Below, one piece after another: positions 1-64,000 of a DNA stretch of 64,000 nucleotides; positions within the stretch are counted from its first letter, which is position 1, and every line of letters starts with the position of its first letter. Under the pieces are notes generated by a model. It was given only the letters and a program-made list of their open reading frames with translations. It was not told the origin of the DNA and did no database searches. The DNA is from Chryseobacterium phocaeense (GTDB taxonomy: Bacteria; Bacteroidota; Bacteroidia; Flavobacteriales; Weeksellaceae), in the NCBI RefSeq assembly GCF_900169075.1, contig NZ_LT827014.1:806001-870000 (forward strand), given 5' to 3'. A program made the translations under genes and the position numbers.

Positions 1-930
1 ATTGCAGAGCTGTTTTTAAAGGCCAATGTAGGAGTCAGCTACTTTTTTATTCTTTCCGGTTTTATCATGATTATAGCCTATCATAAAAAAGAGAAGATCA
101 GCTATTTAGAGTATTATAAAAACAGACTGGCGCGGATCTACCCGCTGTATGTATTCGGATTACTGCTTTATCTTATAACAAAATATGCCAATTTCAGTAT
201 CCCTTCAACAATTGTGTATTTACTTGGCCTACAGAGCTGGATTCCGGGTAAGGTGATGATCCTGAATTTTCCGGGATGGTCTATTTCCGTTGAGTTTTTG
301 TTTTATATTATTTTTCCGCTGCTGTATAATTATTTTTACTCCAGAAATAATAAAAGTATCTGGGTGGTTGCTATACTCTTGTGGATTATAACACAGGCAT
401 TTTCCCATCTTTATGAGGCTTCGTCGTATTATAAAGGACTTCATACCAAAAGTCAGCAGTTTCTGTACTATTTCCCGCTGATGCATGTAAGTGAATTTCT
501 GGTTGGGAATCTGGCCGGGATATTTTGTGTTCGTTATTTTAAACAGAAGAATTATGACATCCCTGTGATACTGATTTTTTCAGCAATTATGCTGGCATTG
601 ATTTTTGTTCCGCTTTTTTATCACAATGGGCTTATGGCTGTGCTTTTTATTCCTTTGATTATTTTGATATCCTGGAATAATGGGTGGGTAACGAAATTAT
701 TTTCATTAAAACCATTGGAATATCTGGGCGAGGCGAGCTATGCCGTTTATATTACCCATATCCCTGTTTTGTATATTTTAAGAGAGATTATAAAATGGAA
801 ATGGAAGACGCTTGATGTTAACAGTAAATTCTGGATTTATCTGGCCGTACTCATTCCGGTCTCCATGCTTTTCTATCAGTTTATTGAAAAACCGCTCCGA
901 GATTATATAAAAAAAATAAATATCAGATAA
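1..930 (+). CDS. Acyltransferase 3 family membrane protein (5' end outside window)
   Basis: The frame is open from base 1, so the gene begins upstream; 309 residues are visible. The motif GVSYFFILSGFIM is the signature of the acyltransferase-3 (OafA/YrhL) family, multi-pass inner-membrane enzymes that O-acetylate or O-acylate envelope glycans. Repeated hydrophobic segments and a basic end (EKPLRDYIKK) fit the family. It lies 5' of, and on the same strand as, the FkbH/ACP/MBOAT cassette, so it may modify the same polymer. The catalytic His expected in the first membrane segment lies outside the window. The substrate cannot be told from sequence. Confidence 0.88.
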   Translation: MAELFLKANVGVSYFFILSGFIMIIAYHKKEKISYLEYYKNRLARIYPLYVFGLLLYLITKYANFSIPSTIVYLLGLQSWIPGKVMILNFPGWSISVEFLFYIIFPLLYNYFYSRNNKSIWVVAILLWIITQAFSHLYEASSYYKGLHTKSQQFLYYFPLMHVSEFLVGNLAGIFCVRYFKQKNYDIPVILIFSAIMLALIFVPLFYHNGLMAVLFIPLIILISWNNGWVTKLFSLKPLEYLGEASYAVYITHIPVLYILREIIKWKWKTLDVNSKFWIYLAVLIPVSMLFYQFIEKPLRDYIKKINIR

Positions 931-936
931 AATCTT

Positions 937-944
937 TATTTTTG
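937..944 (+). promoter_or_regulatory. Candidate -7 promoter element (TATTTTTG)
   Basis: TATTTTTG matches the Bacteroidota -7 consensus TAnnTTTG and lies 16 bases before the ATG of the small ORF at 960. No -33 TTTG or TTG is seen at the usual distance, so the promoter is only partly supported. It could start the FkbH-ACP-MBOAT operon. Confidence 0.4.
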
Positions 945-959
945 TACCAAAGCAACACA

Positions 960-1079
960 ATGAAAAAAAATATAACTGTTCCTGATACATACGGTTTTAC
1001 TCACAGAGTAGTGCACCATGGCTCCAGAAAAAATAAAAACGAGCAGGTAAAATCGGGAACCGGTACATTAGGATTTTAA
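960..1079 (+). CDS. Possible 39-residue small protein upstream of the FkbH gene
   Basis: An ATG frame of 39 codons starts MKKNITVPDTYGF and ends GTGTLGF, with its stop 16 bases before the FkbH start. It is very basic, has no membrane segment and resembles no family I know. A -7 promoter element lies just upstream. Dlt operons carry a short DltX peptide at the same relative place, but DltX is a membrane peptide with an aromatic C-terminus and this is not, so position is the only likeness. It may be a leader peptide, a real microprotein or a chance frame. Confidence 0.35.
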   Translation: MKKNITVPDTYGFTHRVVHHGSRKNKNEQVKSGTGTLGF

Positions 1080-1095
1080 TAAAATAAAAGAATTT

Positions 1096-2820
1096 ATGTA
1101 CAAAACGTTTTCCGAACTGAAAAAAGAACTCCGCAGGGATACTACTCAGCTCAAGAAGATCAAAGTTGCATTATTGGGGGACACCGCAACCCAGTTTCTT
1201 AATATTGCATTAAGAGGAACCGCCATAGATGAAGGTTTTGATCTGCAGATTTTTGAAGCTGATTTCGGACAGATTTCCCGGCAAATCCTTGATCCTACAT
1301 CTGAATACTATGAGTTTAATGCGGACTATACTATTATCTTTGAATCTTCCCATAAACTGCTCAGCCAGTATTATAAATCCTATGATACACAGGCTGGGTT
1401 TGCGGAAAATAAAATTTCCGGCATTCAGGAGCTGTACAGCTCCATCCAGAGCAGAACCAAAAGCAGGGTGATCTACTGTAATTTTCCGGGGATCAACAAT
1501 CAGGTTTTTGGGAATTTTTCCAATAAAGTGGAGTCTTCTTTTGTTTTCCAGCTCAATAAGCTTAATTATCTGCTGGCTGCTCAGATTGCAATAGAAAATG
1601 ATAACTTTTTTATTGCAGATCTTCATTCTATTCAGAATAAATGGGGACGTGACTTTATGTTCTCACCGAGCATTTACGTAAATACAGAAATGGTTTTATC
1701 ACTGGATGCATTACCTATTGTGGCCCGGCATATCACAGGAATTATTTCATCCCTGGAAGGGAAATTTAAGAAATGTCTGATCCTTGATCTGGACAATACG
1801 ACCTGGGGTGGAATCATTGGAGACGATGGCCTGGAAAAAATCCAGATCGGAAGCCTGGGAATAGGAAAAGCATTTACAGAATTCCAGTATTGGGTAAAGG
1901 CCCTGCAGAAAAGGGGAGTGATCCTGGCCGTTTGCAGTAAAAATGATGAAGATAAAGCCAGAGAGCCTTTTGAAAAACATCCGGATATGGTCCTTAAGAT
2001 GGAAGATATTGCCGTTTTTGTGGCGAACTGGGATAATAAGGCAGATAATATCAGAAAGATCCAAAGCATCCTGAATATAGGGTTTGATTCTATGGTTTTT
2101 CTTGATGACAATCCGTTTGAACGGAATATTGTACGCGAAAATCTCCCTGAGGTCTGTGTTCCTGAACTGCCGGAAGATCCTGCAGAATACCTGGAATATC
2201 TGTACAGTCTGAATCTTTTCGAAACAGCCAGTTTCTCGGAAAATGATGCAGAACGTACCAAACAGTACCAGGTGGAAGCCCAAAGAGCTGTTGACCTCGA
2301 TAGCTTTACCAATGTGGAAGATTTCCTGAAAAGTATGGCAATGACTTCTGATGTAAAGTCTTTCGACAGTTTTTCAAAGCCACGGGTTTCCCAGCTGACA
2401 CAACGCTCCAACCAGTTTAACCTGAGAACCATAAGATATTCTGAACAGGATGTAGACAACCTGATCAAATCCGATGATCATTATACACTTTCTTTCACGC
2501 TGGAAGATAAATACGGAGACAACGGACTGATCTGCGTGATAGTCCTGGAGAAAAAAGCCCCGGAAACACTTTTTATTGATACATGGCTTATGAGCTGCCG
2601 GGTCCTTAAAAGAGGAATGGAAGATTTTACCCTGAATACCATCATAGATACAGCGAAAAAGAACGGCTATAAATATGTGGTGGGAGAATATCTTCCGACT
2701 GCCAAAAACCAGATGGTAAAAGACCATTATGAAAGGCTGGGATTCTCAGAACAGGATCAGAAGTGGGTGCTGGATGTAGATACCTATCAGCATAAACAAG
2801 TATATATTAACATTAAATAA
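1096..2820 (+). CDS. FkbH-like protein (HAD superfamily subfamily IIIC)
   Basis: The 574-residue protein has the three-part build of the FkbH family. An N-terminal SGNH-like region (about 1-215) is followed by a HAD phosphatase domain with DLDNTTWGG (nucleophile Asp231, acid/base Asp233) and FLDDNP (about 336-341), then a GNAT-like C-terminal region (about 430-560). The family's AVCSKND motif is at 278-284, with Cys280. Characterised FkbH/OzmB-type enzymes take 1,3-bisphosphoglycerate, remove phosphate and load a glyceryl group onto an acyl carrier protein. An ACP gene follows 17 bases downstream. No polyketide synthase is visible in the window, so the loaded ACP probably serves the MBOAT system that follows. 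Glyceryl as the acyl group is inferred. Confidence 0.85.
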   Translation: MYKTFSELKKELRRDTTQLKKIKVALLGDTATQFLNIALRGTAIDEGFDLQIFEADFGQISRQILDPTSEYYEFNADYTIIFESSHKLLSQYYKSYDTQAGFAENKISGIQELYSSIQSRTKSRVIYCNFPGINNQVFGNFSNKVESSFVFQLNKLNYLLAAQIAIENDNFFIADLHSIQNKWGRDFMFSPSIYVNTEMVLSLDALPIVARHITGIISSLEGKFKKCLILDLDNTTWGGIIGDDGLEKIQIGSLGIGKAFTEFQYWVKALQKRGVILAVCSKNDEDKAREPFEKHPDMVLKMEDIAVFVANWDNKADNIRKIQSILNIGFDSMVFLDDNPFERNIVRENLPEVCVPELPEDPAEYLEYLYSLNLFETASFSENDAERTKQYQVEAQRAVDLDSFTNVEDFLKSMAMTSDVKSFDSFSKPRVSQLTQRSNQFNLRTIRYSEQDVDNLIKSDDHYTLSFTLEDKYGDNGLICVIVLEKKAPETLFIDTWLMSCRVLKRGMEDFTLNTIIDTAKKNGYKYVVGEYLPTAKNQMVKDHYERLGFSEQDQKWVLDVDTYQHKQVYINIK

Positions 2821-2837
2821 TTATTTCCCATAACATT

Positions 2838-3074
2838 ATGAACAAAGATGAAATTTTAGCTAAGCTTACCGGTATTTTCCACGACGAACTGGATAATGAT
2901 GCCATTGTATTAAGTTTTGAAACCACCGCAGAAGATATTGAAGAATGGGATTCTCTTTCCCATATCCAGCTGATTGTAGCAGTGGAAAAGGCTTTCGGGG
3001 TACGATTTACTTCTTCAGAGATCCAAAGCTGGAATAATGTAGGAGAAATGATAGACTGTATACTCGCTAAATAA
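2838..3074 (+). CDS. Acyl carrier protein
   Basis: A small acidic protein of 78 residues with the phosphopantetheine site EEWDSLSH (Ser39), a four-helix ACP pattern and usual ACP length. It follows the FkbH gene by 17 bases, and its TAA overlaps the ATG of the next gene by one base, so translation is probably coupled. It is probably a dedicated carrier rather than the fatty-acid ACP, because it sits among an FkbH loader, tailoring enzymes and an MBOAT transferase. In Dlt terms it would take the DltC role. A separate phosphopantetheinyl transferase is needed and is not in the window. Confidence 0.9.
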   Translation: MNKDEILAKLTGIFHDELDNDAIVLSFETTAEDIEEWDSLSHIQLIVAVEKAFGVRFTSSEIQSWNNVGEMIDCILAK

Positions 3075-3469
3075 TGATACTCCGGGAAAATCAGGAATTC
3101 AGGCATCAGTTTAAAGTGGATGACCGTATTTACAACGGTTTTATCTCTGTATTTGAGGACCGGAATGCACTTCATACGGATGAGGAATTTGCAAAAGATA
3201 AAGGATTTCCGTCCAAAGTAATGCACGGAAACATCCTGAACGGTTTTTTGTCTTACTTTATCGGGGAACTCCTGCCTACAGAAGATGTGATGATCCTTTC
3301 GCAGACCATCAATTTTAAAAATCCGGTATATCTGAATGATGTGTTGAATTTCGAAGCAGTCCTTACAGATCAGTCGGAAGCGGTCCGGGTAAATACCTTT
3401 GCATTTAAATTTATCAATGAAAACCTAAAGACCGTAGCATCAGGTAAAATTCAAATCAAAGAATTCTAA
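3074..3469 (+). CDS. MaoC-like (hot-dog fold) hydratase/dehydratase
   Basis: The 131 residues carry the MaoC/(R)-specific enoyl hydratase pattern: FEDRNALHTDEEFA (about 27-40) followed by GFPSKVMHGN (44-53). His34, Asp36 and His51-Gly52 fall in the conserved sites. Enzymes of this fold add or remove water at the beta carbon of acyl-CoA or acyl-ACP. It overlaps the genes on both sides by one base (TAATG), so it is tightly coupled to the ACP and the SDR gene. It could act on the ACP-bound acyl group or be a thioesterase-like relative; the exact reaction is unknown. Confidence 0.8.
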   Translation: MILRENQEFRHQFKVDDRIYNGFISVFEDRNALHTDEEFAKDKGFPSKVMHGNILNGFLSYFIGELLPTEDVMILSQTINFKNPVYLNDVLNFEAVLTDQSEAVRVNTFAFKFINENLKTVASGKIQIKEF

Positions 3470-4182
3470 TGAAAAAAGTGGTATTGACCGGAGGCTCGTC
3501 CGGTATTGGTAAAGAAATTAATCTTTTTCTTCTGGAAAAGGGATATGAAGTACTGTTTACATATTGCCATTCCGAAGCACCTGCAAAAGAAATAGAACAT
3601 CAATTTTCCAAGGCAAAAGCTTTCCGGATTGATTTCACTTCGGGAGAGCAGATGAATGCTTTTCAGACTGAAATAGAAACCTTTGATCCGGATATTCTCA
3701 TCAATAATTATTACAGCGGCAGTTTTATCGATACCTATTTTCATAAAACAGAAGCCGAGAAAATTCTTGAAGATTTTAAAAATAATGTGATGCCGGCCAT
3801 TCAGGTAACCCAGAAATGCATCAATATCTTCCGGAAGAAAAAGCTGGGAAGAATTATCAATATCCTTTCCTCTTCAATGGTTTCGCCTGCGATAGGAACT
3901 TCCGTGTATAACTCCAACAAAGCCTATCTTCTTCAGATGAGTAAAAGCTGGGCTGTAGAGAATGTAAAATTCGGGATTACGTGCAATTCGGTTTCCCCGT
4001 CTTTTATTCCAACCGGTTTTCACAAAGATATGGATGAAAGAATGAAGGAAGTGATTGTTTCCGGATATCCGTTAAAAGACAAATTGGAAGGTGGTGATGT
4101 GGCCAATATTATTGAACTCTGCATCAATGGCGGGAAGCATTTTAACGGAAATCATCTTTTTGTGGATGCCTCCCATTATTAG
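3469..4182 (+). CDS. SDR family oxidoreductase (FabG-like)
   Basis: A 237-residue short-chain dehydrogenase with the nucleotide motif TGGSSGIG (7-14) and catalytic YNSNK (Tyr147, Lys151) behind a serine cluster (134-136). FabG-type members reduce beta-keto acyl-ACP to the 3-hydroxy form with NADPH. Coupling to the ACP and MaoC-like genes points to an acyl-ACP substrate. The usual NAG motif reads LINNYYSG, a small departure from the family. It could also act on an unrelated sugar or keto substrate. Confidence 0.85.
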   Translation: MKKVVLTGGSSGIGKEINLFLLEKGYEVLFTYCHSEAPAKEIEHQFSKAKAFRIDFTSGEQMNAFQTEIETFDPDILINNYYSGSFIDTYFHKTEAEKILEDFKNNVMPAIQVTQKCINIFRKKKLGRIINILSSSMVSPAIGTSVYNSNKAYLLQMSKSWAVENVKFGITCNSVSPSFIPTGFHKDMDERMKEVIVSGYPLKDKLEGGDVANIIELCINGGKHFNGNHLFVDASHY

Positions 4183-4198
4183 ACCTAAATAAAAATCA

Positions 4199-5614
4199 AT
4201 GCAGTTTACATCTATTGCCTTTTTTCTTTTTTTTACCCTGGTTTTCAGTCTATACTGGCTGGCTGGAAGGAAAAATCTTAAACTTCAGAATATATTGCTG
4301 CTGGTTTCAAGTTATGTTTTTTATGGCTTTTGGGACTGGAGATTTCTGGCACTTCTGGCCGGAAGTTCTGCTGTAGCGTATTATTTAGGGCAGAAAATTG
4401 GGGCAAGCCAGGGAAGAGCAAAGAAAATATACCTCAATTCAGGACTGATCCTGGCGATAGGAACCTTATTTTATTTTAAATATTTCGGATTTTTTATCGA
4501 CTCTTTTGCGGATTTGTTCGGCATTAAAAATAAACTTACCATTTCCATTATTTTACCATTGGGAATCAGCTTTTATACCTTCAGGATCGTCAGCTATTTT
4601 CTGGATATCAAAAATAATAAGCTGAAACCGGAAACGGATGCTCTGGCCTTTTTTAATTATGTAGCATTCTTTCCGAGCATGACCTCAGGGCCTATTGACA
4701 AGGGCGGATTACTGCTTCCCCAAATAAAAAAAGAAAGGATTTTCACTGAAGAGACAGGGGCTGATGCGGTAAGGCAGATCCTTTACGGGGCCTTTAAAAA
4801 ATTGGTGGTAGCCAACAGTATTACCCCCATCACACAGTCCATTTTTCAAAATTATGATACACTTTCCGGTAGTACAGTAGCATTCGGGGCCGTACTTTTC
4901 CTGTTTGAGCTCTATGCAGATTTTTCAGGATACTCCGATATGGCGGTGGGATTTGCCCGACTTTTAGGGTTTAAGATCACCAAAAACTTTGCGTTTCCCC
5001 TTTTTGCGCAGAATATTGCCGAGTATTGGAGAAAATGGCATATATCACTTACTTCATGGCTCACGGAATATGTTTTTACCCCTTTGGTGATCCAGTTCCG
5101 CGATTACGGAAAAAGAGGGCTCATTGCAGCTATTATCCTGAATTTTATTCTGATCGGGGCGTGGCACGGGCCAAGGCTAACCTTTGTCTTATTCGGATTA
5201 CTGCACGGGCTGTATTATATTCCGCTGATTGTAAAGGATAAGCTTAATAAAAAGAAAAAGTTTTCCGGGAATTTCCCTACCATCAAAGAACTTGGAAATA
5301 TACTTTTAACCTTATTGATGGTATGTTTTGCACTCGTACTTTTTGCAGCACCGGATCTGGAAGCTGCTTTGGGCATGTATGGAAGAATTTTCAGCCTTTC
5401 CCTGTTTTCCGTTCCGCAGTTTATCAAAATTAAAGTGTTGGGGTTAATCGGGATTCTGATTATCATTGACTGGTTTAATAAGGACCAGGAACACGGACTG
5501 GAGATCAAAAGATTCAATCCACTCATCAGAAGGGCTTTCTACGTTTTCCTGATCTTTATGATTATGTATTACGGCGTATTTGCTAATGGAAACTACATCT
5601 ATGAACAGTTTTAA
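4199..5614 (+). CDS. MBOAT family membrane O-acyltransferase (AlgI/DltB-like)
   Basis: A 471-residue multi-pass membrane protein of normal AlgI/PatA/DltB length. It has the MBOAT hallmarks YWRKWHISLTSW (276-287) and GAWHGPRLT (320-328), with the invariant His at 323 and another at 336. The C-terminus reads NYIYEQF (465-471), close to the FIYFQF-type tail of AlgI/PatA proteins and to the tyrosine motif that carries the acyl group in DltX. The enzyme should move an acyl group from a cytoplasmic thioester donor, probably the ACP at 2838, across the membrane. The partner SGNH gene starts 2 bases downstream. Confidence 0.92.
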   Translation: MQFTSIAFFLFFTLVFSLYWLAGRKNLKLQNILLLVSSYVFYGFWDWRFLALLAGSSAVAYYLGQKIGASQGRAKKIYLNSGLILAIGTLFYFKYFGFFIDSFADLFGIKNKLTISIILPLGISFYTFRIVSYFLDIKNNKLKPETDALAFFNYVAFFPSMTSGPIDKGGLLLPQIKKERIFTEETGADAVRQILYGAFKKLVVANSITPITQSIFQNYDTLSGSTVAFGAVLFLFELYADFSGYSDMAVGFARLLGFKITKNFAFPLFAQNIAEYWRKWHISLTSWLTEYVFTPLVIQFRDYGKRGLIAAIILNFILIGAWHGPRLTFVLFGLLHGLYYIPLIVKDKLNKKKKFSGNFPTIKELGNILLTLLMVCFALVLFAAPDLEAALGMYGRIFSLSLFSVPQFIKIKVLGLIGILIIIDWFNKDQEHGLEIKRFNPLIRRAFYVFLIFMIMYYGVFANGNYIYEQF

Positions 5615-5616
5615 TT

Positions 5617-6540
5617 ATGAGAAAGTTTTTATTTAAAATATCATTGTACATTCTTGGGGTTGCCGGCGTACTGCTGTTTCTGGGTTCTTATGCCGATGGG
5701 AATACGGATGACAACTACATGCATTTTGCGGTAGAAAAGCCTCATAATATTATTCTGGGAGATTCCAGAAGCGTGCAGGGAATAGTGCCGGAAATCCTGA
5801 AAACCAGGCTTTCAGTTCCTTTTGATAACTTTTCACTGAATATTGTAGAGTCACCATATGGTCCGGTGTATCTGAAAGCTTTAAAAAGAAAGCTGGATCC
5901 TGCTACCAACAACGGAATTTTTATTCTTACCGTAAGTCCGTGGAATCTTGCATTAAATGGCAGTGTAAACAAAATAGAAGACTTTCCTGAAGAGCATTCT
6001 CCACTGAATAATATGTATTTCTACGATAAATCGCCCAACTATGAATACCTGATCCGGAACTACAGTAAAAGCTGGTTCAGGATTTATTTGGACAGGGAAG
6101 AGATCGTGAGGTCTAATACTTTCCTCCATAAAGACGGCTGGATGGAAGTGAATGTAGACATGAACAAAGATTCCGTAGCAGCCAGAGCCGCTGTAAAAAT
6201 TAAAGAATACAGGGCTGTATTGCATACTTACAGGTTATCTGAAGAGCGATTGCAAGCCATTAACGAAATCATAGACTATTTACAGCCTAAAGGAACAGTT
6301 TATCTGGTGAGAATTCCTACTTCCAAAAATATGATGGCTCTTGAAAATGAAAGATTTCCGGAATTCAATGCTTTGATGAAAGATCTTTCAAAGAGGCAAC
6401 GGGTTAAGTTTTATGATTTTTCCGGACGTAGCGATGATTTCGTTTACACAGACGGAAACCATATGTACAGCAAATCTGCAAAGATTCTTACTGCTCAGAT
6501 TGCAGATTCCATTGAGGCAGAAAAGAACAGTTTAAAATAA
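5617..6540 (+). CDS. SGNH-type DltD/AlgJ-like envelope acyl-transfer partner
   Basis: The protein has 307 residues. An N-terminal membrane anchor (about 5-24) is followed by a periplasmic domain with ILGDSRS (46-52, nucleophile Ser50) and, near the end, TDGNHM (278-283), giving the Asp279/His282 pair of an SGNH esterase or transferase. SGNH partners of MBOAT proteins (DltD, AlgJ/AlgX, PatB) pass the acyl group to the extracellular polymer. The gene is 2 bases after the MBOAT stop and is the last of the + strand operon. Overall similarity to DltD is weak; the call rests on the motifs and the context. Confidence 0.7.
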   Translation: MRKFLFKISLYILGVAGVLLFLGSYADGNTDDNYMHFAVEKPHNIILGDSRSVQGIVPEILKTRLSVPFDNFSLNIVESPYGPVYLKALKRKLDPATNNGIFILTVSPWNLALNGSVNKIEDFPEEHSPLNNMYFYDKSPNYEYLIRNYSKSWFRIYLDREEIVRSNTFLHKDGWMEVNVDMNKDSVAARAAVKIKEYRAVLHTYRLSEERLQAINEIIDYLQPKGTVYLVRIPTSKNMMALENERFPEFNALMKDLSKRQRVKFYDFSGRSDDFVYTDGNHMYSKSAKILTAQIADSIEAEKNSLK

Positions 6541-6570
6541 TCAAGGCCCGGGATAAAACATTTTAATGAT

Positions 6571-6637
6571 GATGGAAGTCTGATAGTGGATTATGGAAGT
6601 TAATGACTGAAATAACTTCCAGCCTCCCTCTTCCATC
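6571..6637. terminator. Nested inverted repeat between convergent genes, possible bidirectional terminator
   Basis: TGGAAGTTA (6594-6602) pairs perfectly with TAACTTCCA (6613-6621). An outer arm GATGGAAG (6571-6578) pairs with CTTCCATC (6630-6637). The element sits in the 121 bases between the end of the acylation operon and the convergent end of the polysaccharide locus. There is no clear T-run, so termination is a guess from position. Confidence 0.4.
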
Positions 6638-6661
6638 TTCCAGCATTGTATTAACCCAAAC

Positions 6662-7603
6662 TCAGCTAAATAAATACTTTCTGAAATTAATATTGTAAAG
6701 TCCCGAACGGATACTTTTATGATCGGTCAGTCCGTATTTCAGGATCATTCCCCATTTTTGTAGTACAGGAGCATTGGCGATCTTAAAACTTCTGTGCATC
6801 CTGTTGATATGAAGTTTTACGTTATCAGGCATGTTCTCAGCGGAGGCCCATTTGTTAAGTTCTCCCCATAAAAGGACCCGGGTACTCGCCGGCTTTATTT
6901 TCTTTGAATCTACCTTTGTAATTCTGTTATTTTCATGTACACCGCGCATTCCGACAGCCTGGTCTAAAATACCCGGATAAAGATCCAGATAAAAAGAAAG
7001 TCTGATCAGGAACTCACTGTCCTGATGAAGCCTCAGATTTGTTCTAAAGCGGGGGTTCATTTTTCTCATTAAAGGCTCTCTGCGCACGGTAAGTGCATCA
7101 ATACTGAAAAGTCCAAAGCTGCCCAGCATGTAGATCTGGCCCGGGAAAACATCTTTCGGACCGTGTTTTTTATGAACAGTAGTCAGTCTGTCTCCAAAGA
7201 TCGGGTAATACTGTTCTTTTGCTTTTTCAGAATAATAATGAACTCCAAGTGCTCCGTACACACCTTCTACTTCAGGATTTTTAAAAAGTTCCCTTTCCGC
7301 GTCAAATCTGTTGGGAAGATAATAATCATCCGCATCAAGAAATGCGATGAAGTCTCCGGTAGATTTTTCTATTCCAAGGTTTCTGCTTGGACCTGCTCCG
7401 TGATTGCCTTTGTCAGGATGCTGGAAAAGCTTTACCCTGCTGTGTTTTTCAACAAGCTGCTGACATACCTCTAAGGCGTTATCCGGAGATTTATCCTCTA
7501 CAAGGATCACTTCGTAGACTTCTTCAAACTGAAGCGCTGATTCTACTGCCTGCGTAACATATTTTTCAGCATTGTAAACGGGAATAACTACGGATATCTT
7601 CAT
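6662..7603 (-). CDS. Family 2 glycosyltransferase (GT-A), paralogue 1 of 3
   Basis: A 313-residue GT2 enzyme. It starts MKISVVIPVYNAEKYV (the GT2 opening strand) and carries FIAFLDADDYYLPNRFDAER, whose DADD is the metal- and nucleotide-sugar-binding DxD. It should transfer a sugar to the growing surface glycan on the cytoplasmic face. It is the last gene of the leftward locus. Two other genes (7657-8598 and 14598-15539) encode proteins of exactly the same length with the same DADDYYLPNRFD block, so all three derive from duplication. Donor and acceptor are unknown. Confidence 0.9.
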   Translation of the reverse strand: MKISVVIPVYNAEKYVTQAVESALQFEEVYEVILVEDKSPDNALEVCQQLVEKHSRVKLFQHPDKGNHGAGPSRNLGIEKSTGDFIAFLDADDYYLPNRFDAERELFKNPEVEGVYGALGVHYYSEKAKEQYYPIFGDRLTTVHKKHGPKDVFPGQIYMLGSFGLFSIDALTVRREPLMRKMNPRFRTNLRLHQDSEFLIRLSFYLDLYPGILDQAVGMRGVHENNRITKVDSKKIKPASTRVLLWGELNKWASAENMPDNVKLHINRMHRSFKIANAPVLQKWGMILKYGLTDHKSIRSGLYNINFRKYLFS

Positions 7604-7656
7604 GGGAGCAATTTAATATTCTTGTGTTTATACTCTATTGTATTGTAATTGTTGTC

Positions 7657-8598
7657 TCAGGCTTTATGGGTATAGGTAAACCGGTATTTTGTCTTCAGGA
7701 TTTTCGGGTCTTTACAAATAGCAGCCAATAAAGCAGCTGTTTTTGACCATCCTTTTTTGGTAGAAAGTTCAAAAGCTTTTTTCTGTAGATAAATATGCTG
7801 TGCCGCATCCCGGTACGGTTTATTTTTCCCGGACCACTTATACAGGGAGTTCCATAAGAGAAATTGCCGCTCATTATATTGTGGGGAATAACGGACGATC
7901 TTGGTAATTCTATTATCGTCATGAATACCTCTTACCGCAATGGGCTGGTCTATAATTCCCGATTTTAAATAACAGTGGAATGCCAGTTTAATGATAAAAT
8001 CCGAGTCCTGGTGAACCCGGAGAATTTCATTAAACTTTAGTTTGTTTTTCTGTAAAGTTGATTTTCTTATCGTCAAGGTATTCAAATGGAAAAATGTACC
8101 GAAAGTTTTAGTTGTTAAGCCTAAAAGCCCTCTGAACACTTCTTTCCCTTCAGCAGGATAGTTGACCGTCGTAAGGGTGACATTGGTAAATTTAGATTGA
8201 AATTCCTGTTTCCCTTTCTCTGTTAGGTATTCTACACTTATGGCGCCGAAAACACCATCAATCTTAGGATCATTAAATATTTCCTTTTCTACATCAAATC
8301 TGTTCGGAAGGTAATAATCATCAGCATCAAGGAAAGCGATAAAACTGCAGGATGACATTTCTATCCCCAGATTTCTGGTGGCAGCAGCGCCATGGTTTCC
8401 TTTGTCCGCATGCTGAAACAGTTTTATTTTAGGATATTGGCTGGCCAGTTTCATACAGATCTCCAGCGAGTTATCTGTAGAGCAGTCTTCAATCAGTAAT
8501 ATTTCTTTTACTTCTTCAAATGGCAGCGCAGATGCTACAGATTTTTCTAAAAATTCCGAAGCATTATAAACCGGTATGATGACAGAAATATCAGGCAT
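7657..8598 (-). CDS. Family 2 glycosyltransferase (GT-A), paralogue 2 of 3
   Basis: 313 residues, starting MPDISVIIPVYNASEFL, with FLDADDYYLPNRFDVEKE as the DxD block. It is clearly a paralogue of the 6662 and 14598 genes and resembles the latter most, sharing the 'GVFGAI.VE' stretch and the 'EVF.GL' region. Its ATG overlaps the asnB stop by one base (TAATG), so the two are translationally coupled. It adds one sugar of the repeat unit; which one cannot be told. Confidence 0.9.
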   Translation of the reverse strand: MPDISVIIPVYNASEFLEKSVASALPFEEVKEILLIEDCSTDNSLEICMKLASQYPKIKLFQHADKGNHGAAATRNLGIEMSSCSFIAFLDADDYYLPNRFDVEKEIFNDPKIDGVFGAISVEYLTEKGKQEFQSKFTNVTLTTVNYPAEGKEVFRGLLGLTTKTFGTFFHLNTLTIRKSTLQKNKLKFNEILRVHQDSDFIIKLAFHCYLKSGIIDQPIAVRGIHDDNRITKIVRYSPQYNERQFLLWNSLYKWSGKNKPYRDAAQHIYLQKKAFELSTKKGWSKTAALLAAICKDPKILKTKYRFTYTHKA

Positions 8599-10394
8599 TA
8601 GAGTACGGATTGATTGTTATGGGCCCATAGAGCCAGTTGCAGAAGGTTCCAGTGCTTGTTGTCGTGAGCCAGAAATTTCTGGGCAGCATTAAAATCAATA
8701 TAATTAAAGATTTTCTGATCCTTGTTTTTCAGAAGATCGTCGGAAAGTTTCATGATATTTTCTTCCGCAAACCAGCTTTTAACGCTCATTCCGAATCCCT
8801 GTTTATGGCGTTTTCTGATGGTTTCCGTCCAGTAAGGGCCCATCGCTTCACGAAGGATGATCTTATCATTGTCGTCCGTCAGTTTCAGCTGTTCGGGAAG
8901 CTGGATGCAGAACTCGGCAAAATCCAGATCCAGGAAAGGGGTTCTTACTTCAAGTGAATTGGCCATGGCCATCCGGTCGGACTTGACCATCATATTACCG
9001 GGAACATAGTGTTCCAGGTCTACTCTCATAATATCATTCAGGGAATCCGGGTCGGGAGTAAAGCTGTAGTCCTGTTTGTAATCAGACATCAGCCCGAGCC
9101 TGTTTCTTTCTTCTTTATTGAAATCATTTCTTACAAAATTCAGATGGAAATCCAGAATGGACGCAAACTTTAAGTTCTGTTGGGTCACAAAGGAAGTCTG
9201 TCTGGCCTTCTGATAGAGTTTTAAGCCAAACCGGGCAATGATATTTTTATAGCTGAAATGATTTTTTAATTTATTTTCGACGGTATAAAAATGATATCCT
9301 CCGAAAAGTTCATCACCCACATCTCCGGAAAGCGCCACGGTAAGGCTTTTCCTGGCATTTTTACAGATCTCATAATGTGGAAGGTAAGAAGTGTCGGCAA
9401 AAGGTTCATCCAAATACGGTGATATTTTCAGCAGGGATTCTGCAAGGTCACCTTTCTGCTCATGCACCTCACGGTGGTTGGTCTTGTATTTATCAGCAAT
9501 TTCTTTGGCAAATTTAAGCTCGCTGTCTTTATGGTCATAACCGAAGCTGATAGTGGTCTGATGAGGAAGAAATTCATCTACCAAAGCTACGATGGAGGAA
9601 GAATCCAGGCCTCCGCTCAGGAAACTTCCGACTTCTACATCAGCAATAAGTTGCTTTTTGACCGCATTTTTCAGCAGGTACATAAACTCTTCTTTAGCGT
9701 CGGACAAGCTGAGTACCCTGTCTTTTGCCGGAAGGCTGTAATATCTGGAAACGGTAACTTTCCCCTCTTTCCAGATCAGCTGGTGGGCCGGCGGAAGGGT
9801 GAAAATATTACTGTATATACTTTGATAGGAACTTACATATCCATACTGAAGATAATGGGAAAGCGCATCTGTATTTACCCTGGGAGCAATGAGCCCGGAA
9901 GCCAGAATTGCTTTGATCTCTGAAGCGAAAATAAATTCATTATTGTTTCCAATGGCATAATAAAACGGTTTTTCTCCAAAACGGTCTCTGGCACAGAAAA
10001 GTTCCTGCTTTTCATCATTCCAGAGGGCGAACGCAAACATGCCGGGAAGATCATGGATGAGGTTTTCCTGTTTTCTCTGGTACATGGCCAGGATCACTTC
10101 GGTATCTGAACCTCCATGATAAGGATATTCGGCATAATTCTTTTTAATATCCTGGTATCCGTAGATCTCACCGTTAAGGACAATGCATTCTTTTTTTGTA
10201 TAGGAGAACATAGGCTGTTTTCCATTGTCGGAGAGGTCTATAATAGAGAGTCTCCGGTGGCCTAAGGCAGCATTTTCATAAAATTCATAATGTGAAGAAT
10301 CCGGTCCACGGTGCATCATGGAATCCGTCATTTTCCGGATTTCTTCCTGGTAGTTTCTGGCATTATTAGCGATGATTCCGGCTATTCCACACAT
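8598..10394 (-). CDS. asnB: Asparagine synthase (glutamine-hydrolysing)
   Basis: A 598-residue AsnB. It starts MCGIAGII, so Cys2 is the class II amidotransferase nucleophile, with HRGPDSS nearby. The synthetase half has the PP-loop SGGLDSSS. AsnB proteins make asparagine from aspartate and glutamine. Copies inside polysaccharide loci are common and are thought to amidate uronic or other sugar acids. Here ugd lies at the start of the locus, so amidation of a GlcA-derived acid is possible, as is amidation of an amino-acid substituent. It is 3 bases from the upstream membrane-protein gene and overlaps the next GT2 gene. Confidence 0.9.
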   Translation of the reverse strand: MCGIAGIIANNARNYQEEIRKMTDSMMHRGPDSSHYEFYENAALGHRRLSIIDLSDNGKQPMFSYTKKECIVLNGEIYGYQDIKKNYAEYPYHGGSDTEVILAMYQRKQENLIHDLPGMFAFALWNDEKQELFCARDRFGEKPFYYAIGNNNEFIFASEIKAILASGLIAPRVNTDALSHYLQYGYVSSYQSIYSNIFTLPPAHQLIWKEGKVTVSRYYSLPAKDRVLSLSDAKEEFMYLLKNAVKKQLIADVEVGSFLSGGLDSSSIVALVDEFLPHQTTISFGYDHKDSELKFAKEIADKYKTNHREVHEQKGDLAESLLKISPYLDEPFADTSYLPHYEICKNARKSLTVALSGDVGDELFGGYHFYTVENKLKNHFSYKNIIARFGLKLYQKARQTSFVTQQNLKFASILDFHLNFVRNDFNKEERNRLGLMSDYKQDYSFTPDPDSLNDIMRVDLEHYVPGNMMVKSDRMAMANSLEVRTPFLDLDFAEFCIQLPEQLKLTDDNDKIILREAMGPYWTETIRKRHKQGFGMSVKSWFAEENIMKLSDDLLKNKDQKIFNYIDFNAAQKFLAHDNKHWNLLQLALWAHNNQSVL

Positions 10395-10397
10395 AAT

Positions 10398-11969
10398 TTA
10401 TTTTTTTTGATAATTGGATGGAAGGTATAGCGTAAACCGTCCTGTTTTTACTATTTTATATTTTTCCGGATGATCCACGAATTTCAAAGGTACAATTTCT
10501 CGTTCGAGGAAAGGGTAATCGTTACTTTCTATGTAGATGAAATCGTCCGGAGTTTTGCCCACTTTTTTAATGATGAATCTTACATAATCCTTGAGTGCAA
10601 AATAATAGTAAATGGGCGGTCTTGCATCCAGAAAATACAGGTATCCCGTAAGGTGGTTACTGGAATAGATCACATTGGGCTGATTCTGCAGGTACGGACG
10701 AAGGTCATCCAGATCTTTTTTTCTTTCTTTATCTACATAAAAATCATGACCGTTCAGTTGTATTTTTGAAGTCTGTTCTACATACACAAAATCTTTCCAG
10801 CCTTTATCATACAGGAAAAGAGGATAGATTACTACAGAATAGAAGAAAAAGGACAGGTATACGAGATATGCCCTGAAATTGTACATACAGATAACCGCAA
10901 TATTAATAGCCAGTAAATAATAAATCTGGTACATTCCTCCTCTGATGTAAAAATAAAATCCGGAGCCGAACGCCAGACCAAATGGCAAGAGCGTCAGTAA
11001 AATACACAGTGTTTTTTTCTCCAGAGAAATATGTTCGTTCATATAAAAACGATACATAAGCAATCCTGTGTATACATAGAGAATATAAAGATTGAAATAG
11101 AAAACGGATAGTAGAACTATCGCAATACCTGAATAAAGAAGCAGCTTATCTACACTTTCTTTCTGTACTTTCTTCCTGATCAGGAAAAACAGCAACAGGG
11201 CAACAGGGATGAGGACAAAACCTATGATCTGTGCTACCCAGATGATATAAAACCGTTTAGGGTGCTGCTTGGTGTGAAACTCTTTGTAGATTTTGATGTA
11301 TTCCAGCTGTTTTATAAAGACAGACAGGTCTTCAATAAAAGTAAAATAAAAAAATATCGCTGCTATGATCCCGGTAAAGAATAAGAAAATGACTGTTTTA
11401 TCTTTTTTCCAGAAATTAATCAGCAGGAATAAAATGATAGGAATCACGGTAATAGAATGCGGAATCCCGTTAAAAAGTAATATTCCCATAAAAAAGCCTG
11501 AAAAAACGAGCAGCCATTTTTTGTGGGATATCAGAAAGAAAACCAGCATGGATAATGCAAGGTTGGTGAGAATCGTATTACCATGATACTGGTTCAGAAT
11601 AACTATCGTTCCATGCCAGGTTAAAAAATTAATGCTCGTTCCCAGAAAACCAAATAGAAGGGGAGAGATTTTAAGTTTATAATACTTTGAAATACTATAG
11701 AACAGTAAAAAAGAAGAAGCATTTAAAAGCAAAAAAGTAATAATCCGGAAATGGTAGACATTATCGGTATAAAATATTTTAAAAATCCTGAAATAATTCG
11801 TAGAATCTACAGTAAGGACATTCTTTGCATCCTTGAAGTGGAACAAATAAAAAGCTTCGTCGTTCATCACGAGACCTTTATTGAAATTGGAATACACCAG
11901 ATATCCCATTACCAAAGAGGAAATAATAAACAGAATCCCTGCGAGGTTCCAGTATTTGATTTTTTCCAT
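10398..11969 (-). CDS. Multi-pass membrane protein, GT-C-like (ArnT/Dpm-dependent type)
   Basis: About ten or more hydrophobic segments followed by a soluble C-terminal domain of roughly 120 residues; 523 residues from the chosen start. The first periplasmic loop carries NDEAF; acidic pairs at this place are typical of GT-C enzymes that use polyprenyl-phosphate sugars. The ATG at 11969 (MEKIKYW) was chosen because it follows the methyltransferase stop by one base (TAGTATG); an upstream ATG at 11987 would overlap that gene. The GtrB-like enzyme at 12864 could make its lipid-linked donor. A polymerase-like role cannot be excluded. Confidence 0.6.
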   Translation of the reverse strand: MEKIKYWNLAGILFIISSLVMGYLVYSNFNKGLVMNDEAFYLFHFKDAKNVLTVDSTNYFRIFKIFYTDNVYHFRIITFLLLNASSFLLFYSISKYYKLKISPLLFGFLGTSINFLTWHGTIVILNQYHGNTILTNLALSMLVFFLISHKKWLLVFSGFFMGILLFNGIPHSITVIPIILFLLINFWKKDKTVIFLFFTGIIAAIFFYFTFIEDLSVFIKQLEYIKIYKEFHTKQHPKRFYIIWVAQIIGFVLIPVALLLFFLIRKKVQKESVDKLLLYSGIAIVLLSVFYFNLYILYVYTGLLMYRFYMNEHISLEKKTLCILLTLLPFGLAFGSGFYFYIRGGMYQIYYLLAINIAVICMYNFRAYLVYLSFFFYSVVIYPLFLYDKGWKDFVYVEQTSKIQLNGHDFYVDKERKKDLDDLRPYLQNQPNVIYSSNHLTGYLYFLDARPPIYYYFALKDYVRFIIKKVGKTPDDFIYIESNDYPFLEREIVPLKFVDHPEKYKIVKTGRFTLYLPSNYQKK

Positions 11970-11970
11970 A

Positions 11971-12756
11971 CTATTTTTTTTGTGCATGAATACTAAATCC
12001 GGAAGCTACATTCTTGCTCATCGGATAATACTGGAAAATAACATCCAAAAATTTTATAGGGAAAGTAAGAACCATAAAGATAAGATACAGAAAAGTATGA
12101 AGAGGCTTTATTCCAAATGAGAAAACAAGCGCAAACCATTCCTGTACTACCCAAAGCATTCCCGAGGTAGGACCAATTGGTTTCAGATTTAAGATTTCAA
12201 ATTCTTTAAACTGATGTTTCATCCCTTCATAAGTAAACCGTTGAAAATCATATGGTGAGGCATGGAAAGGCTGCATAAACGGAATAAAACAGTAAATTTT
12301 TCCTCCAGGCTTTAGAATTCTGTGGATTTCAGCAATTACTTTTTGAGGATTCGGGACATGCTCCAATACAGCAATATTGATGATATAATCAACAGAATTG
12401 TCCTTAAAAGGAATATTTTCAATATCGCAGATGATATCTACATGTTCATAAGGAAGTAAATCTACGTTCAGGAATTCTTCTCCAAGATCGGAGCTACCAC
12501 TTCCTAAATTCAGGGCAACAAGATTTTTTTCTTTGATCTCATTTCTGATGATTCTTCTGATATCAAAAAGTGGCTGAGGATAAACAGGGCTTATAAACTC
12601 TATGAGTAGATTATAGAATTTTCCGAATTTTTTTAATTTATATTTTATTTTATCAAGAAAGTCTGTGACAACTTCTTCCTGAACGGGAACAAAAATATAT
12701 TTTCCGTTCTTTTCCTGAAACTCAGTTTTAAATAATTCTGTATCAATTTTTTTCAT
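11971..12756 (-). CDS. SAM-dependent class I methyltransferase
   Basis: The 261-residue protein carries motif I as NLGSGSSDLGEEFLNVD (about 84-100). It then has CDIENIPFKDNSVDYI, AVLEHVPNP and ILKPGGKIYCF, the ordered motifs of methyltransferase type 11. It probably methylates a sugar of the surface glycan or a lipid-linked intermediate. The next gene starts one base after its stop. About 107 bases separate it from the upstream gene, so it may have its own transcript start. The substrate is unknown. Confidence 0.82.
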   Translation of the reverse strand: MKKIDTELFKTEFQEKNGKYIFVPVQEEVVTDFLDKIKYKLKKFGKFYNLLIEFISPVYPQPLFDIRRIIRNEIKEKNLVALNLGSGSSDLGEEFLNVDLLPYEHVDIICDIENIPFKDNSVDYIINIAVLEHVPNPQKVIAEIHRILKPGGKIYCFIPFMQPFHASPYDFQRFTYEGMKHQFKEFEILNLKPIGPTSGMLWVVQEWFALVFSFGIKPLHTFLYLIFMVLTFPIKFLDVIFQYYPMSKNVASGFSIHAQKK

Positions 12757-12863
12757 CTTTAAAAGATCTAAGTAGTGCTTACTATTTTTGTTAGGGATTT
12801 TTCAAAATCTTATGAATGTGTAATTTATCAGCTAAAAGATTATTGTCTTTAGCTTTTTATTCA

Positions 12864-13787
12864 TCATTCCTTTTTTATTATTTCTTCATCAATGATATAA
12901 ACGGGTCTGTTTTTGACTTCATCAAAAGTTTTCCCCACATACAATCCTACAATACCGATGCAGAAGATAATGGCACCGGATAGAAACCATATTGATAAAA
13001 TAAGTGAACTGTATCCTGGTTCGGTTATTTTACCACGAAGTGTCTGGATTAAAAAAAAGATAGCTACAAATACGGACAGTAAAGATATGGAGCCACCAAA
13101 CCCTACACATACTTTAAGGGGTTTATTGGAAAAGGAAACAATAATATTGAATGCTAAAGAAAAAAGTTTAGTGAAACTGTAGTTGCTTTTGCCTTCCATT
13201 CTTTCATTGTGCTCCACACTTATTTCACAACGATTGTATCCTACCCAGTTTACAAAAAGAGAAAATGCTTTGATGTAATCATTGATATTGAGTATACTGT
13301 TGATTACTTTTCTGTGGTAAATTCCAAAGTTGGCTACCTCTTTATTGACCTTCATATCCGTTAAGTAATTGAAGGTACGGATAAAGTATTGGGAAGTTAA
13401 TCTTTTGATAGCATTGTCCTTTCTTTCCTCCCTTTTCGCTTGTACCATATCATAGCCTTCCAGGGCCTTATGGTAAAGCTTTTCAATTTCTTTGGGCTGA
13501 TCCTGAAGGTCACAGTCCATTACTACCACCCATTCACCTGTCGTCTTGCTTAAGCCGGCCATAATGGCTGGATGTTGTCCAAAATTCCGGCTTAGCCGGT
13601 ATATTTTTATATTGGGATTGTTCCCGGCAAGATTTTTCATAACTTCCCAGGAATTGTCCGGGCTTCTGTCGTCTACAAGAATAATTTCATATTTTTCTCC
13701 TATCCTGGACATTACGGCATCAATTTCTGATACCAGGAGAGGGAGTGTATTTTCTGCGCGGTAAACGGGACTTACAATGCTGATCAT
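12864..13787 (-). CDS. GtrB/DPM-like polyprenyl-phosphate glycosyltransferase
   Basis: A GT2 domain (MISIVSPVYRAENTLP at the start, VVMDCDLQDQPKEI as the DxD region, about 85-100) is followed by two C-terminal membrane segments (about 230-290). This is the layout of GtrB and dolichyl/undecaprenyl-phosphate sugar transferases; length 307. Such enzymes load one sugar onto undecaprenyl phosphate. The lipid-linked sugar is flipped and then used by a GT-C membrane transferase, for which the 10398 gene is the nearby candidate. No GtrA-type flippase is seen in the window. Confidence 0.85.
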   Translation of the reverse strand: MISIVSPVYRAENTLPLLVSEIDAVMSRIGEKYEIILVDDRSPDNSWEVMKNLAGNNPNIKIYRLSRNFGQHPAIMAGLSKTTGEWVVVMDCDLQDQPKEIEKLYHKALEGYDMVQAKREERKDNAIKRLTSQYFIRTFNYLTDMKVNKEVANFGIYHRKVINSILNINDYIKAFSLFVNWVGYNRCEISVEHNERMEGKSNYSFTKLFSLAFNIIVSFSNKPLKVCVGFGGSISLLSVFVAIFFLIQTLRGKITEPGYSSLILSIWFLSGAIIFCIGIVGLYVGKTFDEVKNRPVYIIDEEIIKKE

Positions 13788-13856
13788 TTGTGGATAAATT
13801 TCGTCAAATATACTAATATTTAGAACTCTGGATGAGTACTTACTATTAACATGGAA

Positions 13857-14525
13857 TTATAAATAGGAGGTATATAGTTTTTTAATGTATTCTTCCGGAG
13901 AAATATAATCAAAAAATGCTTTGGTACTTTCTTCGAAAATGATGTCGTAATAAGCTCCCTCGTCAGTTATTTCATACAATGCTTTCCTGTTGAGATGCTT
14001 TTCCAGAGGAATAATTACTTCTTCCAGGGAAAACTGATGGGGATAAACAAGATTAAAAATAGTATTGTTTATGGAATCTATATGTCGGCCGATAAACAGA
14101 GCAATATCATTCACTCCAATAAATACGCGCCTTGCGTTGCGGTGGACCTGAATTTTTTTGCCGGTTTCAATGGCATTTTTAAGGAAATTAATCAGTGTAT
14201 TCATATTTCCGCCTTTTCCTACGGCATTTCCAACCCTGAAAATGGCATACTGGTTACATTGTTCACAGATTATTTTTTCCATATTCAGCTTATGAAGTAC
14301 ATACGGGCTTTTTGCTTTCGAGGAATCATAAATGCTGCATGTTGAAAAATAAATCAATTTTTTTTCAGGAAATTTTTCAATTGCAGAGTACAGGAGATTC
14401 ATCTCTCTTTCAAATTCAGAGGTTCTGTTTTCTAAAGAATTAGAAACTCCTGATGCAAAAAAGATTAAATTTTCATGGTCAAAATCTCTTACAGCAGTTG
14501 CTAAAACACCATTTCCAATAATCAT
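13857..14525 (-). CDS. NAD(P)-dependent epimerase/dehydratase family protein (short)
   Basis: A 222-residue protein with a Rossmann start MIIGNGVLATAV, a serine stretch STCSIYDSS and YVLHK as the SDR Tyr-x-x-x-Lys pair. It is shorter than usual extended SDRs (about 300 residues) and starts almost directly at the glycine motif. No in-frame ATG was seen upstream that would lengthen it. It may reduce or epimerise a nucleotide sugar of this locus. Which sugar is unknown, and partial loss of function is possible. Confidence 0.7.
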   Translation of the reverse strand: MIIGNGVLATAVRDFDHENLIFFASGVSNSLENRTSEFEREMNLLYSAIEKFPEKKLIYFSTCSIYDSSKAKSPYVLHKLNMEKIICEQCNQYAIFRVGNAVGKGGNMNTLINFLKNAIETGKKIQVHRNARRVFIGVNDIALFIGRHIDSINNTIFNLVYPHQFSLEEVIIPLEKHLNRKALYEITDEGAYYDIIFEESTKAFFDYISPEEYIKKLYTSYL

Positions 14526-14597
14526 CTGTATATTTTTTTCAAAGTGTGTATTGTATCTTTTATGGGAACTTATAAAAGAGGTCCATAAAATAATTTT

Positions 14598-15539
14598 TTA
14601 TAATTTATTTTTCAATGCAAAATACCTGTATCTGGTTTTCAAAAGCTTAGGGTTGGCCAGTGAATATAATGCATAGGATATATATTTGCTTGCTCCTGAC
14701 TTTGAAGCCACTTTACCACAAAGGTACTTCAGCTTAAACATCTCCAGGGCTTCCTCTGGAATTCCTTTCTGTTTTTTGGCCCAGCTGAAAAGGGAGTAAA
14801 ATAATCTTTCCTGATTTCTGTAATAGGCCTTCGACTTGTTCTGAACGGATGAAAATGTATTGTTTTCATGTCCTGTTCTCATCGCTACCGCCTGATCAAT
14901 GAATCCCGATTTCAGATGGCAATGGTAAGAGAGTTTTACAATAAAATCCCTGTCTTCATGCATTCTCAGGGTTTCATTAAGCCTTAATCCAACATTATCA
15001 ACAGCTGATTTCCGTAAGGTGGTGGCTATTAATGAAAAAAAAGTTCCGAAAGCCAGATTCATCTGGGACAGTCCATAAAAAACTTCCATTCCTTCCGCAT
15101 GATGACGAACCGTTGTTAATCCGGTGTCATTAATGACGGAAAGGTATTTTTTCTTTCCGGCTTCAGTAACAAATTCTACACCTATGGCTCCAAAAACACC
15201 ATCGATCTCCGGATTTTTCAGGTATTCTCTTTCCGCATCAAAACGGTTGGGGAGATAGTAGTCATCAGCGTCCAGAAATGCAATGAATTCCTGGGAAGCC
15301 AAATCCATACCGTAATTACGCGTTGCTGAAACTCCATGGTTTTTCTGGTCAGGATGTTGAACAAATTTTACCCGGTCATGCTGCTCTGAAATTTTTCTGG
15401 AGAGCTCTACAGAACCGTCTGTAGAACCATCGTCTATCAGTAAAATTTCTTTTACTTCAGGGAACTGCAGGACGGAGTTCACTGCTTTTTCTATAAAAGC
15501 GGCTGCGTTATATACGGGTATAATTACACTTATGGTCAT
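14598..15539 (-). CDS. Family 2 glycosyltransferase (GT-A), paralogue 3 of 3
   Basis: 313 residues, starting MTISVIIPVYNAAAFIEKAV, with FLDADDYYLPNRFDAEREYL. It has the same length and block order as the GT2 genes at 6662 and 7657, but lies 6 kb upstream, separated from them by six genes. The intervening genes may be a later insertion, or the copies moved apart after duplication. It adds a sugar of the repeat unit; the donor is unknown. It lies 12 bases after the WbsX gene. Confidence 0.9.
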   Translation of the reverse strand: MTISVIIPVYNAAAFIEKAVNSVLQFPEVKEILLIDDGSTDGSVELSRKISEQHDRVKFVQHPDQKNHGVSATRNYGMDLASQEFIAFLDADDYYLPNRFDAEREYLKNPEIDGVFGAIGVEFVTEAGKKKYLSVINDTGLTTVRHHAEGMEVFYGLSQMNLAFGTFFSLIATTLRKSAVDNVGLRLNETLRMHEDRDFIVKLSYHCHLKSGFIDQAVAMRTGHENNTFSSVQNKSKAYYRNQERLFYSLFSWAKKQKGIPEEALEMFKLKYLCGKVASKSGASKYISYALYSLANPKLLKTRYRYFALKNKL

Positions 15540-15551
15540 TCAGGAAAAAAA

Positions 15552-16637
15552 TTAATAGGTATTTTCGTCTTTAAAAACTTCCAGATACTGTCTTCCGTAT
15601 CTTCTGTCCGGTTCCATATAATTTCCCTCTGCCCATTCATTCCAGGATTTGATGAATATTATTCTTTCTTCTTCAGGTTTATCTTTTACCATGTCCAGGG
15701 CATATTTTACATGTTCCCTGAAAAGTGCCGGATTGGAATCATGCAGGACCAGTGTTTTTCCTTTGCTTCTGGGGGAATGGTCCCAGTTCGGGAACAGGGT
15801 AGGCATTATATTTTCGTGTCTTGATTCCTCACCCAGCAAAACCTTGATAGCATCTTTATACTCATACCTTGGAATATCCGTTGCATACTTTTTAAGTTTG
15901 TATTCCAGTTTTTCTTTTAAGGTAAGGCTCGGTTTGGGAAGCTGTCTCTGTACTTCATTCATACGAACGACGTTCACAGCGTCCAGACCTAAATCTAACA
16001 TTTCCTGATATCTTCTGAAATCAAAAAGATGTCCCACGAAATAAATACCTTCTAATCCATTGTCTTTAGCCAGTTGGGTCCACAGGTCTAAAAATGCCTT
16101 CACATCAGGAATGTCAAAGGCTTTATAAATCACAAACAGAGGCTTGTTGTTAACTCTTATATATCGACTGTCTTTAAAAGCAGGCAGGAGCTCGTAAAAA
16201 TGAGCGGTGTAATCTTCCACCCCCGGATAAGTTTGTTCAGCTAATATTTGGTTATCAAGCCCATGCCATACCCCTTTCCAGGTCTCATTAGCCCATGCTA
16301 CGCAGAATGGGAAATCCGGTTTTTTGCTTTCCACGACTTCTTTGAATACCTTTTCTAAAATCCTTTTACCATTTCCAAACCAATAATGCCAGTAGCAGAA
16401 GCCTTCTATTCCGTGGTCTTTTGCCAGCTTGGCCTGATCTTCACGAACTTCCGGAACACGCAGGTCATAAAAACCTAATTCACTGGGAAGGTTAGGCTGG
16501 TGATGGCCGGGGAATAATGGTTTTGCTTTCGTTACATTCGTCCATTCCGTAAAGCCTTTCTCCCACCATTCGTCATTTTCCGGAATGGGGTAGAATTGCG
16601 GCAGATAAAAAGCAATGGTTCTGGATTTCGTTTTCAT
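15552..16637 (-). CDS. WbsX-like glycosyl-processing protein (GH99-like domain)
   Basis: 361 residues from the ATG at 16637 (MKTKSRTIAFYLPQFYP). The chain RTIAFYLPQFYPIPENDEWW, then WTNVTKAKPLFPGHHQPN, FCYWHYWFGNGKR and near the end SWNEWAEGN is typical of the WbsX family, which has a GH99-like TIM barrel. WbsX proteins are frequent in O-antigen and rhamnan loci. Their biochemical role is not settled; both glycosyltransferase and endo-acting hydrolase roles have been proposed. A frame 12 codons longer exists upstream but is less like the family. Confidence 0.85.
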   Translation of the reverse strand: MKTKSRTIAFYLPQFYPIPENDEWWEKGFTEWTNVTKAKPLFPGHHQPNLPSELGFYDLRVPEVREDQAKLAKDHGIEGFCYWHYWFGNGKRILEKVFKEVVESKKPDFPFCVAWANETWKGVWHGLDNQILAEQTYPGVEDYTAHFYELLPAFKDSRYIRVNNKPLFVIYKAFDIPDVKAFLDLWTQLAKDNGLEGIYFVGHLFDFRRYQEMLDLGLDAVNVVRMNEVQRQLPKPSLTLKEKLEYKLKKYATDIPRYEYKDAIKVLLGEESRHENIMPTLFPNWDHSPRSKGKTLVLHDSNPALFREHVKYALDMVKDKPEEERIIFIKSWNEWAEGNYMEPDRRYGRQYLEVFKDENTY

Positions 16638-16703
16638 TATTGGTTTTATACTTATTAAATGGGATTGATACAATAAATAATCTGATCTTTAGGGAATACT
16701 GTT

Positions 16704-18041
16704 CTATTTCTTCTTAATGAATTGATAAAGTTTTTCAAGCAGGATATGCCTTCTTGTCCCTAATACGCTTTCTTTTATTCTGAACTCATTTTCCACAATC
16801 TTCAGAGAATGCAGAAGGTTTTTATAAATAATTCCTTTTATTTCTGGGTCTTTTTCAAATGAATACAGGTTGGTAAATAATAAAACATCAGCCTGAAGTT
16901 TTTTAATTTTATTGAGTGGGCTGAATGTTCCCACACCATGCCTGTACACCGCCATACAATCTTTCAGGTATCCTATTTTTCCATATTTGGTAAGCTGCAT
17001 ATACAGAAAATAATCCCCTATAGGTGAGCGGTTAAACTCTTCTGAATCCAGCTCTTCCTGAGTGAGGACATTTCTGAAAAGTACAGTGGGGGTATGAATG
17101 TAGTTGTGTTTTTCTGCCAGTGTTTCACGAAGCTGGTAATTTTCTGGAACCCGGGTAATAAAGTCATCCACAATTTCACCGTCAGACTTAAGTATTTTTG
17201 CCGGGTGAAAACATAAGGCATAATCTTCATTTTTTTCCAGAAAATCTACCTGTTTCTGGAGTTTTAACGGGTCTGTCCAGTAATCATCTCCTTCACAGAT
17301 GGCGATATAGCTACCAGTACAGTTTTTTAATATTTCGTGCTGGTTCTTATTGGCTCCAACGTTCTCCGGATATAATAAAAGCCTGAATTTCCCAGGATAT
17401 AGTTTTTGATAATGAAGCAGGACGTCTCGGGAATTGTCTTTAGAGCAATCTTCACCCGCAACAATATCGAAATTAAAATTGGTCTTTTGTGATAATATCC
17501 CTTCGATGCATTCTTTCAGGTATTCACCATGATTATAAACCATTACAAATACACTGACAATCGGATCAGGAAGCTCGGAAAGCTGTAATGACATTCTTAT
17601 CTGGTCATTATTTTGTTCTGTAATCCTGAAATTATTTTTCAGATAAGACTGTACGGCAGCCGTATTTTCAGGTTTCACGGATAAATACACTTCATTAAGT
17701 TTTAGTATTTCCCGGGCATAGTATAGTATCTGATAGGTTGCAGACTGGGAAATTCCTTTACCCCAGAATTCTTTTTTACCGATGAAAATGTGAAATTCGG
17801 CAACATCATTCTGTATGTTTGTAAGCTGGACATTTCCAATGTACTCTTCGTTGCATACAATGGCAAATCTTTTAGAGGATTGGTCTTTAAGAACTTTCTC
17901 AATCCAGTCGGATTCAATTTCAGGAGTGATCTCCATATCCGGTGCAGAACCTGTAAATTTCCAGATTTCATGATCATTTCGCCACTGATATGAAGTGTAG
18001 GCGTCTTCCTTTATAAGAGGTCTGATTAAAACACTATACAT
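16704..18041 (-). CDS. GNAT acetyltransferase fused to GT2 glycosyltransferase
   Basis: One continuous frame of 445 residues with two domains. The N-terminal part (about 1-150) is a RimJ/RimL-like GNAT: IRPLIKEDAYTSYQWRND, then EFHIFIGKKEFWGKGIS with the acetyl-CoA loop. The C-terminal part (about 160-445) is a GT2: SVFVMVYNHGEYLKEC and IAICEGDDYW as the DxD region. The ATG at 18041 overlaps the upstream stop (ATGTATAG); a TTG at 18050 would add three residues. The two activities probably N-acetylate an amino sugar and transfer it, or a related sugar. Confidence 0.85.
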   Translation of the reverse strand: MYSVLIRPLIKEDAYTSYQWRNDHEIWKFTGSAPDMEITPEIESDWIEKVLKDQSSKRFAIVCNEEYIGNVQLTNIQNDVAEFHIFIGKKEFWGKGISQSATYQILYYAREILKLNEVYLSVKPENTAAVQSYLKNNFRITEQNNDQIRMSLQLSELPDPIVSVFVMVYNHGEYLKECIEGILSQKTNFNFDIVAGEDCSKDNSRDVLLHYQKLYPGKFRLLLYPENVGANKNQHEILKNCTGSYIAICEGDDYWTDPLKLQKQVDFLEKNEDYALCFHPAKILKSDGEIVDDFITRVPENYQLRETLAEKHNYIHTPTVLFRNVLTQEELDSEEFNRSPIGDYFLYMQLTKYGKIGYLKDCMAVYRHGVGTFSPLNKIKKLQADVLLFTNLYSFEKDPEIKGIIYKNLLHSLKIVENEFRIKESVLGTRRHILLEKLYQFIKKK

Positions 18042-18987
18042 ACGCTGCAATTTTTTTCATGTCATTCACGGAATATCTCTGATCTATCGGTAGTGCTATG
18101 ATTTCTTTCGCCAACCAATAGGAATTTTTGTCCTCGTTGCACCATTCCAAAACATTCGGCCAATAGGAAGCACAGTAAATCCTTTTACTGATCAATTTCT
18201 GCTTAAGACCGGTATCATGGGTTCTGAAAGGATATACCATTGGCACGGAGTCCTGTGATTCTTCAATCTGAAGAAGGTTTTTCTCTTTCAAATGCTGATG
18301 GAGAAATGCGAAATTTTCTCTTCTCTGTTTTTTTACAGCCTCATAATCAATTCCTGACAATATTTTCTTTGTAAGGTTTGACATGGTTTTAATAGGCTGG
18401 TTTTCCAGTGATTTATCATTTTCACTGAAATCTGAATAGCCTTCTTCTGCAGATAGATCTATTCTTTTTAAAAGATGGCTCATTCGCTGATAACTTTCAT
18501 CCTTTTCAAAATCCCCTTTAATTTTTTTATCGGTGTACAGATAGCCGCCATCTGCAACGCCTACAAATTTCCGTGGCGAGTAAAATGAATCAACATTTTG
18601 TGCAGGAGGTGAAAAAAGGGACTGCGCATGATCAATAATGATGTTTTGGGGAATCACCTGTACCAAATGGCCAATAAATTTATCTTTAATTCCAAAATAA
18701 TTCGTGTATAAAAATACCTCTGTATGCTTGATTGATGAATAATCAAATAATGGTTCCAGATTTGAATCCACATCATAAAATTCATGCAAAATATTCAGTT
18801 TTCTGATGGGCTCCAGAAGAACATCACAGGTATAATATGGGATGTAGATTTTGGTGTATTTTTTAGCGGTAAGAATATATTCCAGGCAATTTCTTGCTGA
18901 ATTTAATTCAACAAAAGAAGCACTTCCAATATGGTTATGACCGGAAAGCTCAAGTTCAAAATATCCTCCTATAGCTTTATTTTCCAT
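18034..18987 (-). CDS. Divergent DegT/DnrJ-like PLP-dependent aminotransferase
   Basis: At 317 residues it is shorter than the usual 360-390 of DegT proteins. The recognisable parts are YIPYYTCDVLLEPI (cofactor side), IIIDHAQSLF (Asp119 would contact the PLP pyridine) and FYSPRKFVGVADGGYL, with Lys140 as the likely Schiff-base residue. It overlaps the WbqC gene by one base and the GNAT-GT2 gene by eight, so these form a coupled group. It may aminate a keto sugar that the GNAT domain then acetylates, though the substrate is unknown. Confidence 0.65.
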   Translation of the reverse strand: MENKAIGGYFELELSGHNHIGSASFVELNSARNCLEYILTAKKYTKIYIPYYTCDVLLEPIRKLNILHEFYDVDSNLEPLFDYSSIKHTEVFLYTNYFGIKDKFIGHLVQVIPQNIIIDHAQSLFSPPAQNVDSFYSPRKFVGVADGGYLYTDKKIKGDFEKDESYQRMSHLLKRIDLSAEEGYSDFSENDKSLENQPIKTMSNLTKKILSGIDYEAVKKQRRENFAFLHQHLKEKNLLQIEESQDSVPMVYPFRTHDTGLKQKLISKRIYCASYWPNVLEWCNEDKNSYWLAKEIIALPIDQRYSVNDMKKIAAYV

Positions 18988-19688
18988 TACATTAATTCAA
19001 ATTGATCCAGCATATTATTTATTTCCTCAGGCGAGTTAAACATCAAAATATCAATAATTGACAGCCAGGGAACAAATTCTTCATCAAACTGTTTATAAAT
19101 CAATTTATTAGATTGAAGAAAAAGCAAATTGATATTATAACGATTAAAATATTCTTTAGTATACAGGCTCTGTCCTCCGGAAAGATTAATGTATGTATCT
19201 GCCTTTTCTTTTTTACAGATATCAATAAGCCTTTCTTCTTTTGGAAGTTCAGAATTCCCGTAGATTACGGAAGATCTTTCAATGTATGTATTCATTTTGA
19301 GATAGCTGCATACCTCCTTCAAGCTCATATATAGGGTGTCCGTCAGTTTGGAAGGATGGTCCAGCAGCTTTTCCAGCATTGCAGCAATTGTATTATAAAA
19401 CGGAGCCTTTTTATAGGAGAGCTCCAGTGTTTTGAAAAACTTAATTTTCCATTTTGGAAAAAGGTTTTGATCAATCTCTATTTCATGAATTTTTTTAAAA
19501 GAACTTGCGTCTTTTAACGGAATAGAAAACAGATGATTTTTACCGCCAACCAATATATTATTTCTATTAATCCAACCTTGTTTTATATAATTGACATCAT
19601 CATAAATAATAAACTTATCTACGGAATGAATCAATTGGAAATACCCTATATAAGGCATAAAATAAGGCTGCATGATAGCGATTTTCAT
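18987..19688 (-). CDS. WbqC-like family protein
   Basis: A 233-residue protein starting MKIAIMQPYFMPYIGYFQLI, followed by FIIYDDVNYIKQGWINRN, the signature of the WbqC family. WbqC-like genes occur in O-antigen and capsule loci next to DegT aminotransferases. Their reaction is not firmly known; a role in N-acylation or other modification of amino sugars has been suggested. Overlap with the DegT-like gene (TAATG) and a one-base gap to the VioA-like gene put it in a tight amino-sugar group. Confidence 0.85.
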   Translation of the reverse strand: MKIAIMQPYFMPYIGYFQLIHSVDKFIIYDDVNYIKQGWINRNNILVGGKNHLFSIPLKDASSFKKIHEIEIDQNLFPKWKIKFFKTLELSYKKAPFYNTIAAMLEKLLDHPSKLTDTLYMSLKEVCSYLKMNTYIERSSVIYGNSELPKEERLIDICKKEKADTYINLSGGQSLYTKEYFNRYNINLLFLQSNKLIYKQFDEEFVPWLSIIDILMFNSPEEINNMLDQFELM

Positions 19689-19689
19689 A

Positions 19690-20775
19690 TTAATCGTTAT
19701 TTTGGATTCTCAACATTAACCGGGCAATAAACTCCACTTCCTCAAAAGTAAGATCATAATAAAGGGGCAGGCACAGGGACCGCTTCGCTATATCTTCAGT
19801 AATCGGCAGCTTTAGCTCAGGAAGGTAAGGTAATGCCGATGCCAGACTTGGATAGAAATATCTTCGGGTGAAGATTTCCTGTTTATCCATTTCCGTTTTC
19901 AGCTTTAAAAGAAGTTCTTCGCTTTCCAGAACGATAGGATAATAAGGATAATTTTCCGTGGCTTTAGCATGCCACAGAGGTTTTACCGCTTTTAAATTTT
20001 TGAGCTTTTTATCATAAAGGGCGGCAAGTGCTTTTCTTTTTTCATGGATCTGGCCAATGTATTTTAGGTTGGCTAATCCCATTGCCGCGTGAAATTCAGA
20101 ATTTTTTCCGTTAAGTCCCAATTCAGAAAAAGTATCGAACCCGGAGATCCCGAAATTCCTTATAAATGCAAGCTTCTTGAGCAGGCTGGGGTCTTTGGTT
20201 ACGAGTAAACCTCCTTCTACCGAATGATATAGCTTGGTAGCATGAAGAGAACAGGTGGAAATGTCACCATATTCGAAAACAGATCTTCCGTTTACTTCCA
20301 CACCGAAAGCATGTGCCGCATCATAGATTACTTTTAAGTTATGTTTTTTAGCAATAATATCAATGGCTTCCACATCGCAAGGATTTCCATAAACATGGGT
20401 CGCAAGGATTGCTGTCGTTTTTTCAGTAATGGCTTCTTCAATTTTTTTGGGGTCTATACAAAGACTTTCCGGATCTATATCTACAAATACGGGCGTACAT
20501 CCTTCCCAGACGATAGTACTGGTGGTAGCAATAAAAGAAAAAGGGGTGGTAATAATCTCTCCTGTAATTTCAAGAGCTTTAATAGCCATTTGTATGGCAA
20601 CGGTACCATTGGTTACAAAAAGAAGGTGCTGTAGCTTTAAGTGGTCTTTAAGCTCCATTTCAAGCTGGCTGGCTAACGGGCCCATATTCGTGAGCCAGTT
20701 TCTTTTCCAGATGCCATCAAGGTATTTATCGTATTCTTCTTTAGGAGGAAGAAAAGGTTGTGTTACGGGAATCAT
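19690..20775 (-). CDS. DegT/DnrJ/EryC1/StrS aminotransferase (VioA-like)
   Basis: A 361-residue sugar aminotransferase. VTNGTVAIQMAIKAL (54-68) is the PLP-phosphate region, VIYDAAHAFG (149-158) holds the Asp, and LHATKLYHSVEGG (177-189) holds the internal aldimine Lys181. The LHATKLYHSVEGG block and length fit VioA/FdtB-like enzymes that aminate C4 of dTDP-4-keto-6-deoxyglucose. The locus makes that keto sugar through rfbA and rfbB. The exact position aminated is inferred only. Confidence 0.85.
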   Translation of the reverse strand: MIPVTQPFLPPKEEYDKYLDGIWKRNWLTNMGPLASQLEMELKDHLKLQHLLFVTNGTVAIQMAIKALEITGEIITTPFSFIATTSTIVWEGCTPVFVDIDPESLCIDPKKIEEAITEKTTAILATHVYGNPCDVEAIDIIAKKHNLKVIYDAAHAFGVEVNGRSVFEYGDISTCSLHATKLYHSVEGGLLVTKDPSLLKKLAFIRNFGISGFDTFSELGLNGKNSEFHAAMGLANLKYIGQIHEKRKALAALYDKKLKNLKAVKPLWHAKATENYPYYPIVLESEELLLKLKTEMDKQEIFTRRYFYPSLASALPYLPELKLPITEDIAKRSLCLPLYYDLTFEEVEFIARLMLRIQNND

Positions 20776-20777
20776 AG

Positions 20778-21545
20778 CTATATTTTTTCGGACAGTTGGG
20801 TCAGTATGCCGCCTTTTTTAACAAAAGCAGCTTCTACAAGCCATAAAACAGGCAGGTTAAAAGGTCTGTTGAGATCTGTGATGTCATAGAGTTCATAGCC
20901 CGCTGCATCCATTGTGTTTATTAATCTGATTAATGAATTTTTATATACTTTATTTTGGATCGCGGCCTCTACTAAGAAAACTTCAGTTTTTCCAAAAAGT
21001 TCAGAGGCACCTTCCAATACTTCCAAATCCAATCCTTCAGCATCAATTTTTACAATATCCGGATGAGGAAACTGATGTTCTGCAATAATTGAATTTAGTG
21101 TTTTTATCTGTACCTCAATTTGTTCATAACCCATTGTAGCCGCTTCTTCTTCAGAATAAATAAAAGAGCAACTGTCATCCCGGTCATGAATAGTAAATTT
21201 TAAAATATCATTTTTATTACCAACACCTACTGGCAGGTATTTTATCTTTTCATTTTGTAATAAATCTTTAAAGTTTTCAGAAAGTCTCTCCTGTGGCTCA
21301 ATAAGAAGATAGGAAGCATCCGGGAATTCCCGCAGTGCTTCTCTTGTCCATGTTCCGGTATTAGCGCCAATGTCAACAATAAAGCTGGGCTGGAAATCTA
21401 ATTTTTTTAGAGTACCATAGAACTTGCTTAACAGATTGTTTTTATGATTGGTAATGGAAGGAGCTCCTGATGTTGTATTATGAGTGGTGTTCTTCATAAT
21501 TTTGTATCCGAAACTGTTGGCTACTTTCTGCAAAACTTTTTTCAT
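20778..21545 (-). CDS. FkbM family methyltransferase
   Basis: A 255-residue protein with FIVDIGANTGTWTREAL (motif I), YLLIEPQERL and DIVKIDAEGLDLEVLEGA, the ordered motifs of FkbM methyltransferases. They O-methylate sugars or natural products with SAM. The gene lies 21 bases after wzt. Where Wzt has a C-terminal glycan-binding domain, a methyl group at the non-reducing end is often the export signal, so this enzyme is a candidate for that cap. It ends 2 bases before the VioA-like gene begins. Confidence 0.87.
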   Translation of the reverse strand: MKKVLQKVANSFGYKIMKNTTHNTTSGAPSITNHKNNLLSKFYGTLKKLDFQPSFIVDIGANTGTWTREALREFPDASYLLIEPQERLSENFKDLLQNEKIKYLPVGVGNKNDILKFTIHDRDDSCSFIYSEEEAATMGYEQIEVQIKTLNSIIAEHQFPHPDIVKIDAEGLDLEVLEGASELFGKTEVFLVEAAIQNKVYKNSLIRLINTMDAAGYELYDITDLNRPFNLPVLWLVEAAFVKKGGILTQLSEKI

Positions 21546-21566
21546 ACTATAAGGTGTATTGGTTTG

Positions 21567-22820
21567 TTACTCTAAAGTCCAGTCGAAAAAAGGACGTATA
21601 AATCCAGGTTCACGGCCCATATATACTCCAATCTCTCTATTACCGTCAACAACAGAAAATGAAACAATATCATTTTCAATAATTATGGCCTGCTTTTTAT
21701 CTTCTATCAGGAAGAAACTTAAATAATAATTTCCGGACTGCAAAAACCTTTTAGGGAAAGTGCAGGTTAAACTACGCTTACCGTTTTCAAGCTGAAGCTC
21801 ATGGGCAGAGAATGAAAACAGAGCTTCACCATAATCATTCTTCAGATGATAAGTAATATGGTAACGTTCCGGCTGATCGGTATCTAAGACAAAATTTGTA
21901 ATCAGCTCTATTTCTTCATTTTCATCCAAAGGTTCATCCATGGTCTTTGATGAGTTCTTAAGAATAATTTCCTGCAGGGCAAAAAACGTATTCCTTATAT
22001 TTTCATAAATAAAATGGTTCGTATTCGAAGTATTATTGTTTCCTAAATATCGTAAAACCGTTTCATCTATATTACCCTGAAAAGCAACCTTTCCGGTATC
22101 CAGTAATATGCCTTTGGTGCAGAGTGTTTTAATAGCTGCCATATTGTGACTCACAAACAGAATAGTTCTTCCTTCCCCTTGAGTAACATCATTCATCTTG
22201 CCGAGACATTTCTTTTGAAAGTCTGCATCTCCTACCGCAAGCACTTCATCTACAATCAGAACTTCAGATTCAAGATGAGCCGCAACGGCAAAAGCCAAAC
22301 GGACATACATCCCGGATGAATATCTTTTTACAGGAGTATCTATATATCTTTCTACACCCGAGAAATCTACAATTTCATCAAACTTTCTTGTAATTTCTTT
22401 TCTGGTCATTCCCAAAATAGCCCCGTTAAGATAAACATTTTCGCGCCCTGTCATTTCAGGATGAAAACCTGTCCCTACTTCTAATAACGAAGCAATTCGC
22501 CCGTTGGTATAAATTTTTCCGGTAGTAGGTTTGGTGACCTTGCTTAAAAGCTTTAAAAGAGTGGATTTACCGGCTCCGTTTCTGCCAATTATTCCCACAG
22601 CATCCCCTTGTTCTATCTCAAAATTAATATTCTGAAGGGACCAGACATATTCAGAAGACCCTTTAGTGGTTCTATCATTGGCTTCCCCGATTTTTAAATA
22701 AGGATCTTCCTTGCCTCTTACTTTGTGCCAGAACCTGTTCAGGTCATGAGAAAGGGTGCCCGTTCCGACTTGTCCTAGGCGATATTGTTTTGATATGTTT
22801 TCTGCTTTTAAAGCGAGCAT
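21567..22820 (-). CDS. wzt: Polysaccharide ABC transporter ATP-binding protein with C-terminal glycan-binding domain
   Basis: A 417-residue Wzt. Walker A is GIIGRNGAGKSTLLKLL, the signature region YSSGMYVRLAFAV, Walker B VLIVDEVLAVGD. A C-terminal domain (about 245-417, beta-rich) goes beyond the 240-260 residues of simple TagH/KpsT types. Wzt proteins with such a domain bind the finished, capped O-polysaccharide before export. The gene follows wzm, the membrane partner. This shows an ABC-transporter route, not Wzx/Wzy. Confidence 0.93.
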   Translation of the reverse strand: MLALKAENISKQYRLGQVGTGTLSHDLNRFWHKVRGKEDPYLKIGEANDRTTKGSSEYVWSLQNINFEIEQGDAVGIIGRNGAGKSTLLKLLSKVTKPTTGKIYTNGRIASLLEVGTGFHPEMTGRENVYLNGAILGMTRKEITRKFDEIVDFSGVERYIDTPVKRYSSGMYVRLAFAVAAHLESEVLIVDEVLAVGDADFQKKCLGKMNDVTQGEGRTILFVSHNMAAIKTLCTKGILLDTGKVAFQGNIDETVLRYLGNNNTSNTNHFIYENIRNTFFALQEIILKNSSKTMDEPLDENEEIELITNFVLDTDQPERYHITYHLKNDYGEALFSFSAHELQLENGKRSLTCTFPKRFLQSGNYYLSFFLIEDKKQAIIIENDIVSFSVVDGNREIGVYMGREPGFIRPFFDWTLE

Positions 22821-22868
22821 ATTGGTGTGATTTTTAAATTGAAATAAATAAAAACTAACAGTCAGTTA

Positions 22869-23717
22869 TTATACAGTATCCATAAAGGTTTTTTCAACTT
22901 TATTGAAAACCACGATACCTATCATAAGGAGAATAAGAATAATTCCTGTACTGATTCCCAGCATTAATGGCGAGAAATCACCTACACCTAGCCAGGCATA
23001 TTTAAAGCATTCGAAAATTCCTGTTAAAGGATTGTAATAGGCCAGTTTTTTAAAAATTCCCATCAGAGAAGATGCCGGATAGATGACAGGAGTAGCATAC
23101 ATATACAAACTGATTCCGAAACCTAACAGCATATTAAGGTCTTTATACTTTGTAGTGAGTGAAGAAAAAATCATTCCCACTCCGAGAGCGAATAACGCCA
23201 TTAAAAGAATCAGGAAAGGAGTTGCCAGAATCCACAGATTAGGCTGTATCTCCCCCTTACTGTAGTAATACGCCCATGCAGCAACGAATAACAGAAACTG
23301 TACTGAAAAACGCATCAGGTTTGATATCACAATGGAAATTGGGCTTACCAGTCTCGGGAAATATACTTTCCCAAAAATAGCTGAATTTCCTAAGAATGTA
23401 CTTGAAGTAGCCAGCAGCGATGATGAAAAATAATTCCATAAAGTAACACCGGCAAGATAGAATAAAAGAGGCGGGGCGCCATCGGTGGGAAGCTTGGCTA
23501 TCCTTCCAAAAACAACCAAATATACTATGGTTGTAAAAATAGGATTAACAAAAAACCATATGGGTCCCAGAATGGTCTGTTTGAAACTTGAGACAAAATC
23601 TCTTTTTACAAACATGTAGATAAGATCTTTATATTTCCAGACCTCAGTCAGGTTGAGGTCAAATAAAGAATGATTATCTTCAATCGTTTCCGTCCACTTT
23701 TGTTGTGGGTCATTCAT
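22869..23717 (-). CDS. wzm: Polysaccharide ABC transporter permease
   Basis: An ABC-2 type permease with about six membrane segments and the family opening IYMFVKRDFVSSFKQTILGP. It exports undecaprenyl-linked polysaccharide across the inner membrane with Wzt. I chose the ATG at 23717 (MNDPQQKW), giving 282 residues. A TTG six codons earlier at 23735 lies inside the -7 promoter element and so is unlikely to be translated. A promoter and a perfect palindrome lie directly upstream, so export genes begin a new transcription unit. Confidence 0.92.
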   Translation of the reverse strand: MNDPQQKWTETIEDNHSLFDLNLTEVWKYKDLIYMFVKRDFVSSFKQTILGPIWFFVNPIFTTIVYLVVFGRIAKLPTDGAPPLLFYLAGVTLWNYFSSSLLATSSTFLGNSAIFGKVYFPRLVSPISIVISNLMRFSVQFLLFVAAWAYYYSKGEIQPNLWILATPFLILLMALFALGVGMIFSSLTTKYKDLNMLLGFGISLYMYATPVIYPASSLMGIFKKLAYYNPLTGIFECFKYAWLGVGDFSPLMLGISTGIILILLMIGIVVFNKVEKTFMDTV

Positions 23718-23732
23718 TTGTGTGAGTTTTTG

Positions 23733-23761
23733 CAAATTTAAAATATTTTATTATTATCCAA
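23733..23761 (-). promoter_or_regulatory. Promoter of the wzm-wzt unit
   Basis: On the - strand TTG (complement of 23759-23761), 18 bases, then TAAATTTG (complement of 23733-23740). This matches the Bacteroidota -33/-7 pattern closely. The predicted start of transcription is about ten bases before the wzm ATG at 23717, so the leader would be very short. Confidence 0.65.
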
Positions 23762-23773
23762 CTTTTTCAATTA

Positions 23774-23789
23774 GTGAATAATTATTCAC
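23774..23789. promoter_or_regulatory. Perfect 16-bp palindrome upstream of the wzm promoter
   Basis: GTGAATAATTATTCAC is its own reverse complement and sits 12 bases upstream of the -33 element of wzm. The position suits an operator or activator site. A closely related palindrome (TGAATAAT-A-ATTATTCA) lies at 39085-39101 upstream of the first susC gene. The regulator is unknown. Confidence 0.45.
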
Positions 23790-23837
23790 ATAAAACCGAA
23801 AACAACAACTAATATATTAATATTTGTTATTATGGGC

Positions 23838-23870
23838 AAAAAACTACCAGCTATAAAGCCAATAGTTTTT
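23838..23870 (-). terminator. Terminator-like hairpin downstream of wecE (copy 2)
   Basis: Read on the - strand: AAAACTATTGGC, loop, GCTGGTAGTTTTTT, a stem followed by a T-run. It begins about 60 bases after the wecE stop. It is nearly the same sequence as the hairpin at 30225-30254, which also ends a unit of this locus. Confidence 0.65.
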
Positions 23871-23930
23871 AAAATTTATATTAGGTTTTATTATTTATTA
23901 ACAAATCATTTAGAACATGGGGCCATCCGC

Positions 23931-25088
23931 TTATACCTGATTTTCCACTGATGAATAATACTCATGAATCAGGCTGTTGATACTTTCCTGTTCCGATTCT
24001 TTAAGTTCATAAAAGAAAGGAAGTCTTAGCAGGCAATCCGTAAAATGATCTGAGTTAGGAATATCAATAGGTGAGTTGTCTTTTAAAAAGAATTCACTTT
24101 TGTTCAGGCTTAAATAGTGAAATACGGGATGGATATCTTTTGCCTTTAAGAATTGAATCAGGGAAGATCTTTCCTGGTAGCTTCTGCAGGTCATATAAAA
24201 CATATGGGCATTGTTGGTCGCAAAATCCGGAATTTCTGGAAGTTTTACAAATCCTTTTTCCTGCAGTGGCAATAGATTCCTGTAGTATTCTTTCCAGATT
24301 CTTATTCTTTTTTCCTGTATGGTCTCCAGATTTTCAAGCTGGGCATACAAGAAAGCAGAAAGTATTTCGGAGGGAAGAAATGATGATCCCAGATCTACCC
24401 AGCCATATTTATTGACTTCACCTCTGAAAAAGGCACTTCTGTTTGTTCCTTTTTCTCGAATGATCTCTGCACGGGTATTGTATTCGGGATTATTGATCAC
24501 CAGCATACCTCCTTCTCCGGCAATGATATTTTTAGTTTCATGGAACGAAAAGGCAGCAAAATCTCCAATGGACCCTAATGCTTTTTTTGTGCCATCAGAA
24601 AATGTATAATAACTGTCGATGGCCTGAGCAGCATCTTCCACTACAAAAAGATGATGTTTCTTAGCCAGATTCATAATTTTTTCCATATCACAGGCTACAC
24701 CTGCATAGTGCACGGGAACAATTACTTTTGTTTTCTCGTTAATGTGTTTTTCTATTTCTGCAGGGTCTATATTAGGATTATCGGGATAGGAATCCACAAA
24801 AACTATTTTAGCTCCCCGCAGCACAAAAGCATTGGCAGATGAAACAAATGTATAACTGGGAACAATTACTTCATCTCCCGGCTGAATATTACACAGAATA
24901 GCAGACATTTCCAAAGCATCAGTACACGATGTGGTAAGCAGTACCTTTTGAAAACCAAATTTTTCTTCAAAGAAAGTGTTACATTTTCTGGTGAAAATTC
25001 CATCTCCGGAGATCTTACCGCTTTTTACAGCTTCTTCAATATATTTAAGTTCGTTTCCTACTATAAATGGTTTATTAAATGGGATCAT
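23931..25088 (-). CDS. wecE: dTDP-4-amino-4,6-dideoxygalactose transaminase
   Basis: A 385-residue protein strongly like WecE/RffA along its length. It shares MIPFNKP, LLTTSCTDALEMSA (51-64), GDEVIVPSYTFVSSANAFVL (71-90), VPVHYAGVACDM, VVEDAAQAID and FSFHETKN, with the aldimine Lys186. WecE aminates dTDP-4-keto-6-deoxyglucose at C4 with glutamate to give dTDP-Fuc4N. rfbA and rfbB upstream supply the keto sugar. The NeuD/PglD-like gene 61 bases upstream could acylate the new amine. It is the last gene of its transcription unit. Confidence 0.92.
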   Translation of the reverse strand: MIPFNKPFIVGNELKYIEEAVKSGKISGDGIFTRKCNTFFEEKFGFQKVLLTTSCTDALEMSAILCNIQPGDEVIVPSYTFVSSANAFVLRGAKIVFVDSYPDNPNIDPAEIEKHINEKTKVIVPVHYAGVACDMEKIMNLAKKHHLFVVEDAAQAIDSYYTFSDGTKKALGSIGDFAAFSFHETKNIIAGEGGMLVINNPEYNTRAEIIREKGTNRSAFFRGEVNKYGWVDLGSSFLPSEILSAFLYAQLENLETIQEKRIRIWKEYYRNLLPLQEKGFVKLPEIPDFATNNAHMFYMTCRSYQERSSLIQFLKAKDIHPVFHYLSLNKSEFFLKDNSPIDIPNSDHFTDCLLRLPFFYELKESEQESINSLIHEYYSSVENQV

Positions 25089-25149
25089 AGTGTTTTAAAT
25101 TTAGGGTGTTTAATTTATCAGTTTTAATATTTTAGGGTGATTTATATTC

Positions 25150-25782
25150 CTACCGTACAAATCTTACAGGGTTTCCTACATAGAGTCCTGCTGTATCAAT
25201 ATCCCTGATCACAACGGCACCACCTCCAATCTGTGTTTGAGCAGCTACTGTAATATTATCTATGATCGTTGAATTAATACCGATAATACATTGTTCGTGA
25301 ATAGTGACAAAGCCCGCAACGGCAACAGATGGAGATAGAAAAGAATGGCTTCCGATAACGGAATCATGGGATATAGTACATGAAAGATTGATCAGTATAT
25401 TGTCTTCAATTCTAACATTTTGATCAATGGTGCAGCCCGGATATATAACAGACCCCTGTCCAATGACTGCTGATGGATCCCGGTGACAGGATGAATGAAC
25501 AAATGTGTGAAACGGAACTTTACCATCAAGCTTCTGAAACAATTCTTTTTTAGCATGAAGATGTTTGTAGCCAATTGCTATAAGAAGGGCATCAAATTTA
25601 CCTTCCTTATATTGGGAAATCACATCATTATTCCCTCCAATAACAGGAATTTCGTTAATAACAGTATTCAGAGGCTGAAACTCGTCAAAGAATGCCACCA
25701 CCTTGTCATTGGAATCCTGATGAATGTGATAAGAAATCTGCTGTCCCAAATGACCTGATCCTATAATAGCAATTCGTTTCAT
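25150..25782 (-). CDS. NeuD/PglD-like sugar O/N-acyltransferase
   Basis: A 210-residue two-domain protein. The N-terminal Rossmann-like part starts MKRIAIIGSGHLGQQI, and the C-terminal left-handed beta-helix has hexapeptide repeats (VIGQGSVIYPGCTIDQNVRI and on to about 205). This is the NeuD/PglD/GlmU-like layout of acetyl-CoA-dependent acyltransferases that modify amino sugars. Its place beside wecE suggests N-acylation of dTDP-Fuc4N. The acyl donor might be acetyl-CoA or an acyl-ACP. Confidence 0.88.
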   Translation of the reverse strand: MKRIAIIGSGHLGQQISYHIHQDSNDKVVAFFDEFQPLNTVINEIPVIGGNNDVISQYKEGKFDALLIAIGYKHLHAKKELFQKLDGKVPFHTFVHSSCHRDPSAVIGQGSVIYPGCTIDQNVRIEDNILINLSCTISHDSVIGSHSFLSPSVAVAGFVTIHEQCIIGINSTIIDNITVAAQTQIGGGAVVIRDIDTAGLYVGNPVRFVR

Positions 25783-25852
25783 CGTTTTATAAATTTATAT
25801 TATTTAGCTTTTAATTAATGCAGGATGAATGTTATAATTTATATAGATTTTT

Positions 25853-26977
25853 TCATTCTAAAACTATTTTATGATCTGATTGGTAAATCAGATAACCGGA
25901 TCTGTCGTTACTTGAATGAGCCGGTTTAAGACTGTCCGATAAAAGTTCTTTTTTTATGATGTAGTCTTCTTTTTTATTGTCGCTGATAATAGGATAAAGA
26001 TACTCAGTTTCCCGGGATAGAAAGTAAACACCTGAATAGGCTGTAGATTCGAAATTTTCAGGAAGAATATACCGGTCTAAGGCTATGTCCAGAACAGCCT
26101 GAAGATAATCAAAACCTGTAGACAACTGAACAAGATCGGAACCAATAAAATCTCCTCCCATGCGGCTTCCTATTTCTATGGGGTAAATTTTCCCTTCTTC
26201 CGTAATCATAAGTTCTATATGAGAAGCTCCATTTTCCACCTTTGTTGCATTCAGGATATGGTAACTGATCTCGTGGATCTTATTTTTAATTTCTTCAGAA
26301 AATGCAGTGGGCTGGTGGTGCGCAAGTTCTACAAAATAAGGCTCTTCTGTTATTTCCTTATCAGTTATGGTGATAATGCGGTGTTCACCCTTATAGCTAA
26401 CAGTTTCCACACTGACCTCCTTTCCTGTGATAAATTCTTCAGCTACACAGGTTTTGGAAAAAGAAACTTTTACCGCATTTTCTATTGCCATTTTACATTC
26501 CTCCGGCGAAGTCACTTTGATGACACCCAGGCTTCCGGACCGGTCGGATGGTTTTATGATTAAAGGATAGTTAAATGATTCGAAATCTTTCAGATTGAAT
26601 TCTGAAACGGTAATAGATTGAGGAGAATCTATCCAGTTTTCCACGAAACATTTTCTCATCAGGGATTTATTGGTGGTCAGCAGTGAACATTCAATGCTGT
26701 TGCCTGACAATCCCATATTTGTGGCTACATACGCTATTGTGGGAATACAAATGTCGGTAGCTATTGTAAGGATACCATCGATCCCTATTTGTGTACATTC
26801 TTTCAGAATAATTTCTTTTTCTAAAACAGAAACATCATAGAAATGATCGGCAACGTCTTTACAAACTGCCTTGCCATCGTCCCACGCAAAGCAATGGACT
26901 TCCAATCCGCTTTCTTTTGCTTTCTGAACGAGTGGCAGCTGCAAATAGCTGGCTCCCAATATGGCAACTTTCTTCAT
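25853..26977 (-). CDS. ATP-grasp domain protein (carboxylate-amine ligase type)
   Basis: A 374-residue protein. It starts MKKVAILGASYLQLPLVQKA (pre-ATP-grasp fold), has PLIIKPSDRSGSLGVIKV (the ATP-grasp glycine loop, about 136-153), VAEEFITGKEVSVETV, and IEIGSRMGGDFIGSDL near metal-binding residues. ATP-grasp enzymes join a carboxylate to an amine through an acyl-phosphate. Beside wecE and the NeuD-like gene it could attach an amino acid or hydroxy acid to an amino sugar. It resembles CarB/PurK and L-amino-acid ligase types in general; the true substrates are unknown. Confidence 0.83.
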   Translation of the reverse strand: MKKVAILGASYLQLPLVQKAKESGLEVHCFAWDDGKAVCKDVADHFYDVSVLEKEIILKECTQIGIDGILTIATDICIPTIAYVATNMGLSGNSIECSLLTTNKSLMRKCFVENWIDSPQSITVSEFNLKDFESFNYPLIIKPSDRSGSLGVIKVTSPEECKMAIENAVKVSFSKTCVAEEFITGKEVSVETVSYKGEHRIITITDKEITEEPYFVELAHHQPTAFSEEIKNKIHEISYHILNATKVENGASHIELMITEEGKIYPIEIGSRMGGDFIGSDLVQLSTGFDYLQAVLDIALDRYILPENFESTAYSGVYFLSRETEYLYPIISDNKKEDYIIKKELLSDSLKPAHSSNDRSGYLIYQSDHKIVLE

Positions 26978-27003
26978 TATTGAGTTTTTAAATTTTGTTA
27001 TCT

Positions 27004-27031
27004 CAGGATATTGATACCATCAATATTCCTG
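27004..27031. repeat. Near-perfect inverted repeat upstream of the ATP-grasp gene
   Basis: CAGGATATTGAT (27004-27015), 3-base loop, then ATCAATATTCCTG (27019-27031), pairing with one bulged base. It lies 27 bases before the ATP-grasp start. There is no T-run on the - strand, so an operator or a leader structure is more likely than a terminator. Confidence 0.4.
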
Positions 27032-27077
27032 AATACTTTTTATTATATGTGAATAAATCGTTTAAAAAATACACCAG

Positions 27078-27117
27078 AGCATCCGTTTTTATCTGAGGGA
27101 AGAAATCTACGGATGCT
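27078..27117 (-). terminator. Hairpin downstream of fdtB
   Basis: AGCATCCGT (27078-27086) pairs perfectly with ACGGATGCT (27109-27117) around a 22-base loop. On the - strand it follows the fdtB stop by about 20 bases and is followed by TATTTTTTAAA. It may terminate or partly terminate transcription before the ATP-grasp gene. The long loop makes it a weak intrinsic terminator. Confidence 0.45.
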
Positions 27118-27137
27118 GAACGTAATATTTATTACTA

Positions 27138-28238
27138 TTAAAATTCATTAACCGCTTTAATGATAGCCTGGATTTCCTCTTCCTCCAAAACAGAAGATAT
27201 GGGAAGGCTCAGGACCTCCTCATGCATTTTTTCAGTAATCGGGAACGAAAGGTCTCCATATTCCTTATAGGCCTCCTGCTTGTGCGGCGGGATAGGATAG
27301 TGGATAATGGTATTAATCCCTTTTTCCGTTAAATAGGCCTGAAGTTCATCTCTTTTTTCCGTTCTGATCACAAAAACATGCCATACATGTTCATTTTCAT
27401 CAGCCGGGTTTTCAGGAAGGATGATCTTTGGATTTGTGATTTCAGAGATAAATCTTTTGGCGATGGTTCTTCGGGTTCCGTTTTCATGGCCGATGTATTT
27501 AAGTTTTACATCCAGAACGGCAGCCTGAATTTCATCCAGCCTTGAATTTAAACCTTTGTAAATATTCACATACTTCTGGTTGGAACCGTAGTTAGCTATA
27601 GCACGAATAGCTTCAAACAGTTCTTTATCATTCGTGGTTACCGCTCCGGCATCGCCCAGCGCCCCAAGGTTTTTCCCGGGATAAAAACTGAAACCTGCAG
27701 CATCCCCCAGATTTCCGGATTTAATGCCCCTCCATTCTGCCCCGATAGCCTGTGCATTATCTTCTACAATCTTTAACTGATGCTTTTCCGCGATATTTTT
27801 AAGCTCTTCTGAAAAAACGATTCTTCCCTGAAGGTGAACAATCAGGATCGCTTTTGTTTTCGGCGTTATTTTTTCTTCAATTTTTGAAATGTCAATATTG
27901 TAAGTACTGGCATCCGGTTCCACGAATACAGGGATCAATCCATTGTCTGATAAAGCCAGAACAGACGCGATATAGGTATTGGCAGGTACAAGAACTTCAT
28001 CTCCGGGCTTCATGAATCCCAATTCGATATAAGCGCGAAAGATAAGGCGAAGCGCATCCAATCCGTTGGCAACTCCCAGGGCATATTCTGAACCGATATA
28101 GGCTGCAAGATTGGTTTCAAAGTTTTTAAGCTCATTTCCCAACAGATACCATCCGCTTCGGAAAACACTTAAAAGCTTGTTTTCAATCTCTTCCTGATGC
28201 TGTAAATTGACCTTTTGAAGATCAAGGAATTTTATCAT
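27138..28238 (-). CDS. fdtB: dTDP-3-amino-3,6-dideoxyhexose transaminase (FdtB/QdtB-like)
   Basis: A 366-residue DegT-family enzyme: [11 protein letters not shown] at the start, [15 protein letters not shown] (57-71), [13 protein letters not shown] and [16 protein letters not shown] with Lys189. FdtB and QdtB aminate the 3-keto sugar made by FdtA or QdtA, giving dTDP-Fuc3N or dTDP-Qui3N. The fdtA-type gene is in the same unit. One block reads [13 protein letters not shown] where VHLYGQ is usual, a local departure. Fuc3N or Qui3N cannot be told apart from this. Confidence 0.85.
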
Positions 28239-28262
28239 AATAGTCTATTTTTTACACTTAAT

Positions 28263-29231
28263 TTATTTTTTTCTTAAACATACGGCCCCCCAAGAATAGC
28301 CTACTCCGAAACCTACCAGCATTATATTTGTGGAATCTCTGGTTGCGAATGAATTTTTAAAGGCAATAGGAATAGTGGAGGATACTGTGTTGCCGTAATC
28401 CAGCATGTCGATCACGAAATTTTCCTGTGGAATTTTTATTCTTTTTCTTAAGAAATCCAGCATTAAAGTATTAGCCTGGTGGAAGATGAATGTGTCGATG
28501 TCACCTTTTCTGAATCCATTGATTTTAAGATTCTCCTCTACAAGGCCGGGAATAGCTTTTAACGTAAAATCAAAAATTTTAGGTCCGTTCATGTGAAGAT
28601 AATTGTCTTTGTCTTCTTTATCTGTGGTTTTTTTATTTCTGACGGCACCGTTTTTTACGATGAGGTTTTTTGCACCCTCTCCATCAGTTCCCACCGAAAA
28701 CTTCAGGATTTCATAATCTCCATCCCCGGAGATCAGTGTTGCCGTAGCTGCATCGCCGAAAAGACTGATATTTCCCTTATCATCCTCATGGATATGCTTT
28801 GAATAGGTTTCAGCAGTAATCAATACCACATTCTTCATCATTTTAGCATCCACCAGGGCATTGGCCAGCGATAATCCATAAATATATCCCGAACACCCCT
28901 GATTGATATCGATCGCTCCGCAGCTGGTATTCAGGCCGGCCATGGATTGCACGATACAGGCTGTGGCGGGAAGAAAATAATCCGGGCTTTGCGTGCAGAC
29001 GATCAGATAGTCTATAGCAGATTTGTCAATCTGATATTCTTCAGTGAGTCTGTTTAATGCTTTCACTGCAATATCTGAGGTGAACTCATCGTCGCCGGTA
29101 ATATTCCTGTTTCTGATTCCTATTTTTTCAAGGATTTTATCACTGTTCCAATCCGGAAATTTTTTTGAGATCTCTTCATTGGAAATCACCTTTTCAGGAA
29201 TGTAGGTTGAAATATGTTGTATAAAAGCCAT
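28263..29231 (-). CDS. 3-oxoacyl-ACP synthase III family protein (FabH-like)
   Basis: A 322-residue KAS III with the whole triad: Cys113 in INQGCSGYIYGL, His251 in FIFHQAN and Asn281 in YGNTVSSTIP. FabH-type enzymes condense an acyl-CoA starter with malonyl-ACP. It sits between fdtB and fdtA, not in a fatty-acid operon. It could make the acyl group (for example acetoacetyl, later 3-hydroxybutyryl) that decorates a Fuc3N/Qui3N residue, or itself act as an acyltransferase to the sugar amine. The second choice is known for some KAS III relatives in other pathways. Confidence 0.88.
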   Translation of the reverse strand: MAFIQHISTYIPEKVISNEEISKKFPDWNSDKILEKIGIRNRNITGDDEFTSDIAVKALNRLTEEYQIDKSAIDYLIVCTQSPDYFLPATACIVQSMAGLNTSCGAIDINQGCSGYIYGLSLANALVDAKMMKNVVLITAETYSKHIHEDDKGNISLFGDAATATLISGDGDYEILKFSVGTDGEGAKNLIVKNGAVRNKKTTDKEDKDNYLHMNGPKIFDFTLKAIPGLVEENLKINGFRKGDIDTFIFHQANTLMLDFLRKRIKIPQENFVIDMLDYGNTVSSTIPIAFKNSFATRDSTNIMLVGFGVGYSWGAVCLRKK

Positions 29232-29254
29232 GGTCTGTTAATTACTGTTCTTTC

Positions 29255-29623
29255 TCAACATACGCAGTATTCGTCTTCCATCATTACCTTGATCACCATT
29301 GCAGTAAGGGAATCCCGGTCGTTTTCCGGACTATATGCTGTCTCAGGCCCTATAACGATATCTGTATTTTCCATTTGTACATGGAAGTTTTTAATAAATT
29401 CGTTGATTGACATAGGATTATTTTTTTTAACTGCAACATCTACTTTTATTGAGTCTTTCACATATTCCGGTTTGGAAACCATGCTTCCGGTCTCAGGAAG
29501 TCCGGAACCTATTTTATACACCCCATATGTGGCAAAAATTTCATTGTTTCTGAAGGATACAACAAACTTTGCATCATTGGTTTCCACAAATCTGATTTGA
29601 ATTCCTTTGTAATCAATTAGCAT
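29255..29623 (-). CDS. Unknown 122-residue protein between fdtA and KAS III genes
   Basis: I do not recognise a family. The first 28 residues (MLIDYKGIQIRFVETNDAKF and on to VVSFRNNE) look like the opening of a GNAT acetyltransferase, but the rest lacks the acetyl-CoA loop. The C-terminus ends EDEYCVC with two cysteines. It has no signal peptide or membrane segment. It is 23 bases before the KAS III gene and 40 bases after fdtA, so it belongs to the amino-sugar unit. It may be an acyltransferase remnant or a small partner protein. Confidence 0.7.
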   Translation of the reverse strand: MLIDYKGIQIRFVETNDAKFVVSFRNNEIFATYGVYKIGSGLPETGSMVSKPEYVKDSIKVDVAVKKNNPMSINEFIKNFHVQMENTDIVIGPETAYSPENDRDSLTAMVIKVMMEDEYCVC

Positions 29624-29663
29624 TTTCTGTTGTTTGTATTAAGGCCTTTGTAAAAAGTGAAAT

Positions 29664-30077
29664 TTATTGTTCAAGCGTCGCTTCCTTAAAGCTAGCAAAA
29701 TCCCTGAAATAATCTGCTTCGTCATAGATCTCGGAAGCAAGGCACAGCAGAACGGCATTATGGGAAAACTGGATATCCCTCCATACCAGCTTTGGAATAT
29801 ACAAGCCTTTCGTAGGATGATCCAGAGTAAAAGTTTCTTTATGACCATCTTTATCTTCAGTGTTGAATATGATGGTTCCGGATACGGCAAATATCATCTG
29901 CTGCAGCTTTTTATGGGCGTGACCACCTCTTGTTACATCATGAGGAGTGTAGTACGTCCAGTAAACACGCTGTATTTCAAAAGGAACATTCTTCTGTGTT
30001 TCAGCTATGGTAATATAGCCCAGCTCTGATGATCCTATTTTATCAAAGATGATGATTTGTGGTTTATTGTATTCCAT
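29664..30077 (-). CDS. fdtA: dTDP-4-oxo-6-deoxyglucose 3,4-oxoisomerase (FdtA/QdtA-like cupin)
   Basis: A 137-residue cupin with GGHAHKKLQQMIFAVSGT, DKDGHKETFTLDHPTKGLYI and LVWRDIQFSHNAVLLCLAS, the FdtA/WxcM-like signature. It converts dTDP-4-keto-6-deoxyglucose to the 3-keto form used by FdtB. It is the first gene of a transcription unit, with a -7 element upstream. Whether it makes the galacto (Fdt) or gluco (Qdt) product needs comparison of active-site residues. Confidence 0.87.
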   Translation of the reverse strand: MEYNKPQIIIFDKIGSSELGYITIAETQKNVPFEIQRVYWTYYTPHDVTRGGHAHKKLQQMIFAVSGTIIFNTEDKDGHKETFTLDHPTKGLYIPKLVWRDIQFSHNAVLLCLASEIYDEADYFRDFASFKEATLEQ

Positions 30078-30108
30078 TAATATATCTAAATAATTTCTTT
30101 AAAGTCCC

Positions 30109-30116
30109 CAAAGTTA
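30109..30116 (-). promoter_or_regulatory. Candidate -7 element upstream of fdtA
   Basis: TAACTTTG on the - strand fits TAnnTTTG and lies 32 bases before the fdtA start. No -33 TTTG/TTG is seen at the expected spacing. Together with the hairpin just beyond (30225-30254) it marks the start of a second unit. Confidence 0.4.
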
Positions 30117-30224
30117 ACTATAAAATTACTATCGTGAAGAAGTCTGTTTATATTGTATATTATTGAAGAAAAATTCGGACCAAAAATCTACAGCAAAATC
30201 AGGAAATACCCTATGAATTACATT

Positions 30225-30254
30225 AAAAAACTATCAGCTGAGGCCAATAGTTTT
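30225..30254 (-). terminator. Terminator-like hairpin downstream of rfbA (copy 1)
   Basis: On the - strand AAAACTAT, a 14-base loop, then ATAGTTTTTT: an eight-base stem ending in a T-run, starting 23 bases after the rfbA stop. It is nearly the same as the hairpin at 23838-23870. It should end the ugd-rfbB-rfbA transcript. Confidence 0.7.
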
Positions 30255-30277
30255 AAGATATTACATAGTAATAAGCC

Positions 30278-31141
30278 TTACTTATTAACAAGCTTTTTCA
30301 GATACTCACCATAGCCGCTTTTGCCATATTTTCCGGCTGTCTCCAATAATTTTTCTTCATTGATGAATTTATTCCTGAAAGCAATTTCTTCAATACATCC
30401 AATCTTGAAGCCCTGTCTTTTTTCAATAACGCTCACAAATTCGGAAGCATCATTCAGGGAGTCAAAAGTTCCGGTGTCCAGCCACGCTGTACCTCTGTCC
30501 AGGACTCCTACTTCAAGTTTTCCTTTGCTTAAATAAACATTGTTGACATCTGTGATCTCCAGCTCACCTCTTGCGGAAGGCTGAATGTTCTTCGCGATTT
30601 CCACTACCTCATTATCATAAAAATAAAGGCCGGGAACCGCATAGTTTGATTTTGGTTTTAAAGGCTTTTCCTCAATGGAGATCGCTTTGAAATCGTCATC
30701 AAATTCTACCACACCATATCTTTCCGGATCGGAAACATGATACGCGAAAACAACACCGCCATCAGGATTGGTTTTGTTTTTTAATAAGGTTCCCATTTCG
30801 GAGCCATAAAAAATATTGTCGCCCAATACCAGTGCGGCAGGATCATTTCCGATAAAGGTTTCTCCTAAAATAAAGGCCTGCGCCAGTCCGTCCGGGCTGG
30901 GCTGTACCACATATTCTATATTGCATCCTATTTGGGACCCGTCACCGAGAAGTTTGATAAATCCGGGCTGGTCATGAGGGGTTGTAATGATCAGAATATC
31001 CTTGATTCCTGCCAAAAGCAAAGTGGAAAGAGGATAGTAGATCATCGGTTTGTCATAAACAGGCATCAGCTGCTTGCTTACGGCGATGGTGAGGGGGTAA
31101 AGTCTGGTTCCGGATCCTCCGGCTAATATGATTCCTTTCAT
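30278..31141 (-). CDS. rfbA: Glucose-1-phosphate thymidylyltransferase
   Basis: A 287-residue Rml[19 protein letters not shown] (nucleotide site), [30 protein letters not shown] and [10 protein letters not shown]. It makes dTDP-glucose from dTTP and glucose-1-phosphate and normally forms a tetramer inhibited by its end product. It follows rfbB. rfbC and rfbD do not follow, so the product goes to the amino-sugar branch. Confidence 0.96.
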
Positions 31142-31218
31142 TTTTGTTTGTTTATATTTTCTGTGATATGATTAATCTTATTCCTGAATAATCATGATAC
31201 AGAGCAAAAGATTTGATC

Positions 31219-32298
31219 TTAATGGTACTGTTTTTCGTAGTACTTCTGATAGTCACCACTCGTTACATTTTCCAGCCACTCCTTGTTTTCAAGATACCAG
31301 TCGATAGTTTTTCCTAATCCTTCCTCGAAGGTTACCGATGGTTTCCAGCCTAAGTTCTTATTCAGTTTATCTGCATCGATAGCATAACGCTTGTCGTGAC
31401 CGGGTCTGTCTTTAACGAACGTAATCAGCTTTTCGGAATACCCTTCTGGTTTCCCTAGCTTTTCGTCCATCTGCCTGATAAGCTCTTTCACAAGATCAAT
31501 ATTCTGCCACTCGTTAAAACCTCCGATATTGTAGGTTTCTCCTGTTTTTGCTTCATTGAAAATCTGGTGGATAGCTCTTGCATGGTCTATAACAAACAGC
31601 CAGTCACGGGTATATTTTCCGTCTCCGTAAATAGGCAGGGGCTTTTCATTGATGATATTCGAAATGCAAAGAGGAATCAGCTTTTCAGGAAAGTGATTCG
31701 GTCCATAATTATTGGAGCAGTTCGAAACAATGAAAGGCATTCCATAGGTGTTTCCGTAAGCTCTTACCAAATGGTCCGAAGCTGCTTTGGAAGCGGAATA
31801 TGGAGATTGAGGATCGTAGGCGGTAGTTTCCAGAAAGAATCCTGTTTCGCCGAGACTTCCGTAAACTTCATCCGTTGAAACATGATAAAACAGGTTCGTT
31901 CTTTGTTCATCGGGGAATCTTCCGTGAGTGTGATCCGGATTTAAGGTCCAGAATTCCTTGCATAAATTAAGGAGATTGGCGGTTCCGTTCACATTTGTAT
32001 TGATAAATGCCATCGGATCCGTGATGCTTCTGTCTACATGGCTTTCCGCTGCCAGATGCACAACTGCATCAGGATTGTATTTTTCAAAAACTTTTCTTAA
32101 TTCTTCAGGTTTTGTAATGTCTGCTTTTTCGAAAACATAATTAGGCTCATTTTCAATGTCCTTAAGGTTTTCCAGATTTCCTGCATATGTAAGGGCATCA
32201 AGATTGATAATTGTAGCATCAGGATTGTTTTTTACAAACTCTCTCACCACATGAGAACCTATGAATCCGGCTCCTCCGGTAATAATGATATTTTTCAT
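31219..32298 (-). CDS. rfbB: dTDP-glucose 4,6-dehydratase
   Basis: A 359-residue extended SDR with GGAGFIGSHVVREF (NAD site), HVSTDEVYGSLG holding the catalytic Thr-Asp-Glu, and YSASKAASDH (Tyr and Lys). It turns dTDP-glucose into dTDP-4-keto-6-deoxyglucose, the branch point for FdtA, WecE and the VioA-like enzyme. It follows ugd by 3 bases. The gap to rfbA is 77 bases. Confidence 0.96.
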   Translation of the reverse strand: MKNIIITGGAGFIGSHVVREFVKNNPDATIINLDALTYAGNLENLKDIENEPNYVFEKADITKPEELRKVFEKYNPDAVVHLAAESHVDRSITDPMAFINTNVNGTANLLNLCKEFWTLNPDHTHGRFPDEQRTNLFYHVSTDEVYGSLGETGFFLETTAYDPQSPYSASKAASDHLVRAYGNTYGMPFIVSNCSNNYGPNHFPEKLIPLCISNIINEKPLPIYGDGKYTRDWLFVIDHARAIHQIFNEAKTGETYNIGGFNEWQNIDLVKELIRQMDEKLGKPEGYSEKLITFVKDRPGHDKRYAIDADKLNKNLGWKPSVTFEEGLGKTIDWYLENKEWLENVTSGDYQKYYEKQYH

Positions 32299-32301
32299 CT
32301 G

Positions 32302-33615
32302 TTAATTTTCTATGGTCTTTCTTCCTATACTTTTATAATGGAATCCGTTCTGTTCAGGAATTTCCAGCGGATACATATTTCTTCCATCGAAAATGACTTT
32401 ATTCTTCATTTTTTTGGCCATCAGTTCAAAGTTCGGGTTTTTAAATTCCGGCCATTCCGTAGCAATAAATAGGGCGTCTGCATCTTCAAGGGCATCATAC
32501 ATTCCTTTTGCATATTGTATTTTATCCCCCAGAAGCTTCTGTACATTGCTTTCCGCCACGGCATCATAGGCAGCAATTTCTGCGCCTTTTTCCAATAGCA
32601 GGGCAATATTGTCAAGGGAAGAGGCTTCGCGGATGTCGTCGGTATTTGCTTTAAAAGCCAGTCCCCACATCGCAATTTTCTTTCCCTGGATACTTCCTCC
32701 GAAATACTTTTCAATCTCTGAAACCAGGATCACTTTCTGGGCTGTATTTACTTTTTCTGTAGCTTCGAGGATCTGGAAATTGAAATCTTCCTGTATCCCT
32801 GATTTAATAAGCGCTTTTACATCCTTAGGGAAACAGCTTCCGCCATATCCTATTCCCGGGAAGAGGAATCTGTGGCCGATCCGGTCATCACTACCCATTC
32901 CTAGTCTTACTTTATCTACATCGGCACCTACTTTTTCACAGTAATTGGCAATTTCATTCATAAAGGTGATCTTCACGGCCAGGAATGAATTCGCTGCATA
33001 TTTTGTAAGTTCTGATGATTTTTCATCCATGAAGATGATGGGAATTCCCGTATTGGTAAATGGCTGGTAAATTTTAGCCATAATATTCTGGGCTTTTTCT
33101 GAGCTGGCTCCTACCACCACTCTGGAAGGGTTCATGGAATCTTCCACGGCAAAACCTTCTCTTAAGAATTCAGGATTGGAAACTACATCAAACGGGATAT
33201 CTGTTTTAGAGGCAATAACCTCTCTTACTTTATCAGCAGTTCCTACGGGAACGGTACTTTTATTGACAATGACTTTGTATTCCGTCATCATTTCCCCAAT
33301 GTTATTGGCAACCTGGATCACGTACGAAAGATCTGCCGAGCCGTCTTCTCCCGGAGGAGTAGGCAGGGCCAGATAAATTACTTCGCTTTTGTCCAGAGCT
33401 TCTTTAAGATTGGTGGTAAAAAATAATCTTTCAGATTGAATGTTTCTCAAAAACATTTCTTCAAGGTTCGGCTCATAGATGGGAACTACGCCGTTTTTCA
33501 TACCTTCTACTTTTTTTTCATCAATGTCAACACAGTATACTGAATTGCCAAGTTCTGCCAGGGTAGTACCTGTAACCAGCCCTACATAACCTGTTCCTAC
33601 AATTGTTATATTCAA
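32302..33615 (-). CDS. ugd: UDP-glucose 6-dehydrogenase
   Basis: The NAD motif IVGTGYVGLVTG opens the protein. GIGYGGSCFPKDV holds the catalytic Cys, and FDGRNMY closes it. It oxidises UDP-glucose to UDP-glucuronate. The frame continues to a GTG at 33663, but the best start is the TTG at 33615 ((M)NITIVGTGYVGL). The family begins one or two residues before this beta-strand, and a -7 promoter element at 33640-33647 lies between the two starts. From TTG the length is 437, normal for the family. It is the first gene of the leftward locus. Confidence 0.93.
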   Translation of the reverse strand: MNITIVGTGYVGLVTGTTLAELGNSVYCVDIDEKKVEGMKNGVVPIYEPNLEEMFLRNIQSERLFFTTNLKEALDKSEVIYLALPTPPGEDGSADLSYVIQVANNIGEMMTEYKVIVNKSTVPVGTADKVREVIASKTDIPFDVVSNPEFLREGFAVEDSMNPSRVVVGASSEKAQNIMAKIYQPFTNTGIPIIFMDEKSSELTKYAANSFLAVKITFMNEIANYCEKVGADVDKVRLGMGSDDRIGHRFLFPGIGYGGSCFPKDVKALIKSGIQEDFNFQILEATEKVNTAQKVILVSEIEKYFGGSIQGKKIAMWGLAFKANTDDIREASSLDNIALLLEKGAEIAAYDAVAESNVQKLLGDKIQYAKGMYDALEDADALFIATEWPEFKNPNFELMAKKMKNKVIFDGRNMYPLEIPEQNGFHYKSIGRKTIEN

Positions 33616-33639
33616 AATGTCTGTTTTTAAATTCGTAGA

Positions 33640-33647
33640 CAAAAATA
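33640..33647 (-). promoter_or_regulatory. Candidate -7 promoter element of the polysaccharide locus
   Basis: TATTTTTG on the - strand matches TAnnTTTG and lies 24 bases before the TTG start of ugd. No clear -33 box is present. Its place argues against the longer GTG start of ugd. Confidence 0.45.
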
Positions 33648-33723
33648 ATAAAAATACTTTCACCCGCTTCTTTAATTTACTGTAATGAAAAAAATCAGGT
33701 ATTTACTTGATAACGAAGTAGAT

Positions 33724-33754
33724 TTTGCTTTTTTAGAAAAAATGCGTATATTTG
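33724..33754 (+). promoter_or_regulatory. Promoter of rimP-nusA-infB
   Basis: TTTG (33724-33727), 19 bases, then TATATTTG (33747-33754). This is a textbook Bacteroidota housekeeping promoter. Transcription should start near 33760, giving a leader of about 75 bases before rimP. Confidence 0.8.
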
Positions 33755-33779
33755 CAGTGGATTTACAGGAAAAAATGGG

Positions 33780-33804
33780 AAGGCTTCGGAAGAAAGCCTT
33801 TTTT
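33780..33804 (+). terminator. Hairpin with T-run in the rimP leader, possible attenuator
   Basis: AAGGCTT (33780-33786), loop CGGAAGA, AAGCCTT (33794-33800), then four more T. It lies inside the leader, between the promoter and the rimP start at 33835. A terminator-shaped hairpin here may attenuate the operon or form part of a structured leader RNA. Confidence 0.5.
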
Positions 33805-33834
33805 CGTACTGGTAAATCAAGCATAATGTAATAT

Positions 33835-34302
33835 ATGGAGTTTAGAAAAAGAATTGAAGAATTATTAAACGAATTCCTGGTAACCAGGGAAGATTTATTT
33901 CTTGTGGATCTCAAAATTTCTGCAGGAGATGATATTACTGTAATTCTGGATGGTGATCAGGGTGTAACTCTTCAGGACTGTCTTGATGCAAGCCGTGCCA
34001 TAGAATTCAATATGGATCGTGAGGAGCATGACTTTAGCCTTCAGGTGATGTCCGCGGGGTTAAGCGAGCCGCTTTCCGCTCCCAGACAGTTCAGAAAAAA
34101 TATCGGAAGGGAGATTGAAGTGATGCTGAATGATGATACGAAGATTGAGGCAGAGCTGGCCAAAGTGGATGATGAGAAGATCACACTTATTTTACGTTAC
34201 CGCAAACCGAAAGATATCGGGAAAGGTAAAGTAGATGTGGAGGAGGAAAAAGAAATTCCTTACTCTGAGATAAAAAAAGCGTTAGTAGTAATTAAATTTT
34301 AA
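33835..34302 (+). CDS. rimP: Ribosome maturation factor RimP
   Basis: A 155-residue RimP. The N-terminal alpha/beta domain includes DLKISAGDDITVILDGDQGV and CLDASRAIEF. VMSAGLSEPLSAPRQFRKNIGR is the family block, and the C-terminal SH3-like domain follows. RimP helps assemble the 30S subunit. The order rimP-nusA-infB is conserved widely in bacteria; nusA follows by 16 bases. Confidence 0.96.
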   Translation: MEFRKRIEELLNEFLVTREDLFLVDLKISAGDDITVILDGDQGVTLQDCLDASRAIEFNMDREEHDFSLQVMSAGLSEPLSAPRQFRKNIGREIEVMLNDDTKIEAELAKVDDEKITLILRYRKPKDIGKGKVDVEEEKEIPYSEIKKALVVIKF

Positions 34303-34318
34303 AAAGAAAAAAGAATAA

Positions 34319-35554
34319 ATGGATAATATAGCGTTGATTGAATCCTTTGGTGATTTTAAAGACGAAAAAGGGATCAGTAAGATTGATCTTATGGCAATTA
34401 TTGAAGATTCACTGAAGACTCTTTTGAGAAAAAGATTTGATTCAGATGATCATTTTGATGTAATTGTGAACCCTGATAAAGGAGATTTTCAGATATTTTT
34501 AAATAAAACGATTGTTGAAGACGAAATGTCTGAAGATGATGATCTGGAAATTGAGCTTTCCGAAGCAAAGAAGATTGACCCTACTTTTGAAGTGGGTGAA
34601 GATTTTACGATGGAAATTCCGGTGGCTCAGTTAGGAAGAAGAAATATCCTTACTTTAAAGCAGATCCTGGCTACGAAACTTCAGGAGCATAACAATGCCA
34701 TGCTTTATGAGCAGTTCAGAGATAAGATCGGGGAAATTGTTATCGGGGAAATCCACCACATCCGTCACAAACATGTAATTTTGCTGGATGATGAAGGGAA
34801 CGAATTCATTTTGCCGAAAGAAAACCAGATCCCATCCGACTTCTTTAAAAAGGGCGAAAATATCAGAGCTATTGTTGAGACAGTAGATTTTAAAGGTTCG
34901 AAGCCGCAGATTATTATTTCCAGAACTGCACCTAAATTCCTTGAGAAATTATTAGAGCTGGAAATTCCTGAAATCCAGGACGGAACGATTATGCTTAAGA
35001 AAGTAGTGAGAATTCCTGGTGAGAAGGCGAAGATCGCAGTAGATGCTTATGATGACAGAATAGATCCTGTAGGAGCCTGTGTGGGGGTGAAGGGATCAAG
35101 AATTCACGGCGTTGTAAGAGAGTTGAGAAATGAAAACATCGATGTTATTCAATGGTCTAAAAATCCTGAAATCTTAGTAAAGAGAGCTTTAGGAAATGTA
35201 ACGATCAATAAAATAGATATCAATGAGGATGCAAGCTATGCTTTAGTGTACACGCCTGTTGAAGAAATTTCCAAAGTAATCGGGAAACAAGGTCAGAATA
35301 TCAGACTGGCTTCCTGGCTGACGGGGTATGAAATTGATGTATATAGAGAGTCCAGCGAGGATGATGATGTTGAATTGAGAGAATTTAATGATGATATCGA
35401 GCAGTGGATTTTGGATGAATTTAGAAAAGTAGGACTTACTACTGCAAAATCAGTATTGGATAAGGATACAGAAAGTCTTTTAAATATGGTGGATCTTGAA
35501 GAAGAAACTATTGAAGACGTGAAACGTATTCTAAGAGAAGAATTTGAAGATTAA
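34319..35554 (+). CDS. nusA: Transcription termination/antitermination factor NusA
   Basis: A 411-residue NusA: N-terminal RNA-polymerase-binding domain (about 1-130), S1 domain (about 135-200), and two KH domains with DPVGACVGVKGSRI and EEISKVIGKQGQNIRLAS. A short acidic tail ends the protein; the two C-terminal acidic repeats of the E. coli protein are absent, as in most Bacteroidota. It binds RNA polymerase and nascent RNA and sets pausing and termination. infB follows by 77 bases. Confidence 0.97.
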   Translation: MDNIALIESFGDFKDEKGISKIDLMAIIEDSLKTLLRKRFDSDDHFDVIVNPDKGDFQIFLNKTIVEDEMSEDDDLEIELSEAKKIDPTFEVGEDFTMEIPVAQLGRRNILTLKQILATKLQEHNNAMLYEQFRDKIGEIVIGEIHHIRHKHVILLDDEGNEFILPKENQIPSDFFKKGENIRAIVETVDFKGSKPQIIISRTAPKFLEKLLELEIPEIQDGTIMLKKVVRIPGEKAKIAVDAYDDRIDPVGACVGVKGSRIHGVVRELRNENIDVIQWSKNPEILVKRALGNVTINKIDINEDASYALVYTPVEEISKVIGKQGQNIRLASWLTGYEIDVYRESSEDDDVELREFNDDIEQWILDEFRKVGLTTAKSVLDKDTESLLNMVDLEEETIEDVKRILREEFED

Positions 35555-35631
35555 AATTTTAAATAAATTTTAATAAAACAGTAAAAAGGAATACTTTAAT
35601 TTTAAGAATTAAAAAACAGTAAATAATATAG

Positions 35632-38616
35632 ATGCCAAAAATAAGATTAAATAAAGCGGTTAAGGAATTCAACATTTCGATGTCCAGATTAGTAGAGTTT
35701 TTACAGTCAAAGGATTTCGAGGTTGAAAACAATCCTAACGCTCAATTAGAAGAAGCGGCATATTCTGCATTGGAGGCTGAGTTTGCCAAAGACGGTGAAC
35801 AGCGAAAAGCTTCCCATGAGGTGGTGATCACGAAAGTTCCGGAAGAAAAACTGGAAATTGAAGAAAAGAAAACCCCTGAAGTAATAAGAGCTAAAGCAAA
35901 CAAACCAGAAACCAGGATTTTAGGTAAAATAGATCTTGAGCCTAAAACCCCTGAAGCGGAAGAGGTTCCTGTGGTAACAGAACCGAAACCAGCACCTGTA
36001 GCAGTACCGGTTGAAGAAAAGAAAGCGGATGAAAAGAAAGAAGAAGTTGTGGCAGAACCGGAGGTAAAGGCTGCTCCTGAAAAGCAGGAATTCAAAGTTC
36101 TGGATAAAATAGATCTGTCCCAGATAGAATCCAGAAATAGACCTGTTAAAAAAGATAAACCCAAAATGGAGGAGAAAAAAGAAGAGGAAAAACCGGCAGA
36201 ACCTGTGAAAGAAACTCCAAAACAGCCAGAGCCTGTTGCTGAAAAAACAGCAGAGCCTCAAACATCAGCTGAGCCTGAATCTCAGGAACCTCAGAAAATA
36301 GAAACTGTTTATCAGAAACTGGACGGTCCAAAGATCGTAGGTGAAAAGATAGATTTAACACAGTTTGCCCCTAAACCTGGTGCCGGCGCTAAGAAAAAGA
36401 GAAAGAGGATTGAAAAACCGGGAGGTCCGGGTCAGCAAGGACAAGGGAATAACCAAAACTCAGGAAACAATAACAATAACCAGGGAGGTCAAAACCGTCC
36501 GCAGGGACAAGGTGGTCCTGGTGGAAACCGTCCTCAGGGTCAGGGAGGTCCTGGAGGAAACCGTCCGCAGGGACAAGGAAGCCAGGGTGGTAACCGTTTT
36601 GGAAACAACCAGGGAGGTCAAAACCGTCCGCAAGGTCAGGGTGGTGGATTCAAAAAAGGTCCAGGTGGTGGCAACAATAGACCGGGACAAAGAACCATGC
36701 CTGTAGAACTTACAGACGAACAGGTTAAAAACCAGATCAAGGAAACCCTTGAAAAACTGACTAATAAAGGAGGTAAATCTAAATCTGCAAAACACAGAAA
36801 AGATAAAAGAACTTACCGTAGAGAACAGGACGAGCGCCAGCAGGAAATTGATGCACAGGACAGAACATTAAAAGTAACCGAATTCATCACAGTAGGTGAA
36901 TTGGCCAGCTTAATGAATGTTTCGCCTACAGAAGTAATCTCTGCATGTTTCTCTCTGGGAGTAATGGTAACCATGAACCAAAGACTTGAAGCAGATACCT
37001 TATTATTGGTAGCTGATGAATTTGGGTATAAAATTGAATTCTCCGATGCTGATCTTGAAGAAGCAGATCCTGAAGAAGAAGCAGACACTGAGGAGGATCT
37101 TGCTCCTAGAGCACCAATTGTAACCGTAATGGGGCACGTTGACCACGGTAAAACATCATTGCTTGACTACATCAGAAAAACAAACGTTATTGCCGGTGAG
37201 TCAGGAGGAATTACCCAGCACATTGGAGCATATAACGTAAAACTGGAAAACGGACAAAGAATTACATTCTTAGATACCCCGGGTCACGAAGCGTTTACCG
37301 CGATGAGAGCCAGAGGTGCCCAGATTACAGATATTGCCATTATTGTAATTGCAGCAGATGATGACGTAATGCCACAAACGAGAGAGGCTATTTCTCACGC
37401 GCAGGCGGCAGGAGTACCAATGATCATTGCATTGAACAAGGTGGACAGACCGAATGCTAACCCGGATAATATCCGTCAGCAGCTTTCCGGGATGAATATC
37501 TTGGTAGAAGAATGGGGAGGTAATGTTCAGTCACAGGAGATTTCTGCCAAATTTGGTAACAATATGGATGTCTTACTGGAAAAAGTATTGCTTCAGGCAG
37601 AAATGCTTGACCTTAAAGCCAATCCTGATAGAGCAGCACAAGGTGTTGTGATTGAAGCTTCCCTGGATAAAGGAAGAGGATATGTTGCTACCATGCTGGT
37701 TCAGACGGGAACATTAAGAGTAGGAGATTATGTAGTAGCCGGTAAGAACCATGGTAAAGTGAAGGCAATGCTTGATGAAAGAGGAAGAAACCTGAAAGAA
37801 GCCGGTCCGTCTATTCCTGTTACTATTTTAGGTCTTGACGGAGCGCCTACAGCAGGTGATAAGTTTAAAGTATATGCAGATGAGAGCGAAGCTAAAACAA
37901 TCGCTAACAAGAGAGAGCAGTTACAAAGAGAACTTTCAATCAGAACCAAAAAGCATACTACACTTGAAGAACTTGGAAGAAGAATTGCTTTAGGAGAATT
38001 CAAGGAACTGAATATTATCCTTAAAGGTGACGTGGATGGTTCTGTTGAAGCATTATCTGACCAGTTGCAAAGATTATCTACTGCTGAAATCAATGTGAAT
38101 ATTCTTCACAAAGGTGTTGGGCAGATCACTGAATCCGATGTTAACTTAGCAACAGCTTCTGATGCAATTATCATTGGATTTAACGTAAGAGCAGGTGCTA
38201 ATGCAAAAGATCTGGCAGAGAAGGAAGAGATCGAAATCAGAACATACTCTGTAATCTATGCCGCTATCGATGAGGTTAAAGAAGCGATGGAAGGAATGCT
38301 TTCCCCTGAAATAAAAGAACAGGTAGTAGGTAATGTGGAAATCAGAGAAGTCTTCAAAATCTCTAAAGTTGGAACTATTGCTGGATGTATGGTTCTTTCC
38401 GGAAAAGTAACAAGAAGTTCTAAAGTAAGAGTACTTAGAGACGGTATCGTTAAGTTTGACGGAGAACTGGAAAGTTTAAAGCGTTTCAAAGATGATGTAA
38501 GAGAAGTAACTAAAGGTTACGAATGTGGTCTGAATCTGAAAGGATATAACGATATTGAGATCGGCGATATTCTTGAGGTGTATGAAGAAGTAGCTGTAAA
38601 GAAAAAGCTTAAATAA
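35632..38616 (+). CDS. infB: Translation initiation factor IF-2
   Basis: A 994-residue IF-2. The N-terminal 480 residues are charged Glu/Lys/Pro repeats followed by a Gly-Asn-Gln-Arg-Pro block (about 263-353) with copies of [10 protein letters not shown]. The GTPase domain holds [12 protein letters not shown] (G1, near 500), DTPGHEAF (G3) and NKVDRP (G4), followed by the C-terminal initiator-tRNA-binding domains. It places fMet-tRNA on the ribosome. It is the last gene of the operon, ended by a strong terminator 21 bases downstream. Confidence 0.98.
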
Positions 38617-38636
38617 AAAGTTTTTAATTATAACTC

Positions 38637-38665
38637 AAAACCCACTTTTTTAAGTGGGTTTTTTT
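38637..38665 (+). terminator. Intrinsic terminator of rimP-nusA-infB
   Basis: AAAACCCACTT, loop TTTT, AAGTGGGTTTTTTT: an 11-pair stem counting the A/T pairs, ending in a seven-base T-run. It starts 21 bases after the infB stop. Confidence 0.92.
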
Positions 38666-38977
38666 GCGTTTGGACGTGGTGTTTTTTTACTCTGATTATT
38701 TAATATGTAAAGTTTTTTTGATTTTTAAGGTGTGAAATTGTTGAAAAGAAAGTAATAAATGAATATTATAAAATTCTGGGAATTAGAGAATCGTTTAAGC
38801 TTCCGATGCTAACGTAAATTCAAATTGAAAATGCTTGAGAATGCCTATGGAATCTATCGTTATTGTGAAATTGATATTTCACTTTTAGATGTTTTAATCA
38901 CAAATAACACAAAATATGTTGTCTTAATTTGCTACAAATCAATTGGTTGGAAAATATTGGTTTTTTAACAGATTTCA

Positions 38978-38998
38978 AATTTAGAATAATTCTAAATT
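38978..38998. promoter_or_regulatory. Perfect 10-1-10 palindrome upstream of susC (Fur-family-like spacing)
   Basis: AATTTAGAAT-A-ATTCTAAATT is perfect. Its core TTAGAAT-A-ATTCTAA has the 7-1-7 form, with AAT-N-ATT at the middle, used by Fur/PerR/Zur regulators. It is some 160 bases upstream of the -33 element, far for direct repression, so this is only a candidate operator. Confidence 0.3.
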
Positions 38999-39084
38999 GC
39001 ATTTTATATATTTTTTTTAAATTATTAATTATTTGTTAATTTATTATAATTAGTTAATTTAAAGTCATTTGTTTTGATTATTAT

Positions 39085-39101
39085 TGAATAATAATTATTC
39101 A
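39085..39101. promoter_or_regulatory. 8-1-8 palindrome upstream of susC, like the wzm palindrome
   Basis: TGAATAAT-A-ATTATTCA, followed by CATATTAA. It shares the ATTATTCACATA part with the palindrome at 23774-23789 and lies 57 bases upstream of the -33 element of susC. Confidence 0.35.
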
Positions 39102-39158
39102 CATATTAATGATGATTAGTATTTTGTTAAAAAATTAAACTGTTGTTTATTTAATTTA

Positions 39159-39190
39159 TTTGTGTGTATTAGCATTTATTAACATATTTG
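39159..39190 (+). promoter_or_regulatory. Promoter of the first susCD operon
   Basis: TTTG (39159-39162), 20 bases, then CATATTTG (39183-39190). The segment TTTATTAACATATTTGCGA and the leader up to the ATG are almost the same as at 45500-45559, so conservation between the two operons supports it. Confidence 0.65.
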
Positions 39191-39216
39191 CGAGATGAAT
39201 ATTAAAATGTGTTAAT

Positions 39217-42105
39217 ATGAATGATAAAATACGTGTGTTGAGTGTGGGTGTCCTGTTTTTTATAAATGGAATGTACAGTGCTCAGACAAAACCTGACGCA
39301 ACTAACAGTGTCCAGAAAACAAAACGTGACACAGCTAAGACAAAAGATATCGAAGAAGTGGTGATTCTTGGCTACAACAGAACATTGACTAAACCTAAGG
39401 ATGTCAGTGCTAATACCACTATCAATGCTGAAGTTATGGAGAACAGACCAAACGTGAGCTTTTTGAACTCCATCCAGGGGTCCGCTCCGGGGGTTACCAT
39501 AGCCTCCAATTCCGGATCTCCGGGCTCCGCAAAGATCGATCTTGTGATCAGAGGGATTTCTTCCCTTTCAGCTGATACCGAACCATTGGTAATTATTGAT
39601 GGGGTTCCTACGGGAGCAAACCAGTTCAGAAACTTAAACGCTGAAGATATAGAGTCTATCTCTATTCTTAGAGATGCGGCGGCAACTTCAATCTATGGAA
39701 ACAGAGGAGCGAACGGGGTGTTGTTGATAAGAACTAAAGGTGGGAAGTATAACTCTAAGCTGAAATTAAGTTATTCTGCAATGACTGGGGTAAGTATCAT
39801 GCCTAAAAATAAGTACAATATTGCGGATTCTCACCAATTGTTGAAAATTCAGAAAAATAATGGAGTACTATTAGGGAATACACTGAGTGACCAGCAGATT
39901 GCGGATTATGAAGTGAATACAGATTGGGAGAAAGTTTTCTTTAAGGCTGATGTTACCCAGCAGCATAATGTTTCTGCGACTTTTGGGGGTGAAAATACAT
40001 CGGTTTATTCATCTCTTGGGTATTTAGAACAAGGAGGTCTTGTGCCTAATACAAAGTTCCAGAGATTTACCTTTAGAAATAACATTACCGGTAGAACTGA
40101 AGATAAAAGATTTAACTATACGGCCATTATTGGTTTGGGATATTCTAAAAGAAGCCAGTTGAATCAGGAAAACAACTCAGGGATTAACGGGAATGTTGTA
40201 CAGAATCCATTGATTGGAGCATTTATGTCTTTGCCTTACTTGAGATCGGGTCAGTACGCAAATGGAAGAGAATTATTTAATGCCATTGGAAATGCTTCTT
40301 CAGCTAACGGAAACTTTGCCTATGTTCTGGAAGATGTACTGAAAGGAGATCAGTCTGTATTTGGAAAATTTAATGAAACCTCAATATTTACAAGTGCAAC
40401 AACTTCCTATAAACTGACAGATGATTTCACTTTGAATAACAGAACCGGGGTTGATGTTAAAATGGGAAATTCTTTTTCCGGAAGACATCCTAACGGATAC
40501 TTATCCATAGTGGTTGCGTCAAATGCAGGGATAGAATACGGAGGTAGTGAGACCATTAATAATTCCCGTGAATTAAACTTTACGACTGTTACAAGTGTTA
40601 ATTATAATAAGGTATTCGGAGCACATACCATTGGTTTAGGTGCTTATATGGAATATAATAAAGTGCATTTTTATAGCAGTAGTCAGACACAAAACGGGCT
40701 GGATCCAAAAACATTTGTCATAGGGACGGGTGTAGGTTATATTCCTTTTGATCCTGATAAAGATATTTATCTACCTTCTGTAGCGGCCTTTAAGGTTACC
40801 GGAGGGGCATTGTCTTATTTTGCAACCGCGGATTATGACTATGCGGATAAATATGGTTTCAGTGGAACCATTAGAAGAGATGGAAATTACAGATTTGCTC
40901 CGGGAAATAAATGGGGGACTTTCTGGTCTGTAGGTGGACGTTGGAATATCGATAAAGAATCATTCATGGAAGGAGGGTTCTTTGATATGTTAAAACTGAG
41001 AGCTTCTTACGGAACACAAGGTAATGCCAATGTTATTGCTGCCGGAGATGACACAAACCCTCTGCTGCTGGCAACCGGTATCAGTAGAGAGATCAATGTG
41101 GTAGGAAATGGGTATGGGAATACACCAGGTTACTTTTTGAGTAATATTGCCAATGCGGCTGTACAATGGGAAGAAATTAAACAAGGAAATATCGGTCTTG
41201 ATTTTAAATTCCTTAAAAATAAACTGGAAGGAAACGTAGATGTATATCAAAAAAATACAGATATGCTTTATTATAATATTCCTTCTTCCGCTATTCTAAG
41301 CCAATATACTTATAGAGGAAACTACGGTAGCCTTAAGAACGAAGGGGTTGAAGTTGTATTGAGATATAACGTGTTTAATAATCAAAACTACAGGCTGGCT
41401 CTTTTCGCCAATGCTTCATATAACGAGAATAAAATTACCAAGCTTTTAGTTCCTGTAACAACCGGTTCGTTGCTTTTACAGGAGGGAGGAACTATCAACG
41501 AATGGAACCTTGTGCCTTACCTTGGAGTGAATCCTAATAACGGAAACGAGCTTTATCTGGATGCAGATGGAAACGTTGCCGAACAGGCATTTGATAAAGA
41601 TAGAAGGCAAACGGGTAAAAACTATTTTCCAAAATATACTGGAGGTTTTGGTATCAACAGTGAATATAAAGGCTTCTTCTTAGATGCATTATTTTCTTTT
41701 CAGGCTAAATTCTGGAGATCAGATAACCAATTGTCATGGGCTTTAAATCCGGCTTATATGCGTTCAGGAAATAACGTGTCTGCAGACTTGCTTAATGCCT
41801 GGACTCCGGATAACCGTGAAACAGATATTCCTGGATTGAATTCTCCTGTATCTGGTATTACCGACAGGCTGTTGTTTGATGCTTCCTATTTAAGATTGAA
41901 GAATATCACGTTAGGATATAATGTTCCTAAAAAGTTCTTTAATGAAAATTCTGTTATTAAGTCAGCCAAGATTTTTGTTCAGGGGGAAAATATTGTCACA
42001 TGGACAAAATGGAGAGGGTATGACCCTGAAGGATTGGGAACATTCCCATTGAGTATTTATCCTAATCCAAGAACATTCTCACTTGGGGTAAACTTAGATT
42101 TTTAA
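39217..42105 (+). CDS. SusC/RagA family TonB-linked outer-membrane protein 1
   Basis: A 962-residue protein. The signal peptide (MNDKIRVLSVGVLFF and on to about 22) is followed by a short linker, the TonB-box-like DIEEVVILGYN (about 45-55), a plug with NRPNVSFLNSIQGSAPGV and VIRGISS...PLVIIDGVP, and a 22-strand barrel ending in the aromatic NLDF. The N-terminal CarboxypepD-like domain of most SusC proteins is missing. It imports glycans or peptides with its SusD partner, encoded 9 bases downstream. The substrate is unknown. Confidence 0.93.
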   Translation: MNDKIRVLSVGVLFFINGMYSAQTKPDATNSVQKTKRDTAKTKDIEEVVILGYNRTLTKPKDVSANTTINAEVMENRPNVSFLNSIQGSAPGVTIASNSGSPGSAKIDLVIRGISSLSADTEPLVIIDGVPTGANQFRNLNAEDIESISILRDAAATSIYGNRGANGVLLIRTKGGKYNSKLKLSYSAMTGVSIMPKNKYNIADSHQLLKIQKNNGVLLGNTLSDQQIADYEVNTDWEKVFFKADVTQQHNVSATFGGENTSVYSSLGYLEQGGLVPNTKFQRFTFRNNITGRTEDKRFNYTAIIGLGYSKRSQLNQENNSGINGNVVQNPLIGAFMSLPYLRSGQYANGRELFNAIGNASSANGNFAYVLEDVLKGDQSVFGKFNETSIFTSATTSYKLTDDFTLNNRTGVDVKMGNSFSGRHPNGYLSIVVASNAGIEYGGSETINNSRELNFTTVTSVNYNKVFGAHTIGLGAYMEYNKVHFYSSSQTQNGLDPKTFVIGTGVGYIPFDPDKDIYLPSVAAFKVTGGALSYFATADYDYADKYGFSGTIRRDGNYRFAPGNKWGTFWSVGGRWNIDKESFMEGGFFDMLKLRASYGTQGNANVIAAGDDTNPLLLATGISREINVVGNGYGNTPGYFLSNIANAAVQWEEIKQGNIGLDFKFLKNKLEGNVDVYQKNTDMLYYNIPSSAILSQYTYRGNYGSLKNEGVEVVLRYNVFNNQNYRLALFANASYNENKITKLLVPVTTGSLLLQEGGTINEWNLVPYLGVNPNNGNELYLDADGNVAEQAFDKDRRQTGKNYFPKYTGGFGINSEYKGFFLDALFSFQAKFWRSDNQLSWALNPAYMRSGNNVSADLLNAWTPDNRETDIPGLNSPVSGITDRLLFDASYLRLKNITLGYNVPKKFFNENSVIKSAKIFVQGENIVTWTKWRGYDPEGLGTFPLSIYPNPRTFSLGVNLDF

Positions 42106-42114
42106 TATTATTTA

Positions 42115-43710
42115 ATGAAGTTCAATATGAAAAATATATTTAAAATAGCAATTGTATCTGCATTTGTTTCCGTAAGCTTATCGTCATGTAATGATGCTTT
42201 GGATATTATTCAGGATGGGGAGCTGAATGCTGACAATACATTTCTCAATATGCAAGATATGGATAAGTATCTTAATGGGTCTGTGTATACCAGCTTGGAT
42301 ATAACCAATAACCTGTTTTTCTCTGCACAATTGACAGATGAATTAGGAATGGGACCACAAAACTCAGAACTGGCATTAAGTCCGCATCAGTTCTATGTGG
42401 ATGTTTCCAATGGGGGCGCTGCCAACATTTGGTTAGGAAATTATACAACAATAAACCGTGTAAACAGACTGTTAGAGGGAGCTGCCAAAATAACACCACC
42501 AACTGCCCCAGCTGATCTGGCTAAGTTTAATAATATTTTAGCCCAGGCCAGAATAATAAGAGCGTTCTCGTATTTTACACTGTCTTCTTATTTTTCTACG
42601 GATATGAAAGATCCAAATGCTTTGGGAGTGATGTTGATCGATCATGTTCCTGCATTGGGAGAAACTGTGCCAAGAGTTAATAATTCTGCTATTTTCTCTT
42701 TTATAGATGCTGATATTGCATATGCTGAAGCTAATTTAGCCACCTCTAATGGTGACTTTTACAGAATTGGTAAAAACTTTTTAAATGCTTTTAAAGCGAG
42801 ATATTATTTGTATAGAGGAATGTACCCTCAGGCAAAAGTTGCGGCTCAGGCTGCGATGGCTTCAGGAACGTTAACGGTTGCTTCACCTCCTAATCCAGGT
42901 GCTTTAGCTCAGAATAATGCAGCTCACCAGAGTTTAAACGGATATCTGACGGTAAACCCATATGTTAAAATGTGGAATGATACCAGTCAGGGAGAGGTGA
43001 TATTCTCAATAAGCAGACCTTACGTTCAGGCATGGGGAAATATTGGATCTTTGTTTGCTTCCAATGCTTCTGCATCAAACGGTTCTATCCTGTACGATAT
43101 GGGTAGGAAAACGTTTAATTTATTAGCAAGTGTAGGTGGAGATATCAGAAGATATGCATACATTGATCCTTCAGCTACAATAAACGCTAACTATGCGACC
43201 ATTCCAAATTACCGTGCTTTAGATGTTTTGGTAATAGATAAATATCCTGGGAAACCTAAAATTGCTCCTGATGGATCTTTGGCAGGTAACCAGCCGTTAA
43301 GAAATGATCTTAAGGTATTCAGGATATCAGAAATGTATTTTATTCTGGCTGAATGTGCGGTAGAGGAAGGTGATTTCCTTACAGCGGCTACTTACATAAA
43401 AAATGTCAGAGATGCCAGAAACTATGCGACTCCTTCTCCGATTGTTCTTCCTGTTTACACAGGGAAACCACAGGCCTATACTGATATTTTGCTGGAAAGA
43501 AGAAAAGAGCTTTATCTTGAGGGACATAGATACTTAGATTTAAAGAGGCTTGGAGCTATTGCCGGAGTTGCTATTGACAGAGATCCGACAGATGATCTTA
43601 AAACAATTCCTGTAACGATTCCTATCAATGATTATCGTATGAGATCATTACCTATTCCGAGATCGGAAATTCAAGGTAATCCGACGATTCAGCAAAATCC
43701 TGGATATTAA
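42115..43710 (+). CDS. SusD/RagB family nutrient-binding lipoprotein 1
   Basis: A 531-residue SusD. Lipoprotein signal with SLSSCNDALD (Cys near 27), a TPR-like helical core (AQARIIRAFSYFTLSSYF) and the family's C-terminal region RRKELYLEGHRYLDLKRLG. It sits on the outside of the outer membrane and caps its SusC. An ATG four codons later is a possible alternative start. No glycosidase or sulfatase gene is linked, so the ligand cannot be inferred. Confidence 0.92.
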   Translation: MKFNMKNIFKIAIVSAFVSVSLSSCNDALDIIQDGELNADNTFLNMQDMDKYLNGSVYTSLDITNNLFFSAQLTDELGMGPQNSELALSPHQFYVDVSNGGAANIWLGNYTTINRVNRLLEGAAKITPPTAPADLAKFNNILAQARIIRAFSYFTLSSYFSTDMKDPNALGVMLIDHVPALGETVPRVNNSAIFSFIDADIAYAEANLATSNGDFYRIGKNFLNAFKARYYLYRGMYPQAKVAAQAAMASGTLTVASPPNPGALAQNNAAHQSLNGYLTVNPYVKMWNDTSQGEVIFSISRPYVQAWGNIGSLFASNASASNGSILYDMGRKTFNLLASVGGDIRRYAYIDPSATINANYATIPNYRALDVLVIDKYPGKPKIAPDGSLAGNQPLRNDLKVFRISEMYFILAECAVEEGDFLTAATYIKNVRDARNYATPSPIVLPVYTGKPQAYTDILLERRKELYLEGHRYLDLKRLGAIAGVAIDRDPTDDLKTIPVTIPINDYRMRSLPIPRSEIQGNPTIQQNPGY

Positions 43711-43729
43711 TTTTTTAAAATTTTGAAAA

Positions 43730-44509
43730 ATGAAAACATTTAAATATTTATCTATAGTACTCTTCTCAGCAGCAGTGTTTTCCTGTACCAATGAAGAGAT
43801 TTATTATGAAGGTGATCCCTATTTAAGCTTTATCAATACAAGCTCTCAGCAATTGGTTGATCAGGGAAGTGGCTCCAAGGTTGTAGAAGTGGATTATGGA
43901 ACTATTGCCAAGGTTGAAAGTGCACAAGTAAGTCTTGTTGTTGATCCTACATCACAATTAAAAGAAGGAGTTGACTTTCAGTTTATGGGACCTAGTAATC
44001 CTTCAGGAAGTTTTGATGGGAAAATAGCTATTAAATTGTTGGAAACAGGCGCTAGTCCTGAAGGAAAAAATGCAGTATTCAGATTGAGTTCGCCAACTGT
44101 AAAGAATGGGACCTACAATCAAGTGCATACTATGACGGTGGCACTTAAATGTCCTCTTTCTTATTTCCTTGCAGCAAACTTTAAAGCCACAATGCCATTC
44201 TTTACAGGTTCGCCAACCGTAGACGTTGAAATCACAGAGGGACCTGAGCCGAATACTTTATTGCTGAAAGATTATTATGCAGATGGATATGATATTAAAT
44301 TAAAGTATAATCCATCAACAGGGGTAATTACAATTGATAATCAGCAGACGGGTTATATGCATCCTACTTATGGGATGATTAGCATTCGTCAGGTTGCTAC
44401 AACACCTTCCACTATTAACTTCTGTACAAGAAAAATGGTTCTGAGTTATCAGCCATTTGTATCAGCAGGTAGCTTTGCAGCTGTAGTTGATAATATAGTA
44501 GGAACTTAA
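43730..44509 (+). CDS. Surface lipoprotein of the susCD operon, unknown family
   Basis: 259 residues with a lipoprotein signal (AAVFSCTNEE, Cys near 19). A beta-rich region (VEVDYGTIAKVESAQVSLVV, LKEGVDFQF) resembles Calx-beta or DUF1735/DUF4843-like domains of SusE-type binding proteins. Position directly after susD is the usual one for an extra surface glycan-binding lipoprotein. No catalytic motif is seen. Confidence 0.75.
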   Translation: MKTFKYLSIVLFSAAVFSCTNEEIYYEGDPYLSFINTSSQQLVDQGSGSKVVEVDYGTIAKVESAQVSLVVDPTSQLKEGVDFQFMGPSNPSGSFDGKIAIKLLETGASPEGKNAVFRLSSPTVKNGTYNQVHTMTVALKCPLSYFLAANFKATMPFFTGSPTVDVEITEGPEPNTLLLKDYYADGYDIKLKYNPSTGVITIDNQQTGYMHPTYGMISIRQVATTPSTINFCTRKMVLSYQPFVSAGSFAAVVDNIVGT

Positions 44510-44546
44510 TCGATCAATAAATAGTATTAATTCTTTTAAAAGTAGT

Positions 44547-45194
44547 ATGAAAAAAATAAGTTTTTTATTGCCATTTTTTGTTACAGGTTTTTATTTTTCC
44601 CAAAGTACAGTCTTGCATAATCTTAATCATAATAGATTAATGTCTCAGGCTGTAAGCAAAATTGGGGTGAATGAATTGGCTGATAATGAATATGAAGGTT
44701 CTCCATTCCTAGAAAAACAGTTTTTACCATCTACTATAAAAGGAGAAAAGGGGACTTATCTTTTAAGGTATAATATCTATAATGATGAGATTATTCTAAA
44801 ACAGGAGGATCAATATTTTAAAATTCCTAAAGAAGGAATTGATTATTTAAATATTGATAACAGATATATAGTAAGGCTTATTAATGGGACTTATTATATT
44901 CAGTCCTCTTCGGAGAAGAATAATCTTGCCATAGTAAGAAAAGAGGAAGTGAAGTTCACTCAGGGTAAAGCTGCTGAAAATACCTATGATCAAAGCAGGG
45001 CTTCCCGGTTTTCGAGTGCAAAACCCGATTATTTTTTGTACAATTCAGAAAATAAAACACTTACTCCTTTAAAAGCGGAATCCATAAAAAAAATATTTCC
45101 CCAGAAGGAAGCTGATTTGGAAAGTTTTTTTAGGAAAAATAAACTTAAAAAAACTGAAGATTTCAATGCCTTGCTGGAAGTATTAACAAAATAA
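44547..45194 (+). CDS. Unknown secreted protein at the end of the first sus operon
   Basis: 215 residues with a signal peptide (MKKISFLLPFFVTGFYFSQS). The mature part has a run of short beta-strands (about 65-125) and a Lys-rich C-terminus (FFRKNKLKKTEDFNALLEVL). I do not recognise a family. It follows the lipoprotein gene by 37 bases and precedes a strong hairpin, so it is probably the last gene of the operon. Its A/T content is higher than that of the genes before it. Confidence 0.75.
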   Translation: MKKISFLLPFFVTGFYFSQSTVLHNLNHNRLMSQAVSKIGVNELADNEYEGSPFLEKQFLPSTIKGEKGTYLLRYNIYNDEIILKQEDQYFKIPKEGIDYLNIDNRYIVRLINGTYYIQSSSEKNNLAIVRKEEVKFTQGKAAENTYDQSRASRFSSAKPDYFLYNSENKTLTPLKAESIKKIFPQKEADLESFFRKNKLKKTEDFNALLEVLTK

Positions 45195-45499
45195 GTTAGT
45201 TGGCTAAGAAAACAAATGGTATTGTTCACATATTATTTGTTTTCTTAACAACTTTTACTTGATCCTTTGTAGCACGTATGCAGCGGTTTATATAGAATCG
45301 CTGAAACGAATTGTTGTAATTTATATTGATTCTAAATAATTTTTTTTTAACCTACAATAATCTGTTAAAAAAATAATCAAAACAAAAAAAAAAAAGTTTT
45401 AAACAAATAAAGCTGAATATTATTGTGTAATCTATACTTGACAATGGATAAATAAAAGTAATTTATAAAATAAAGTTCCTGTCTCCACTCCTATGATAC
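45195..45499. other. Intergenic region between the two sus operons
   Basis: Besides the hairpin at 45205-45247 and the promoter from 45500, the roughly 250 bases between them are A/T-rich, with an A-run near 45390. I see no gene in them. Confidence 0.7.
45205..45247 (+). terminator. Long hairpin at the end of the first sus operon
   Basis: TAAGAAAACAAAT (45205-45217) pairs perfectly over 13 bases with ATTTGTTTTCTTA (45235-45247) around a 17-base loop, 10 bases after the stop. The 3' arm is T-rich but not followed by a T-run. It is probably a terminator or an mRNA-stabilising stem. Confidence 0.55.
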
Positions 45500-45530
45500 T
45501 TGTGAGTGTTAATATTTATTAACATATTTG
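45500..45530 (+). promoter_or_regulatory. Promoter of the second susCD operon
   Basis: TTG (45500-45502), 20 bases, then CATATTTG (45523-45530), with the same spacing and -7 box as at 39159-39190. The 20 bases before the -7 box are also similar. The ATG follows 28 bases later. Confidence 0.65.
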
Positions 45531-45558
45531 CGAATTAAATATATTAAAATTTGTTAAT

Positions 45559-48500
45559 ATGAATGTTAAACTACGTGTATTAAGTGCTGGAGTTTTGTTC
45601 TTTGTTGGAGCACAAACCTTATCTGCACAAAAAAAAGGTAACGACACAATTTCTGAAACAAAAGAAATTGATGAAGTAGTAGTGGTTGCTTTTGGATCAC
45701 AAAAAAAGCAATCTATAGCTGGATCTGTTGGGAAAATTGACGCGAAAGAATTGGCAAACGCTCAATCAAGTAACGTTATGGGTTCGTTGTCAGGTAAAGT
45801 TGGAGGGGTTCAAATTACTACTAATTCTGGTCAGCCTGGAGATCCTCCTCAAGTTAGATTCAGAGGTTTAGGATCATTATCATCTTCTAACAATCCTCTA
45901 TATGTTGTAGACGGAATGCCTTTCGGGGGGAATATTAACTCTCTGAACAATAACGATATTGAAAATATTACGTTTCTTAAAGATGCTTCTGCTAACGCAT
46001 TGTACGGAAGTAGAGGGGCGAATGGTGTTGTTATCATCACCACCAAGAAAGGTACAAAAGGAAAAATGAATATTACCTTTGACACAAAGTTTGGTGTTAA
46101 TACTAGAGCTGTAAAGGAATATGATATTATTAAAAATCCAGGAGAATATTATGAAGTTTATTTCGAAAGATTAAGACAAAGTAATATTTTTGCTGGACAG
46201 AATTATACAACTGCTACCAACAATGCAATTAGTGATTTAATTACAGGTGGTGATGGCCTTTCTTATAATGCCTATAATGTGCCTAATGCTAATCTGATTG
46301 ATCCTTCAACAGGTAAGTTAAATCCAAATGCTAAACTTTTATATAGTGATGACTGGCAAAAAGAATTGTTTAAGCCAAGTGTTAGACAAGAGTATAATGT
46401 AGGTATTCAATCTGGTTCTGAGAAATTAAATACATACTTTTCATTAGGATATTTGAATGATGAAGGATATTTATTAAATTCTGGATTTAAAAGATTTTCT
46501 GGTCGTTCAAAAGTTGATTATCAGATAACAGATAAATTAAAGCTGAGTACGAGTTTAAATTACTCAAGAACAGATCAAGGTGCTCCAAACTCTTTATCAG
46601 GGAGTAATCAATATTCAAATTTAGTAGGCTGGTCAAGAAATATAGCTCCAATTTTTCCAATCTGGGCGAGAAATACAGACGGCAGCTTTAAATATACTTC
46701 TAATGGAGATAGAATGTTTGATTTTGGTAGTTTAACCAATCCAAATGGAATGGGTCTAGCTAGAAATTACGGAGGAGGATTAAATGCTTATGCTAAAGCT
46801 TTATTGGATCAGGTTCGAAATATAGAAGATAACATCAATGGTAGAGCTAGTCTATCATGGGATTTCTATGAGGGTTTTAATTTCACTTATAATTTTGGGG
46901 CTGACATCGTGAATGGAAACTATAATTTCTATGGAAATAATGTTGGAGGTGATTATCTTTCTCAAAACGGTACAGTAAGAACTGCAACATCAAATGAGCA
47001 AACATTTAATAACCAGCAATTATTATCTTGGAAAAAAGCATTTGGAAGTCATACTATCGATATAATGGTTGGACATGAGAGTAATGATTATACTGCTAAA
47101 ATGCTTTCAGGAACCAGATCGAATCTAGTAATACCTGGATTGACTAACGTCAGTAATGGATCCAGATTTAGTGATTTGAATGGTTATAATGATAATTATA
47201 ATGTAGAAGGTTTACTATCTAGATTAAACTATGGCTATGCAAATAAATATTTTGTTAATGCAAGCTTTAGAAGAGATGGATCTTCTGTTTTTAGTCCTGA
47301 AAATCGTTGGGGGAATTTCTTTGGTCTAGGTGCAGCCTGGATGGTTTCTAACGAAGATTTCTTAAAAGGAAACAAAATTGTTACAAGTTTAAAACTTAAA
47401 GGTAGCTACGGTGAACAAGGAAATGATGCTTTATTCTACCCAGGTACAACAAATATAAACCACAGAAGTTATTTTGGTTTCGGAAGAAATTTCAAAGCTT
47501 ATGAATCTCAATATGAAAATATTCCTGATGCTTCTGGAAATGTATCTATTGTTCAGGTTTATGAAGGTAATAAAGACTTGAAGTGGGAAACTTCTAAAAA
47601 CTTAAATACCGGTTTTGAATTAGAATTATTCAACAGAATAAATATTGATGCAGAATATTTCCAAAGAAAAGTAAGTGATTTATTATTCAACTTTCCTCTT
47701 CCTTCTTCTACTGGAACTTCATTTATCACAAGAAATATTGCTGACATGAAAAATGAAGGTTTTGAACTTAATATTTCTGCTGATGTATTAAAAGGAGAGG
47801 ATTTCAATTGGACTGTTTATGGAAATACCACATATTATAAAAATACCGTAACATCTCTTCCAAATCCATTCACTTCTGGAACATTTAGATTTGAAGAAGG
47901 AATTTCGGCATACACATTCAACTTGAGAAAATTTGCCGGAGTAAACAGTACTAATGGAAATGCTGCATGGTATAAAGATGTGAAAGATGCTAACGGGAAC
48001 GTGGTATCACAAACTACTACAGAAGTGTATGCAGATGCTACATTATATACACTTGACAAAAATGCAAACCCTAAATTTTATGGTGGTTTCGGAACCAAAT
48101 TCGGATACAAAGGAATTAATGTTTCTGTGAATTTTGGATACCAGTTTGGTGGATATATGTATGATAATATCTATGCAGGATTAATGCAGTCTGGAACCGG
48201 AGATGTTAAAAATTATCATAGAGATATCTATAATACTTGGACTTCTAACAATACTTCAGCAGCTTTACCTGCAATTGACAGATCAAGAGATAACAACATG
48301 GCTGCTTCAGATCTATTCCTAATTAAATCAGACTACATAAGTCTTGAGGATGCGGCTATTACTTACGATCTGAAAAAAGATTGGTTGCCGGATGGCCTTT
48401 CAGGTGTAACTTTCGGTGTATTTGGAACTAACCTTGCTCTTTGGTCTAAAAGAAAAGGAATGGACCCTCGTCTGGTTACAGTAGGAGACGCGTTAGGTAC

Positions 48501-48570
48501 AAATGGACAAACGCTAAACAGATATGGAGCTCAGAGAACAATCTCTTTTGGTTTAACAGTTAAATTTTAG
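45559..48570 (+). CDS. SusC/RagA family TonB-linked outer-membrane protein 2
   Basis: 1003 residues. The signal peptide MNVKLRVLSAGVLFFVGAQT resembles that of SusC 1. KEIDEVVVVAFG is the TonB-box region; then a plug with SSNVMGSLSGKVGGVQI, PLYVVDGMP and LYGSRGANGVVIITTKKG, and a barrel ending GLTVKF. As in SusC 1 there is no N-terminal CarboxypepD-like domain. The gene and its partner use A/T-rich codons compared with the polysaccharide locus. The cargo is unknown. Confidence 0.94.
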   Translation: MNVKLRVLSAGVLFFVGAQTLSAQKKGNDTISETKEIDEVVVVAFGSQKKQSIAGSVGKIDAKELANAQSSNVMGSLSGKVGGVQITTNSGQPGDPPQVRFRGLGSLSSSNNPLYVVDGMPFGGNINSLNNNDIENITFLKDASANALYGSRGANGVVIITTKKGTKGKMNITFDTKFGVNTRAVKEYDIIKNPGEYYEVYFERLRQSNIFAGQNYTTATNNAISDLITGGDGLSYNAYNVPNANLIDPSTGKLNPNAKLLYSDDWQKELFKPSVRQEYNVGIQSGSEKLNTYFSLGYLNDEGYLLNSGFKRFSGRSKVDYQITDKLKLSTSLNYSRTDQGAPNSLSGSNQYSNLVGWSRNIAPIFPIWARNTDGSFKYTSNGDRMFDFGSLTNPNGMGLARNYGGGLNAYAKALLDQVRNIEDNINGRASLSWDFYEGFNFTYNFGADIVNGNYNFYGNNVGGDYLSQNGTVRTATSNEQTFNNQQLLSWKKAFGSHTIDIMVGHESNDYTAKMLSGTRSNLVIPGLTNVSNGSRFSDLNGYNDNYNVEGLLSRLNYGYANKYFVNASFRRDGSSVFSPENRWGNFFGLGAAWMVSNEDFLKGNKIVTSLKLKGSYGEQGNDALFYPGTTNINHRSYFGFGRNFKAYESQYENIPDASGNVSIVQVYEGNKDLKWETSKNLNTGFELELFNRINIDAEYFQRKVSDLLFNFPLPSSTGTSFITRNIADMKNEGFELNISADVLKGEDFNWTVYGNTTYYKNTVTSLPNPFTSGTFRFEEGISAYTFNLRKFAGVNSTNGNAAWYKDVKDANGNVVSQTTTEVYADATLYTLDKNANPKFYGGFGTKFGYKGINVSVNFGYQFGGYMYDNIYAGLMQSGTGDVKNYHRDIYNTWTSNNTSAALPAIDRSRDNNMAASDLFLIKSDYISLEDAAITYDLKKDWLPDGLSGVTFGVFGTNLALWSKRKGMDPRLVTVGDALGTNGQTLNRYGAQRTISFGLTVKF

Positions 48571-48576
48571 AAAAAA

Positions 48577-50022
48577 ATGAAAAAGATATTTGGTATATTA
48601 TTATGTTCGACTTTAGTCCTTACAGGATGTGGTCAGGACTATTTAGATACAGATTTAGAGTCAACGATTAATAATGAACAGCTGGCAACTTCCCCTGCAG
48701 CTTTACAAGGTTTGGTTGACGGAATATATACAAGTCTTCATACTTATGGATTAGCTTCTCCGGGTAACCATGAAGATTTTGGACACAAAGGAATTCTTTC
48801 GGGAATGGATATGATGTCTAATGATATGGTACAAACAGCAAGTCATTATTTTGTTGCTTTTTATAGTTATACAGGAAGAGTACAGACATCTGCAAGATCT
48901 TTATTTGCATGGAAAGTGTATTATCAGCAAATTAAAGCTGCTAATAATGTAATTACTGCAATTGAAGAAAATGGAATTACTCCAGAAAATAAATCTATGT
49001 ATGGACAGGCTTTAGCTATAAGAGGTTATGGTTATTTTATGCTAGCTAGAATCTTTGGACCTACTTATGTTGGAAATACTTCAGCAGCATGTGTTCCTCT
49101 TTATACAAAAGCCTCTCTTGAAGGAAAGCCACGTGCAACAGTTGGTGAAGTATACTCCCAAATTACTGCAGATTTATTAAAAGCTATTGATAACTTAGAT
49201 GGTTTTTCAAGAATTAATAAAGAGAAAATTAATAAGAATGTTGCTCAAGCATTTTTAGCAGAGGTTTCTTTAGAAATGGGGAACTATGCTCAAGCTGCTT
49301 CAATGGCTAATCTTGCAAGACAGTCATTTACTCAGCCTACAGAAGCTCAATGGAAAGATGGATTTTATGATTTAGATTCAAATCCGGATATCATGTGGGG
49401 AGGGATAATAACATCCGAGACATCTTCTTTCGTTGCTAGTTTCTTTGCACACTTTGATAATACAGATCCATCTGGGTACGCTGGAGGATTAGGTATTTAT
49501 AAGTCTATAGATAAAAGATTATATGATATTATTCCTGCTACAGATTATAGAAAATCTGTATATCAGGCATCCAATAATGCTGCACCTTATAATGTGCCAA
49601 AATATGCTAATCTTAAGTTTAGAGATCAGTCTGTTGGTAATGGCGGAGATTATGTTTATATGAGAGCTTCTGAAATGTATTATATTGAAGCTGAGGCATT
49701 GGCAAAATTAGGAAATGAGGCACAGGCGAAAACCTTATTAAGTCAAATTACTGTATTAAGAGATCCAAGTTATACGGTAACTGCTTCAGGAAGTGCTCTT
49801 ATTAATGAAATTATTCTTCAAAAGAGAATTGAATTATGGGGTGAAGGTTGTGCTTGGTTTGATATGAAGAGATTAGGTGTTGCACTAACAAGAGACTACG
49901 CCGGAACGAATCATAATCTTTTAGTAGGTAAATTAAATATTCCTGCGGGAGATCCAAGATTTACTTTCCAGATTCCACAATCTGAAATACTAGCTAACCC
50001 GGATGTTACGCAAAATCCATAA
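48577..50022 (+). CDS. SusD/RagB family nutrient-binding lipoprotein 2
   Basis: A 481-residue SusD with a lipoprotein signal (LVLTGCGQDYLD, Cys near 18), helical repeats (QALAIRGYGYFMLARIF, AQAFLAEVSLEMGNYAQAA) and the C-terminal RIELWGEGCAWFDMKRLG block. It starts 6 bases after susC 2. A 12-base-stem terminator follows the gene, so this is a simple two-gene operon. Confidence 0.93.
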   Translation: MKKIFGILLCSTLVLTGCGQDYLDTDLESTINNEQLATSPAALQGLVDGIYTSLHTYGLASPGNHEDFGHKGILSGMDMMSNDMVQTASHYFVAFYSYTGRVQTSARSLFAWKVYYQQIKAANNVITAIEENGITPENKSMYGQALAIRGYGYFMLARIFGPTYVGNTSAACVPLYTKASLEGKPRATVGEVYSQITADLLKAIDNLDGFSRINKEKINKNVAQAFLAEVSLEMGNYAQAASMANLARQSFTQPTEAQWKDGFYDLDSNPDIMWGGIITSETSSFVASFFAHFDNTDPSGYAGGLGIYKSIDKRLYDIIPATDYRKSVYQASNNAAPYNVPKYANLKFRDQSVGNGGDYVYMRASEMYYIEAEALAKLGNEAQAKTLLSQITVLRDPSYTVTASGSALINEIILQKRIELWGEGCAWFDMKRLGVALTRDYAGTNHNLLVGKLNIPAGDPRFTFQIPQSEILANPDVTQNP

Positions 50023-50080
50023 GGATTGCTATAAAGCTATTCTTCTTGAAAAGATTGATTAGTTTATTAAAAATATATTT

Positions 50081-50118
50081 AAATCAGAGTAGGAGTTTTC
50101 TACTCTGATTTTGTTTTT
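50081..50118 (+). terminator. Intrinsic terminator of the second susCD operon
   Basis: AAATCAGAGTAG (50081-50092), seven-base loop, CTACTCTGATTT (50100-50111), then TTGTTTTTT. A perfect 12-base stem, 58 bases after the susD stop. Confidence 0.88.
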
Positions 50119-50146
50119 TACACACCTTAATTTTGCATATTAATCT

Positions 50147-50167
50147 CCTGCGAAGGCAGGGTTTTTT
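50147..50167 (+). terminator. Small hairpin with T-run upstream of the porin gene
   Basis: CCTGC (50147-50151), loop GAAG, GCAGG (50156-50160), then GTTTTTT. It lies 12 bases after a promoter-like TAATTTTG (50128-50135), so a transcript from there would stop at once. A second -7 box follows at 50184. It is either a backup terminator or an attenuator. Confidence 0.4.
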
Positions 50168-50183
50168 ATTTCCTTTTATTTCT

Positions 50184-50191
50184 TATTTTTG
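50184..50191 (+). promoter_or_regulatory. Candidate -7 element of the porin-bshC unit
   Basis: TATTTTTG, 53 bases before the ATG at 50245. No good -33 element is seen at the right distance. Confidence 0.4.
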
Positions 50192-50244
50192 CTGTACAAT
50201 ATCAATACACAAACCATTCGGTTTTTGAACAATATAATCAACGC

Positions 50245-52182
50245 ATGAAGTACATCCTTTTCATAATAATCTTCTTCGGTTTTGTCTCGAAGGCCCAGGT
50301 AGTCAATAAAACAGACAACAAAAGCCCGCAAAAAGAAGAAGACACCCTTGTCATAGACACAGGGAAAAAAGATTCCCTGAAAATCTTTAAACCTACCATT
50401 AACGATTATCAGTATCAGACCCAGTTTTCTGAGAAGAAAATTTTTGATACGGTGCTGACTTTCGACAAAACCCATATTTTTTCGCAGTATAACAATACAG
50501 ATAACTTTGGGAGAGCCCAAGTAGCCAATATCGGGGCAGGATTCAACCCTTTGGTGTATGAAGTAAATCCGGAGCAGAACCTGTCTTTACTGCCTTCCAA
50601 CAAGGCATATATGATCATTGGTGCTGATGATGTAAAGTATTATGATGTAAAGACACCTACCGCAACTTTCATTTATCATACAGCCATGAAGAACGGGGCA
50701 GCTTTGAATTCCACCTATACGCAGAATATCGGGAAAAGATTCAATTTTGCGATTAATTATATGGGGCTACGTTCACAGGGGTTTTATAGAAATTCCCTGG
50801 CATCCAACAACAATACGCTGTTTTCGGGACATTATGTTTCCAAAAGTGGAAATTATGAACTGTTTGCGCATTATCTTCACCAGAACGTCAACAATCAGGA
50901 AAGCGGAGGGATCACAGAAGATGAACTGTTTCAGAATGGTGACAGCAACTACAGAAATAGGCAGAATGCACAGGTGTATCTGGCTTCTTCAAGCTCCCAG
51001 TTTTCCTACAGAAGATACTATCTGAGTCATCAGTTTACCCCGTTCAATTCGGAAAAATTTCCTTTCAGCATAAGACATACCCTTTCTCATCAGGGGAATA
51101 AATATTTTTACAATCAGAGTGCACTGGAACCTTACTGGTTTGATAATGTTTCAGAGGTCAATTCAGGATTTCCATTGACTACAAAAAAATATTCAGACAA
51201 CTTCAGCAACACAGTAAGTCTTGTTTTCAACAATGAAAGATTCAAGCTTGATGGAGGGGTGAGATACCAGATGCTGAAATTTGGAGTCAGAGATCTGGCT
51301 GTAGTGAACGGGACAGAATTGCCTGGTGAACTTAAAGAAAACAGAATTGGAGCTGTTGGAAACCTTCAGATTAAACTTTGGGATAAGTTCCAGCTTAAAT
51401 CTTTTCTGGAATTTTCAAACGGAAGCCAGTTCGGAAGTTATCTGAGAACAGCCAACAATATTAAGTTTGAGCCCATAAAAGATTATTTTGTGAATGCAAA
51501 AGTAAACTTCCAGAGTGCTTATCCTTCCTTTAATTATCTTTTAAATACCTCTGTTTACCATAAATACAATTATCATCTGGAGGACGCCAAAAACCAGGCA
51601 GTCACTGAGATTGGAGGAAGTGTCAATCTGAAATGGTTTAAAACAGAAATTTTTGCCAATTACTTCAGAATAGATAACTATACGTACATCAACAGTGAAG
51701 GAGCACCGATACAGAGCAGCAGCTCACTGAACATTTCCCAGATTGGTGGTGATGCAACGTTCAGCTTTGGAAAGTTCCACCTGAATACAAGACTTCATTT
51801 CCAGAATGCCCTCACGAATAAAGAGCTTCTTCCTATGCCAGGCTTTATCGGAAGAGCCAATTTCTTCTTCCAGAGCAAAGCATTTAAAGATGCTGCAGAG
51901 TTACAGATGGGAGTGAAAGTGTACTATTTTTCAAAATTTGCTTCAAGAGAATATTTCCCGATCCTGAACGAGTATATCCTTCCAAGAGCAGATTCATTCT
52001 CCATAGGAGGGCAGCCTATCGCCGATCTTTATATTAATATGAAGGTGAAAAAAATGTTCTTCTACGTAGAAGGACAGCAGATAGGAACGGTAATCTCCAA
52101 CAATAAAGCCTACGCATTTCCACATTATCCTGTTTATGATTTCAGGCTGAACATCGGAATTGTGTGGTATTTGTTCAACTAA
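50245..52182 (+). CDS. Putative outer-membrane beta-barrel porin
   Basis: 645 residues with a signal peptide (MKYILFIIIFFGFVSKAQ). A polar linker rich in Lys and Asp (about 20-50) is followed by many amphipathic strands ending in VWYLFN, with a terminal aromatic. The repeated 'YNQSALEPYW', 'FSNTVSLVFNNERF' type strands fit the putative porin family found across Bacteroidota next to bshC or other housekeeping genes. No TonB box or plug is seen, so passive diffusion or a structural role is likely. Confidence 0.75.
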   Translation: MKYILFIIIFFGFVSKAQVVNKTDNKSPQKEEDTLVIDTGKKDSLKIFKPTINDYQYQTQFSEKKIFDTVLTFDKTHIFSQYNNTDNFGRAQVANIGAGFNPLVYEVNPEQNLSLLPSNKAYMIIGADDVKYYDVKTPTATFIYHTAMKNGAALNSTYTQNIGKRFNFAINYMGLRSQGFYRNSLASNNNTLFSGHYVSKSGNYELFAHYLHQNVNNQESGGITEDELFQNGDSNYRNRQNAQVYLASSSSQFSYRRYYLSHQFTPFNSEKFPFSIRHTLSHQGNKYFYNQSALEPYWFDNVSEVNSGFPLTTKKYSDNFSNTVSLVFNNERFKLDGGVRYQMLKFGVRDLAVVNGTELPGELKENRIGAVGNLQIKLWDKFQLKSFLEFSNGSQFGSYLRTANNIKFEPIKDYFVNAKVNFQSAYPSFNYLLNTSVYHKYNYHLEDAKNQAVTEIGGSVNLKWFKTEIFANYFRIDNYTYINSEGAPIQSSSSLNISQIGGDATFSFGKFHLNTRLHFQNALTNKELLPMPGFIGRANFFFQSKAFKDAAELQMGVKVYYFSKFASREYFPILNEYILPRADSFSIGGQPIADLYINMKVKKMFFYVEGQQIGTVISNNKAYAFPHYPVYDFRLNIGIVWYLFN

Positions 52183-52195
52183 AAGCTATACCAGG

Positions 52196-53782
52196 TTGAA
52201 AACAATAGACAAATTATCATTTAACGATATAGAAAGCATCCCTCAGTTGGTGAAAGATTTTTTGAACCATAAAATTGAGGGTTTTGAAAACAATACCTTT
52301 TCTTTAGATCACTTTAAAGATCAGATCCATCTTAAGCAGAATTCGTTTTCGGAAGAGCAGAGACAGACCTTGTCAGATGTCCTGGAACAGCAGCTTTCAG
52401 GGCTTAGCCTTTCCTCGAAACAGAAAGAAAATCTTGAGAATTTAAAACAGCAGAATACATTTACGATTACTACCGGACATCAGCTCAATCTGTTTTCCGG
52501 GCCTGTATTCTTTGTCTATAAAATTTTGCAGACCATTAAAACCTGTAGCTATCTGAAGGAAAATTTCCCGGATTTTAATTTTGTCCCGGTATACTGGATG
52601 GCTTCGGAAGATCATGATTTTGCAGAGATCAATCATTTTAAGACTGAAAATAATTATTATGAGATCAATGAAAAATCCGGTGGTCCGGTAGGAAGAATTA
52701 CAGTCAGTGATACCTTTTTCATTTCAGAATTCGAGAAAGAGTTTAAAGATTCTGTCTTTGGAACAGAACTTATCCTGATGATGAAAGAAGCCTATAAAGT
52801 TGGAAATTCATTAACTGCGGCTATAAAAATTCTGGTCAACAGGCTTTTCTCAGATTTCGGATTACTGATTATAGACGGTGATGCGAAGGAATTAAAGAAT
52901 CAGGTCAAAGAAATTTTCAGAGATGAATTGTTAAACTTCAGTCTGCAGAAAAATTCAAGGGAAAAAGTAGATTTTTTAACGAAAAAATACGGTAAAGTTC
53001 AGGTCAATCCACGTGAAATTAATCTTTTCTACCTTTCCGAAACCAGGGACCGGATTGATTTTGACGGTGAAAAATATATCGCGGTAGATACAGATAAAAA
53101 ATTTAGCCGCGAAGAAATCTTAGGTGAGCTGGAAAATAATCCCGAAAAATTTAGTCCGAATGCCCTGATGCGTCCTGTTTTTCAGGAGAAAGTACTCCCA
53201 AATCTTTCTTATATCGGAGGAAATGCAGAGATTATGTACTGGCTGGAACTCAAAGACTATTTTAAATCACTTGATATTCCTTTTCCGATTTTGATTCCAA
53301 GGAACTCCATGCTTTTTATCAAAGAAAAAACAGTTGGTAAAATTGAAAAACTGGATCTGAACATTCAGGATTTCTTCGGAAACTTTACGGCAATCACCAA
53401 TCAGAAGATTTTAAAAGACAGCAGCGTGTTATCCTTGCTTGATGATAAAGAAACTCTTCTGGAAAAAGGTTTTTCAGAACTGAAAGCCATCGCAGAAACC
53501 ACAGAACGTTCATTCGGAAATATGGTAAAAGCGGAAGAAGTAAGACAGCTGAAATCATTTAAAAGAATGAAAAAACGTCTGCTGCATGCTGAGAAAATAA
53601 AACAGGGCGAGCTGCTTGAAAGGCTTGAGAAATTATTTTTAGATGTTCATCCTTCAAAAACCTGGCAGGAAAGAGTCTATAATTTTAGTGTATTCTTTTC
53701 GGATTACGGATATTCATGGCTTGAAAATTGTTGGGAGGAAATGGTGGTTCAAGAATCAAAATTAATAATTGTTGCCATTTAA
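52196..53782 (+). CDS. bshC: Bacillithiol biosynthesis cysteine-adding enzyme BshC
   Basis: The motif ITTGHQLNLFSGPVFFVYKI and the ending SVFFSDYGYSWLE are typical of BshC, which ligates cysteine to GlcN-malate in the last step of bacillithiol synthesis. The TTG at 52196 ((M)KTIDKLSF) is chosen; the frame runs to an ATG at 52160 that would overlap the porin gene by 23 bases and add a non-conserved head. From TTG the length is 528, as in the family. A coiled region (about 405-480) is present. The bshA and bshB genes are not in this window. Confidence 0.9.
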   Translation: MKTIDKLSFNDIESIPQLVKDFLNHKIEGFENNTFSLDHFKDQIHLKQNSFSEEQRQTLSDVLEQQLSGLSLSSKQKENLENLKQQNTFTITTGHQLNLFSGPVFFVYKILQTIKTCSYLKENFPDFNFVPVYWMASEDHDFAEINHFKTENNYYEINEKSGGPVGRITVSDTFFISEFEKEFKDSVFGTELILMMKEAYKVGNSLTAAIKILVNRLFSDFGLLIIDGDAKELKNQVKEIFRDELLNFSLQKNSREKVDFLTKKYGKVQVNPREINLFYLSETRDRIDFDGEKYIAVDTDKKFSREEILGELENNPEKFSPNALMRPVFQEKVLPNLSYIGGNAEIMYWLELKDYFKSLDIPFPILIPRNSMLFIKEKTVGKIEKLDLNIQDFFGNFTAITNQKILKDSSVLSLLDDKETLLEKGFSELKAIAETTERSFGNMVKAEEVRQLKSFKRMKKRLLHAEKIKQGELLERLEKLFLDVHPSKTWQERVYNFSVFFSDYGYSWLENCWEEMVVQESKLIIVAI

Positions 53783-53801
53783 TTTTAAAGAAGTATTTTT
53801 G
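53772..53801 (+). promoter_or_regulatory. Promoter of the LysM protein gene
   Basis: TTG (53772-53774), 19 bases, then TATTTTTG (53794-53801), a full match to the Bacteroidota pattern, overlapping the last codons of bshC. The ATG at 53821 follows 19 bases later. Confidence 0.7.
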
Positions 53802-53820
53802 TAAATTATAATTATCGAGT

Positions 53821-55755
53821 ATGATAAAGAGGTTTTTTATTCTATCCAGTTTATGTATGGTTTTGGGTGCATCTGCCCAGAGCTCGCACACCGTTGTAAA
53901 AGGAGATAATCCATATAATATTGCAAAAAAATACGGGATAACTGTAGATGAATTGTTAAAGCTGAACCCCAAATACAAAGACGGTAAGCTGGCTATAGGA
54001 GATGTGGTTACGGTGAAAGCTGAGAAACAAGCCGCAACTGTTTCCAAACCTGCTGTTGTTGAAAAAGCAAAACCCAATTATGGAGGTGTTCAGGTGGGAA
54101 AAATTATCCTGCAGCCTAAACAGACCATTTACGGAATTACAAAACAATATCGTATCTCTGAAACAGATCTCAGAAAACTGAATCCGGATTTGGATAACCA
54201 TAGAAAAATTGGCGACGAAATCGTTCTGCCTCTGGAAAGCATCAAAAAATATGGCGACCAGCAGGCCGTACCTGTTGCAACCACTAAGCCGATGGAAACT
54301 CATGTAGAGACACCAGCAGTTGCTCAGGCAGATGGAGAAACCTATGTGATCCAGTCAAAAGATAATTATTACAGAATTACAAAACAGTTTGGAATCAGCC
54401 AGCAGGAACTTTACGCCTTAAATCCGGGATTGGAGGAAAAAGGACTGAAGCCCGGCGAAACCATCAAAGTAAAAAGAATAAAAACGGATACATCTGTTGA
54501 GGCAGTAAATCCGAAAACCAAAATAGATTCAGGGAACGAAAGATCTTCCAGCACACCGGCACCGGTTGCAGCATCGGATGATTACGTAACTTATACCGTT
54601 CAGCAGGGAGATACTGTATTCTCCATTGTGAATAAATTCGGAGTTTCCATTGATGAATTGATCGCACTGAACCCGGATCTTTCCAAAGGACTGAAAACCG
54701 GTATGGTTCTGAAGATCAGAAAGCAGGATCCTGTCTATGTGAAGAAAAGCGGTGATGCATTAAGCGTTGTGCTGATGCTTCCTTTCGGATACAGTACCAA
54801 TGAAACCCAGTATAGAGCAATGGCGCTGGATTTCCTTACCGGAGCCAAACTGGCCATCGAAAGAAATGCAAGAGGAGGTCAAAAGCTGGATATTAAAATT
54901 GTGGATTCCGGAAACGAAGCTTCATTTAAAAACTCAATGTCGCAGATCAATCCTGAAAATACAGACCTGATCATTGGTCCATTCTTTAAATCAAACGTAA
55001 TTGACGTTCTTGATTTCACAAAAAATCAGAAAATTCCTGTGGTGGCGCCGTTTGCCAACTCACCGGAACTCTATAATTACAGCAACCTGATCATCGTGGA
55101 AACCAATGACCAGACCTATGCGGATAAAATTGTAGATGAAGTAAAAGCTGTTTATTCCGATCAGAAAATCTATGTGGTAGCGGACAGCAAAAAGGAAATT
55201 GCAAGCTATATCAAAGGAGGTCTGGAAAAAGCGGTTAAAAATCCAAATATCATCATCGTGAATTCTCCGGCAGAAATTCAGCTGGATCAGAATATGATGA
55301 CAGGACAGTCTGCTCCGGTTATTGCGATTCTGGCCAGCGACAACGATGCTGCAGGCGAAGCTTTTGCCAATAAAGTCATTGCGCTTTCCAAAGAAGTTCA
55401 GGGCGTAAAAGCATTCAGTATGTATTATTCTCCGACTTTTGAAAAGAAGGTGGATGATCTGAGCCAGGCAAGCCTTGTGTATCTGATGGATAGAAAAATC
55501 AATACAGACGGGAATTTTGAAAAAGAAATCCTGGCTGCGTATAAAAATAAATACTGTAAAACTCCTCCTAAATATGCCATTGTTGGTTTTGATGTCGTGA
55601 ATGATATGCTGACCAGAGAAAACAGAAAAGGTGAGATCTTTAAGCAGATGAATAAAGTGCAGACCCAGCTTGCTACCAAGTTTGAGTTTGTAAAATCTAA
55701 AGCAAACGGAGCTTACGTAAATACCGGATACCGGGTGATCAGGTTAGTTCCTTAA
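53821..55755 (+). CDS. LysM-repeat protein with LppC-like periplasmic binding domain
   Basis: 644 residues. After a signal peptide (to about 19, ASAQ) come four LysM domains, near 21-66, 85-138, 172-219 and 256-302, each with the KGD/QGDT...I..KYGI...EL..LNP pattern. The C-terminal half (about 312-640) has a type I periplasmic-binding-protein fold (VVLMLPFGYSTNETQYR, IIGPFFKSNVIDVLDFTKNQ) like LppC/YraM or amino-acid-binding proteins. It likely binds peptidoglycan and senses or stimulates its synthesis. Ligand binding is inferred only. Confidence 0.85.
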   Translation: MIKRFFILSSLCMVLGASAQSSHTVVKGDNPYNIAKKYGITVDELLKLNPKYKDGKLAIGDVVTVKAEKQAATVSKPAVVEKAKPNYGGVQVGKIILQPKQTIYGITKQYRISETDLRKLNPDLDNHRKIGDEIVLPLESIKKYGDQQAVPVATTKPMETHVETPAVAQADGETYVIQSKDNYYRITKQFGISQQELYALNPGLEEKGLKPGETIKVKRIKTDTSVEAVNPKTKIDSGNERSSSTPAPVAASDDYVTYTVQQGDTVFSIVNKFGVSIDELIALNPDLSKGLKTGMVLKIRKQDPVYVKKSGDALSVVLMLPFGYSTNETQYRAMALDFLTGAKLAIERNARGGQKLDIKIVDSGNEASFKNSMSQINPENTDLIIGPFFKSNVIDVLDFTKNQKIPVVAPFANSPELYNYSNLIIVETNDQTYADKIVDEVKAVYSDQKIYVVADSKKEIASYIKGGLEKAVKNPNIIIVNSPAEIQLDQNMMTGQSAPVIAILASDNDAAGEAFANKVIALSKEVQGVKAFSMYYSPTFEKKVDDLSQASLVYLMDRKINTDGNFEKEILAAYKNKYCKTPPKYAIVGFDVVNDMLTRENRKGEIFKQMNKVQTQLATKFEFVKSKANGAYVNTGYRVIRLVP

Positions 55756-55797
55756 ATGATTTATGCCTTTTTAAAGGAATATTTTTAACATTATCTT

Positions 55798-55805
55798 TAT
55801 ATTTG
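55798..55805 (+). promoter_or_regulatory. Candidate -7 element of fabD
   Basis: TATATTTG, 20 bases before the fabD ATG, identical to the -7 box of rimP. No TTTG/TTG at 18-20 bases upstream. Confidence 0.5.
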
Positions 55806-55825
55806 CATAATATTTAATTCAATAC

Positions 55826-56701
55826 ATGAAAGCACTTGTATTTCCTGGGCAGGGTTCTCAGTTCGTAGGAATGGGAAAAGAATTGTACGATTCTAGAAAA
55901 GACATTAAGGACTTAATGGAATCTGCCAATGAAATTTTAGGTTTCGACATTCTTTCGTTGATGTTCAACGGAACGGATGCAGATCTTAAGAAAACAGAGG
56001 TTACCCAGCCTTCCATCTTTATACATTCAGTGGCTGCTTTAAAGGCAGTAAACGGTCTTGGAGCCGAAATGGTTGCAGGACATTCTTTAGGAGAATTTTC
56101 AGCATTGGTAGCCAATGGAGTTTTATCCTTTGATGACGGCCTGAAACTGGTATCCGAAAGAGCAAAAGCCATGCAGGAAGCTTGTGATGCCAATCCAAGT
56201 TCTATGGCTGCTATCTTAGGTCTTGAAGACGCCAAGGTAGAAGAGATCTGTGCACAGATCAGCGGTATTGTGGTACCGGCCAATTACAACTGTCCGGGAC
56301 AGCTGGTTATTTCAGGAGAAACCCCTGCGGTAGAAGAAGCTTGCATAAAGCTTAAAGAAGCAGGTGCTAAAAGAGCATTATTGCTACCTGTAAACGGAGC
56401 TTTCCACTCTCCATTGATGCAGCCTGCACAGGAAAGACTGGCAGCCGCAATCGAGCAGACCAAATTCAGAAAAGCAACTATTCCGGTGTATCAGAATATC
56501 ACTACGACGGCTGTAATCAATCCTGAAGAGATCAAGCAAAATCTGATCGCTCAGCTTACAGGTCCTGTAAAATGGACACAGTCTGTTCAGAATATGATCA
56601 AGGACGGTGCTTCTAATTTTGTAGAAGTAGGTCCTGGAAAAACCCTTCAGGGGCTTATCAAGAAAATTGATCCTTCTGTAGATGTTGCTTCAGCCATCTA
56701 A
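55826..56701 (+). CDS. fabD: Malonyl-CoA:ACP transacylase
   Basis: A 291-residue FabD: VFPGQGSQFVGMG, GHSLGEFSALVA with the nucleophile Ser, and AFHSPLMQPA with the catalytic His. It loads malonyl groups onto ACP for fatty-acid synthesis. It is not linked to other fab genes here. The GHMP kinase follows by 11 bases. It could supply malonyl-ACP to the KAS III of the polysaccharide locus as well as to housekeeping enzymes. Confidence 0.96.
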   Translation: MKALVFPGQGSQFVGMGKELYDSRKDIKDLMESANEILGFDILSLMFNGTDADLKKTEVTQPSIFIHSVAALKAVNGLGAEMVAGHSLGEFSALVANGVLSFDDGLKLVSERAKAMQEACDANPSSMAAILGLEDAKVEEICAQISGIVVPANYNCPGQLVISGETPAVEEACIKLKEAGAKRALLLPVNGAFHSPLMQPAQERLAAAIEQTKFRKATIPVYQNITTTAVINPEEIKQNLIAQLTGPVKWTQSVQNMIKDGASNFVEVGPGKTLQGLIKKIDPSVDVASAI

Positions 56702-56712
56702 TTAAGAAAAAT

Positions 56713-57618
56713 ATGAGCGGAATATTTTCACCGGGAAAGCTTATGCTTACTTCAGAATATTTCGCGATAGACGGAGCTCTTGTCCTGGCGGTACCTACCA
56801 AGCCTGGACAAGAGTTTTTTTTTGAAGAAACAGAAAATGAAAAATCATTGATTTTCTGGGAAGCCTCTCATCAGAATAAACTATGGCTCAAAGCGGTCAT
56901 TGATTACAGAAACTGGGAAATTCTGGAGACCAATCTACTTCCAGGCGCTGAATTTATCCTCAAAACCTTAAAAAATGTTCAGCAGCTTTCTGAAATCAAA
57001 TTCAAAAGCAATACCACCTACCATATAAGGACCAATCTTCAGTTTCCTGCCGATTACGGGCTTGGCAGCAGTTCCACCTTAATGAACAACCTTGCTGAGT
57101 GGGCAGACATCAATCCTTTTCATTTAAATTCAATCAGTCTGGGCGGAAGCGGCTATGATATTGCGGTGGCAAAAGAAAAATCGGCGGTACTTTTCCGGAG
57201 CAAGCCGGAAATTGCCTATGAAAGAGTAAATTTCGACCCGCCATTCAAAAATGAACTGATTTTTATTCATTTAAATCAGAAACAGGACAGCAGGGAAGGA
57301 ATCAATTTTTACAAGTCAAAAGCAAAGTCTCAAACTTTGGTTGATGAATTTTCGGATATCACAAAAAAAGTTTTGTTATGCAGTGAATTGGAAAAATTTT
57401 CTGAGCTGATGATGATTCATGAACAAAAAATTGCAAAATTCCTTGAAATTCCTACAGTTAAAGAAAAATTTTTCGCAGACTGCCCTGTTTTCGTCAAAAG
57501 TTTGGGGGCATGGGGTGGAGATTTTGTGATGAGTGCTAAATTTGACGGCTATAAGGACTATTTTTGGGGAAAAGGTTTTAACGCCGTTTTTGAATGGTCT
57601 GATATAATTAATTTATAA
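56713..57618 (+). CDS. GYDIA family GHMP kinase
   Basis: A 301-residue GHMP kinase with PGKLMLTSEYFAIDGALVLA at the start, DYGLGSSSTLMNNLAEW as the ATP-binding glycine/serine loop and SGYDIAVAK as the motif that gives the family its name. Members of the superfamily phosphorylate small alcohols such as mevalonate or galactose. This subfamily is found in Bacteroidota and may act in the mevalonate pathway; the substrate is unproven. It shares a transcript with fabD. Confidence 0.9.
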   Translation: MSGIFSPGKLMLTSEYFAIDGALVLAVPTKPGQEFFFEETENEKSLIFWEASHQNKLWLKAVIDYRNWEILETNLLPGAEFILKTLKNVQQLSEIKFKSNTTYHIRTNLQFPADYGLGSSSTLMNNLAEWADINPFHLNSISLGGSGYDIAVAKEKSAVLFRSKPEIAYERVNFDPPFKNELIFIHLNQKQDSREGINFYKSKAKSQTLVDEFSDITKKVLLCSELEKFSELMMIHEQKIAKFLEIPTVKEKFFADCPVFVKSLGAWGGDFVMSAKFDGYKDYFWGKGFNAVFEWSDIINL

Positions 57619-57702
57619 TCAATTATTTACAATCCTTTATTTTTATTTGTCATTCTGACTTATATCATTATATTTAAACCACCTTTAACAAATAATTAAT
57701 AT

Positions 57703-57710
57703 TAATTTTG
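57703..57710 (+). promoter_or_regulatory. Candidate -7 element of pckA
   Basis: TAATTTTG, 36 bases before the pckA ATG. No -33 element at the usual spacing is apparent. Confidence 0.45.
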
Positions 57711-57745
57711 TTGAACCCAATAAAGAAATAGAAAATATAAGTAAA

Positions 57746-59362
57746 ATGAAACACGCTAAAATCATCCAGGATTTAGAAAAATTAGGGATTAAAGGAAATT
57801 ACGAAGTGGTCTATAACCCTTCTTACGAGGAGTTATATCAGGCTGAAGTAGCTCCTGAAAATCAAGGCTTTGAGACAGCTGAGCTTACTGAATCTGGTGC
57901 GGTATCAGTAAAAACCGGAATTTTCACAGGTCGTTCACCTAAGGACAGATACATAGTTCAGGATGATGTTACAAGAGACACAATTTTCTGGGACGGGAAA
58001 GTAAACCTTCCTACAACAGCGGAAAATTTTGATTCGTGTAAAGCATTAGTGCTGAACCAGCTTTCTGAGGCTAAGAAAATTTATGTGGTTGATGCTTTTT
58101 GCGGTACCAACACAGACACAAGACTAAAAGTAAGGTTCATCGTTGAAGTGGCGTGGCAGGCGCATTTCGTTACTAATATGTTCATCCGTCCGTCTCATTA
58201 TGAACTTGAGAATTTCGGAACTCCGGATTTCACAGTAATCAACGGTTCCAAAACTACTAACCCTAACTGGGAAGCTCAGGGATTAAACTCTGAGAACTTC
58301 ATTATGTTCAATCTTACTGAAAAACTACAGATCATCGGAGGTACATGGTACGGCGGTGAAATGAAGAAAGGAATGTTTGCCATGATGAATTACTACCTTC
58401 CACTGAAAGGAATGGCTTCTATGCACTGTTCTGCCAACGTAGGCGAAGAAGGTGATGTAGCGCTTTTCTTTGGTCTTTCAGGAACAGGAAAAACCACTTT
58501 ATCTGCGGATCCTAAGAGATTCCTGATCGGTGATGATGAGCACGGCTGGGATAACAACGGAGTATTCAACTATGAAGGTGGATGTTATGCCAAGGTAATT
58601 GACCTTTCCGAAGAAAAAGAACCGGATATCTTCAGAGCGATCAAAAGAGATGCACTTCTTGAAAACGTAGTGGTAAACAACGGAATTGCAGATTACAAAG
58701 ACGGATCTATCACGGAAAATACAAGAGTATCTTACCCTATTTACCATATCAATAAAATTGTTCTTCCTTCCAAGGCAGGACACGCGAAGAAGATTGTTTA
58801 TCTTTCTGCAGACGCATTCGGGGTATTGCCTCCGGTTTCAATTTTGGATGAGAACCAGGCGCAGTACCATTTCCTTTGTGGATATACCTCTAAATTAGCA
58901 GGTACAGAAAGAGGAATCACTGAACCTGAACCATCTTTCTCCCCTGCATTCGGAGAGGCGTTCCTTACCCTTCACCCAACAATGTACTCTAAGACACTGA
59001 TCGGGAAAATGAAGGAACACGGAGCAAAAGCTTATCTGGTGAATACTGGGTGGAACGGAACAGGAAAAAGAATATCTCTGAAAGATACAAGAGCGATTAT
59101 CGATGCCATTATTGACGGATCTATTGAAAACGCTCCTAAAACTCAGGTTCCAATTATGAACCTTGAAATTCCTACACAGCTTCCGAATGTTTCCGAAGGT
59201 ATTTTAGACCCTAGAGAAACGTACAGCAATGCTTCAGAGTGGGAAGAAAAAGCAAAAGATCTTGCCGCAAGATATATCAAAAACTTTGAACAGTATTGCG
59301 ATACTGAAGAAGGGAGGAAGCTTATTGCTTCAGGGCCTCAGCTTCAGCAGCAAACTACTTAA
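57746..59362 (+). CDS. pckA: Phosphoenolpyruvate carboxykinase (ATP)
   Basis: A 538-residue ATP-type enzyme with [12 protein letters not shown], the P-loop [14 protein letters not shown] (about 247-260), [11 protein letters not shown] as the metal-binding motif and the conserved Arg-rich GCYAKVIDL region. It converts oxaloacetate and ATP to phosphoenolpyruvate, the first step of gluconeogenesis. It is a single-gene unit with a strong terminator 7 bases after its stop. Confidence 0.97.
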
Positions 59363-59368
59363 TATAAC

Positions 59369-59398
59369 AAAAGCCTCATCAAACGATGAGGCTTTTTT
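59369..59398 (+). terminator. Intrinsic terminator of pckA
   Basis: AAAAGCCTCATC, loop AAAC, GATGAGGCTTTTTT: a perfect 12-base stem with six T. Confidence 0.95.
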
Positions 59399-59486
59399 AT
59401 TTTCTTTTAAATTAGTAACGATGTCATATGGTGGTTATAAATGTGCTCAGCAAATCAACTTTATCTGCAAGATCAGCGAGAGAATT

Positions 59487-59650
59487 TAACCACAAAAGCT
59501 TTTTTGAACACTTAAGTGATTTAAGGCTTTAATGTTGCAATGCAGAGAAGCTCACCTAAGTTTTTTTTAAAATATTCTCAAACATCTGTGAAAATCTGAG
59601 GAATCTGTGGGAATAAAAACGATCACAAAGCTTTTTGAACATTTTAATTT
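59487..59650. repeat. Degenerate repeat pair flanking a ten-base tandem
   Basis: Copy 1 (59487-59516) contains CACAAAAGCTTTTTTGAACA followed by CTTAA. Copy 2 (59621-59650) contains CACAAAGCTTTTTGAACA followed by TTTTAA. Between them ATCTGTGAAA-ATCTGAGGA-ATCTGTGGG (59584-59611) repeats with a period of about ten. Such pieces recur as dispersed repeats in Flavobacteriia, from memory; origin unknown. Confidence 0.55.
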
Positions 59651-59711
59651 TTTAAGATAAACAAAAGGTTTTCAGACGGAATCGAATCATGTTTTTGTTC
59701 AACACACTGTC

Positions 59712-60119
59712 TTATTTCAAACTTAAAATCGCCAGCCTGTAACCCTCCATCCCGAAACCGGACAATACCGCATCCGTATGCGCAGCCGTTACCGATTTCT
59801 GACGGAATTCTTCCCTTTGGTAAATATTACTGATATGAACTTCTACTTTTGGCTTTTTGATGTTTTTTAAACAATCTGCAATGGCATAGGAGTAATGCGT
59901 GTACGCTCCGGGATTAATTACCACGGCATCAAAATTATCCTCCTGCAGCCTGTTGATGATTTCCCCCTCAATATTGGATTGATAATAATCCAGATCATAC
60001 AATGTGAATTCTGATTTCAGATTTTGCAGATAGAATTCCATGGAAGTAGTACCGTAAATTTCAGGTTCTCTTGTTCCCAGAAGGTTCAGGTTGGGGCCGT
60101 TGATGATAAGGACTTTCAT
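59712..60119 (-). CDS. aroQ: 3-dehydroquinate dehydratase, type II
   Basis: A type II AroQ. It opens MKVLIINGPNLNLLGTREPE and has INPGAYTHYSYAIAD, VEVHISNIYQREEFR and a C-terminal GFGMEGYRLAI. Asn, Tyr and His of the catalytic set are all present. It dehydrates 3-dehydroquinate in the shikimate pathway. The ATG at 60119 is chosen over one six codons upstream because the family starts right at this strand. From there it has 135 residues. It follows the AraC-type gene on the same strand. Confidence 0.95.
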   Translation of the reverse strand: MKVLIINGPNLNLLGTREPEIYGTTSMEFYLQNLKSEFTLYDLDYYQSNIEGEIINRLQEDNFDAVVINPGAYTHYSYAIADCLKNIKKPKVEVHISNIYQREEFRQKSVTAAHTDAVLSGFGMEGYRLAILSLK

Positions 60120-60151
60120 TGAAAATAATTTAATCAAAGATAAATATTTTT

Positions 60152-61144
60152 TTACAGACCGCTTTCATTGCTGTCCTTAAGGGTTTTCTGAAAATATTCT
60201 GAAGGGGTAATGCCTTCAATTTGTTTAAAAACCCTGTTGAAAGTAGATTGATTGGAAAATCCAGCCTCCGTATACACGTACATTAATGTGGTTTTCTGAA
60301 AATCGATTTCAGTGAATAGTTTCTTCACGTAGTTAATTCTGTAGGTGTTCAGGTAACTGTTGAAATTGGGATATCCCTTATATCGTATCGCTTTGGAGAT
60401 GTAAGTGCTGTTGACATTCAGGGCAACGCTCAACGAAGAAAGATTGAACTTTACATCTTTAAACAGCATGTTTTCAGTCATAGAACCTTCAATTTTAGAA
60501 AAGAGTTTCTCCATATTTTCATTATCAGTATCCTGATCTTCAGGTGCTGCTTTTGGAGGTATTATCTTTTCTTTTTCTGCCTTCTGGTTTTGGGTGAACT
60601 GAGATATAATCTCAAGCTTTCTGATCTTGTCTTTGTAATAGATCAGCAAAGTAACCACCAGGATATTGGAAGTGATCAGAATGGTATCGGTGAAAAGAAC
60701 CTCTTTCTGTGAGTGTTTTGGAAAAGTGAAGGTCAGGTTATTGGCTAAAATGTAACCCAGGACAATGATCAGAAGAACATAAACAGTATAGACTATGACT
60801 TCCTTTTTACTGAAAAAGATGTAAGCTCCCAGGGGGATGGGCAGCAACCAGCAAAAACTGGCCACAGAATTATCCCAAAAAGCAAGCATGACATAAAAAT
60901 TATATAGCGGTGCTACAATTAAATACAGATGAACGAGCGCATAATTTGGAAATTTTTTTCGTACAAGCACATGGCTATAGCCTAAAAAGAATAATCCGCC
61001 AATCATATACCACGACATCACCTTGTCGTAAATATAGAATGTGAAAATGGCAGCATAAATTCCCAAGATCGTAACCATAAGGATGATATATCGATCAATC
61101 AGCTCTTGCTTTAATTTTTCTATTTGTTCATTTTTTGTGTTCAT
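60152..61144 (-). CDS. Membrane-anchored AraC family transcriptional regulator
   Basis: 330 residues. The N-terminal 185 residues have about six membrane segments (TILGIYAAIFTFYIYDKV and on). A short polar linker rich in Glu/Lys/Asp follows, then an AraC-type helix-turn-helix pair (about 225-325: NVNSTYISKAIRYKGYPNFN, EAGFSNQSTFNRVFK). It should sense a signal at or in the membrane and bind DNA. It is divergent from the secreted-protein gene at 61542, a possible target, with a shared upstream region. Confidence 0.87.
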   Translation of the reverse strand: MNTKNEQIEKLKQELIDRYIILMVTILGIYAAIFTFYIYDKVMSWYMIGGLFFLGYSHVLVRKKFPNYALVHLYLIVAPLYNFYVMLAFWDNSVASFCWLLPIPLGAYIFFSKKEVIVYTVYVLLIIVLGYILANNLTFTFPKHSQKEVLFTDTILITSNILVVTLLIYYKDKIRKLEIISQFTQNQKAEKEKIIPPKAAPEDQDTDNENMEKLFSKIEGSMTENMLFKDVKFNLSSLSVALNVNSTYISKAIRYKGYPNFNSYLNTYRINYVKKLFTEIDFQKTTLMYVYTEAGFSNQSTFNRVFKQIEGITPSEYFQKTLKDSNESGL

Positions 61145-61245
61145 CAGTAAGTTAAGATCGGTTTATTTCAGTACAATACAATGAATTCCTGAAAATGATT
61201 TTGATAACTGTTTGTGTTTGAGTCTGATAATCCTGTTTAAGCCAT

Positions 61246-61264
61246 ATTCATGATTATCATTAAT
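61246..61264. promoter_or_regulatory. Fur-box-like palindrome
   Basis: ATTCATGATTATCATTAAT read on the opposite strand matches the E. coli Fur consensus (GATAATGATAATCATTATC) at 14 of 19 places, including a 13-base unbroken run. It ends 10 bases before a possible -33 TTTG. It could bind a Fur-family protein or the AraC-type regulator. Confidence 0.35.
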
Positions 61265-61274
61265 TAACCACTTT

Positions 61275-61302
61275 TTTGGAATCAGTGATAAAAATACTTT
61301 TG
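61275..61302 (+). promoter_or_regulatory. Candidate promoter of the secreted-protein gene
   Basis: TTTG (61275-61278), 16 bases, then TACTTTTG (61295-61302). The -7 box fits but the spacing is three bases short of the usual 19. Confidence 0.45.
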
Positions 61303-61541
61303 CAAAGTAGATTTATCTGTTGGGATCATTAACAATAACTCCAAAAATACCGGTTAAAAATGAAGAGGAAATGTCTTTCGCAAAATTAGAGAAAAAACAT
61401 AAAAATATTCAGGATTTTATAGTAAAAGAATCCATACTCATCAAAACTAACATTCTAAAAACACAATATCTATAACTCACAAGTGAATTCAGAAGGAGAT
61501 TGTATACATCTCTTTTCATTAACCCCTTTAAAAAATTACTT

Positions 61542-62786
61542 ATGAAGAAAATTATTTTACTAATGACAGCTTTATCTTTTACTGCAGTCTATTCACAGGT
61601 TGGTATTAATACTGCGAATCCCCAGGGGATTTTTCATGTGGATGGCGCGAAAGATAACCCAACAACAGGAATTCCAATACCATTGCAGCAGGCCAATGAT
61701 CTTGTGGTAACAGCAACGGGAAGTGTAGGCATAGGGACCAATCAGCCCGATGCCTCTGCCATTTTGGATGTAAATGTAGATGGGCTGCCTTCAGGAACCA
61801 AGAAAGGTTTTCTTGGGCCAAAAGCAGCACTTTCTTCCCAGACGGATCAGGTGACCATACCTTCTCCGGCTACCGGACTTCTGGTATATAATCTTGGGAC
61901 TGGCGGACTCACCTATAACGGGTATGTTTTCTGGAACGGAACGGAATGGAGAACCTTTAATAACGGATCTCTTGCACCCGGCACACTGGGAAGTATTACC
62001 TGCAACGGGATTACACTTTCCCCAAGTACTTATACCGCCGGGGTTCCTTATACAGGGACCATGAATGTACCTTACATCGGTGGAAACGGAGGAGTATATA
62101 CCTCTCAGGTCATCGGTCCTGTAAACGGACTTACGGCAACATTATCTGCAGGGAATTTTAATTCCGGATCCGGAGTACTAAGCTATACGGTGTCAGGAAC
62201 ACCTACAGTGACGAGTCCTACACCAACGACTTTTCCCCTAACAATCGGAGGAAAAAGCTGCAGTGCTATCGTAGGTGCCGGAGATGGGATTTCTCCTGGG
62301 GATCTGGTATTTTATCATTCTTCCATTCCCCGTAAGTCGGCCTCTTTCCTGTTGAGCCAGTATCTTACGGACCTTCCGGTACTGAATAACACCTTCAGGA
62401 TTGATGCATTTATCACATCGCCCGGTGCTTTCGACGGAACAGGAGCGAGTACCAATATGGATCCGCGACTCTATAATATCACTTCTTCCAATGCGAAAGT
62501 CTGGGTTTCTGAAGTGTCTACCCATACGGGGGATTCCCATGGAGCCAACCTGGTGATTTTCCCTAACAATTATGCGCAATTTGATGACGGGGTTTATCTT
62601 ACGCAGGGAAGAAATGAAACGGTAACTTTTGATGTGACTACGGCTGATAATAAATGGTACCGCGTGTATTATGTGCTTCGTGTTGATAATAAATCTTTTA
62701 CCGGAAGCAATGGTAATGTAACAACAGATTCAATTACTGCTGACAATACATTGGAGGTTTTTATTTCAATTCAGAGATTGTATTAA
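61542..62786 (+). CDS. Secreted or surface protein, unknown family
   Basis: 414 residues from the ATG at 61542 (MKKIILLMTALSFTAVYSQ, signal peptide); an ATG 14 codons upstream gives a non-signal head. The mature start QVGINTANPQGIFHVDGA and later SVGIGTNQPDASAILDVN repeat a phrase common in Flavobacteriia surface proteins. An Ig-like region with Pro/Thr/Ser runs (about 150-245) and a C-terminal beta-rich domain (about 260-414) follow. No enzyme motif is seen. The divergent AraC-type gene may control it. Confidence 0.8.
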   Translation: MKKIILLMTALSFTAVYSQVGINTANPQGIFHVDGAKDNPTTGIPIPLQQANDLVVTATGSVGIGTNQPDASAILDVNVDGLPSGTKKGFLGPKAALSSQTDQVTIPSPATGLLVYNLGTGGLTYNGYVFWNGTEWRTFNNGSLAPGTLGSITCNGITLSPSTYTAGVPYTGTMNVPYIGGNGGVYTSQVIGPVNGLTATLSAGNFNSGSGVLSYTVSGTPTVTSPTPTTFPLTIGGKSCSAIVGAGDGISPGDLVFYHSSIPRKSASFLLSQYLTDLPVLNNTFRIDAFITSPGAFDGTGASTNMDPRLYNITSSNAKVWVSEVSTHTGDSHGANLVIFPNNYAQFDDGVYLTQGRNETVTFDVTTADNKWYRVYYVLRVDNKSFTGSNGNVTTDSITADNTLEVFISIQRLY

Positions 62787-62811
62787 TCTATTATAAAGTG
62801 AAATTTTGTCG

Positions 62812-62842
62812 AATGGCTGTCTGTAAAAGGCAGCCATTTTTC
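62812..62842 (+). terminator. Intrinsic terminator after the secreted-protein gene
   Basis: AATGGCTG (62812-62819), 11-base loop, CAGCCATT (62831-62838), then more T. It starts 25 bases after the stop. Confidence 0.8.
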
Positions 62843-62984
62843 TGTTGTTAAAATTATATTATATTTAATGATATATCTCATATTTTAACATTTCTCATTT
62901 TATGTAAACCTCTATTTTTAGTGCATTTATGATAAAATTAACTTTAGTTTTTATAAAATTATCATTAAAAATATTAAAGTCTAC

Positions 62985-63015
62985 TTGTTTTGTGGACTAA
63001 TTGTTTTTAGATTTG
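62985..63015 (+). promoter_or_regulatory. Promoter of the riboswitch-controlled susC
   Basis: TTG (62985-62987), 20 bases, then TAGATTTG (63008-63015). It is placed to start a transcript about ten bases before the riboswitch aptamer, as expected. Confidence 0.65.
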
Positions 63016-63030
63016 CAAACATATTTCGAT

Positions 63031-63112
63031 CGGCTTATAAAGAAAGATGGAGGGAACTGACCCTGTGAAATCTTAACAACCTGCCCCGGAGCAAGGTGTT
63101 ACATTCAGCCTT
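63031..63112 (+). promoter_or_regulatory. SAM-I (S-box) riboswitch aptamer
   Basis: The run GATGGAGGGAACTGACCC (63046-63063) followed by TGTGAAATCTTAACAACC (63064-63081) and AAGGTGTTACATTC (63093-63106) matches the conserved core of the S-box: kink-turn, pseudoknot and junction. The outer helix is closed by GGCT (63032-63035) with AGCC (63107-63110). When SAM is bound, the aptamer normally favours a downstream terminator. It controls the SusC-type gene at 63213. Confidence 0.88.
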
Positions 63113-63153
63113 TAAAGGAAAAATAAGCATTTGGTTTATCGTATCTGTCGATG

Positions 63154-63188
63154 CCCTTTGCTGTCTTTTCTGCAAAGGGTTAATTTTT
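63154..63188 (+). terminator. Terminator of the SAM riboswitch expression platform
   Basis: CCCTTTGC (63154-63161), ten-base loop, GCAAAGGG (63172-63179), then TTAATTTTT. It lies 42 bases after the aptamer and 25 bases before the ATG, the usual place for SAM-dependent early termination. Confidence 0.85.
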
Positions 63189-63212
63189 AATATATGATAA
63201 ATAAAATTGATT

Positions 63213-64000
63213 ATGATTAGCAAAGGTTTAATTAATTCTAAAGCCTGGATTCCCCCGGTAGCTGTATTTTTTCTGGGAATATTCAGTGCCCATGCACAGG
63301 AAGTAAAGCCGAAAAAAGATACCATCAGAGAAAAAGAAATTGATGAAGTAGTCGTGATTGCTTATGGGAAAGCAAAAAGAACAAGCTATACGGGTTCAGT
63401 GGCTACCATTTCAAGTGATAAGATCAATAACAGGCCGGTTACCAATATTACCAAAGCCCTCGAAGGGCAGGTTCCGGGTGTTCAGGCAGTAAGTGCTTCC
63501 GGACAGCCTGGTGCCACAGCCTCTGTACGGATCAGGGGAGTGGGTTCTATCAGCGCTTCAAGTGATCCGTTGTATGTTGTGGATGGAATTCCTTTTGACG
63601 GAAATATCAATTCCATCAGCCCGAATGATATTGAGTCCATTAGCGTCCTGAAAGATGCTACGGCCAGTTCCCTTTATGGTTCCAGAGGAGCCAACGGTAT
63701 CATCATTATCACCACGAAATCCGGTAAAAAAGGAGAATCGAGGATTAATTTTAATATCAGCCAGGGATTTTCAGACAGAGCGGTAAAAGATTACAAACAG
63801 GTAAGCACCGATGAATATTTCCAGTTGTATTGGGAAGCATTGAGAAACGGATACAAATCCGGACAGATCACTGCTCAGCAGGCAGGGCAGATGGCCAGTG
63901 ACAATCTGGTGACTGCCCTGGGAATCAATCCTTACGGAACCGGTTTCCCCAATCCTGTCGGTACCGACGGAAAGCTCGTGCCGGGCGCAAAAGCACTGTG
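63213..64000 (+). CDS. SusC/RagA family TonB-dependent receptor, 3' end outside window
   Basis: The frame opens with ATG at 63213 and stays open to base 64000 (262 codons). Signal peptide (MISKGLINSKAWIPPVAVFF to about HAQ), then EKEIDEVVVIAYGKA as TonB box, TNITKALEGQVPGVQAV, PLYVVDGIPFDG and LYGSRGANGIIIITTKSG of the plug. As in the other two SusC proteins, the CarboxypepD-like domain is absent. Its SAM-I riboswitch means it is shut down when SAM is plentiful, so methionine or another sulphur compound or peptide is a likely cargo. A susD gene is expected just downstream. Confidence 0.93.
   Translation, partial: MISKGLINSKAWIPPVAVFFLGIFSAHAQEVKPKKDTIREKEIDEVVVIAYGKAKRTSYTGSVATISSDKINNRPVTNITKALEGQVPGVQAVSASGQPGATASVRIRGVGSISASSDPLYVVDGIPFDGNINSISPNDIESISVLKDATASSLYGSRGANGIIIITTKSGKKGESRINFNISQGFSDRAVKDYKQVSTDEYFQLYWEALRNGYKSGQITAQQAGQMASDNLVTALGINPYGTGFPNPVGTDGKLVPGAKAL

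Follow-up and report, generated by a model that had tools for sequence, protein, structure and literature searches.

A Dlt-like operon with an FkbH-type loader in Chryseobacterium phocaeense, predicted to place a three-carbon acyl group on a periplasmic glycan

The D-alanylation of teichoic acids by the Dlt system (DltA-DltC-DltB-DltX-DltD) resembles the operon described here in having a loading enzyme, a dedicated carrier protein, an MBOAT of DltB fold, an acyl-tyrosine shuttle motif and an SGNH partner, whose fold in the operon may be DltD-like. The two differ in the loader, which is an ATP-dependent D-alanine ligase in Dlt and an FkbH protein, predicted to draw a glyceryl group from 1,3-bisphosphoglycerate, in the operon, and in the shuttle motif, which resides on the separate DltX in Dlt but is fused to the MBOAT here. 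The operon also differs in its Gram-negative host, in having tailoring enzymes whose predicted substrate is the group attached to the carrier, and in scores under the Dlt family cut-offs. O-acetylation by PatAB and AlgI/AlgX(J) is likewise Gram-negative and shares with the operon a fused C-terminal shuttle on extra helices and a separate SGNH protein. According to excerpts of PMC12148441, PatA uses acetyl-CoA, and a carrier protein of the Dlt kind is missing from the other MBOAT/SGNH pathways.

The FkbH modules of polyketide and non-ribosomal peptide assembly lines (methoxymalonyl-ACP, tetronates, suomilide AerB) also combine FkbH with an ACP and with tailoring on the carrier, be it oxidative, methylating or reducing; BryA of bryostatin is such a glyceryl-ACP module. 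In contrast to them, the operon has no PKS/NRPS, and its product is predicted to reach an MBOAT-SGNH pair. In the excerpts available, the tailoring of FkbH-derived glyceryl-ACP to methoxymalonyl-ACP is described with several steps called only 'likely' (PMC7489565), methylglycerate is 'probably' made by FkbH and a methyltransferase (PMC10143770), and D-lactate-ACP from FkbH figures as a published pathway rule (PMC7901079). Excerpts also report a Campylobacter flagellin sugar decorated with di-O-methylglyceric acid (PMC3958885) and the FkbH-domain gene Cj1302 within the Campylobacter glycosylation island (PMC7099621), and we infer that the gene and the group may be linked. As in the operon, FkbH there stands among glycan genes and a sugar carries a glycerate-derived decoration, but the excerpts mention no MBOAT-SGNH exporter; nor is such an exporter fed by FkbH-ACP found in the excerpts of any of these five papers. 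Our survey of the open-access literature (subscription papers and preprints were outside its scope) returned neither an FkbH-MBOAT envelope system nor biochemistry on the operon proteins.

The window, that is, the whole stretch of 64,000 nucleotides analysed, covers positions 806001-870000 of C. phocaeense contig NZ_LT827014.1 (contig C3). The ORF list and profile scans confirmed that the six genes reported in the earlier note (FkbH, ACP, MaoC, SDR, MBOAT and SGNH-type) are in place, intact and all on the + strand. The one-base overlaps that had been described hold at two of the five junctions (ACP/MaoC and MaoC/SDR), whereas 17, 16 and 2 bp separate the genes at the other three. The features are as follows.

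937..944, + strand: promoter-like TAnnTTTG, candidate operon start, 159 bp before FkbH
960..1079, + strand: short ORF of 39 aa, possible leader, the only ORF within 960-1095
1096..2820, + strand: FkbH-type loader with FkbH_N, HAD-IIIC and C-terminal domains (TIGR01686, FkbH_N)
2838..3074, + strand: acyl carrier protein with DSL motif and phosphopantetheine Ser39 (PF00550, 32.3 bits)
3074..3469, + strand: MaoC-type dehydratase/hydratase with Asp29-x-Asn31-x-x-His34 (PF01575)
3469..4182, + strand: SDR ketoreductase with Tyr147-x3-Lys151 (PF00106, FabG-like)
4199..5614, + strand: MBOAT transferase with C-terminal shuttle motif YIYEQF, Tyr468 (PF03062)
5617..6540, + strand: SGNH-type, possibly DltD-like acyltransferase with a single membrane helix at the N-terminus (motif and model)

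We consider it about 65% probable that this operon makes a three-carbon acyl decoration, here lactyl, and exports it onto a periplasmic glycan by way of ACP, MBOAT and SGNH protein. The gene set, its intact motifs, the DltB-like fold and the possibly DltD-like one, co-inheritance and tailoring-block exchange come from computation; every chemical step, the lactyl product and the acceptor are what we infer. FkbH is predicted to transfer D-glyceryl from glycolytic 1,3-bisphosphoglycerate onto the dedicated ACP, MaoC to dehydrate glyceryl-ACP to (enol)pyruvyl-ACP by taking off the C3 hydroxyl as water, and the SDR to reduce C2 of pyruvyl-ACP, giving lactyl-ACP. The ACP would then dock on the cytoplasmic side of the MBOAT, and the acyl group would cross the membrane to Tyr468 of the MBOAT's own shuttle motif, which would pass it to the SGNH partner, at Ser50, for esterification of a periplasmic glycan, probably the polysaccharide of the adjacent locus. 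If true, Dlt would no longer be the only MBOAT-SGNH system for envelope acylation known to us that a carrier protein feeds; this second one would draw directly on glycolysis and would show how glyceryl, methylglyceryl or lactyl esters of bacterial polysaccharides can be made. A Dlt-like logic in which FkbH is the loader was first suggested from the letters alone; it is now supported by sequence and fold, by the shuttle motif, and by the gene neighbourhood and its co-inheritance.

The loader scores 308.5 bits against TIGR01686 (cut-off 146.65), which identifies an FkbH domain, and 234.6 bits against FkbH_N; it has a relative of solved structure in BF1531 (3slr, 510 bits) and is 96% identical to the protein of C. 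endalhagicum. Its DxDNTxW and SCR motifs, the cysteine of the latter presumably being catalytic, recur in all 81 copies, the window's own among them, as does the DSL motif in all 82 ACP copies, again including the window's. Against the DltC model NF003464 the ACP reaches 16.4 bits (cut-off 68), so that this model does not class the carrier protein as a DltC. The operon proteins include no DltA-type adenylation enzyme. A DltA acting in trans was rejected: TIGR01734 has 10 matches in the genome, all on contig C4 and none above its cut-off. At an E value of 0.001, the genome holds a single FkbH match and a single MBOAT match, both in the operon.

The MBOAT model shows a DltB fold with two additional long helices and has DltB as its best fold match; with 156.8 bits against the DltB equivalog TIGR04091 (cut-off 375), the protein falls outside that equivalog. 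Trp322-His323-Gly324, Tyr468 and Phe471 are invariant in 27 sequences, and His323 would be catalytic by family analogy. A C-terminal shuttle motif of FxYxxF type occurs in 84 of 85 MBOATs, the window's copy being YxYxxF; the model has low confidence over this tail (residues 463-471, pLDDT <50). Ser50, Asp279 and His282 of the SGNH-type protein are invariant in 19 rows. Its assignment comes from motif and model, since no Pfam family scores above cut-off; a sequence search of solved structures gave nothing up to E 1, and the model matches DltD, but with a Z that unrelated SGNH enzymes equal. The two proteins thus have the marks of an MBOAT-SGNH pair, namely a catalytic-type histidine with a shuttle motif and an adjacent SGNH protein with Ser-Asp-His.

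The conserved neighbourhood that the earlier note proposed to look for does exist and exceeds what chance would give. FkbH occurs in 52 of 148 genus genomes (53 hits), and an MBOAT lies 0.67-3.2 kb downstream on the same strand for 50 of the 53, the three exceptions being the lowest-scoring hits; these counts use the MBOAT hits of FkbH-bearing genomes and distances between family matches, not gene ends. The distances form groups at about 0.75 kb (15), 1.14 kb (2), 1.9 kb (14) and 2.04 kb (16), with three others, and, going by the sizes of the fetched loci, these would correspond to an empty FkbH-MBOAT interval and to intervals holding VOC, MaoC+SDR and methyltransferase+VOC. A wider set of 80 loci, 35 of them from Chryseobacterium or Halpernia, favours close kin because it comprises the best 80 of 173 FkbH relatives in GTDB species genomes. 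Within these best 80 of 173, every locus has an ACP at most 1.6 kb downstream of FkbH (gene picking gave 79, missing the ACP that L034 does have), and an MBOAT is found downstream on the same strand in 63 and on either side in 68. Five of the 12 loci without one lie on contigs that end within 2.2 kb; the other seven lack an MBOAT from -4 to +4.2 kb despite more than 5 kb of downstream sequence.

Across the phylum, 14 of 148 genomes had an FkbH match (11 above cut-off), and only in the window's own locus did an MBOAT stand beside FkbH. The 11 stretches fetched from this draw (10 with FkbH above cut-off, one below) showed no further FkbH-MBOAT neighbour by the profiles used: five of the FkbH domains belong to open frames 710-2987 aa long, some FkbH-ACP pairs are part of glycosyltransferase clusters, and contig L102 stops at FkbH. 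Because FkbH commonly occurs without an MBOAT across the phylum, FkbH alone does not imply an acylation system. Beyond Bacteroidota, a Subdoligranulum record has FkbH-ACP-MaoC-SDR with no recognised MBOAT.

By tailoring genes, the 80 loci divide into methyltransferase+VOC (19), none (17), MaoC+SDR (16), VOC alone (6), mixed (5) and no downstream MBOAT (17). The window's MaoC has 3-hydroxyacyl-thioester dehydratase 2 (3ir3, 48.5 bits) as its best solved relative, and its Asp29, Asn31 and His34 are invariant in 25 of 25 rows; D-x-N-x-x-H matched all copies, and a stricter motif with a trailing Asp 17 of 27. Tyr147 and Lys151 of the SDR are invariant in all 22 rows above 300 bits, and an SDR accompanies MaoC in 24 of 25 MaoC loci. 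Judged from these enzyme classes, the window's version probably turns glyceryl into lactyl, although a longer hydroxyacyl group could in principle be the substrate of the pair. The methyltransferase of locus L008 belongs to Methyltransf_23 and the scanned VOC proteins to Glyoxalase_4. Three VOC proteins gave 34.2, 40.1 and 28.6 bits against methylmalonyl-CoA epimerase TIGR03081 (cut-off 115) and, with His5, Gln38, Glu54, His73 and Glu121 invariant in 31 rows, would be at most epimerase-like. VOC and MaoC never occur together in the 80 loci (32 and 25 carriers), nor in the 45 outside Chryseobacterium/Halpernia, a pattern whose p-values are inflated by kinship among loci. It may arise because a VOC would invert C2 of the glyceryl group, whereas dehydration to (enol)pyruvyl followed by reduction erases and resets C2.

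Trees of 57 loci and the window's own, from which 22 loci outside the four main types and one with a split MBOAT (L079) were excluded, indicate that tailoring genes are exchanged behind FkbH. On these quick trees, which carry long-branch warnings, the tailoring label changes 20 times for FkbH and 11 times for MBOAT over 58 rows (shuffled means ~31), and 9 and 3 times over the 35 Chryseobacterium/Halpernia rows (shuffled means ~18), 3 being the minimum for four types. Outside these genera the changes number 11 for FkbH (shuffled mean 12.5) and 8 for MBOAT (12.7), the lowest of 200 shuffles being 9 each; with the two VOC types merged they remain 11 and 8 against a mean of 10.8, with MBOAT shuffles down to 6. 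There, MBOAT follows tailoring type weakly and, with merged VOC types, not beyond shuffles. AU tests on a careful 35-row FkbH tree, built with no mixture model, rejected a single FkbH clade for MaoC+SDR (p 8.6e-6), methyltransferase+VOC (1.5e-5) and plain loci (0.004). Identity within types differs little from that between types for FkbH and the flanks, more for the ACP and strongly for MBOAT and SGNH protein. In this comparison (34 rows; 33 for ACP, 22-30 for flanks), the nearest row is of the same type in 34/34 cases for MBOAT, 33/34 for SGNH, 32/33 for ACP and 26-27/34 for FkbH, and in 13/22 to 22/30 for flanking genes. Therefore, ACP, tailoring genes, MBOAT and SGNH gene seem to be exchanged together as one block, while FkbH stays in place before them. 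Such a pattern would be expected of a loader that supplies one and the same glyceryl group throughout and of an MBOAT that has to match the end product. The window's operon seems to be one of at least four exchangeable versions, the MaoC+SDR one.

We lean, if only somewhat, towards a modular three-carbon acyl code shared by Bacteroidota and Alphaproteobacteria, in which a constant FkbH is combined with an exchangeable ACP-tailoring-MBOAT-SGNH block that picks the displayed group. If true, D-glyceryl, epimerised glyceryl, O-methylglyceryl or lactyl would be displayed, and swapping the block in one fixed place would change the cell surface, as phage receptor or antigen, while leaving the glycan backbone genes untouched. 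As tailoring genes are swapped with the matching MBOAT, the natural versions make MBOAT acyl specificity testable. In Alphaproteobacteria, a Rhodobacteraceae plasmid carries ACP-FkbH-MBOAT-SGNH-like-VOC with an MBOAT ending in FIYFNF, and pSymB of Sinorhizobium meliloti ml28 and ml59 carries VOC-MBOAT-SGNH-like-ACP-FkbH, 5-9 kb from capsule export genes, with an MBOAT ending in FLYQGF; SGNH was called from motifs only in both. An FkbH match is present in 40 Sinorhizobium plasmid records, four of which were examined further (ml28, ml59, 2011 and 1021): strain 2011 has VOC, MBOAT (again ending in FLYQGF), ACP and FkbH in order with FkbH as one frame, and the 1021 record has the FkbH frame split in two pieces. 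FkbH-like proteins named after Sphingomonas, Novosphingobium and Erythrobacter are also among the best 120 of 6967 matches (7999 candidates scored), and gellan of Sphingomonas elodea bears an L-glyceryl ester.

A glycan encoded next door to the operon is a plausible acceptor. Downstream, mostly on the opposite strand, lies an ABC-type polysaccharide locus whose scanned genes encode GT2 enzymes, a WbsX glycosyltransferase, three DegT aminotransferases, a Wzt-like ABC ATPase, a nucleotidyl transferase and a UDP-glucose/GDP-mannose dehydrogenase. That the target is instead a protein-linked glycan, a lipid or a secreted small molecule appears rather unlikely: excerpts of an aeruginosin review assign MBOATs to natural products as well (PMC10143770), but the adjacent locus with its glycosyltransferases, the possibly DltD-like fold of the SGNH partner and the capsule export genes near the Sinorhizobium version favour the polysaccharide.

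It is also unlikely that the same machine exports glyceryl or another C3 group (pyruvyl, O-modified) here, with MaoC and SDR otherwise engaged or acting in trans. Plain glyceryl is the only simple product for the 17 of 80 loci without a tailoring gene between FkbH and MBOAT; however, the near-constant SDR beside MaoC, the intact active sites of both, the exclusion of VOC and the separate clade formed within the genus by the MBOATs of MaoC+SDR loci argue for lactyl. Improbable, in our judgement, is an ACP that bears a fatty-acid-derived hydroxyacyl group (for example, 3-hydroxybutyryl supplied from primary metabolism via MaoC/SDR), with FkbH serving elsewhere or a relic. Hydroxybutyryl esters of bacterial polysaccharides are known, and MaoC and SDR are nearest to (R)-enoyl-thioester hydratases and FabG-like reductases, but FkbH is the constant gene with everything behind it swapped, its HAD and Cys motifs are intact throughout, and profile scans of the operon reveal no ketosynthase or acyl-ACP synthetase. 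Very improbable is an FkbH-ACP pair that feeds a distant PKS/NRPS beside a chance neighbour, an independent acetyl-CoA-dependent MBOAT-SGNH O-acetylase: ketosynthase frames of 2359 and 1416 aa do exist on another contig and acetyl-CoA is the PatA donor in excerpts of PMC12148441, but the genus linkage, the exchange of ACP and tailoring genes with MBOAT and SGNH and the same gene kinds on alphaproteobacterial plasmids speak against it, as does the nearest ketosynthase match on the contig, which is ~127 kb away and led us to reject a PKS. The earlier note's view that no PKS is visible here thus extends beyond the window, and inspection by eye of the ORFs of at least 150 aa in the 20 kb upstream revealed none resembling a PKS.

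As to the start of the operon, short ORFs akin to 960..1079 were found by a lenient search in ~20 of the 35 Chryseobacterium/Halpernia loci and are poorly conserved; by eye, the 39-codon ORF does not look hydrophobic. TAnnTTTG, which we take to be the -7 type promoter motif of Bacteroidota, precedes the FkbH ORF by ~160-175 bp in 23 of these 35 loci (raw count), in all four tailoring types, and this similar placing would put a possible start of the operon after the acyltransferase-3 gene (1-930) and ahead of FkbH.

More than one MBOAT gene was present in 16 of the 35 Chryseobacterium and Halpernia loci, which are a subset of the best 80 of 173 FkbH relatives (L-numbers denote fetched loci, with coordinates within each). 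Examples of the regions concerned are listed here, and similar ones occur elsewhere:

L006, 6308-8716: region in a locus with more than one MBOAT
L020, 14717-17069: region in a locus with more than one MBOAT

In such multi-MBOAT loci, an SGNH-like partner gene often lies beside the MBOAT without a dedicated ACP, and the MBOATs lacking an ACP of their own are perhaps fed by acetyl-CoA.

FkbH-ACP pairs adjoin glycosyltransferase-like genes in L103, L104 and L106, where no MBOAT was recognised; in some of these loci a VOC or methyltransferase gene accompanies the pair, which perhaps serves cytoplasmic acylation of sugars. Nor was an MBOAT recognised near a quartet in a Subdoligranulum (Bacillota) record:

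L087, 7899-11370: FkbH-ACP-MaoC-SDR quartet

Two further reading frames precede FkbH in the window, the first having a counterpart in the same upstream position in L003:

Window, 1-930: acyltransferase-3 gene, immediately upstream of the short ORF and FkbH operon
L003, 19402-19998: acyltransferase-3 gene
Window, 960-1079: ORF of 39 codons, downstream of the promoter-like site and ahead of FkbH

Among the compared loci, the acyltransferase-3 gene accompanies several tailoring types at this position; it is probably a separate O-acetylase, perhaps on its own transcript apart from the FkbH operon. The 39-codon ORF may encode a leader peptide. With a lenient search, a comparable short, fast-changing ORF was found at the same position in about 20 of the 35 loci, frequently ending in GT[FL]xF.

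The FkbH N-domain, in which a GDS/GDT motif was seen by eye, may itself be SGNH-like; P0044, an FkbH-like protein, additionally bears PF13472 (GDSL-type). The FkbH reading frame is split in two in the Sinorhizobium meliloti 1021 pSymB record (L114, approximately 8629-10691), unlike the single frame of strain 2011.

Other genes were also observed inside related cassettes. Between ACP and MBOAT, L048 (4314-5116) carries a small nucleotidyltransferase-like gene and a partner, which by eye appear to resemble MNT/HEPN, and in L067 (11903-13968) a radical SAM protein (PF04055) follows MaoC, replacing the SDR.
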